DNA of 33,365 nucleotides. Source: Rubripirellula sp. Lineage in GTDB: Bacteria > Planctomycetota > Planctomycetia > Pirellulales > Pirellulaceae. The translations under genes were made by a program, and so were the position numbers. This document shows positions 1-33,365 of the stretch, one piece after another. Position 1 is the first letter of the stretch, and each line of letters opens with the position of its first letter. The stretch is from the NCBI GenBank assembly GCA_028823035.1, contig JAPKCI010000048.1:1-33365 (forward strand), read 5' to 3'. Below the pieces are notes generated by a model. It saw only the letters and a list, made by a program, of their open reading frames with translations. It searched no databases and was not told where the DNA came from.

Positions 1-76
1 ATCGCTAGGGAGCTGAGCAGTATCGCTAGGGAGCTGAGCAGTATCGCTAGGGAGCTGAGCAGTATCGCTAGGGAGC
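1..76. repeat. 21-bp tandem repeat array, about 3.6 copies, cut by the window edge
   Basis: Three identical 21-bp units start at 1, 22 and 43, and a partial fourth runs from 64 to 76. Each unit holds the octamer CTGAGCAG. The array starts at the left edge, so more copies may lie outside. It is in no recognisable gene. A small perfect hairpin (arms GCGTTG and CAACGC, 103-118) follows it without a T tract, so it is not a convincing terminator. Confidence 0.9.
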
Positions 77-193
77 GTTGTCACAATCCGCGGGCTAAGG
101 GTGCGTTGACTCCAACGCGGAGTTGCCGTTACCTGCTACGGTCATCAACGCGATTGATGGCGTACTCTCAGGATTGATTGCGCCAGCGAATGA

Positions 194-265
194 CTACCAG
201 TCTGATAATGGCTACCAGTCTGATAATGGCTACCAGTCTGCGAATGGCTACCAGTCTGCTAATGG
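194..265. repeat. 18-bp tandem repeat, 4 copies, spanning the dGTPase stop codon
   Basis: Four near-identical 18-bp units lie at 194-211, 212-229, 230-247 and 248-265 and differ at one to three positions. The rightmost unit encodes, on the minus strand, the last five residues and the stop codon of the dGTPase. Because 18 is a multiple of three, each further unit re-encodes the same tail in frame (PLADW-stop, PFADW-stop, then PLSDW-stop twice). The array therefore looks like repeated duplication of the gene's end. Confidence 0.9.
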
Positions 266-1390
266 GCCGGCATGTGATTCCACAGCGTATTTGTGTTGAG
301 CGTCGCAAAACGCATCGGTCATCCCAGCGAGATACTCGCCAACCACAGTATTGACGGGCTTGCGTTCTGCCCGCTGACGGAACCGTAGGGGAAGTCGAGC
401 TGGATCGTCACGCAAGATTTTGAACATCGTTTGCAATCGATCAGCCGCTGCCTGTCGAACAGGCAGTAAACGTTCGTGACGATAAACGGCATTGAACAGA
501 AACGACTCCAATTCGTTTCGTTCCCGGATCATCGTATCGCTGTGGCTTAAACGCAGGCCAGCATCACTGACGCTGCCGGTGTTCTGTCCCTCAAAGCTCC
601 TGACCGCTTCGATGGCCTGTTCCAGCAAATCCCCAACCTGCAGGTCGATTAAATCATGTACCAGTAACTGTCGTAATTGGGTCGTGGGCAGCATTCCGTG
701 CCGTCCGGAAATCCTGTCCAGCGATCGACGTATGATCGCCAGTGCTGACAATTCGTCGATGGATAACAACCCCATTTGCAAGGCGTCATCTACGTCGTGT
801 GCGTCGTAAGCAATTGAATCTGCAGCATCGACTACCTGGACCTCCAGCATCGGAGAGCGTCCAACAGCTGCTTCCGCTTTATGAGCTCGGACATCCTGAC
901 CCGCCAGTGTTTCACCCGAAAGGTTCAAACCAGGGAAACTTGCATATCGCTGCTCAAGCTCTCCCACAATCACCAAGGCAAAACCGTTGTGCGAAAAGCC
1001 GCCCTCGTTGACCATGCACTCGCTCAGTACGTCCTCGCCACAGTGCCCATAGGGTGGATGACCAATGTCGTGCATCAGTGCCAACGCCTCGGTCAAGTCC
1101 TCGTTGAGTCGCAACACCCTGGCCATGGTCCGCGCAACCGAGGCAACCTCAAACGTGTGTGTCAGCCGGGTCCGATGATAGATTCCCATCTCTCCCGTAA
1201 ATACCTGCATCTTGCCACTCAAGCGGCGGAACGCGCTGCTGTGCAAAATGCGGTCGCGGTCGCGGGCAAAGGGTCCGCGGTACGGGTGCGGCGGTTCATC
1301 CTCTATCCGACCCAGTGAATCACGACTGTGCATTGCATAGGAAGCGAGCAGAAGATGCTCGCGGTCGGCATACCGGCGAAGGTCGATCAT
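248..1390 (-). CDS. dgt: dGTPase, deoxyguanosinetriphosphate triphosphohydrolase family (HD domain)
   Basis: HD-superfamily phosphohydrolase expected to cleave dGTP or related dNTPs to the nucleoside and triphosphate in the cytoplasm. The product is about 380 aa. Visible landmarks are the N-terminal RDRDRILHSSAFRRL block, the first metal-binding His in TRLTHTFEVA, the paired HD in LMHDIGHPPYGHCGED, and the distal Asp in VVDAADSIAYDAHDVDDA. This pattern fits the dGTPase-like branch rather than a generic HD protein. The ATG at 1390 has only a weak GGA upstream; a TTG at 1414, preceded by AGGA at good spacing, would add eight residues and cannot be excluded. The stop codon lies in an 18-bp tandem array. 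No operon partner is visible, and the next gene is divergent. Confidence 0.88.
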   Translation of the reverse strand: MIDLRRYADREHLLLASYAMHSRDSLGRIEDEPPHPYRGPFARDRDRILHSSAFRRLSGKMQVFTGEMGIYHRTRLTHTFEVASVARTMARVLRLNEDLTEALALMHDIGHPPYGHCGEDVLSECMVNEGGFSHNGFALVIVGELEQRYASFPGLNLSGETLAGQDVRAHKAEAAVGRSPMLEVQVVDAADSIAYDAHDVDDALQMGLLSIDELSALAIIRRSLDRISGRHGMLPTTQLRQLLVHDLIDLQVGDLLEQAIEAVRSFEGQNTGSVSDAGLRLSHSDTMIRERNELESFLFNAVYRHERLLPVRQAAADRLQTMFKILRDDPARLPLRFRQRAERKPVNTVVGEYLAGMTDAFCDAQHKYAVESHAGPLADW

Positions 1391-1414
1391 TGGTCCAGAA
1401 TGCGACTGATCCAA

Positions 1415-1793
1415 AGTGATCCTATTCCTCGAGAGAGTTTTGGCTCGCTAATGTCCAACGATTCCACTGGAAACGTAAACTGCGTGGCCAGCCTACAAAA
1501 AAACAAGGGTGCACAAAAACAAGGGTACAAAGACGCTACGCAAGCCGACAACTGAACAGGTACTGTCGAAAACTGAGCAGGTACTGTCGAAAACTGAACA
1601 GGTACTGTCGAAAACTGAACAGGTACTAACTGATTGATGACCCTGCTCAACAACTGAATGTACAAAACACTGGGGAAAACAACAACACTGAACGGACTGA
1701 CTTCATGTCGGTATTGCTTCCCAACCCTATCAGACCAGCATCAGTCCCACACGATCAACCAAACGATCGCAAACGTACTACCTGACTTAAGTT
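1415..1793. other. Intergenic region between divergent genes, with repeats only
   Basis: This 379-bp stretch separates the dGTPase from the MEKHLA gene. It contains the 21-bp array at 1551-1627 and a short doublet of the word ACAAGGGT near 1500-1527. I see no convincing ORF, RNA gene or clear promoter pair. A minus-strand reading frame across the array (to 1665) is low-complexity and probably not a gene. Confidence 0.6.
1551..1627. repeat. 21-bp tandem repeat array, about 3.7 copies
   Basis: Units start at 1551, 1572, 1593 and 1614 (the last partial, 14 bp). Each contains CTGAACAG, except the second, which has CTGAGCAG. Period and core word match the array at 1-76 on the other side of the dGTPase gene, although the rest of the unit differs. 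Unit-to-unit identity is nearly complete, suggesting recent expansion. Confidence 0.88.
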
Positions 1794-2351
1794 GTGCCAG
1801 ATAGACTCGGCACTTCAAATCGTTGGGGAATGCCCGCCCTACGCTCATTACACAGATTGGATGTCATGTCGGCTTGGGAAGAAAATGGCTGGGTTTCGCT
1901 CAGTCAATGTATTCTGGATTCCTACAACACGCTGCTCGGTCAACAACTGAGCGATCGAAATGGTTCAATTGTTCAACAGGCAGAGAGCCTATTCAACGCT
2001 CCGTTCGCAGTGATTGCGCATGACCGACAGACGAACCCCATTCTTTGCTACGGAAACAACACTGCTTTGCAGCTTTGGGAAATTACGATTCCTGTACTGC
2101 TGCAAACACCGTCACGCGAAACAGCTGAACCAGTCCATCGCGACGAACGTGCTATACTTCTTGAACGAACCAGCCGCGACGGCTATGTCGATGACTACCG
2201 CGGCATCCGAATTGCCACTAACGGAAAACGTTTTCTAATCGAACGCGCAACCGTTTGGAATCTCAAGGCTGCCTCTGGCGAGCTCGTTGGACAGGCGGCC
2301 ACCTTTAATAGCTGGAAAATGCTCGGTTCTCAAACGTTGCTGGACGGCTAA
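1794..2351 (+). CDS. MEKHLA domain-containing protein
   Basis: A soluble protein of up to 185 aa that matches the MEKHLA family (PAS-like fold, often of unknown ligand). Diagnostic stretches are LFNAPFAVIAHD, the NPILCYGNNTALQLWEI segment, TPSRETAEPVHRDERAILLERTSRDGYVDDYRGIRI, and the closing VWNLKAASGELVGQAATF. The family is usually about 150-160 aa, so the domain fills nearly the whole protein. The longest frame begins with GTG at 1794. Internal ATGs at 1830 and 1866 are possible, and 1866 gives a start nearer the usual domain border. Its cellular role is unknown, and no flanking gene indicates one. Confidence 0.8.
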   Translation: MPDRLGTSNRWGMPALRSLHRLDVMSAWEENGWVSLSQCILDSYNTLLGQQLSDRNGSIVQQAESLFNAPFAVIAHDRQTNPILCYGNNTALQLWEITIPVLLQTPSRETAEPVHRDERAILLERTSRDGYVDDYRGIRIATNGKRFLIERATVWNLKAASGELVGQAATFNSWKMLGSQTLLDG

Positions 2352-3936
2352 ACGCTCGCTCGGCAATCGACCCAGAGCGGTTCGGTTTCCGGTGCAAACT
2401 GTCACTCATTGGGTCGTCAAGCAGACCAACAGTGATCCAGTTGGATACCCGTCAAACGGCCACCACGTACAGTCGATAACGTGTCATGTTGATACGATTA
2501 ATATCGCACGACACGGACGATGTTGCCGGAAACCGTCTCCGCAATGAAGTAACAGCTTTGGTTGAGGACGGGAACGATGATTCGGTATTGCATGACAATT
2601 CTCCTATCTGACGTTGAAACGACGGAAGAGTAAAACACCAAACAGCCAGCAGTGCCCTTGGCCTCATTGTTTTGCATTGGACACATCAATTCGATCCGCT
2701 CGAAACATGCTGCAGACCCAAAGTTGTGAGCGTGTCATCTCGTGACGAGAAAACGGGTCGCTTCAACAGCTTGCCTCTGCACGCCTTGGTTCGACGCTCA
2801 TGTCCTTTAGTACGCTCCGAGTGTAGGAATGGGTCGTGACTGGATAAAAACGTCATCGGTCAATGGTGATTTCGCAGTTCGGCGAAGGCGGAACAGGCTT
2901 GCATTCCCGCTGAAATCATAAAATCAGGTTTACCACGCCCCTCTCAGGAATACTGTTTGTACCTGCCCGGGTGCCAGTCTTGCCCGTTCTCTGAACTTCC
3001 TGTTTTACCCAGCTTCAATGCAGGGCGTTGTCCTCTACTGGGCCTGCTCAAGCGTTTGATCTGCACCCAAAACACTGTTCCATCGGAAGTGAGAAAAGCG
3101 GGATAGAATTTGGCTGTCAATTCGCGAGCGACTCAAGAACCCGTCGAGCGTGACTTGATCTCTGTGGGTTGCCGACGGAAACATCTTGGATTCATGAGTC
3201 CGAAGAAGCGGTTGTGATTAAGGGCGGAGACGACTTTGAGCAACTCTCAACAAATGAAATACCCAGTTTGTATTGGGCAACGCCATCGGTTGCTGGTAAC
3301 GCGTTGCTGATAGCTGGGGCCAAAATGCTGCATTGCATCGGCGATTGATGATAGAGGTGAAAGTAAAGCACTCCTATCTGGCCACCCCGGCGGAGAAACG
3401 AGAATGGCGTTTAATACAGACGAGTCATCACCTTTAGACGAGCAAACTGACTTGTGAGTCGTTGGATGTCTCACCCCATAGGACCTGTCTCACCAATTAT
3501 CCGTATGGCATGAAAGACACTGTGGTGACTCGCTGTGACGGTTGCCGCCATGCACATCTGGCGCCGGTTAAGGTTGTAGGGGATTTACTGTCAATACTGT
3601 CTGAAACGACTTGCAGCGTATCGGCTGTTTCATTTTTCCCTTTGACGATCGCCGAAGCTAAGCCATGACCTTCGCAGTTCCGTTCATATGGCAGCGTGAA
3701 ACAGTGCCTTTTTCTCATGTTAGCTGGTAACTTAGTTTGAAACTGCCATCAAGACTTGAACGTGAATTTGCCGAAAGAGAGCACGTCCCTGACTCTATTT
3801 TCAACCTAAGCTCCCCTAGAACGGGAGATGTGCGCCCGTTGCAGACGTCGGAAGAAGCAATTTTTCTGATTCAATTGGCAGTTTTAATACCAGGTTGTGT
3901 TGGCTTGGTCGTTTGATCGGCAGCGGGGAAGATCAA
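2352..3936. other. 1.6-kb gene-poor region upstream of the chemosensory operon
   Basis: No long frame here has recognisable protein character. The short frames at 2287-2547, 3247-3474, 3462-3668 and 3497-3718 overlap one another on both strands and lack good ribosome binding sites. One tiny minus-strand ORF (2498-2593) does have a strong site and is listed separately. Small perfect hairpins occur at 2738-2750 (TCTCG/CGAGA) and 3820-3840 (AACGGG/CCCGTT). The latter sits about 100 bp before cheA and could affect its leader, but there is no T tract. I could not identify a promoter for the operon. Confidence 0.5.
2498..2593 (-). CDS. Possible 31-aa small protein with a strong ribosome binding site
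   Basis: A 31-residue minus-strand ORF starts with ATG at 2593. It is preceded by AGGAG with a 7-nt spacer, one of the best ribosome binding sites in the window. The peptide begins MQYRIIVPVL and ends VRVVRY; it is hydrophobic and basic with no clear transmembrane helix. No family is recognised. The main reason to list it is the initiation site in a region otherwise lacking genes; it could be chance. Confidence 0.3.
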   Translation of the reverse strand: MQYRIIVPVLNQSCYFIAETVSGNIVRVVRY

Positions 3937-6408
3937 TTGGAAAACGAAGAATTCATTCGCGAGTTCCTAGAAGAGTCCGAGGAAAATCTCGATCAACTCG
4001 ATCAGGATTTCGTGGCCTTGGAGCAAGAGCCGAGAGATCACGATCGCCTGGATAGCATCTACCGCACCATCCATACCATCAAAGGAACAAGCGGATTCTT
4101 TGCTTTCGCAAAACTAGGTGCGCTTGCCCATTCAGCAGAAAACCTGTTGAGCCACCTGCGCGATGGCTCTCTGACTCTGAACGAAGAGTTGACGTCAGCG
4201 TTATTGGATGCGGTTGACGGAATTCGCGAGGTGCTGACTAACATCGGGAACGAGGGCGACGAGGGACGGGGAAATTACCGTGATTTGAACGGTCGCCTTG
4301 ACGAATTGGCCACAACTGCTGCACACGATCCTTCAGTCACTGAATTCGAGTCAGATCACGACTCACCCACTGTGGTCGCAAGTGAGTCTGCGGAACCATT
4401 GACGCCAACCACATCGGAACCTGACAAAACCCTCGACGCTGACGGTACCACCCTGATTACAGGCGAACCGACAGACGCGTCGGCAAGTCCAGTTTCATCC
4501 TCTCATCAAACTCCAACTGACCTATTTGCCAATACGGAATCCGGTACCGAGCTTGGTTCGAGCAACCTGGTTTCAGAAAAACCGGCTAATGATTCCCTGA
4601 CCGGGAAACCACAAGTCGATGATCTCAGTGATCAATTGGACCCTCCGCAGACGACTGACGCAGACGTACTACCACCGGACGAAAGAGATGCCGTCCGCGC
4701 ATCCACGAACACAACAGAGGGCAGCATCCGCGTCGATGTTGGATTGCTCAATCAGTTGATGGATCTTGTTGGGGAACTTGTCCTCGCTCGGAACCAACTG
4801 TTGCAAGTGGGGGGCGACGAGCCTGACCGCATGCTTGTCAGTGTGACACAACAACTGAATCGGATCACTACAGAGTTGCAAGAACGTGTGATGAAGACAC
4901 GGATGCAACCCATCGGAAACATTTGGGGTAAATTTCCACGCATCGTTAGGGATCTTGCGGTGATGTGTGGGAAAGAGGTTGACCTGGTCATGGATGGCCG
5001 GGAAACGGAAGTCGACAAGTCATTGCTGGAGGCGATCAAGGATCCACTGACTCACTTGATTCGCAACGCTATTGATCACGGAATCGAGACTGCGTCGGAA
5101 CGCAACTCTTATGGCAAGAGCAAGCGTGGACAACTACATCTACGCGCATGGCATCAGGGCGGTCAGGTCAATATCGAAATCAGCGATAACGGTCGGGGAA
5201 TTGACCCGGAAGTTATCAAACGTAAAGCGATCAGCAAGCAGATCATCACAGCCAAAGAAGGCGCTGCGATGAGCGAACAGCAGTTGATACACATGATTTT
5301 CAGACCAGCCTTTTCCACCGCTTCCCAGGTCACGGGTATTTCGGGACGCGGCGTGGGAATGGATGTGGTCAAAACAAATATCGAAAGCATCGGCGGATCG
5401 ATCGATATCCATAGCCGGATTGGCATTGGGACAGCCATCAAAATTAAAATCCCACTCACGCTGGCTATCGTGCCCGCCTTGATCATTTCCAGCGGGGATG
5501 AGCGTTTCGCAATTCCTCAAGGGCACCTTGTTGAAATGCTGCGATTGGATGAAGGAACCAAAAAAAACGTCATCGAATCCGTGCGTAGCGCACCGGTTTA
5601 CCGACTCCGCGGGAAGCTCTTGCCACTCATCTATCTGAGCAAACTATTTAGTGGCGGGAATCCGGTTCCCGAAAATCACTCAGGTCATGTAAATATTGTA
5701 GTTTTACAGGCTGACAGTTGCCGTTTCGGCCTGGTGGTCGATCAGGTAGAGCGTACCGAAGAAATCGTTGTCAAACCTTTGCACCGTGCGTTAAGTGTCA
5801 TCCCACATCTTGCGGGTGCAACAGTGATGGGAGACGGGCGCGTCGCATTGATACTCGATGTGTTGGGTTTGGCGTCCAGCGTCGGCCTTAGCGTGGAAGA
5901 ACTGGAGCGTGAAAGCACGAATACCAGCGACCAGATCACGCCTGACGATGATAGTCAGATGTTGGTTTTTGAGTTGCGTTCAGGTCGGCGTTTGGCGATG
6001 CCCCTCTCAGGGGTGGACCGACTCGAAGACTTCCCCCGCTCTGCGATAGAACAAGCTGATCGAATTCAAGTGGTGCAATATCGGAATCATATAATGCCGC
6101 TGATCGAACTGGCCAACGTCCTAGCGGACTCCCCTCAACCCACCAATTCATTGTCATTGCAGAACGCTGAGCGAGACAACTCGATCAAGGCAGTCGTGAT
6201 CAGCGAGAACGGACACAACGCCGCCATCGCTGTGGAGAATATTCTCGATGTCGCTCACCAGCATGGACCGATGCAGATGACTAATCATCCGGGCAACTCG
6301 ATCAGAGGCTCGGCGGTCATCGAGGGCAAAGTCACGGATATCATCAATGTGTCCAGTTTGATTCGAAATGCCGGCCTCGATTTCTCTGTCGCGGAAGACG
6401 AAGAATGA
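3937..6408 (+). CDS. cheA: Chemotaxis histidine kinase CheA with two C-terminal CheW-like domains
   Basis: Core kinase of the chemosensory array; it autophosphorylates on its Hpt histidine and passes phosphate to receiver domains. I chose the TTG at 3937 because GGGGA lies 7 nt upstream and the product then begins MENEEFIREFL, close to the usual CheA start. The longest frame opens at 3895 (also TTG). With the chosen start it is 823 aa. Order: Hpt with H46 in the HxxKG motif; an acidic Ser/Thr/Asp-rich linker (about 120-260) with no recognisable P2 domain; dimerisation helices from about 263; ATPase with the N box HLIRNAIDHGIE near 373, then DNGRGID and GRGVGMDVV; a CheW-like domain (about 510-650); and a second CheW-like domain (about 670-823). 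The stop overlaps the cheW start, indicating translational coupling. Confidence 0.95.
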   Translation: MENEEFIREFLEESEENLDQLDQDFVALEQEPRDHDRLDSIYRTIHTIKGTSGFFAFAKLGALAHSAENLLSHLRDGSLTLNEELTSALLDAVDGIREVLTNIGNEGDEGRGNYRDLNGRLDELATTAAHDPSVTEFESDHDSPTVVASESAEPLTPTTSEPDKTLDADGTTLITGEPTDASASPVSSSHQTPTDLFANTESGTELGSSNLVSEKPANDSLTGKPQVDDLSDQLDPPQTTDADVLPPDERDAVRASTNTTEGSIRVDVGLLNQLMDLVGELVLARNQLLQVGGDEPDRMLVSVTQQLNRITTELQERVMKTRMQPIGNIWGKFPRIVRDLAVMCGKEVDLVMDGRETEVDKSLLEAIKDPLTHLIRNAIDHGIETASERNSYGKSKRGQLHLRAWHQGGQVNIEISDNGRGIDPEVIKRKAISKQIITAKEGAAMSEQQLIHMIFRPAFSTASQVTGISGRGVGMDVVKTNIESIGGSIDIHSRIGIGTAIKIKIPLTLAIVPALIISSGDERFAIPQGHLVEMLRLDEGTKKNVIESVRSAPVYRLRGKLLPLIYLSKLFSGGNPVPENHSGHVNIVVLQADSCRFGLVVDQVERTEEIVVKPLHRALSVIPHLAGATVMGDGRVALILDVLGLASSVGLSVEELERESTNTSDQITPDDDSQMLVFELRSGRRLAMPLSGVDRLEDFPRSAIEQADRIQVVQYRNHIMPLIELANVLADSPQPTNSLSLQNAERDNSIKAVVISENGHNAAIAVENILDVAHQHGPMQMTNHPGNSIRGSAVIEGKVTDIINVSSLIRNAGLDFSVAEDEE

Positions 6409-6896
6409 TGACAGAAACTATCACGAACCCCGCTTCACAGCGACAAATCTGCGCGTTCATCCTGAACGATCATTGCTTCGGAATAGACGTGCAATTCGTT
6501 CAGGAAGTTTTCCGATTCCAGGAATCTACACCGGTCCCTATGACTCCACCGCTAGTCACCGGATTATTGAATCTGCGCGGCCAAATCGTGATGGCAATTG
6601 ACCTCAGGCTGCGACTGGGCATGCCCGAGCGGACCACGGATCAGTTGCCCACAAATGTGGTTGTCAGAACCGGCGACGGAGTCCTGAGTTTTCTCGTGGA
6701 TGACTTGTTCGACATCATGACACTGCCCAACGATAACCTTGACGCCATCCCTGAAACGCTGACCGGAATTGAGCGTGAGTTCGTGACCGGTTGTTATAAA
6801 CTTCAAAACCGATTGTTGCTGATGCTCGACACCATTCTGGTTGCTGACATCAGTGATATTCTGCGGGATGCGATCAACGCTCCCGACTCGTCCTGA
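6405..6896 (+). CDS. cheW: Chemotaxis coupling protein CheW
   Basis: A 163-aa SH3-like adaptor that should bridge CheA and the receptor. The CheW fold shows as ICAFILNDHCFGIDVQFVQEV, then the PPLVTGLLNLRGQIVMAIDLR segment and the C-terminal LLLMLDT strand. The ATG at 6405 overlaps the cheA stop (ATGATGA), and a second ATG at 6408 is equally placed. The stop at 6896 is followed by about 150 bp before the receptor gene. That gap contains a 7-bp hairpin (6910-6935, GGTCCGA/TCGGACC) without a T tract, which may lower read-through or protect the transcript. Confidence 0.93.
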   Translation: MMTETITNPASQRQICAFILNDHCFGIDVQFVQEVFRFQESTPVPMTPPLVTGLLNLRGQIVMAIDLRLRLGMPERTTDQLPTNVVVRTGDGVLSFLVDDLFDIMTLPNDNLDAIPETLTGIEREFVTGCYKLQNRLLLMLDTILVADISDILRDAINAPDSS

Positions 6897-7049
6897 TTAA
6901 TCATTCTACGGTCCGAAGGTCGTATCCATCGGACCACCCTGGTTCATTTCCATGATTTTAAACACGATCCACAACTAACACTGAAAACACGCTGGTAAAC
7001 ATTCACAGATGGATTCTGTGAATGCCCGCGCACTGAAACGAGAGCGAAA

Positions 7050-9218
7050 ATGAGCGACAAAAAAACAATGATGACTCGCATCGGGCTGGGCTGGCTCTTT
7101 GACTTATGCCATGCCGCATTACACAATCGACTGTTACTTGCCCTGCTGTCGATTTCGCTGATACCACTGACCGTTTTAGGGCTTTCGATGTACTACCTTG
7201 CTTCGAAAGCAATCATGAAACAGGCAACGGATCGCCTGACTGCGGTACGGACAATCAAGGCCAATCAAATCCAAGGGTATTTTCACGGAATCCAAGATCA
7301 GATCCAGACTTTCTCTGAGGACCGGATGGTGGTGGAAGCGATGATCGGGCTAAAGGAAGCCATGACGACTGTGCGTGAAGAGAATGAAGTGACTGACCAA
7401 GATGTCGAAAGAATGAAGGAAGAGTTGAAGTCATTCTACGGGGGTGACTTCGCTCGCAAATACCGTACGGACAACGATGGACAACAACCCAATCTCGACG
7501 CACAGCTTCAGCCGCTGGATGCCGACACGATCACTTTGCAGTACGAATACATTCAACAAAACCCCAACGAACTGGGCAAGAAAGAGCTGCTTGACCAATC
7601 AGATGACGGTTCCACGTACAGCAGTCTCCACCAACTGTATCACCCCGTCATCAGAAACTATCTGAGAAAGTTCGGGTATTACGATATCTTCCTCGTTGAT
7701 ATCGAGAGTGGTGACATTGTGTACTCGGTCTTCAAAGAGGTAGATTTTTGCACGTCTTTACGGGATGGCCCTTACGCCTCAACTAATTTCGGAAGGGCTT
7801 TTCGCGAGGCGGCCAAAGCAACGTGGAAGGATGCCGTTGCGTTTGTTGATTATGCACCGTACACACCGTCCTACGAAGCAGCAGCGAGTTTCATAGCTTC
7901 CCCAATTTTTGACGGTGACAAGAAGGTTGGCGTGGCGATGTTCCAAATGCCAATTAGCCGGATCAACGATATTCTGGCAGAGCGAACCGGTTTGGGAGAA
8001 AGTGGTGAGACGTACGCTGTCGGGTCAGACCATCTGTTCCGTAACGAATCGAGAGTTCTCCAAGAATTACAGGTCGATACCACGATCATCAACCCCGCAG
8101 TACGTGTTGACACTATGCCGGTGCTCAGTGCCTTGTCAAACGCGGAATCCGGAACAGCGATTACCACAAATTACCGAGGCGTAGAGGTACTGTCTTCCTG
8201 GCAACCGCTGACTGTCGACATTGAAGCAGAGGGCGAAGAAGACGGTCGGCAGTGGGCATTAATGTCCGAAATTGAGCTTGCTGAGGTCCGCAGGCCCGTG
8301 ACTCAGATCGCTTTTTATTCAACCATGATCTGCATCTTGACGGGCATCTTGGTCCTTTGGATCTCCTATCGTTTCTCGCAACAATTCAATCGCGAGGCAG
8401 TCAGACAGGCTGCCCTGGTGCACGGCATTGCCGACAATACCACGTCGTTGGCGGGTGCGTCCGAGGAATTGACGTCAGTAAGCCAACAAATGAGCTCCAA
8501 TGCCGAGCAAACCACAGCCCAGGCGAATGTCGTTTCAACCGCTGCAGAACAAGTCAGCCAAAACGCACATACCGTCTCATCCGGCGTCGAAAGTATTACA
8601 GCGAGTATCCGTGAAATATCCGAAAGTGCTAACGAAGCGGCTCGCGTTGCAAGCGAATCTGTCAGGGTAGCCTCCGTGGCAAACGAGCGGATCACAAAAC
8701 TCGGTCAAAGCAGTTCAGAAATCGGTGAAGTCATCAAGGTAATTACGTCTATCGCTGAACAGACCAACATGCTTGCACTGAACGCCACAATCGAGGCAGC
8801 AAGGGCAGGGGATGCTGGTAAAGGTTTTGCCGTTGTTGCAAACGAGGTCAAGGAACTGGCGCACGAAACTGGCCGTGCTACGGAGGACATTCGCCAGAAA
8901 ATCGATGCGATTCAAGATGACACCGGTCAGGCCGTTGATGCGATTGGCAAAATCAGCGCTATTATCAACAAGATCAGTGACTTCCAAAACACAATCGCAA
9001 GTGCCGTAGAGCAACAAACATCAACAACCTGTGAAATTAGCCGAAATGTTTCTGAGGCAGCGACAGGAAGTACCGAGATTGCCCAGAATATCACGCAGGT
9101 TGTGTCAGCTGCTGAAAGTACCGCTGAGGGTGCTGGTAACATGCAGATGTCGGCACAGGAACTGGCCCGGATGGCCGCGGATCTCCGCACGCTCGTTGAA
9201 CAGTATCGGCACGGTTGA
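7050..9218 (+). CDS. Methyl-accepting chemotaxis protein (membrane receptor)
   Basis: A transmembrane chemoreceptor of 722 aa. A first membrane helix lies at about residues 26-52. A large extracytoplasmic sensor region of roughly 365 residues follows, and a second helix lies at about 417-442 ([16 protein letters not shown]). The sensor has dCache-like character near its end ([24 protein letters not shown] split by the usual turn), but I cannot name a ligand. The cytoplasmic part is a long coiled coil with the signalling tip [21 protein letters not shown] at about 573-593. No HAMP domain is visible between helix 2 and the coiled coil, and the C-terminus (LVEQYRHG) lacks a CheR/CheB-docking pentapeptide. 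It is encoded with cheA/cheW and cheB/cheR, so it is probably their cognate receptor. Confidence 0.93.
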
Positions 9219-9238
9219 GGTTACGTTAGCATTTCATC

Positions 9239-10849
9239 ATGCGTGCATTTGTAATTGACGATTCGAAGCCCGTCCGTGGTATCTTGGTAAAGATGCTCAA
9301 GGGCTTGCAATTCGACACCACCGAAGCTGAGAATGGCCAGCAGGCTCTCGACTGCCTTGCTGACCAGGAAGTGCCTGATGTGTTTTTGGTGAACTGGAAT
9401 ATGCCGGTCCTCAATGGGCTGGAGTTTATCGAACGCATCAAAGCGGACAAAAATTACGCCAACGTTCCGCTGCTAGTGGTGTCGGGCGAATCAAGGCCAA
9501 CGACGATTGCCCGGGCGACTGCAGCCGGTGCCAATGGTTATCTGGTCAAACCAGTCAGCAGCACGTCTCTTCGGGACAGTCTGGTTTCCATCGGAGTCAG
9601 TCTGCCCACAACAACACCGAAGGCTCTGAGTCCGCCAGATGTTACAACGCCTGGCTTGACTCCGAGGCAAACTCCAGCTTCCACGCGGCAGCCTTCGGCA
9701 GCGAGTCGGATCAGTAACCCGAATTCAGCTAATTCTGTTACGACCCAAGCAATTCGAGTACTGGTCGTGGATGACTCGGTAGTGGTGCGAGGGATCGTCA
9801 GTAAAATGCTACAGGAAGATCCATGCATTGAAGTTGTCGGCACTGCCGCTGATGGCGTGATTGCTCTGGCCAAACTTAAGCAACATGATGTTGACGTCAT
9901 CCTGCTGGACATTGAAATGCCGCGGATGGACGGATTTGAGGTTTTGAAGGCACTCAGGAGAGATCTAAATCAAATTCCAGTGGTGATGTTCAGCAGCCTC
10001 ACGGAACGCGGAGGCGCCTCCACCGTCGAGGCATTAATGCTGGGAGCCAAGGATTATGTGATGAAGCCGGGCGGGGCTTACATGACTGATGCCAAGGAAG
10101 GAAGAAAAGCGATCCTGGAAGAATTGATACCGAAAATCAAACAGTTTGCGGGATATGGCAGAAAGCCGATTGACAGTCGAAACGCAAAAAAAACGGAGCC
10201 TTTAGAACGAGTCTCCCAGCTCCGTAGTCGGATTGATGCTGTCCTCATTGGCGTCTCAACAGGTGGCCCTCAAGCTCTAGCCAAACTTATCCCCAAACTG
10301 GGACACGACCTGCCCGTCCCGGTGTTGATTGTCCAGCATATGCCAGAGGGTTTCACGAGGCATCTGGCAGACCGTCTCACCACGGACAGCGGATTTCCGG
10401 TTACCGAAGCAATACACGGGACAAAAATTGTTGCGGGACAGTTTCTGGTCGCACCCGGTGGATATCACCTTGCTGTAAAGCGGTATCAGACAAACGTGAT
10501 GGTATCACTCAATAAAAACGCACCCATCAATTCCTGCCGTCCATCTGCTGATGTGCTGTTTCAATCAGCGACCACGGCATACGCGAGTAATGTTCTTGGC
10601 GTCGTCTTGACCGGAATGGGTTCCGACGGCGCAGAGGGGTGCAGTGCGATCAGACAGACAGGGGGCCAAGTCATTGTGCAAGACGAAGAATCGAGTGTTG
10701 TGTGGGGAATGCCAGGCAGTGTGGTACGCAGTGGTTGCGCAGACAAAATTGTGCCTCTCGAGAAAATCGCTGATGAAATCTTAGGCCGCGTCTGGAGAAT
10801 GCGTTCTCGGAATACGAGAACGGATCTGCGAAGCGGAGGGTCAGAGTAA
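9239..10849 (+). CDS. cheB: Receiver-CheB fusion: degenerate receiver, receiver, methylesterase/glutamine deamidase
   Basis: A 536-aa protein that should remove receptor methyl groups. Residues 1-120 form an extra receiver domain. A Pro/Thr-rich linker follows (about 122-175), then the standard CheB receiver (phospho-acceptor D224 in LLDIEMPRMDG) and the methylesterase domain from about 333. The catalytic triad is visible: S340 in GVSTGGP, H367 in VQHMP and D463 in GMGSDGAEG. In the first receiver the acidic pair D7/D8 and the Lys (K104) are kept, but the phospho-acceptor position is Asn (N52 in VNWNMPVLNG, codon AAC). This unit is therefore probably a pseudo-receiver. The start ATG lies 20 bp after the receptor stop; cheR follows after 2 bp. 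Confidence 0.93.
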   Translation: MRAFVIDDSKPVRGILVKMLKGLQFDTTEAENGQQALDCLADQEVPDVFLVNWNMPVLNGLEFIERIKADKNYANVPLLVVSGESRPTTIARATAAGANGYLVKPVSSTSLRDSLVSIGVSLPTTTPKALSPPDVTTPGLTPRQTPASTRQPSAASRISNPNSANSVTTQAIRVLVVDDSVVVRGIVSKMLQEDPCIEVVGTAADGVIALAKLKQHDVDVILLDIEMPRMDGFEVLKALRRDLNQIPVVMFSSLTERGGASTVEALMLGAKDYVMKPGGAYMTDAKEGRKAILEELIPKIKQFAGYGRKPIDSRNAKKTEPLERVSQLRSRIDAVLIGVSTGGPQALAKLIPKLGHDLPVPVLIVQHMPEGFTRHLADRLTTDSGFPVTEAIHGTKIVAGQFLVAPGGYHLAVKRYQTNVMVSLNKNAPINSCRPSADVLFQSATTAYASNVLGVVLTGMGSDGAEGCSAIRQTGGQVIVQDEESSVVWGMPGSVVRSGCADKIVPLEKIADEILGRVWRMRSRNTRTDLRSGGSE

Positions 10850-10851
10850 AC

Positions 10852-11673
10852 ATGGCTATTCGTCAAGACAATTTCGAATTCATTCGCGATAGGCTTTACA
10901 AGTTTTCCGCTATTATCCTGAATGACAACAAACACTATCTTGTTGAAGCCCGGTTGTCGCTGCTGGCCAAGCAGAATGGAATGCGAAATGTCGACGAGTT
11001 CGTCGATCACCTAAGATTACCTGCTGCGGCTGTACTGTGGAACGATGTCGTGGACGCGATGACCACGAACGAAACCTCGTTCTTTCGAGACATCACCCCG
11101 TTTGAAGTATTGCGTGACAACGTTTTTCCAGCCCTGCTGGATACTGGCCGCGGCTCAGGCCGAATCAATGTCTGGTCGGCCGCCTCGGCCAGCGGGCAGG
11201 AAGCCTACAGTATCGCCATGATGTGGCAGGAGTGTCGCAATCGTTGGCCCAATGGGGAGCTTGAAATTTTGGCCACCGACATCTCAAATAGTATCCTCGC
11301 ACGGGGACGGGCGGGATCCTACTCAGAACTTGAGGTGATGCGAGGCCTTAGTCAAGAACGGCTGGAGCGGAATTTCCAACGCGAGGGCGATCGATGGCGA
11401 ATCAACGAGAAAATGCGGCGCACAGTAGTTTTTCGTTACTTGAATCTTATCGAATCATGGCCCACTTTGCCCAAAATGGACATTATTTTCATTCGCAACG
11501 TCTTGGTATACTTCGATTTGCCCACAAAGCAGAAGCTATTCGCTAAGCTTCGAAGGAACCTTAAACCAAATGGGTTCCTGTTCCTTGGCGGGGCAGAAAG
11601 CGTTCTTACAATTGATGACCAGTTTGAACGAGTGTTTCCCAGTGGTGGTAATTGCTACCGATTGAAGAAATGA
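10852..11673 (+). CDS. cheR: Chemotaxis protein methyltransferase CheR
   Basis: A 273-aa S-adenosylmethionine-dependent glutamate methyltransferase for the chemoreceptor. The N-terminal helical domain (about 1-75) leads to TTNETSFFRD, then the SAM-binding loop INVWSAASASGQEAYSIAMM and the IFIRNVLVYFD motif. In the loop, the usual Cys-Ser-x-Gly-Glu pattern reads Ala-Ser-x-Gly-Gln, a mild deviation. There is no C-terminal TPR extension. Only 2 bp separate it from cheB, and 10 bp separate its stop from the next gene, so the operon continues. Because the receptor lacks a docking pentapeptide, methylation probably occurs without tethering. Confidence 0.94.
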   Translation: MAIRQDNFEFIRDRLYKFSAIILNDNKHYLVEARLSLLAKQNGMRNVDEFVDHLRLPAAAVLWNDVVDAMTTNETSFFRDITPFEVLRDNVFPALLDTGRGSGRINVWSAASASGQEAYSIAMMWQECRNRWPNGELEILATDISNSILARGRAGSYSELEVMRGLSQERLERNFQREGDRWRINEKMRRTVVFRYLNLIESWPTLPKMDIIFIRNVLVYFDLPTKQKLFAKLRRNLKPNGFLFLGGAESVLTIDDQFERVFPSGGNCYRLKK

Positions 11674-11683
11674 CACAAACAAC

Positions 11684-13075
11684 ATGACAGACAAGATTGA
11701 CTTGTTGATCGCGGAAGACAGTCGCATCCAAGCAAAGATGCTCCGTAGAAAATTGGAATCCGCTGGCTACAGCGTGAGATGGGCTGAGAATGGGCAAATT
11801 GCTCTGGAAATGACACGGGAACGGGCACCAGCATTGATCATCTCGGATATTGAGATGCCCAAGATGAACGGTTACGAATACTGCTCAGCTGTCAAATCAG
11901 ACCCGATCTTTAAGACAATCCCGCTGATTCTTTTGTCGACTCTCTCTGATCCAGAAGACATCATCCGGGGCCTGCATGTTGGAGCAGATAACTATGTCAC
12001 CAAACCGTATGACCCTGAGTACCTGTTGTCTCGCGTCAACGACTTGCTGAACACGCCATTGGCTTCTTCTGATGACGAAGAGGATACGGAGCTTCGCGTC
12101 AAGCTTGCGGGAAAAGATTACACGGTCAAGGCCGGAAAGCAGCAGGTACTGAACCTCTTGGTTTCAACGTTTGAGAATGCGGTTGGGAAAAATCGTGAAC
12201 TCATTGCCTCCAACGAAAGTCTGTCGGTGGCCCGTGATGAACTGGAAGATTCGAACAAAGACCTTAAGCGACTTAATACGGATTTAGACGATAAAATTCA
12301 GCGTATGGCATACGACCTGAATGCCGCCGTCAAAATCCAGCGATCACTCCTGCCCAGTGTGACGCCCAACATCCCCAGCATTGAATTCGCTTGGACCGTT
12401 GATCCGTGCGATGATCTTGCTGGTGATTTTCTTAATTTTTTTCCGCTCGATTCCCGTCATGTTGCAGCCTTCGTGGTCGACGTCAGCGGACATGGAGTAG
12501 CCTCCTCTTTGCTGGCGGTCACGGTCGGGCGCATCATGACCCCGATGGTCTCGGCAACGTCACTGCTCGTTAAATCAGATGACGGTGACGCGGAACATCG
12601 GATTGTGTCTCCTGCTGAAGTCGCATTTGAACTGAATAACCGTTTTCCAATGGAAGATCAGGGCAATTTGTACTTCACGATGGTTTACGGAATCCTGGAC
12701 ATGCAAACGCAGCAGTTCAAATTCGTTTCTGCCGGTCATCCGAATCTTGTCCACGTGCCATTAGGCGGCAAGCCTGCTCTGATTGAAACTGCCGATATGG
12801 CAATTGGCTGGGTTGGAAACATTGAATTCGAAGATCACAGCGTGCAACTTGCCCCTGGCGATCGCTTGTACCTCTATTCAGATGGGGTGCCGGAAGCAAT
12901 GGACCACGATTTAGAAGAATTCGGCGACGAGCGAATGCTTGCCAATATTACTGAGGGCCAAAACCAATCGGTCCAGGCCAGCGTCAAGACACTTCAAGCC
13001 GCTGTCATTGAATGGTGTGCCACCAACGGACCCAAAGATGATGTTTCTATCCTGGGTTTCGAACTCACCAAATGA
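11684..13075 (+). CDS. Response regulator with PP2C-type (SpoIIE/RsbU-like) serine phosphatase output
   Basis: A 463-aa protein. The N-terminal receiver (about 1-125) has its phospho-acceptor at D55 in LIISDIEMPKMNG and the conserved Lys in VTKPYD. A coiled coil of roughly 50 residues follows (about 165-215, ending at KIQRSLLP), then a PP2C/SpoIIE phosphatase domain. Metal-binding features are the DLAGDF segment, FVVDVSGHGVASSLLA, YLYSDGVPEAMD and the terminal DDVSILGFE. Such proteins typically dephosphorylate an STAS anti-sigma-factor antagonist. No STAS or RsbW-like kinase is encoded nearby, so the substrate is unknown. As the last gene of the operon and the only receiver outside CheB, it is the likely output of the pathway. 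Confidence 0.92.
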   Translation: MTDKIDLLIAEDSRIQAKMLRRKLESAGYSVRWAENGQIALEMTRERAPALIISDIEMPKMNGYEYCSAVKSDPIFKTIPLILLSTLSDPEDIIRGLHVGADNYVTKPYDPEYLLSRVNDLLNTPLASSDDEEDTELRVKLAGKDYTVKAGKQQVLNLLVSTFENAVGKNRELIASNESLSVARDELEDSNKDLKRLNTDLDDKIQRMAYDLNAAVKIQRSLLPSVTPNIPSIEFAWTVDPCDDLAGDFLNFFPLDSRHVAAFVVDVSGHGVASSLLAVTVGRIMTPMVSATSLLVKSDDGDAEHRIVSPAEVAFELNNRFPMEDQGNLYFTMVYGILDMQTQQFKFVSAGHPNLVHVPLGGKPALIETADMAIGWVGNIEFEDHSVQLAPGDRLYLYSDGVPEAMDHDLEEFGDERMLANITEGQNQSVQASVKTLQAAVIEWCATNGPKDDVSILGFELTK

Positions 13076-14115
13076 CACGTGTGCTAGCAAGTAACTGGCC
13101 CGTCAGCGTGGATGCATGAAACGACTGTGACAGCATTGCATTTGGCAGCGCTAACCAAACGCACTTGCGGCACATCCACGCCCTCTTGTCGCTTCCACGT
13201 TACGTCCAGAAATACGCGAGCGGAGTTTTCTCGACTCTCAAATTCCACTGTGTGGGAGGAACGCTCGTATTTCGTGCCTGGCAGCAGAGACAGCCTGTTC
13301 TCACCAACTGGTGGACTGGATTCACGACAGTGTTTTGATTTAATCCAATGCCCAAAAAGTTTTTTGCAGATCTGCCTGTGGTTACGTGCAAACCCAAGAT
13401 GCAATGGTTGCCCAACCTCAACGCACTGCAGGAACGAACCACCGTAGAACGCAATCAGCCGTCGCCTGTTGCGATTACAACCTTCTTCAAAACCAGAAAT
13501 GCCTAGCCTATCACGTCGGACTAAATCCAATCCCGTATGGTTCAAAAACATCATAACGAGGAGACCCCGCAGAGTGCTCAAAAGCGAGGTCATGGCGGAT
13601 GCGTTTGTAATGGGATTGGTTACGGAATCATGCTTGTCGTGACGTGCATCGTTAGCGGACGTTCCTATGATTGGATAAACAATGATTACCCCACCGTGAT
13701 TGCAAATCGATAGTTCCCTCGTTGCTAACTGGCGATCAGTTTTTATACATTTCACGTGAGCAGCGCGACCAAAGCAATATCCGTGTCGACGAACTGTGTG
13801 ATGACGTCAAAAATGGTGTTGTGACGATTGACCAGATCGTCACACGTCTGAAAAGGTCCTCTTACCACTGCGGTTGGGTGTTTTGGTTCATGGACCAAAA
13901 CATCAATGAATCAAAGCCTTCCGCAGGCAAATCCCGGCTAGTCATCAGGCCACAGTCGATTAGCCCGGTCCACGCATGCGTTTTGTGCCGCTAATCCGAC
14001 CAAAACTTTGTCCTGCGAGAAACTTCATCTGTTTACTACACCCGCAACGCTGTTGGTCTGCGTTACATTATCAGCTGCTCTGCAATCCGATAACACCCAT
14101 TGAAAGGCCACCGAT
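13076..14115. other. 1-kb stretch with no convincing gene after the chemosensory operon
   Basis: Overlapping frames on both strands (minus 13084-13755, 223 aa; plus 13112-13447; plus 13722-13994) show no recognisable domain and no good ribosome binding site. The 13722-13994 frame has an ordinary composition at its start (residues near VDELCDDVKNGVVTIDQIV) and may be an eroded fragment. A 9-bp perfect inverted repeat lies at 13820-13844 (TGTGACGAT and ATCGTCACA, 7-nt spacer), close to an 8-bp palindrome TGACGTCA at 13802-13809. I see no terminator directly after the phosphatase gene. Confidence 0.5.
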
Positions 14116-14298
14116 ATGAGCATGGAATTGATAACATCTTGGGTGAACAGCCCCGAGACACAGGATGCATTCAGGGTGATGTTGCCCAGCGTCCCGATTG
14201 CGGTCGCGATTTTGTTCCATGCGATCGTCACTCGCCCAAAGCGACTGTCGCCAAATACTGCAGTTCCAAGCAAACGTTCCGACGCACGAATCCGTTAG
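14116..14298 (+). CDS. Possible 60-aa small membrane protein
   Basis: A 60-residue ORF begins with ATG at 14116, preceded by GAAAGG 8 nt upstream. It opens MSMELITSWVNSPETQ and carries one hydrophobic segment (VMLPSVPIAVAILFHAIV, about residues 22-39) followed by a basic tail, a layout typical of small single-pass membrane proteins. No family is recognised. A conflicting frame at 14100-14330 is less protein-like. The support is start-site quality plus composition only. Confidence 0.35.
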   Translation: MSMELITSWVNSPETQDAFRVMLPSVPIAVAILFHAIVTRPKRLSPNTAVPSKRSDARIR

Positions 14299-14578
14299 GT
14301 TGTGATTGCGACGCATTCGTGTTGTCATGAAATTGCCGACAGAATTCGCTGTGCAAAGGGCATTTCCATGCGGCGAATGTCGAATCCCATCAGGCCGTGT
14401 TGGTGCAACGCCAGTGGTAACACGTAGATCAATGGAACAGAGTACATTGTTCTTCTGGTTCGAGGCGGTGCCAACGTCGTTCCAATACCTCGGTTGATTG
14501 CACCACATCCATTTAAATAGATACTTTCCATTTCTAGAAAATGCAATCCGATACCTTCTAACGCGGTTCACCAAATAA

Positions 14579-15403
14579 ATGCTCCTTAAGAATCGAACTC
14601 TCCTTCGATCGAATAGCATCCTGTCGCTTCATGTACTGGTCGCTTTCATTTCCCTGGTTTGCGTAACCTCAGGGTGTGGATCTTCTGGTGGAGGACCGGT
14701 TCAACTTGAAATGGTTACGAATTCCATCGGAATGAAATTTCTGGTTGTACCGAACGGGACTCTGATGATGGGTTCAAACAGCGATAACGAGCGTGAGCGT
14801 CCAAAGCATGAAGTAACGATAACTCAACCCTACGCCTTAGGCATGCATGAAGTCACCGAGCAACAGTTCACTGAGGTCATGGGAAAAAACACGAAATTCA
14901 GTTCACCCAACAGCGCGTTGGATAAATTGCTCTGGTCGGAGGCCGTCGCGTTTTGTAAGCGATTGTCTGACTTACCGGCTGAAAAATCTGCCGGACGCGT
15001 TTACAGGCTGCCGACCGAGGCGGAGTGGGAGAATGCCTGCCGTGCGGGAACCACCACCAAGTTCAGTTTTGGTGACGATCCAACCTTGTTCGGACAGTTT
15101 GGTTGGTACTCGCGCATCAGTGGCGGAGAGTCGCATCCTGGCGGACAGAAAATGCCGAATTCGTGGGGCTTCTATGACATGCACGGAAACGTTTGGGAGT
15201 GGTGTCAAAACTGGTACTACGATTACGGCGACGTGCCTATCACGGATCCACGCGGCCCTGAGACTGGTCGGACACGAGTCTTGCGTGGTGGAGGCTGGTT
15301 TCATCGCGAACTAGACTGCAGGTCAGCTTCCCGGTTCTCAGAGGATCCCAATTCGCCGACGAAATATTTGGGTGGAATGCGTGTTGCCTTCACCAGCAAC
15401 TGA
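14579..15403 (+). CDS. SUMF1/formylglycine-generating-enzyme-like lipoprotein
   Basis: A 274-aa protein with a lipoprotein signal: hydrophobic residues 12-30, then the lipobox SGC with C33 as the acylation site. The rest is an FGE-sulfatase (SUMF1) domain: NSIGMKFLVVPNGTLMMGS, LGMHEVTEQQF, YRLPTEAEWENACRAGT, WGFYDMHGNVWEWCQNW, RVLRGGGWF and a final GGMRVAF. Catalytic FGEs use two Cys near the end of this domain; here only one is seen (LDCRSASR), and the upstream position is within WFHRE. It is therefore probably not a working formylglycine-generating enzyme but one of the many non-catalytic SUMF1-fold proteins found in planctomycetes. It should be anchored at the cell envelope. No sulfatase gene is adjacent. 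Confidence 0.88.
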   Translation: MLLKNRTLLRSNSILSLHVLVAFISLVCVTSGCGSSGGGPVQLEMVTNSIGMKFLVVPNGTLMMGSNSDNERERPKHEVTITQPYALGMHEVTEQQFTEVMGKNTKFSSPNSALDKLLWSEAVAFCKRLSDLPAEKSAGRVYRLPTEAEWENACRAGTTTKFSFGDDPTLFGQFGWYSRISGGESHPGGQKMPNSWGFYDMHGNVWEWCQNWYYDYGDVPITDPRGPETGRTRVLRGGGWFHRELDCRSASRFSEDPNSPTKYLGGMRVAFTSN

Positions 15404-15516
15404 TTCGCGGTTTTTTCAGATCAGCCAATACTTATCGAGACAATTTCAGTGTGAATAGCGTCAGAACCAGACAGGTGATTGGCAGGTCGTCGAAAATTGT
15501 CTGTGAAAATAATTCG

Positions 15517-15548
15517 CTCGTGCTGTGAGTCACTCGTGCTGTGAGTCA
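15517..15548. repeat. 16-bp direct tandem duplication covering a stop codon
   Basis: Two perfect 16-bp copies, 15517-15532 and 15533-15548, are followed by the first 4 bp of a third (15549-15552). The second copy contains the stop codon of the minus-strand 55-aa ORF, as at the dGTPase tail. Since 16 is not a multiple of three, only post-stop sequence was added. Confidence 0.85.
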
Positions 15549-15713
15549 CTCGGCCGTCGTCCTGAAGTTGTCTGCTTTCTTCTGTTCTAGTTCCACCACA
15601 ATCTGACTCGCTATCTGCAGAGCATCGCTCAATTCCTTGTAGGTCACCCCGTACTTTGACGACAAGGGGACGGTTGTCTGCAAAATCTGCCACGCGAGAG
15701 TTGTCGAATCCAT
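15546..15713 (-). CDS. Small 55-aa hypothetical protein
   Basis: A 55-residue ORF on the minus strand starting at ATG 15713, with a textbook AGGAG 7 nt upstream. It begins MDSTTLAWQILQ and continues through a regular amphipathic region (YKELSDALQIASQIVVELEQ) that should be helical, ending in a polar tail. The length and charge pattern suggest a small helical, perhaps dimerising, cytosolic protein. No family is recognised. Its leader contains a 7-bp hairpin (15752-15774, ATCCGGG/CCCGGAT) and a 16-bp tandem duplication (15781-15812). Neighbouring genes are on the other strand. Confidence 0.55.
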   Translation of the reverse strand: MDSTTLAWQILQTTVPLSSKYGVTYKELSDALQIASQIVVELEQKKADNFRTTAE

Positions 15714-15780
15714 GTTTCTTCTCCTGATGAGAATGTTGATTGAACATTGGCATCCGGGTAAGCGATTCCCGGATACTGAA

Positions 15781-15812
15781 TTACTGGGTGAATCGATTAC
15801 TGGGTGAATCGA
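15781..15812. repeat. 16-bp direct tandem duplication
   Basis: Two perfect copies of a 16-bp unit (TTACTGGGTGAATCGA) lie at 15781-15796 and 15797-15812, upstream of the minus-strand 55-aa ORF. Unit length equals that of the duplication at the other end of the same small gene, but the sequence is different. Confidence 0.85.
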
Positions 15813-16378
15813 TTTTTAGTTCGTGTCGCCAAAGTCGCCCCACCTGTAAAGCGTGAGTGACCTTTAGTGGTGCCGAATGGCCAATCTGGGTGAAAAGTAG
15901 TGGGTGTAGTGAAAGGATTTGCGTCCGCATCAGTCACAGTCCTCAGTGGACCCCACTGGACAGGCTATGATCCTTAGACTTCCCAACTACCAGAGTCGCA
16001 GAGCTTGCAGCGGTAGTCAAATATTTTAATTTCCTCCTGCTTTTTTTGACTATTTTCAGTTGCGAGACAGCGTTTTCCGTTCACGTTGAATCTTTTCTCA
16101 GCAGCATAGCTACCGCTTGAACAGCAGCCGTGGCAGGCTGGGAAGTCGATAGCACACACCGAAACGTGCGTGTTTAACGCTGTATTTGAAAAACTCGTAG
16201 AGTAATTTTCCCTCTCGGCGGCCGCGATGGATGACAAATCAGGGCCGCAAACAGCACATCCGACAAACGCCGATCATTTCTGGTGGTTGGAAACTTAGTT
16301 TCGGTTGCAATTGAGTAACCCGACGTCAGCGAATATCATCTATCTGTCCCACCGATACGTTTCCCGCCACATTTTGCT

Positions 16379-16399
16379 ATACCGTGAATTGCACGGTAT
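16379..16399. promoter_or_regulatory. 8-bp inverted repeat just upstream of the PSCyt1 gene
   Basis: The arms ATACCGTG and CACGGTAT are perfectly complementary with a 5-nt spacer. The repeat ends 14 bp before the start codon, directly in front of the GCGGAG ribosome binding site. It could be an operator or an RNA hairpin in the leader. No promoter boxes could be assigned with confidence. Confidence 0.45.
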
Positions 16400-16413
16400 G
16401 CGGAGCCTGACGT

Positions 16414-19230
16414 TTGTTCCATCCATCGACGTGCATTGCCAAGTCAGCCTTCGTGATTGGCTTGCTAACCTCTTTGGCGCTCAGTCCGCTGAATGCCTCA
16501 GAACCCCTGATTGCGGATGCTGATTTCCAGTCAAGCATCAAGCCAATTCTGACGGCGTATTGTGTGCAATGTCACGGTGAAAAGAAGCACAAGGCAGATT
16601 TGCGATTGGACACACTTGCTGGCCATTTCTCAGGTGCTGACGCGGAGTCATGGCATGATGTCCTCAATCGGGTAGAAATTGGTGAGATGCCACCCGAGAA
16701 AGCGAAAGCGATCCCCACTGCGGAACGGCGACGCCTCGTCGCATGGATACGTTCCGGTATCCGGAATGCCTCGCTTCAACAACAGGGGCCACAGGATCGC
16801 ACTGTCGTGCGTCGGCTTACTCGTTATGAATACAACAACACACTGAGGGATTTGACGGGAATCGATCTCAACTTTGCCCGGGACCTGCCCCCCGAGTCGT
16901 CCTCGTCAAATGGATTCAAGAATAATGGCCGTACACTGGGATTGTCACCATTGCAGATAGAGTACTACCTGCTGGCAGCACGGCGTGCGATGGACAGAGC
17001 AATCGTGAGCGGGGAAGCACCGGAAATCTATCGACACCGCTTTGAGGAATCCTCGCCTTCGAATACACCAAGAATCAAAACGCCGATTGGCAACCGAATG
17101 GAACCAGGCGGGCGTTTCTTTGGCAAGATGCTTGAGTTTCCGAGTCAAGGCGAGTTCATCGTGCGGGTCAAGGCAGCGGCTGATATACCTCCAGGTCAAG
17201 GTGTCCCCCGCATGCATGTTTCGCTTGGGTTGCGATCAGATACGGTGACACCAACGAAAGTGTTGGCCGAAGTCGACGTCGTGAACTCACAGAGCCAGTC
17301 AAAAGTTTACGAGTTCCGAGCCCGTATCGAAGAGTTTCCACTACCGGGGCATAATCCGAAATTTCCCGGTGTAACCATCGCAGTCGAAAACGTGTACGAC
17401 GATGGTTTGCCGCCAGAGTTGCCGATTTTGATTGACACCATCCGTTTCTCCGCAGCAGAGAAAAATGAAATCGCGCTGGCTGCCAAGCTGAACGCTCCCG
17501 AACTTCTCCAAGTGAACGAGACACATGCAGGCAAAAAAACGTCACGCAATCTGACAAAATTGGTTGCAACAGTGCAACAGGGGATCGAAGAGTTGCGGCG
17601 TCTGGATCCCGACCACAAGAAGCAACTCGACTTGGCACTGCGTCTGTTTGCCGTGCAGACGTCGTGCGACAAACTAAAGGGGCAAGTGCAAAACCTTGCG
17701 AAACAAATAAAACAAGACCCTGATGCAATGTGGGAAGCTTATCAGGCACACAATTCGTCGGCACTCTCGGATCATCGAGCGGTGCTGGCAAGGTTCGATA
17801 ATCTGACCCCCGTGGATCGAAAAGACAAGGCAGCAATGCGGGCGTTCCTGCCGGCACCACCGGACCGTTCAACTTTGGTTTTGCAGTCGTTGGAATTTGA
17901 GGGTCCGATCTTTGACCGCTGGCCACCGGCAACTCATCGTCGGTTGCTTCCTGAAGTATCTGGTAGCGAACGGTCCAGGGCTGCGTCAAGTATCCAGCAG
18001 TTCATGAGTCGCGCTTATCGCAGGCCTGTGACCGACCAAGATGTTCAAGTCGTGCTTTCATTTTATGATGAGCTTCGCCCCGTCTCAGAGAGTTTCGAGG
18101 AAGCAATGCGAGAGTCATTTGCCATGATTCTCGTTTCACCCGAGTTTTTATACCTGTTTGAACCCAATGAAACTCAAGAACGTCGCCCTTTAACCCAGCA
18201 CGAGTTGGCAACCCGAATCTCGTATTTTCTCTGGTCAACCATGCCTGATCCCGCTCTGATGGAACTGGCGAATGAGGGCAAATTATCCAACCCTGATATC
18301 CTCGCGAAGCATGTCCGCGAGATGATACGAGATCCAAGGACGGAACAGCTCGTTGAACATTTCACAGACCAGTGGCTCGACCTTTCGGGAATTGAACGGG
18401 TAGCTATCAACCCTGAATACTACCCCGATTTCGACGATCGGTTAAAGCCGATGATGCGCAAAGAAACACACGCTTTCGTCACAGAAATACTTCGTAACGA
18501 TCTCAGTGTGCTGAACTTGCTTGATTCCGAGTTTTTGATGTTGAATGAACCGCTTGCAAAGCACTACGGATTGACTGGACCACAAGGCGGGCAGTTTGAA
18601 CGCGTGCAATTGGAACAGGGATCTGACCGCGGCGGAATTCTGACACAGGCAGCAGTTCTGCTGTTGAATTCCACTGGCGAAGACTCGCACCCGATTCGTC
18701 GTGGCGTCTGGCTTAGAAGCCGTTTGTTGGATGATCCCCCGGCTCCACCACCGCCAGACGTTCCTGATCTTGATTCCGAGGAACCCGAATTGGCATCGCT
18801 GTCCGTCAGGCAGCAGTTGGAATTTCATCGCACAAAAGAAGCATGCAATGACTGCCACCGGGGAATTGATCCTTGGGGGATACCGTTTGAACAATTCGAC
18901 GCGGTCGGCCAGTGGCGAGACACTGCGTTACGTATCGCAAGCGGACGTAAAAAGAAGATGAACGTACCAGTTGAAGCTGTGACGATTTTGCCGAACGGTC
19001 AAGAGATTGACGGAATTAAACAGTTGAAAAACTATCTTTTGGAACAAGAGAGTCGGCGATTTTCACGTGCTTTCACATCAAGGTTACTCGAATACAGCAT
19101 CGGAAGATCAGTCACCTTTTCGGATCACGACGCCGTAGAGTCCTTAAACGATCAGTTCTCGAGAGACAATTTCAGGTTGAGTGATTTGATTGTCGAGATC
19201 GTTAAGAGTGACAGTTTCCAAAGCAAATAA
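16414..19230 (+). CDS. Planctomycete PSCyt1/DUF1587-DUF1592-DUF1588-DUF1585 protein
   Basis: A 938-aa exported protein of a family greatly expanded in planctomycetes. TTG start at 16414, with GCGGAG upstream at good spacing. A signal peptide covers about residues 12-28 (cleavage near NA|SE). An N-terminal cytochrome-type motif C50-x-x-C53-H54 sits in YCVQCHGEKKHKADLRLD. DUF1587 follows (RLTRYEYNNTLRDLTGID), then DUF1592 (MSRAYRRPVTDQDV), DUF1588 (ELATRISYFLWSTMPD, later STGEDSHPIRRGVWL) and DUF1585 (SRAFTSRLLEYSIGRSV). A second C811-x-x-C814-H815 lies in ACNDCHRGIDPWG. Members usually pair with a DUF1552 gene, which follows after 21 bp. The true reaction is unknown; haem binding at the two CXXCH motifs and envelope location are inferred. 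Confidence 0.93.
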   Translation: MFHPSTCIAKSAFVIGLLTSLALSPLNASEPLIADADFQSSIKPILTAYCVQCHGEKKHKADLRLDTLAGHFSGADAESWHDVLNRVEIGEMPPEKAKAIPTAERRRLVAWIRSGIRNASLQQQGPQDRTVVRRLTRYEYNNTLRDLTGIDLNFARDLPPESSSSNGFKNNGRTLGLSPLQIEYYLLAARRAMDRAIVSGEAPEIYRHRFEESSPSNTPRIKTPIGNRMEPGGRFFGKMLEFPSQGEFIVRVKAAADIPPGQGVPRMHVSLGLRSDTVTPTKVLAEVDVVNSQSQSKVYEFRARIEEFPLPGHNPKFPGVTIAVENVYDDGLPPELPILIDTIRFSAAEKNEIALAAKLNAPELLQVNETHAGKKTSRNLTKLVATVQQGIEELRRLDPDHKKQLDLALRLFAVQTSCDKLKGQVQNLAKQIKQDPDAMWEAYQAHNSSALSDHRAVLARFDNLTPVDRKDKAAMRAFLPAPPDRSTLVLQSLEFEGPIFDRWPPATHRRLLPEVSGSERSRAASSIQQFMSRAYRRPVTDQDVQVVLSFYDELRPVSESFEEAMRESFAMILVSPEFLYLFEPNETQERRPLTQHELATRISYFLWSTMPDPALMELANEGKLSNPDILAKHVREMIRDPRTEQLVEHFTDQWLDLSGIERVAINPEYYPDFDDRLKPMMRKETHAFVTEILRNDLSVLNLLDSEFLMLNEPLAKHYGLTGPQGGQFERVQLEQGSDRGGILTQAAVLLLNSTGEDSHPIRRGVWLRSRLLDDPPAPPPPDVPDLDSEEPELASLSVRQQLEFHRTKEACNDCHRGIDPWGIPFEQFDAVGQWRDTALRIASGRKKKMNVPVEAVTILPNGQEIDGIKQLKNYLLEQESRRFSRAFTSRLLEYSIGRSVTFSDHDAVESLNDQFSRDNFRLSDLIVEIVKSDSFQSK

Positions 19231-19251
19231 GGCCTCCAGCGGGAAATCTCA

Positions 19252-20592
19252 ATGACAGACAAGGCGTGGCAACTGAGTCGACGGACACTTCTGCGTGGTG
19301 CGGGTGCATGCATGTCGCTTCCCTGGTTGGAAGGCATGGCGTGGGGCAAAACAAAGGCACAAGATTTACCGAAGCGTTTTTGTTGCGTTTACTTTCCGTT
19401 TGGTGTGGCTGTGCCAGCAGAAGACCACCCTGATCGTCAGTGGGGATGGTTTCCGACCGGTGAGGGTAAAGATTTTAAATTCACAAAGGTTCTTGCACCT
19501 CTTGAACCGCTACGTGATCACGTCACCGTGATTGGCGGCATTTCTCATCCCAACGGTTGGACGATGGGTGGTCATGACACCGGCGATATATTTCTTACTA
19601 GCGCGTCGATGAAGGGCGGAGTGTTCACGAACTCCATTTCTCTGGATCAGCGAATTGCTGATGCCAACAGTGCTCGAACCCGGTTTCAATCGCTGACACT
19701 TTCAAGTGACGGTGGCGTTGGTGAACCTACACGTTCATGCACGTTGTCGTTTTCACGAGAAGGGCGACCGATCCCCGCGTTATCCAGCCCTTCACAGATT
19801 TTCAATCGTCTGTTTGGTCAGGAAACCGGCGGAACGATGGCGCAGCAGCGACAACGTCTTAAAAACGAAACCAGCATGCTCGACCGCCTTCTCGAAAACT
19901 CCAAATCACTCAATCGTCGTCTGGGAACAAACGACCAACGCAAATTCGATGAATATCTTTCCTCCGTTCGTGCTATTGAGCAACGAGTCGCGCGGGCCGA
20001 AGCCTGGCTCGAAATTCCAAAGCCGGATATTTCGAATGATTCTGTTGACGTTGACGCTACGCAACAGGGACCGCGAGAATACATCAAGTCAATTTACGAT
20101 TTGATGTTCCTGGCCTACCAGACCGACTCAACACGAGTCGCTACCTACATGATTGGCCAGGTAGCTGGTGCCACGACGATTGCAAATGCTTTTCCTGCCT
20201 GCCTTGGCCTGGCTCCTAATTGGCACGGCTTGGCTCACGGCGCAAACAAGCCCGAAGGAATGCGGAACCTCGGAACGTTTGACCAGTTCCTGGCAGAAAA
20301 CCACGCGAGATTTCTTGGCCGCATGAACGATACTGCTGAAGGTGAGGGCAGCTTACTTGATCGTACCATTGTGCTCTATGGATCTAGCAACAGTCGAACA
20401 CACTCTAACCACAATTACCCCCTGCTGCTGGCAGGTGGACGTGGTTTAGGTTTCAAACACGGTCAGTTTTTGAAGTACAACGAGCGTGAAATGAGATTGT
20501 CAAACCTGTACGCGACGGTGGTTGATCGCCTTGGCATTCACGATCAGGGGTTCGGTGACAGTACCGGCGAGATGTCAGATGTCGTTGCCTAG
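19252..20592 (+). CDS. DUF1552 domain-containing protein with Tat-like signal
   Basis: A 446-aa protein whose N-terminus SRRTLLRGAGACMSLPWLEG (R10, R11) resembles a twin-arginine signal. The body matches DUF1552: RFCCVYFPFGV, HVTVIGGISHPNGW, GGHDTGDIFLT, SLDQRIAD, the LDRLLENSKSLNRRL helix, and the C-terminal ILYGSSNSRTHSNHNYP region rewritten from TIVLYGSSNSRTHSN. The C-terminal His/Asn/Ser cluster recalls DUF1501/sulfatase-like folds, but enzymatic function is unproved. A GGGA ribosome binding site precedes the ATG, and only 21 bp separate it from the PSCyt1 gene, so the two are almost certainly co-transcribed. This pairing is standard in planctomycetes. Confidence 0.92.
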   Translation: MTDKAWQLSRRTLLRGAGACMSLPWLEGMAWGKTKAQDLPKRFCCVYFPFGVAVPAEDHPDRQWGWFPTGEGKDFKFTKVLAPLEPLRDHVTVIGGISHPNGWTMGGHDTGDIFLTSASMKGGVFTNSISLDQRIADANSARTRFQSLTLSSDGGVGEPTRSCTLSFSREGRPIPALSSPSQIFNRLFGQETGGTMAQQRQRLKNETSMLDRLLENSKSLNRRLGTNDQRKFDEYLSSVRAIEQRVARAEAWLEIPKPDISNDSVDVDATQQGPREYIKSIYDLMFLAYQTDSTRVATYMIGQVAGATTIANAFPACLGLAPNWHGLAHGANKPEGMRNLGTFDQFLAENHARFLGRMNDTAEGEGSLLDRTIVLYGSSNSRTHSNHNYPLLLAGGRGLGFKHGQFLKYNEREMRLSNLYATVVDRLGIHDQGFGDSTGEMSDVVA

Positions 20593-21476
20593 CGGGCTTT
20601 GTTTTGTCGATCCATGCATCTCAAACGCAGCACTGCCCGCTGCCACACAAGCAGTCTGCACGCGACTTTAAAAACACCAAACCGGCTGGCCTCGGTTTCC
20701 CGATGCATTGCCGTCAGCTCCGAAAGTCACAGCACGCTGTCTTTTCTGGAGACGCAAGTTCGAGAGTTGCCACCATCAAACGGAAAATCGAAAGCGATGG
20801 GAAGCTTGAATACAATGACATCCCATTTCCTGTTAATCGATTACTGAAGGCAAGCGACGTTTGTATTGAATTTGTTTTTCACAGCGAGGCGGTCAATCTT
20901 GCTGGCCGATGGCAAAAGTTGAATGGACGAGCTGGACCATGTTTTGCGAATTCTGTGTTCCGATGACAATGTACGTCAAAGCGAGAAATATTGTCATCAG
21001 GACGTTTATGATTCAGCAGATGAAGTCACGCCTGAATTCGAAGTACTGTGCGAGCCGGTTTGAATTGCCCAGCCACAGACTGGGTTGTCGGTGAACGCCC
21101 CAGTTTCTACAGAAGTTCTTGCGTTAGCCACATTCGTTGCCCCGAGTGGGGATCACCATGCGTTTGGCCCCATTTGTGATGCAGCAGTCACGACACAGAG
21201 ACGTGTCAACCATGCTTCCTGGCTGTCGCGGATTTGTGTCAAACACGCGGAACTGTGTGAGCTTCGGGTTCCCTGTAAACGTGTTACCCGACTCTCTAAT
21301 GCGGCGCGTTCTGCACGACTCCAGAGGCGGCCCTGTTGCTTAAGCAATAGAAAACGCTTTTAATGCCTCAAGGTTTGGCGGCTGTTCAAATGGAACAACG
21401 AACGGATGGATCGGACAGTCCGTCCCGAGGCGTTCCAATTGGCATTCTCTATTAACGTTTGAAAAGGCTGGCGAAT
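20593..21476. other. 0.9-kb region with possible decayed coding sequence only
   Basis: No intact gene can be supported. The plus-strand frame 20604-20966 has a protein-like second half (around GDASSRVATIKRKIESDGK and LLKASDVCIEFVFHSE), but it lacks a ribosome binding site and its first half is implausible, so it may be a gene remnant. The remaining frames (20909-21094, 21085-21363) look like noise. I see no terminator after the DUF1552 gene. Confidence 0.45.
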
Positions 21477-21953
21477 ATGCATTGGGTAGGCCGGATACTC
21501 CTGATGCTGCTCTACTCGCTCTATTGGGGCGGCCTGACGTTTTACACCGGTATCGTCGTGCGAATCATCCACTCTGTGCTAAACGACCCAATGGAGGGTG
21601 GACTGATCACGCAACGAGTCACCGTAGCCTTGCAAATATTAGGATTTCTTACTGTTCTGGTGATGACCTGGAACAATGTGGCAATCATCAGGAAGTCGCG
21701 AAAACTCGGATACGCATTGACCGCGTTGACAGTCGTGCTTGCGTTTTCGCTGTTCGGTTTACTGCTGATTCACTCTCAGTTGGACGCCGTCATTGACGTC
21801 GACGCCATGCAGATCTCAGATCGGATACTCTTTGACGCGGGCCATCGGCGTTACAATCAACTTACCACCGTACAGTGGATGGTTGCTCTAGCCTACCTTC
21901 CGACCACCCTGTTGGCGTGGCAAATCACGGATTCACAATCCAGCGATTCTTGA
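21477..21953 (+). CDS. Four-helix membrane protein, DUF4149-like
   Basis: A 158-aa integral membrane protein with four predicted helices: about residues 7-26 (LLMLLYSLYWGGLTFYTGIV), 47-64, 76-98 and 133-151. The opening GGLTFYTGIVV and the closing DAGHRRYNQLTTVQWMVAL resemble DUF4149-type proteins, but I am not certain of the family. The ATG at 21477 is preferred, with AAAAGG 9 nt upstream. A TTG at 21459 would add six residues and is less likely. No function can be given. It faces a PilT-type gene convergently. Confidence 0.7.
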   Translation: MHWVGRILLMLLYSLYWGGLTFYTGIVVRIIHSVLNDPMEGGLITQRVTVALQILGFLTVLVMTWNNVAIIRKSRKLGYALTALTVVLAFSLFGLLLIHSQLDAVIDVDAMQISDRILFDAGHRRYNQLTTVQWMVALAYLPTTLLAWQITDSQSSDS

Positions 21954-22125
21954 CGGCATACGAGACGCAGTCGGTTTACTCCCAATACCAAGTTGCTGCG
22001 TTTAGTAATCCAACCATCCGATCTTGCAGCCGTATTGATTCGCAGAGGCTTCAAACTTTTGCATAGGGTGGGTTTAGCGACATTCCCGCTTGCTGCCCTG
22101 ACGGACTCCGAGCCGCACTCAGATG

Positions 22126-23226
22126 CTAGGATTTGGCGGCGGGATCTTCAGGTGCTGAGTGTTCGATTCCCTTGGCAGTCAATTTATCCAAGAGATCGGC
22201 CCTCTGCAGAGAGCGACGGAGTGCTTCTTCAGCAGTAATGTTTCCATCGATCACATGCTGAACCAACGCATCGTTCATTAATAGGTTGCCTTCTTTACGC
22301 CCGACCTGCATCCCTGATTCTATCTGAAATGTCTTGCCTTCGCGGATCTGATTCGAAATTGCATTGTTAACGATCAGAACTTCCAACGATGCAATTCGCC
22401 CCCGCGGAATTCGTTTGCACAATGTCTGTGCGACAATTCCCTTCAGGCTACTTGCCAACATGGTTCGGATCTGTGCCTGGCGGTCAGCAGGGAACTGGTC
22501 GATGATTCGATCAACGGTCGACGCAGCGGTAGTGGTGTGCAGAGTTCCAAACACCAAATGCCCGGTTTCTGCTGTCTCAATCGCGATATGCGTCGTTTCC
22601 AAATCCCGCATCTCCCCAACCAGGACAATGTCCGGGTCCTCACGGAGAGCAGCGCGCAGAGCCCTCGAAAATGACTCGGTGTGTGTGTGCACTTCCCGTT
22701 GGTTGATCAGGCACTTTTTGTTCTCGTGTACAAACTCAATCGGGTCCTCGATGGTAATGACATGGTCGGTACGACGCTGATTGATGTAGTCAATCATCGC
22801 GGTAAGCGTCGTGCTTTTTCCAGAGCCCGTCGGACCTGTCACAAGCACGAGGCCCTTTGGGAGTGCGCACAGTTTCAGAATCGCCTCCGGCAATTCCAGC
22901 TCTTCAGCCGTCATGAAATCATTTGGAATGATTCGAAAGACTGCCCCTGGTCCTCTTCGATCACGGAATGCGTTGCAACGAAATCGGGCCACGCCATCAA
23001 GTTCATAAGCCCAATCTGCATCGCCTGTTTCTGCAAAATCACGGCGTGCATTTTCGGTCATGATAGGATCCAGCAACGCACTGACCTTGTCTGCCTCGAA
23101 CGGTGTTGCCTTCAACGGCGACATCGTTCCGTGCACTCTGAGAATCGGTGGTGAACCGGTGCTGATGTGCAGATCCGAACCATCATTCTTTTGGATCGCT
23201 ATTAGATACTTGTCGATATCGGGCAT
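22126..23226 (-). CDS. pilT: PilT-type twitching motility / type IV pilus retraction ATPase
   Basis: A hexameric secretion-superfamily ATPase of 366 aa, expected to power pilus disassembly at the inner membrane. The ATG at 23226 is chosen because AGGGA lies at ideal spacing and the product opens MPDIDKYLIAIQKNDGSDLHI as in PilT. The open frame extends to 23310, adding 28 unconvincing residues. Walker A is GPTGSGKST with K137. Other landmarks are the Asp box IEDPIEFVH, Walker B IVLVGEMRDLET and the His box GHLVFGTLHTTTAASTVDRI. The C-terminal AQTLCKRIPRGR segment is also typical. No other pilus assembly genes are nearby, so a general PilT/PilU-like role is assigned. Confidence 0.92.
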   Translation of the reverse strand: MPDIDKYLIAIQKNDGSDLHISTGSPPILRVHGTMSPLKATPFEADKVSALLDPIMTENARRDFAETGDADWAYELDGVARFRCNAFRDRRGPGAVFRIIPNDFMTAEELELPEAILKLCALPKGLVLVTGPTGSGKSTTLTAMIDYINQRRTDHVITIEDPIEFVHENKKCLINQREVHTHTESFSRALRAALREDPDIVLVGEMRDLETTHIAIETAETGHLVFGTLHTTTAASTVDRIIDQFPADRQAQIRTMLASSLKGIVAQTLCKRIPRGRIASLEVLIVNNAISNQIREGKTFQIESGMQVGRKEGNLLMNDALVQHVIDGNITAEEALRRSLQRADLLDKLTAKGIEHSAPEDPAAKS

Positions 23227-23910
23227 GCCGCGTTCCCTAGCTGACAGCGGACCGGGAACGCTGGATTCCGCTGGGTGATGCAGAGCGTCCTGATCGATTC
23301 CCGGAGGCAAACCAACGTTTCAGATGATTCGTTGAAGCTTGCCTGTGTAGCGGTATAACAGCCCCGATCACCAATAGCAAACCTTTCTGAGTCAAACGAC
23401 ACGGACCGATCCGCCGTCGATGCCACAGTCAGTTCCTTCAGTTGCCAGAATCATGCAATTTCCGGGCATTGAGATTTCCCTCCTGCCCACGTAACGCAAG
23501 GCAGGAACGAGAGTGATTCGCCTACCTTCCATGCTGGCTTCTCCCCTCGCAGTCAGGCCTAATAGCGTCACTGGCCCGTGCGCAGCAGTGAAAGCCCATA
23601 GCAGTCAGGCTGCCGGCATGTCGGACACGCGACAGAGCCAGGTTCAAAACCCGAATTCCAAAAAACTCACTGCAGCTACCAAGGCAATGATAAGCATGGA
23701 TAAGCACAATGACTTGCATGAAACCATGACCGACGGGGTCGGATTTGGCCATCGTTCTCAATCAGGGCCTTTTTCATCGCGGATCACAGATTCAAGATTA
23801 CCGTCAATACCGATGAGTCTATGGGATCTGCCGTGACCGAATCTGCGGAGTTTTCCACAAGGCTAATCATCAACACTGGGAGCAAACTGCCCCGCAAAGT
23901 CGCTCTAGCC
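23227..23910. other. 0.7-kb intergenic region without a convincing gene
   Basis: Frames at 23513-23836 (plus), 23522-23761 and 23784-24152 (minus) overlap and lack recognisable content. A 6-bp inverted repeat CCTGCC/GGCAGG with a 12-nt loop occurs near 23483-23506, without a T tract. I see no other structure. Confidence 0.45.
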
Positions 23911-24183
23911 TCAGCCAGGCTTCGGTCGCTGCTCAGGATCGACCGAGCTATCTTGCGGGCTTTGATATGCTTCGAACGCACGATCCAGTATTTCAGAAAA
24001 GAACATTCCAAACTGGTTGTTGCTGCTGTTATTGGTTTTGCTATTGCAGCCGGAGGAGGAGGTTGCACGTTCACAAGCTGCTTCCGCGAATTCTTGCGCG
24101 CTCTCCCACAAATCCGATAGGTGCAAACGCTTGGTGCCGTCCGGGAAGTCAACCTCCACGTTAAGATCGATTCTAACTTTCAT
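23911..24183 (-). CDS. Small acidic hypothetical protein (90 aa)
   Basis: A 90-residue ORF on the minus strand starts at ATG 24183, with AAGGGG 8 nt upstream. The N-terminal part (MKVRIDLNVEVDFPDGTKRL) looks like a beta strand pair, followed by a helix (LWESAQEFAEAACERAT), a Ser/Asn-rich linker and a second amphipathic helix (MFFSEILDRAFEAYQ). The composition is that of a real soluble protein. No family is recognised. It lies beside a decayed transposase, so it may be part of a mobile or accessory segment. Confidence 0.55.
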   Translation of the reverse strand: MKVRIDLNVEVDFPDGTKRLHLSDLWESAQEFAEAACERATSSSGCNSKTNNSSNNQFGMFFSEILDRAFEAYQSPQDSSVDPEQRPKPG

Positions 24184-24403
24184 TTTGGATACCCCTTAAG
24201 CCTGAATCTGCGAACTGTCATTCAACCGCTTCCCCTCCATGACGAAGATAGTCGACCCGGCACAACCAGAGTCATCCACCGAAATGGGTGAGTCCACGGC
24301 TTGACCAAGTTAGCGGCCTGTGATTTCAGGCGGAAAGAATCCGTCGCCGGGGCGCTGGAAACTGAGAAAACAATAAACAGGACCAAAACTCCTCGCGTGG
24401 CTC

Positions 24404-25260
24404 TCAGACAATGACGCACGAACCGTCATCTACTCGCGATTGTCTCCTGTAGAAATTGAACTGGCCCCACGAAGGATACCAGTTTTTCGAGTAGAACATT
24501 CGTTTTTCAGACAAGCCGTATTTAATAGAGAGCGTAGCGAAATTTGAAAAACGACTTGGCACTATCGTCTCGGGTGCGGGCGAGCGGTAGCCCAATGAAC
24601 TGTGTGACCGCACCTGGTTGTAGTGTCTTCTCCATCGTTCGATCAGCACCCGAGCTTCGGTCAACGTATCAAACAATTCCGGTTTCAGTAGTTCGTCTCC
24701 GAGCGTTCCGTTGAATGATTCGATATATCCGTTCTCCCACGGACTGCCCGGGGTGATGAATAAAGTCTTCACGTTCACTTGTTCAAGCCAGGCTCGAACT
24801 TTGTGAGATGTAAATTCCGTGCCCTTATCGCTTCGAATGTAGGCAGGCGTTCCACGAATGAAAAACAGTTGGGTCAAGCAGTCAATCACGTCCTCACTGT
24901 TGAGGCGGCGTTTGACGTCGATGGCCAAACATTCTCGGCTGTATTGGTCAATCAATGTCAACATCCCGAGAGGACGTTCAGCGCTCGTTTGGTCGTGTAC
25001 AAAGTCATAACTCCCTACGTGATTGCGTCGCTGGGGTCGTAACCGTATACAACTCCCGTCGTTAAACCATAATCGACGTCGTTTTGGTTTCCTTTTCGGC
25101 GCTTAAGACCTTCCTGACGCCAAAGGCGTTCAACCGGTTTGTGGTTTACTTACCAAGCTTCTCGGTTTAACAATGCCGTCACCCGGCGATAGCCGTAACG
25201 GCCATACTCGGTTTCCAATAGAATGCCAATTCGACGACTGCTTGATGTTCTAGCTTCACT
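24404..25260 (-). pseudogene. IS3-family transposase (OrfB, DDE/rve) remnant, disrupted
   Basis: The longest intact piece (24404-24964) carries the integrase core: the first Asp in LTLIDQYSRECLAIDV, the second in RSDKGTEF and the Glu in PGSPWENGYIESFNG. Reading upstream, the same frame continues through NDGSCIRLRP and SYDFVHD. The match then jumps frame at about 25100-25106 (KPKRRRLW versus VERLWRQEGLK), consistent with a one-base deletion. Farther upstream an in-frame TAA at 25150-25152 interrupts EYGRYGYRRVTALLNREAW and VNHKPVERLW. No OrfA, clear terminal inverted repeats or target duplication could be found. This is therefore an inactive IS3-family relic. The stretch from 24184 to 24403 may be the element's end but is unassigned. 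Confidence 0.85.
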
Positions 25261-25756
25261 TAGCACGACTTGTTTGGTTCCTTTGGTTTGCATCTTTGAC
25301 ACTTGACGTTTTTAATCCGATCGTGAAGTAGCGCATCTTCGGATGCCTCGCCACCCACTCGTCGGTCCCGAGCCATGTTATCTCAGTTGTCGCCATTCCT
25401 TACATTGGTGTTCACCGCGTAATCGGGCGGTTTCAGGCTGATAAATCTCTCGTTAGTTTTGCCGCTCGTCTCCTTAATTGAAGAACTTATCGTGCCCTCA
25501 TTGCTTACGGGTAAATTACTAGGGCTTGAGACTGACCAAGGTCGGACGCATCGGTACCGAGTTGTAGGACTGGGGCGAATTGGGCGGCGACTTTGCATTC
25601 ACGCCGTTCTGTGGTTGGCTGGATGACTGAGGTTGGGGTGGAAAGCGGTCTAATCTCATGACGCTGTTTCTAAAAGCAGCCGACCTTCCATCGTGGCTGA
25701 CTGGATCAAGAGCAAGTGCTGGTTTTGATCGGTTGGGCTGTTAGGGAAAACGAAAA
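25261..25756. other. Intergenic region between transposase relic and DUF1559 terminator
   Basis: About 0.5 kb without a supportable gene. The minus-strand frame 25383-25598 has no recognisable domain, and an adjoining frame is broken by stops. Some of this may be leftover IS sequence upstream of the transposase relic, but I could not match it to an OrfA helix-turn-helix. Confidence 0.45.
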
Positions 25757-25782
25757 ACGGGCGTGGCTGACGCCACGCCCGT
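25757..25782 (-). terminator. Strong intrinsic terminator, probably bidirectional
   Basis: A perfect 11-bp GC-rich stem (25757-25767 with 25772-25782, loop TGAC) is flanked by A-runs on the left and T-runs on the right. It can therefore end transcription in both directions. It lies about 40 bp past the stop codon of the minus-strand DUF1559 gene, its likely client. Confidence 0.9.
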
Positions 25783-25819
25783 TTTTGTTTCATTAGAGGG
25801 TTGCTGAATCGCTGGACCG

Positions 25820-27052
25820 TTACTGGTTCAACTGTTCTTCAACGATTTCGTTGCTGGCCTTGGTTCCCAAGGCTCCCCAGAGGCCGTAAGGACTCTCCCG
25901 TCCAACGCCGCCATCGGGACCGCGACCATCGCCGTTATCTCGACCGTAGACGACATGATTTTGGTCACCAGACTCAATCGAGTCGGTGATAAAGATCACT
26001 GCACCGTCACCCATCAGGATGTGTGCGCCTCCTTGGTGATAACTCGATGCGCAGAAAGAGCCAGCCTGTCCATGCCATCGCTGAACGTTATAGCTGTTAG
26101 GCGGCGTGATCGTGTGGAATGAACTGTACTCCAATCGACCATCCGACCAACGGCGACCGCGTTGATGATTGGGGTTGCTCTCGTAGCATGGTTTTCCTCC
26201 ACAGGGTGACAAACCACCCGTGGCAGGATTGGTATTGAGGTAAGCTGGGCGCTCAGGATCCAAATACTGCTTAAAGTAAGCAGGGGCCCTGTCCCAAGAT
26301 GTGTTGTCAAACTCCATCTGGGTCGCAGAGGCTAGTAAGTCCCTCGCCGAGACAACGCACTCACCACCCATGATGGTATTGGAGAGGCCGTCGGTGATGT
26401 CACGGAATTTCGTGAAGTGACGGGTGCGAAACACGCCGCGCGCCCAACGCTCAGAATCCTCTTCGCCCCATACGCCGCCGCTGTGGGCTTGACCTTGGTT
26501 GGTGACACCGCTCTCGCTCTGCTCGAAGAAGCTGTCTCCTGCACAAGCCGTGTAGTTGTTAAATGCAACTCGGCTTCCAACAGGTTGGGTTGGATCGCTG
26601 GGGCAGCGATACGTTGGGACCTGTGTTAACCACGGTTGGTAATTTTCGTCCCAAGGGTTCGGGCCCATCGCTGGATAAGGCGGATTCCTTGTGCTGCCAG
26701 TACGGTTGACGGCGAGGGGGTTCGAAACCTGCTCCCATAGCGCCTGTTGTTCGATGAATGGGGTGAGAGGTACCAACCAGCTCAACCAGAAAATGTTGCT
26801 GTTAGCAGCACCCATACCAGCCGTTTCATGCGTTCCACCTGCCAGCATCGGCAAATTCTTGTAGGCAGCGTGGTAGTTGTGAAGCCCGAGCCCAATCTGC
26901 TTGAAGTTGTTACTGCAACTCATTCGCCTCGCCGCCTCGCGAGCAGCTTGAACCGCGGGTAGTAACAGACCGACCAACACCCCGATAATTGCAATCACGA
27001 CAAGTAGCTCGACCAACGTAAAGCCGGTTCGACCCGTGTGTCTTTTTTTCAT
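25820..27052 (-). CDS. DUF1559 prepilin-like protein (N-terminal methylation motif, H-X9-DG)
   Basis: A 410-aa member of the planctomycete-expanded DUF1559 family. The N-terminus is a type IV prepilin-like signal: a short basic leader ending in G10, then FTLVELLVVIAIIGVLVGLL with Glu at the +5 position, followed by the typical PAVQAAREAARRMSC. The C-terminal signature H-X9-DG is present (H339 to D349-G350, in HQGGAHILMGDG). Processing by a prepilin peptidase and location at the envelope are expected from the family; its exact role is unknown. ATG at 27052 with GGA about 9 nt upstream. A strong terminator follows. It appears to be a single-gene transcript. Confidence 0.94.
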   Translation of the reverse strand: MKKRHTGRTGFTLVELLVVIAIIGVLVGLLLPAVQAAREAARRMSCSNNFKQIGLGLHNYHAAYKNLPMLAGGTHETAGMGAANSNIFWLSWLVPLTPFIEQQALWEQVSNPLAVNRTGSTRNPPYPAMGPNPWDENYQPWLTQVPTYRCPSDPTQPVGSRVAFNNYTACAGDSFFEQSESGVTNQGQAHSGGVWGEEDSERWARGVFRTRHFTKFRDITDGLSNTIMGGECVVSARDLLASATQMEFDNTSWDRAPAYFKQYLDPERPAYLNTNPATGGLSPCGGKPCYESNPNHQRGRRWSDGRLEYSSFHTITPPNSYNVQRWHGQAGSFCASSYHQGGAHILMGDGAVIFITDSIESGDQNHVVYGRDNGDGRGPDGGVGRESPYGLWGALGTKASNEIVEEQLNQ

Positions 27053-27378
27053 GTGAATATTCCAGGTTTAACCAAGTAGTTTAAAAAAACCAGTAAGTCG
27101 CCGGCAAGGGCTTTGACGGCCCATGATGATTTGGATCGACCCACTGTGGCAACGAATGTTTATTCGAGACAATTTATAGTATATGTTGCTGGGCGATTGG
27201 TTAACAACTCCCGAAGTCCAACGCGTTTTCATTTTAAAATCTGTGGTCAAAAAACTCGACCGACGTTGCAACATCGCTGAAAACGAGGTTTTCTCGATTT
27301 GCAGGACATGTATCTCAGCCGGTTTGAGAACCAATCGGCGTCCGCAATATCAGCAGAACGGCTAGCACCTGAACTGGC
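27053..27378. other. Upstream region of the DUF1559 gene
   Basis: About 325 bp containing the presumed minus-strand promoter of the DUF1559 gene. An AT-rich stretch around 27168-27185 could include a -10 element (TATACT on the minus strand), but no convincing -35 box could be paired with it. I see no other gene or RNA. Confidence 0.4.
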
Positions 27379-27921
27379 TTGATCCCAGAAACACCAAGAC
27401 CTTGCCAGCAGCAGTTCACACGTCGGCGAACATCGACTCTCTACACTGTCGCGTTCAACGCGATGGTATCCCAACTGAGAAAACAGACGATTCCAACCAA
27501 TGTGGGAGCGCCGGCAGGTCATCGGCCTGGAATGCTTCTCGTACCACCCGAACTGGAACTATCAGCACGCAAAATTCAGCGTTCGATCTATGCCGGACGA
27601 CCGGAGGACTTATTTAAAACGGTGGTTTGTCCTCGGCTAACAAATGCTGCGACGGGCGTAACCACCGACACGTCGAAGAACGCCTATCTTCTCGATGCCA
27701 GCGCTGGCGCGTTTATCCTTTGTCAACTCGACGGCCAGCACGGGCCAAAACCATCGCTCCACGATATGAACCTGAAGCGGTTCGGTTTGTCGGCTCGAGT
27801 GCTGTTTGACTTCGCGTTTTCAAACGGTGGTGATCCAACGGCGGTGATTCGCAATATCGCTGGTAAACTTTCGCATCAACATCCGGTGGCGTCGTCACGC
27901 AACCAGAACCGTGATAAATAA
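27379..27921 (+). pseudogene. Fragment resembling the C-terminal part of a Mu-like phage major capsid protein
   Basis: The open frame (180 aa from a TTG) has no credible start or ribosome binding site, and its first 25 residues look random. From about residue 28 it resembles phage Mu-type major head subunit proteins: MVSQLRKQT, then HRPGMLLVPPELELSARKI, VVCPRLT, YLLDASAGAFILCQLDGQHGP and FGLSARVLFDFAFSNGGDP. In such capsid proteins an LLVPP(E/A)LE segment is followed by a strand ending in PRL and later a (R/L)xDF motif. The assignment is by memory of these motifs, so moderate at best. No other phage structural gene is present, so this is probably a prophage relic close to the tRNA integration site. 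Confidence 0.42.
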
Positions 27922-28055
27922 GTGCGTTCGGATTGGCTTTCCAGTAAAGACCACATCAGCACCGAGTGGTTTGCTGGCTTCTGCGCGCGGATTCCGGCAC
28001 CTTGCTGCGGTTAACCGGGGTTCGCTTTTTCTTTTTCCTAGACGGGAGATAAGCA

Positions 28056-28259
28056 ATGGAATCCGGAGTGGATCGACAGATGGTCGAAGATTACAAACGC
28101 AAAATTGAAGAACGTGAACGCCAGAACCTGGAACGTCGCAAAGAAAAAGCGGCCGAGTTCGACCGTGGAATTGAGTTCGACCGTGGAACTGAGTTCGACC
28201 GTGGAACTTTCCACCTCAAAGAGGCCGACGGTAACTTGATCCCGCATCGGACTGAGTAG
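28056..28259 (+). CDS. Small charged protein with an EFDRG repeat (67 aa)
   Basis: A 67-residue ORF starts at ATG 28056, with GGGAG 7 nt upstream. Residues 1-32 are highly charged and helical (RQMVEDYKRKIEERERQNL), probably coiled-coil. They are followed by three tandem copies of the hexapeptide EFDRG(I/T), and then a short tail (FHLKEADGNLIPHRTE). The hexapeptides come from an 18-bp tandem repeat at 28155-28208. The function is unknown. The gene lies between a phage-like fragment and the tRNA, on the chromosomal side of the integrated element. Confidence 0.6.
   Translation: MESGVDRQMVEDYKRKIEERERQNLERRKEKAAEFDRGIEFDRGTEFDRGTFHLKEADGNLIPHRTE
28155..28208. repeat. 18-bp in-frame tandem repeat, 3 copies
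   Basis: Units at 28155-28172, 28173-28190 and 28191-28208 (consensus GAGTTCGACCGTGGAACT; the first has ATT at the end) encode EFDRG(I/T) three times inside the 67-aa ORF. The near-perfect DNA identity points to recent in-frame expansion. Confidence 0.9.
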
Positions 28260-28301
28260 TCGGGTCACAGTGTTACCCGCATCGGCGGTTCCACTGACCC
28301 G

Positions 28302-28372
28302 TACCACCCCATACCATCCTATACCACGAAACCATGATAACGGGTGTAACAATCCTCTCATCTGCGTTACAC
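28302..28372. repeat. Short direct repeats and a GTAAC inverted repeat upstream of tRNA-Val
   Basis: TACCA occurs three times at exact 10-bp intervals (28302, 28312, 28322). About 20 bp later come the arms GTGTAAC (28344-28350) and GTTACAC (28366-28372), perfectly complementary over 7 bp with a 15-nt spacer. Helix-phased repeats next to a tRNA integration site could be binding sites for recombination or regulatory proteins. No protein can be assigned. Confidence 0.4.
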
Positions 28373-28438
28373 TACTGTTGATGAAAAGTACAAGTTTTCC
28401 TGCATAAAACACTCGGAAAACGGCTTTTATTTTCGTCC

Positions 28439-28512
28439 GGGCGATTAGCTCAGTTGGTTAGAGCGCTGTGTTCACACCGCAGAGGTCACAGATTCGAATT
28501 CTGTATCGCCCA
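28439..28512 (+). tRNA. tRNA-Val (anticodon CAC)
   Basis: A complete cloverleaf of 74 nt: acceptor arms GGGCGAT (28439-28445) and ATCGCCC (28505-28511) with discriminator A28512; D stem GCTC/GAGC; anticodon stem CTGTG/CGCAG with one G-T pair; loop TTCACAC giving anticodon CAC at 28473-28475; five-nucleotide variable loop AGGTC; T stem ACAGA/TCTGT with loop TTCGAAT. The CCA end is not encoded. The gene is intact although a recombinase gene starts about 110 bp downstream, as expected when an element integrates at a tRNA 3' end and restores it. The second attachment site would lie beyond the window. Confidence 0.96.
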
Positions 28513-28624
28513 CTTTCGTAAGTTATTGCCGAAACGCTACTTAGCGTTACCGCCTCTTCGGCGTGCGGCTCGATGTTCAATCGTTACAGGGTATTTCCAT
28601 ACCCCGTATCAACATGGAGTTGTT

Positions 28625-29173
28625 ATGCCACCCTCAAAAAGTCACGCACCAGTTTATCGCTACCACGTCTCGGGAAATGCCCAGGTGAGGCTATGCGGGA
28701 AAGACTTTTACCTCGGGTCACACGGATCACCTGAGAGCTATTCTCGGTATCACGCACTGCTTGCGGAATACAACGCCAACGGCAAAAAGCTGCCGGAAGG
28801 CGTGCCACAGCATCAAATGTCGCAGGAAATCAGGGTACGGGATGTGACTGCGGATTTCCGCGAACTGGAGCTTCCGCGATACGTTGACAACAGCGGCTCA
28901 TATAGCCGTCTGTCCGGCGTCCTGAACGCTCTAAACGAGCTTTACGGGGAGTTACCAATATCTGAGTTTGGACCCCTTAGGCTTCGGGAATTACGCAGCC
29001 GGCTAGCGAGATCGGGCAACTGCCGGCGTTATCTGAACGCCCAAGTACGAGATGTGATCCGAGTTGTGAGACATGGACTATCACGCGAGCTTGTGAAGCC
29101 GGAAACGATCACAGCACTGGAATCTTTGCCACCGCTCAGAAGCGGAGAAGCTCACGACAACCCAAAACGGTAA
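28625..29173 (+). CDS. Tyrosine recombinase/integrase, N-terminal part, ended by an in-frame TAA
   Basis: A 182-aa piece starting at ATG 28625 with GGAG 5 nt upstream. The frame is open farther upstream only because it runs through the tRNA. It opens MPPSKSHAPVYRYHVSGNAQ and includes the DFYLGSHGSPESYSRYHALL arm-binding region, typical of planctomycete integrases, then a core-binding helical domain to about residue 180. Its TAA (29171-29173) lies in the same frame as the catalytic part, and only one codon (AGC) separates it from the GTG that opens that part. Changing T29171 to A would give Lys and restore a 362-residue integrase. It may be a true nonsense mutation, a sequencing error or read-through; two separate polypeptides are also possible. 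Confidence 0.85.
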   Translation: MPPSKSHAPVYRYHVSGNAQVRLCGKDFYLGSHGSPESYSRYHALLAEYNANGKKLPEGVPQHQMSQEIRVRDVTADFRELELPRYVDNSGSYSRLSGVLNALNELYGELPISEFGPLRLRELRSRLARSGNCRRYLNAQVRDVIRVVRHGLSRELVKPETITALESLPPLRSGEAHDNPKR

Positions 29174-29176
29174 AGC

Positions 29177-29713
29177 GTGGCGCTGACACTCGTTCAGGCA
29201 ACTATTCCACACCTTGATCCCGTGGTTCAAACCATGGTCAGGCTTCAGCTTGCAACTGCTTGCCGACCGTCTGAGCTTTTCAGCATGACACCGTCCCAGA
29301 TCGACCGTAGTGGCGCTGAATGGATGTACCGACCCGAGAACCACAAAACGCAGCATCGCGGCAAAACAAAAGCTATTCCCATTGTCGGCCAGGCTGTGAA
29401 GTTGCTCGAGCCGATGCTGTACTGTGATCCCGATCAGCTTTGTTTTGTGAACAGAGCCGGCACACCCTGGAATAAAGACACCTACAGGCGTCACATCACA
29501 AGAGCAGCCGGCAATAACGGTCTGGAACACTGGACGCCCTATCAGTTGCGACACACCGTTGCACAGATCGTCCGTGATGAGCTGGGCGTTGAGGCGGCGG
29601 CGGCTTTGTTAGGTCACTCCAAACTGTCCACTACGGAAATTTACAGCCGAGCGAGCGAACAGCGGGCCATCGATGCGGCCAGAATTGCGACTACCAATGC
29701 GATAGGTGGTTAG
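29177..29713 (+). CDS. Tyrosine recombinase/integrase, catalytic part
   Basis: A 178-aa catalytic domain in the same frame as the preceding piece. It opens with a GTG (29177) that has no ribosome binding site, so that start is nominal. Active-site residues are visible, numbered from the GTG: R30 in ATACRPSELF, K57 in ENHKTQHRGKTKAIPI, R125-H126 in PYQLRHTVAQ, H147 in LLGHSKLSTTEIY and the nucleophile Y156. The first His of the usual HxxR box is Tyr (Y122), a common variation that need not abolish activity. The domain itself is intact, so the recombinase could work if the upstream TAA is suppressed or is a sequencing error, or if the two halves assemble. Confidence 0.88.
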   Translation: MALTLVQATIPHLDPVVQTMVRLQLATACRPSELFSMTPSQIDRSGAEWMYRPENHKTQHRGKTKAIPIVGQAVKLLEPMLYCDPDQLCFVNRAGTPWNKDTYRRHITRAAGNNGLEHWTPYQLRHTVAQIVRDELGVEAAAALLGHSKLSTTEIYSRASEQRAIDAARIATTNAIGG

Positions 29714-29752
29714 CGGTTTTCCGCAGATGTAATTGACGTTGCTTGTCTGTGT

Positions 29753-29780
29753 TTGACATGATCGGTAACGCTGTTACATT
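29753..29780 (+). promoter_or_regulatory. Sigma-70-type promoter with overlapping palindrome
   Basis: A -35 box TTGACA (29753-29758, perfect) and a -10 box TACATT (29775-29780) are separated by 16 nt, predicting transcription from about 29787. A palindrome GTAAC-GCT-GTTAC (29765-29777) fills the spacer and touches the -10 box, an ideal place for a repressor to act. The same GTAAC/GTTAC half-sites appear in the inverted repeat before the tRNA (28344-28372). Confidence 0.75.
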
Positions 29781-29786
29781 TACGAA

Positions 29787-29956
29787 CGTCTGGAACGCCT
29801 TTGAAATCAAACGGCGGGTGGTAATACCCCTATCGGCATGATGCCGTGAGACAGCCTGTGGAGCAGGTGAAACGTTTTCAGACAACGTGAAGCGTACAGT
29901 TAAGGCAGCTGGCTTCGAATCAACTTTTATGAGTTGGTTTGGAGCCAGTTGCCTTA
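29787..29956 (+). ncRNA. Candidate structured RNA: leader of the DUF1580 gene or independent small RNA
   Basis: Directly after the promoter come four short hairpins: 29816-29829 (GGGT/ACCC), 29834-29846 (CGGCA/TGCCG), 29854-29868 (GCCTG/CAGGT) and 29872-29888 (ACGTT/AACGT). Then comes a 25-bp stem (29901-29925 with 29932-29956, 6-nt loop). In that stem every non-Watson-Crick pair is a G-U in the plus-strand RNA, a sign that RNA rather than DNA structure is maintained. Hairpins two to four are each followed by a TGARRCR word (29847, 29868, 29888). Whether it ends at the long stem or runs into the DUF1580 gene is unknown. No known Rfam class is recognised. Confidence 0.6.
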
Positions 29957-29975
29957 TTTAATGCAGCAACTGTGC

Positions 29976-29994
29976 CTCCGAACCTTTTTCGGAG
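29976..29994 (+). promoter_or_regulatory. Hairpin hiding the DUF1580 ribosome binding site
   Basis: A perfect 7-bp stem pairs CTCCGAA (29976-29982) with TTCGGAG (29988-29994) around a 5-nt loop. The 3' arm contains GGAG (29991-29994), the only Shine-Dalgarno-like sequence in front of the ATG at 30003, 8 nt away. When folded, translation should be blocked; opening the hairpin, perhaps by rearrangement of the upstream leader, would allow it. Confidence 0.65.
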
Positions 29995-30002
29995 AGCCTC
30001 TT

Positions 30003-30248
30003 ATGCAAGCCAGTTTCAAGAACAGTCATTTGTTGACCGAGGACATAATCCCTGTCCGTGACGTTCCGAAGTATTGCCCAACTCGTCCGTCGAAAGTTAC
30101 TTTTTATAGGTGGGTTAATAGAGGGATCACGACTTCGAATGGTGACCGCATAAAACTGGAGAGCTTGAAAATAGGCTCACAGTTAGTCACGAGCGTCCAG
30201 GCCGTCAATCGCTTCATCGCAGCGTCTCAAACAGAGGAGGCGGCGTAG
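30003..30248 (+). CDS. DUF1580 helix-turn-helix-like protein of the element
   Basis: An 81-aa protein; ATG at 30003 with GGAG 8 nt upstream (inside a hairpin). The frame stays open to 29934, but that extension overlaps the long stem and has no ribosome binding site. The sequence follows the DUF1580 pattern: LLTEDIIPVRDVPKYCPTRP, then VTFYRWVNRGI, LESLKIGSQLVTSVQAVNRFI. This is a winged or MerR-like helix-turn-helix arrangement similar to excisionases and AlpA-like regulators. DUF1580 proteins commonly sit next to integrases and primases in planctomycete elements. A role in excision or regulation of the element is therefore inferred. Two hairpins follow the stop codon. Confidence 0.82.
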   Translation: MQASFKNSHLLTEDIIPVRDVPKYCPTRPSKVTFYRWVNRGITTSNGDRIKLESLKIGSQLVTSVQAVNRFIAASQTEEAA

Positions 30249-30269
30249 AGCGAAGGTCACATCGGAAGC

Positions 30270-30304
30270 CCGGCCCTGGTGCTAGCGGACAAGCATCGGG
30301 CCGG
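30270..30304 (+). terminator. Hairpin after the DUF1580 gene, possible terminator
   Basis: A 13-bp imperfect stem: CCGGCCC (30270-30276) pairs with GGGCCGG (30298-30304), and GGTGCT (30278-30283) with AGCATC (30292-30297), with a bulged T30277 and an 8-nt loop. It is followed by CAATTT, a weak T tract. It lies 22 bp past the DUF1580 stop and probably ends or stabilises that transcript. Confidence 0.5.
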
Positions 30305-30354
30305 CAATTTCCAGACTATCGCGATGGATCAAGTTGACCATCAGGCAATAAAAA

Positions 30355-30384
30355 ACGGCCGTCGGTGAGGATTCCGGCGGCCGT
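30355..30384 (-). terminator. Hairpin with T tract on the minus strand
   Basis: An 11-bp stem (30355-30365 with 30374-30384, one G-T pair, 8-nt loop TGAGGATT). On the plus strand it is preceded by a run of A and followed by no T tract. Read on the minus strand it becomes a classic intrinsic terminator with a run of T. Either it stops antisense transcription coming from the primase gene, or it is only a leader hairpin of the primase transcript. No minus-strand gene is visible to its right. Confidence 0.55.
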
Positions 30385-30440
30385 CTGAACACGGGTGCGA
30401 GGAAGCACCTATTCGCAACATTCATACAATCAGTATAGCA

Positions 30441-33257
30441 ATGGATTTCCAGAACATCAAAGATCAAGCAGCCGGCCGATGCGGTGACATCATCCCGGCT
30501 TTGACGGCATTACCCGCTGAGTATATGCGTAAAGGGACTAGCGATTACCCTTGCCCATTATGCGGCGGAAAGACGGTTATGTACCCAGATGACCGTGACG
30601 GCGGCCCACAACAACATGGCCGGTTCACTTGCCGGAATTGCACAGACGGCAAACCGACGGGGGACATTATCCACACGGTTCAGTTATGGGGCGAATACGC
30701 GAAACAGTCAGACGCGGCAAAGTCCATCGCGGATTATCTGGGCATGGATTGGGACGGCGAATCCCCATCGGGAAAATACGCTGGTGATATTGTTGAAACG
30801 GTTGCCAGGGCCAAAAGGATGCCGGCCGATTCGTTCCGGCGTTTCGGCGTTAAGGCTGCCAGACGTGGACGGGCAAAATCCCCCTGTGCCCGTGTTGACG
30901 TTTACGATGCGAAGGGTGAGGTGCATTCCTACTTTGACATTGAGCAGAACGGGAAAGGAAAATTCAAACCGGGTGCTGGTTCCTCCGGCATGTTCTTCCC
31001 CGGCCAGCTGCCGAAAGGTGGCGATACTTGGCATCTGGTTGAGGGTGTCAAGGATGCTGCGGCGTTGGATGGTCTTGGCCTTCTGGCGGCCGGTCTACCT
31101 GGTGCGGACTTGCCAGTGGCATTTGCTGAACTGTTTCGGGGGTGTGATGTTGTCATCGTTCCCGATCTGGACAAAGCCGGTCAAAAGGGTGCAAAGAAAA
31201 CTGGCGGGCGATTGCTGGAAATTGCCAAAACGGTTTCGGTTGCTCGATTGCCGGGTGAGTTGAAAGATACATCCGGCGCTGATGTCCGAGACGTTATCAG
31301 CAAACTGGGCCATGAGGCGGTCCTCAACACGATCAGTAACGCCCTGGAATTTATCCCCGATGAGGGCGGGTTGGATGATCCCGAGGACGGTGATGGCCGG
31401 CCAGTAATTGTGCTGGACAATCGCCATGATTTGCATATCGAAGAAGTTTTATCCAGTATCGGTAAATTGAATTGGGGAGGCGAGAAACAGCCGTCAGACC
31501 GCGAAGATTCGTTGGCCGTCTATCAACGGGCCGGGCTGTTGGTCAACGTCATTGAGGAAGTTAGGGCCGACGGGAAAACGGCAGACGGCCGAGTGAAGAT
31601 AGCCAAGGGAACGGCCCGTATTCGTCCACTGCCGGCAGCGGTGCTTGACCCGATCATTACCAGTAGCGTTCGACTGCAACGAGAAAGGAAGGGTGCTGAC
31701 GGTGAAATGTCACTTGTTGATTGTCCGCCGCCGAAATGGTTGGTTGAGGGAATCCACAAACGAGGCCAGTACGCCAACAGGGTTCCAACGTTGGAAGGAA
31801 TCGTGACAGCACCAACACTACGGCCAGACGGGTCGGTGCTTCAAACGCCAGGGCATGATCCCGAAACCGGTTTGATCTACAGGCCGACCATACATTTTGG
31901 GAAGGTTCCAGCGTTGACCCGGCAATGTGACGCCCAAAGGGCAGCACAAGAGCTGGCCGACATTGTTTGCGACTTCCCCTTTCAAACTGAAAACGATAAG
32001 GCCGCCTGGGTTGCCATGTTGTTGTCGATGATTGCCCGACCAGCCATCGCGGGCAAGGACCGGAAGCCACAGAACGGATTGGTTCCGTTATTTGCAATCA
32101 CGGCGAACGTCAGGGGTTCCGGCAAGTCGATGCTGGTCGATATTGCCTCTCTTATCGCATACGGTCACACGGCATCAAGGACGCCTTACGTGGCAAACAA
32201 CGATGAGATGCGAAAGCAAATCACCTCGGTTGCAATGGAGGGAACGCAGGTGATTCTGATCGACAACATTGAAAGGCCATTCGGTGCGACTAGCTTGGAT
32301 GCTGTTCTTACGTCAGGGTTCTGGTCTGACCGGGTGCTGGGCGAAAACCGGACGATCAATATGGAAATCAAAACGATCTGGACGGCTACCGGCAACAATC
32401 TGTCTTTCCGAGGCGACCTGAGCCGGCGGGTGTTACCGATACGGCTTGATTCGCCACTTGAAGCACCCGAAACCCGTTCAGACTTCCGAGTGGGTGACCT
32501 GCTGGACTATACGACGAAAAACCGGGCCGGGCTGGTCAATGCCGCGTTGATCATCCTGCGAGGTTACTTTGTTGCCGGTTGCCCAACTCAGAAGGGCAAG
32601 CGTTGGGGATCGTTCGACAACTGGAACAAGATCATTCGCGGAGCTGTTGTGTGGGCCGGGCTTCCTGATCCGCTGGAAACGCTTGAGTACGCCAAGACGA
32701 ACGATGAGTCCGGCGATGCTCTGCGGCTGCTGATGGCCGGTCTGTTGGAAATGGACGACGGCCAAGGTGGACTAACAACGGCCGAAATCATCCAGACGTT
32801 ACACGATACGAGAGAGAATCCAGGCACCCATTCGGAAATGCGAGAGGTTGTGGCCGAACATTTGAGCCGGCCCGATGCCAAGCAACTGGGTTATTTGCTG
32901 CGAAAGTATGCAAACCGGCGTATCGGAAACTGCAAAATCAGCAGATCGACAGGTCACGCCCGCCAGAAACGATGGCAAGCGGTCATTCATGGTGACGATG
33001 GAGACTATGGTGACGATGATTCATCTAAGGAATATTTTCATGGTAAAGGTGTGTCACCTGGCGACACACGTTTTGGGGAAAAGTTCTACTTAGGGAAAAC
33101 ATCGTCACCATCATCTCCATCGTCACCACTTGTCACCTCTTGTCCCGATTGTGGGTCTGTGATGGACGCCAAAACCGAAGAAAGTGACGCTGAAAGCATC
33201 CTTTGGCGGTTCTGTCCCGACAAGGAATGCGGGCGAGTCTTGAGGGAAGTGATGTAA
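30441..33257 (+). CDS. Primase-helicase (P4-alpha-like; zinc ribbon, Toprim, AAA-type ATPase)
   Basis: A 938-aa replication protein for the element. An N-terminal zinc ribbon holds C38, C41, C64 and C67 (YPCPLCGG and RFTCRNC). A Toprim-type primase domain follows, with E201 in LVEGVKDAAAL and D242/D244 in VIVPDLDKAGQ. The helicase part has Walker A RGSGKS with K562, Walker B VILIDNIE with D608, and the downstream ATGNNLSFRGDLSRRVLPIRLD sensor/arginine region split here by its Asn-Asn turn. A second Cys cluster at the C-terminus (CPDC then CPDKEC) may be another zinc ribbon. No ribosome binding site precedes the ATG; translation may be leaderless or weak. The region just before the last ribbon encodes low-complexity DGDYGDDD and SSPSSP runs that coincide with an iteron-like DNA repeat. 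The stop overlaps the next ATG. Confidence 0.9.
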   Translation: MDFQNIKDQAAGRCGDIIPALTALPAEYMRKGTSDYPCPLCGGKTVMYPDDRDGGPQQHGRFTCRNCTDGKPTGDIIHTVQLWGEYAKQSDAAKSIADYLGMDWDGESPSGKYAGDIVETVARAKRMPADSFRRFGVKAARRGRAKSPCARVDVYDAKGEVHSYFDIEQNGKGKFKPGAGSSGMFFPGQLPKGGDTWHLVEGVKDAAALDGLGLLAAGLPGADLPVAFAELFRGCDVVIVPDLDKAGQKGAKKTGGRLLEIAKTVSVARLPGELKDTSGADVRDVISKLGHEAVLNTISNALEFIPDEGGLDDPEDGDGRPVIVLDNRHDLHIEEVLSSIGKLNWGGEKQPSDREDSLAVYQRAGLLVNVIEEVRADGKTADGRVKIAKGTARIRPLPAAVLDPIITSSVRLQRERKGADGEMSLVDCPPPKWLVEGIHKRGQYANRVPTLEGIVTAPTLRPDGSVLQTPGHDPETGLIYRPTIHFGKVPALTRQCDAQRAAQELADIVCDFPFQTENDKAAWVAMLLSMIARPAIAGKDRKPQNGLVPLFAITANVRGSGKSMLVDIASLIAYGHTASRTPYVANNDEMRKQITSVAMEGTQVILIDNIERPFGATSLDAVLTSGFWSDRVLGENRTINMEIKTIWTATGNNLSFRGDLSRRVLPIRLDSPLEAPETRSDFRVGDLLDYTTKNRAGLVNAALIILRGYFVAGCPTQKGKRWGSFDNWNKIIRGAVVWAGLPDPLETLEYAKTNDESGDALRLLMAGLLEMDDGQGGLTTAEIIQTLHDTRENPGTHSEMREVVAEHLSRPDAKQLGYLLRKYANRRIGNCKISRSTGHARQKRWQAVIHGDDGDYGDDDSSKEYFHGKGVSPGDTRFGEKFYLGKTSSPSSPSSPLVTSCPDCGSVMDAKTEESDAESILWRFCPDKECGRVLREVM
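32991..33137. repeat. Iteron-like cluster with a 28-bp inverted repeat; candidate replication origin
   Basis: The 10-mer GGTGACGATG occurs at 32991 and 33009 on the plus strand and twice on the minus strand (33100-33109 and 33118-33127). Together these form a 28-bp inverted repeat (32991-33018 against 33100-33127) matching at 26 of 28 positions. Two more minus-strand GGTGAC words lie at 33053-33058 and 33132-33137. Between the arms is a 7-bp hairpin GTGTGTC/GACACAC (33051-33071). All of it lies inside the primase-helicase coding sequence. Confidence 0.7.
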
Positions 33258-33365
33258 TGAGTTTAAAAACGGTGCCCAAGATCCCAGCCGATTTGCCCGA
33301 TGCGGCCATCACAGCGTTAGTCGATACACGGGAGCAGCTGCCGCTCGACCTTCCCTGGTTAGCCC
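33257..33365 (+). CDS. ERCC4-type nuclease domain protein, partial (cut by window edge)
   Basis: The ATG at 33257 overlaps the primase stop by one base (TAATG), so the two are translationally coupled. Only 36 codons are visible. They include ALVDTREQLPLDLPWLA, where D23, R25 and E26 match the opening of XPF/ERCC4-type nuclease domains. The catalytic ERK part lies beyond the edge. ERCC4-domain proteins occur in phage and integrative elements and may process branched or Holliday-type DNA during replication or excision. The family call rests on the short N-terminal motif, so it is good but not certain. Confidence 0.72.
   Translation, partial: MSLKTVPKIPADLPDAAITALVDTREQLPLDLPWLA

Follow-up and report, generated by a model that had tools for sequence, protein, structure and literature searches.

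The leader of a DUF1580 gene in an integrative element of Rubripirellula sp. carries, in its 3' part, four short segments (A to D, Table 1) that we read, with a probability of about one half, as an off-by-default translation lock on that gene, built from competing hairpins. Computation places two hairpins at a fixed position before the gene, with the Shine-Dalgarno (SD) sequence closed in the second one and an alternative pairing available between segments B and C. By default, A would pair with B in a long hairpin and C with D in a short one, leaving the SD hidden and the gene off; with A missing or occupied, B would pair with C, D would be released and the gene would become translatable. We infer that such switching takes place in cells, where A could be engaged by a protein, by an antisense or small RNA, or by a ribosome. 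Were the DUF1580 protein the excisionase of the element, the lock would keep the element integrated and its release would control excision. Only four clear members, namely the window (the whole stretch of 33,365 nt analysed here) and three related elements, plus one loose member (L246), carry the evidence for the switch.

Table 1. Features of the window
Feature	Positions	Strand	Remark
tRNA-Val (cac), likely integration site of the element	28439-28513	+	tRNA detection
Tyrosine integrase region, two pieces in the same frame, in-frame TAA 29171-29173	28622-29713	+	start 28622 placed from the onset of the alignment
Promoter-like site TTGACA-16-TACATT, RNA predicted to begin about 215 nt ahead of the gene	29753-29780	+	consensus match only
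Hairpin array with three TGARRCR words, no counterpart found in relatives	29780-29894	+	
Segment A, 5' arm of the long hairpin	29901-29926	+	
Segment B, 3' arm of the long hairpin	29931-29956	+	alternatively, 29936-29944 can pair with 29976-29984 and 29946-29952 with 29966-29972 (7 further pairs)
T-rich tail of the long hairpin, weak terminator-like	29957-29963	+	
Segment C	29966-29984	+	5' arm of the short hairpin at 29976-29982; pairing with B possible at 29966-29972 and 29976-29984
Segment D, 3' arm of the short hairpin	29988-29994	+	contains the SD GGAG, 29991-29994
DUF1580 gene, excisionase-like winged-helix protein (putative role)	30003-30248	+	ATG 30003
Primase-like gene, near the contig end	30441-33257	+	

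The locus and its genes

In the window, tRNA-Val is followed by a split tyrosine integrase, the leader, the DUF1580 gene and a primase-like gene, the DUF1580 gene lying directly behind the leader as a previous reading of the sequence alone (the sequence-only reading) had claimed. Either tRNA-Val or tRNA-Pro was found upstream of the integrase in six of the seven related loci scanned. The TAA separates the N-terminal from the catalytic part of the integrase, and many integrase relatives have an open frame of about 370-480 codons at the corresponding place; the window copy may be inactive, or the TAA may be an assembly error. A DUF1580 match lay downstream and on the same strand in 27 of the 40 loci fetched around integrase relatives, many of which had been chosen because a nearby DUF1580 match was already known. 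Since integrase, DUF1580 and primase relative succeed one another as in the window in L137 (G113:C39) and L159 (G148:C1) as well, this gene order recurs outside the core group of elements described below. The genome of the window itself holds a short piece with 83% identity to the integrase N-terminus (G000:C287:7796-7957) and a further integrase relative (41%; G000:C73:2561-3103), both of which, judging from their sequences, appear to be traces of other such elements.

We consider it plausible that the DUF1580 protein is an excisionase, on account of a structural match to RdfS, of weak HTH_17 matches and of the place of the gene beside an integrase. Among PDB entries, the structure modelled from seven related sequences (pLDDT 80, pTM 0.67) came closest to the RdfS excisionase (TM 0.52/0.61), with an E of 1.1 that is not significant, and HTH_17 was matched by four of the seven members, with a best E of 0.0014. 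A sequence search of the PDB with DUF1580 yielded no convincing relative.

Structure of the leader

Folding of 29753-30002 gave a minimum free energy of -104.6 (z -7.3, 0/200 shuffles as good), in agreement with the sequence-only reading, which had described a highly structured leader behind a near-consensus promoter. Most of this signal sits in the last 103 nt before the start codon (29900-30002, z -9.8) and not in the array: the part of the leader upstream of 29900 reached z -2.7, and the array alone z -3.06, with 2/200 shuffles as good. The promoter-like site matches the consensus at 10 of 12 positions, and 29600-30300 contains two such sites versus a mean of 0.4 in shuffles, in line with that claim.

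The word TGARRCR, to which attention had been drawn because of its regular repetition in the array, fared less well. Its occurrences at 29847, 29868 and 29888 are indeed the sole plus-strand cluster of three within 60 nt in the window, but the word is not over-represented there (45 occurrences versus 48.3 in shuffles) and the set does not recur in related leaders, and it was therefore dropped as a functional word. The three words (29847-29893) can also be read as GTG starts of tiny ORFs with poor SD support, two of which share a frame while the third overlaps their stop as GTGA; counterparts of these ORFs were not found in the leaders of relatives.

No counterpart of the array appeared in the DNA search of 294 genomes of the phylum, with a model of the array in 199 genomes, or in the related leaders. 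This bears on the proposal that the stretch from the 29753 promoter to the long hairpin is a small regulatory RNA in its own right, comparable to the immunity RNA of phage P4. A promoter-like site and a terminator-like hairpin do frame the stretch, but what recurs in relatives is the part over the gene start, no counterpart of the body of such an RNA having turned up in the same 294 and 199 genomes or in the related leaders, and we regard a P4-like RNA as very improbable. In Rfam 15, the tRNA alone exceeded the gathering threshold across the whole window; at E up to 10, five microRNA-precursor models were matched, all under threshold.

The stem of the long hairpin comprises 26 pairs, 21 of them Watson-Crick and the other five G-U in the plus-strand RNA (by another measure, arms of 25 nt that are 84% complementary without G-U), as the claim of a long stem whose irregular pairs are all G-U had it. 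The T-rich tail behind this hairpin reads TTATTTA and passes a loose terminator scan, and the hairpin may additionally end transcription. The final hairpin of the leader (29976-29982 with 29988-29994), which covers the SD of the DUF1580 gene, had been missed in the sequence-only reading, as had the complementarity of its 5' arm to the 3' arm of the long hairpin.

Search for related leaders

Direct searches with the leader did not lead to relatives. In the 294 phylum genomes, the DNA search hit, apart from the leader itself, a single 22-nt stretch in L033, in surroundings unlike the leader. A single-sequence model (R1), run on 60 sources and then on 199 genomes, found no relative: 24 of the 199 genomes matched at E up to 10 (best non-self E 0.008 per genome), and among the matches listed these were unlike the leader by eye. 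The regions around primase relatives (20) held one weak DUF1580 match, on the opposite strand, and no integrase relative, and the viral contigs and plasmids searched held no relative. Searching with the N-terminal part of the integrase, on the other hand, gave relatives in 132 of the 199 genomes of the family (E no higher than 0.001), and it was through integrase relatives that related elements were reached. An integrase profile search was run on all 241 family genomes, the set of leaders leaving aside the matches first found there.

When the 400 nt before 66 DUF1580 genes were scanned for ungapped hairpins, the window scored highest (24.5), and two further leaders, L105 (17.4) and L112 (15.8), had a hairpin at the same place; that of L142 (16.7) lay elsewhere (-342 to -298). 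Relative to the start of the DUF1580 domain, the long hairpin begins at -144 in the window and at -142 in L105, ending at -89 in both, and that of L112 spans -131 to -83. In L117 it is interrupted (ungapped score 6, the last rank) and was recognised by eye. The elements L105, L112 and L117 were also fetched as L134/L249, L138/L245 and L144/L248; together with the window they form the core group, and their integrases are 46-51% identical to that of the window. One more among the leaders examined, L246 (also L178), resembles the group loosely. Its four-segment reading was made by eye and was not recovered automatically (z -1.2 in the automated B:C test described below), and it is counted solely as a loose fifth. 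Homologous leaders before DUF1580 genes, for which the sequence-only reading had proposed a search, therefore exist as far as the long hairpin is concerned, but none was found for the array or the TGARRCR set.

The position of the long hairpin also bears on the idea that it belongs chiefly to the integrase transcript, as its 3' end or as a decay signal of the RNase III type, its nearness to DUF1580 being incidental. Lambda sib is the model for such a signal. In the four core elements the hairpin lies 113-301 nt downstream of the integrase stop, and that of the window is a long, near-perfect RNA duplex, as this explanation would have it. Against it, the position of the hairpin is fixed to the DUF1580 start and not to the integrase stop, and a promoter-like site stands between integrase and hairpin in three of the four elements, the promoter-like site of the fourth beginning at the integrase stop. 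We judge this explanation improbable.

Comparison of the core elements

Because the core elements were first noticed through the long hairpin, its presence in them is not an independent test. The last 100 nt or so before the start codon gave z -9.8, -7.5, -5.9 and -4.6 in the four core elements and -4.0 in the loose fifth. All four have a short hairpin with the SD at -11 or -12 nt from the start codon, in which C and D form seven pairs in the window, L249, L245 and (in the better register) L248, the outer pairs differing on both sides between L249 and L245. Taken alone, the short hairpin was non-significant in every core element (z -1.6, -1.2, -1.5 and -1.2). Segment B contains GGAG in all four, located 62, 55, 58 and 56 nt from the start codon. 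No stop interrupts the DUF1580 frame across the long hairpin in any of them, and conserved coding was considered as the cause of the similarity; since these spacings are not in codon steps, it was rejected.

B and C can form nine of nine pairs in each core element. Since arm C of L245 was out of place in the MAFFT alignment of the four, pairs were counted by script. Outside the shared CUCC/GGAG, 20/20 pairs form within elements versus 50/60 between elements. Two of the nine positions have two-sided changes against the commonest pair, and at a third position both sides differ between L249 and L248. As far as four sequences can tell, covariation of B:C is present but modest, since pairing between elements already reaches 83%; and B:C partly reflects the CUCC/GGAG common to both hairpins.

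An automated test, in which C was taken from the best C:D duplex and B and then A were sought, against shuffled upstream sequence, was applied to 123 DUF1580 leaders and is closer to an independent test than the presence of the long hairpin. The core leaders obtained B:C z values of -2.2, -2.5, -3.2 and -5.2, with B at -68 to -43, and whole-chain z values of -3.9, -2.1, -2.6 and -2.4. On each of the two measures, 10 of the 123 leaders fell below z -2.

The chief rival of the switch is a static double lock, as has been described for some transposase genes. The long hairpin would stop transcription that arrives from the direction of the integrase and tRNA, and the short one would block translation of whatever reads through; there would be no regulated second state, and B:C would arise from the shared CUCC/GGAG. 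In two of the four core elements (L249 and L245) the long hairpin is followed by at least five T in a row, and that of the window passes the loose terminator scan, as this explanation would have it; yet L248 has no T-run, the window has TTATTTA alone, and B:C reaches well beyond CUCC/GGAG in all four. Taking into account also the results given in the next two sections, we hold a static lock to be possible but doubtful.

Predicted switching of the fold

With A present, the predicted probability of C:D was 0.94-1.00 in all four core elements. When the RNA was trimmed to begin at B and stop at the start codon, that of B:C became 0.94, 1.00, 0.80 and 1.00 in the window, L249, L245 and L248, and the predicted access to the SD 0.21, 0.63, 0.54 and 0.22, respectively. 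Adding gene sequence did not weaken B:C in L249 and L245; in the window its probability was then 0.13 (12 nt) and 0.38 (25 nt), and in L248 1.00 (12 nt) and 0.07 (25 nt). When A was masked in place and 25 nt of the gene were kept, SD access was 0.48 in L245, 0.03 in the window, 0.08 in L249 and 0.03 in L248; in the window, a 15-nt mask at -95 raised it up to 0.57. The prediction of two exclusive folds, one of them hiding the SD, is thus strongest in L245 and L249 and weak in the window.

As a control, we looked among 92 DUF1580 leaders for those closed (SD access below 0.05) at 128 nt and with an access of 0.2 or more when cut to 62-66 nt. Without gene sequence, opening was seen in L138 and L134 at each of the three cuts and in L013 at one. 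When 12 nt of the gene were included, L138 and L161 opened at every cut and L134 and L013 at a single one. The window showed an access of 0.00-0.21, and L248 was not fully closed with its full leader (0.25). At most two of the 88 non-core leaders opened on cutting; most DUF1580 locks therefore show no such switch, which is what a static lock would lead one to expect. In these models, opening on cutting is thus almost confined to the core group, where only two of the four members show it clearly.

As to what might engage A, no leader ORF with a good SD overlaps this segment in the five leaders. In 330 nt of each, just two ORFs in the range of 3-59 codons had an SD of at least 4, one of 3 and one of 4 codons, at -292 and -289 of L249, under a rule that excluded starts with a very short SD spacing, such as the window GTG at 29867. 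Leader-peptide control was accordingly rejected as a general mechanism, no suitable leader ORF having been found in the five. A search for an upstream pairing partner of A in five leaders found none (z -1.3 to +1.4).

The proposal of the sequence-only reading that the leader is an RNA switch on an excision regulator thus gains partial support: its 3' part recurs before DUF1580 genes, with some compensatory changes and two mutually exclusive predicted folds, the role of the regulator being its weaker half.

SD-covering hairpins before DUF1580 genes

The sample comprised 127 DUF1580 genes from loci fetched among the matches listed, the family counting at least that number. Three of the 127 were left out for short upstream sequence, one of the remaining 124 from the B:C test, and 32 of the 124, which have no SD of 4 or more, from the comparisons that call for one. 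An SD-covering hairpin with z below -2 precedes 39 of the 124 genes. Among genes with an SD of 4 or more, such a hairpin was found in 30/92 DUF1580 genes versus 19/338 control genes of the same loci (Fisher p 9e-11), and one with z below -3 in 20/92 versus 4/338; the start codons behind these figures were chosen by different rules, those of DUF1580 by a score (codon, SD, distance to the domain) and those of the controls by taking the earliest start within the first half of the frame that has an SD of at least 4. With proteins clustered at 50% identity, such hairpins remained in 20 of the 70 clusters, and in 14 of the 53 that have an SD. The four core elements are not among the significant cases, although their arrangement is alike.

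Some DUF1580 genes (L029, L137, L151 and L170) stand directly behind a hairpin plus T-run that touches the start codon, and in 20 of all 124 DUF1580 genes a T4 run is found no more than 14 nt from the start, versus 7 of 338 controls, the latter all having an SD. Both observations are in favour of the static lock. We tentatively propose, with rather less confidence than an even chance, that cis-acting RNA locks on the SD silence the whole class of DUF1580 genes in planctomycete mobile elements, and that the window represents a new, four-segment switch form in which engagement of the A arm would release translation and commit the element to excision.

The word GTTGCA occurs in the last 70 nt of 17/123 DUF1580 leaders (for example L137, L150, L170 and L239) versus 1/338 controls (62 nt), and GCGTTGCA precedes DUF1580 genes in 7/123 leaders and no control; either is possibly a protein-binding or promoter word. 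It could be argued from the enrichment of GTTGCA, and from the location of the hairpins between the integrase and a putative DNA-binding protein, that the hairpins are DNA sites (an operator, or arm sites for integrase or excisionase) and not RNA. However, the imperfect pairs of the long stem in the window (5/26) are all G-U in the plus-strand RNA and would be mismatches in DNA, and the short hairpin sits on the SD; the chance that they act as DNA sites seems to us very small.

Other structures were noted near integrase ends. In L137, L145, L147, L157, L150, L151 and L170, the first 150 nt or so after the integrase stop contain a hairpin with a loop that matches, as its complement, the letters just ahead of the next ATG, and the letters of loop and partner vary: TCCCGTAG/CTACGGGA in L137, TCCCTTAG/CTAAGGGA in L145, TCCCATAG/CTATGGGA in L147 and TCCAATGC/GCATTGGA in L170. 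A covarying pseudoknot over the SD of the next gene is possible at those ends, to judge by these letters. A strict detector, used with no null, flagged 6 of 36 integrase ends (L147, L150, L151, L170 and two repeat-rich ends) and none in the window; it missed L137, L145 and L157, where the loop pairings had been read by eye.

Comparison with known systems

The decision of planctomycete mobile elements to stay or to leave seems little studied. If our reading is true, a protein family of unknown function would gain a probable role, and about a third of its genes an RNA control point; an RNA lock on a DUF1580 gene would be new to the specialist, and its segments are short and explicit. In the open-licence literature searched, DUF1580 is not named, and we found no account of an excisionase SD sequestered by a hairpin or of a riboswitch in Rubripirellula. 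The available portion of PMC4265352 contains nothing on hairpin protection of transposase genes.

According to the portion of PMC5418344 available, ermC attenuation relies on a leader RNA that can fold in two ways, the ribosome-binding site being hidden in one of them, and the tetracycline genes of Bacteroides have a similar mechanism. The device proposed here would share this feature with translational attenuators (ermC and similar ones, and tetQ of CTnDOT), its two exclusive folds being predicted. It differs from them in that no leader peptide was found in the five leaders and in that it would act on the DUF1580 gene of a mobile element and not on a resistance gene.

Lambda sib and the P4 immunity RNA are structured RNAs near integration or immunity genes. 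The leader likewise is a structured RNA near the integration genes of an integrative element, but its recurring part lies on the start of the downstream gene, and no conserved separate RNA body was found. In IS10 and IS50, the transposase genes are protected by a hairpin against read-through transcripts. As in these, a recombination gene of a mobile element would be silenced by a hairpin over its SD; in contrast to them, the window has two consecutive hairpins, a competing third pairing and a promoter-like site of its own well upstream.
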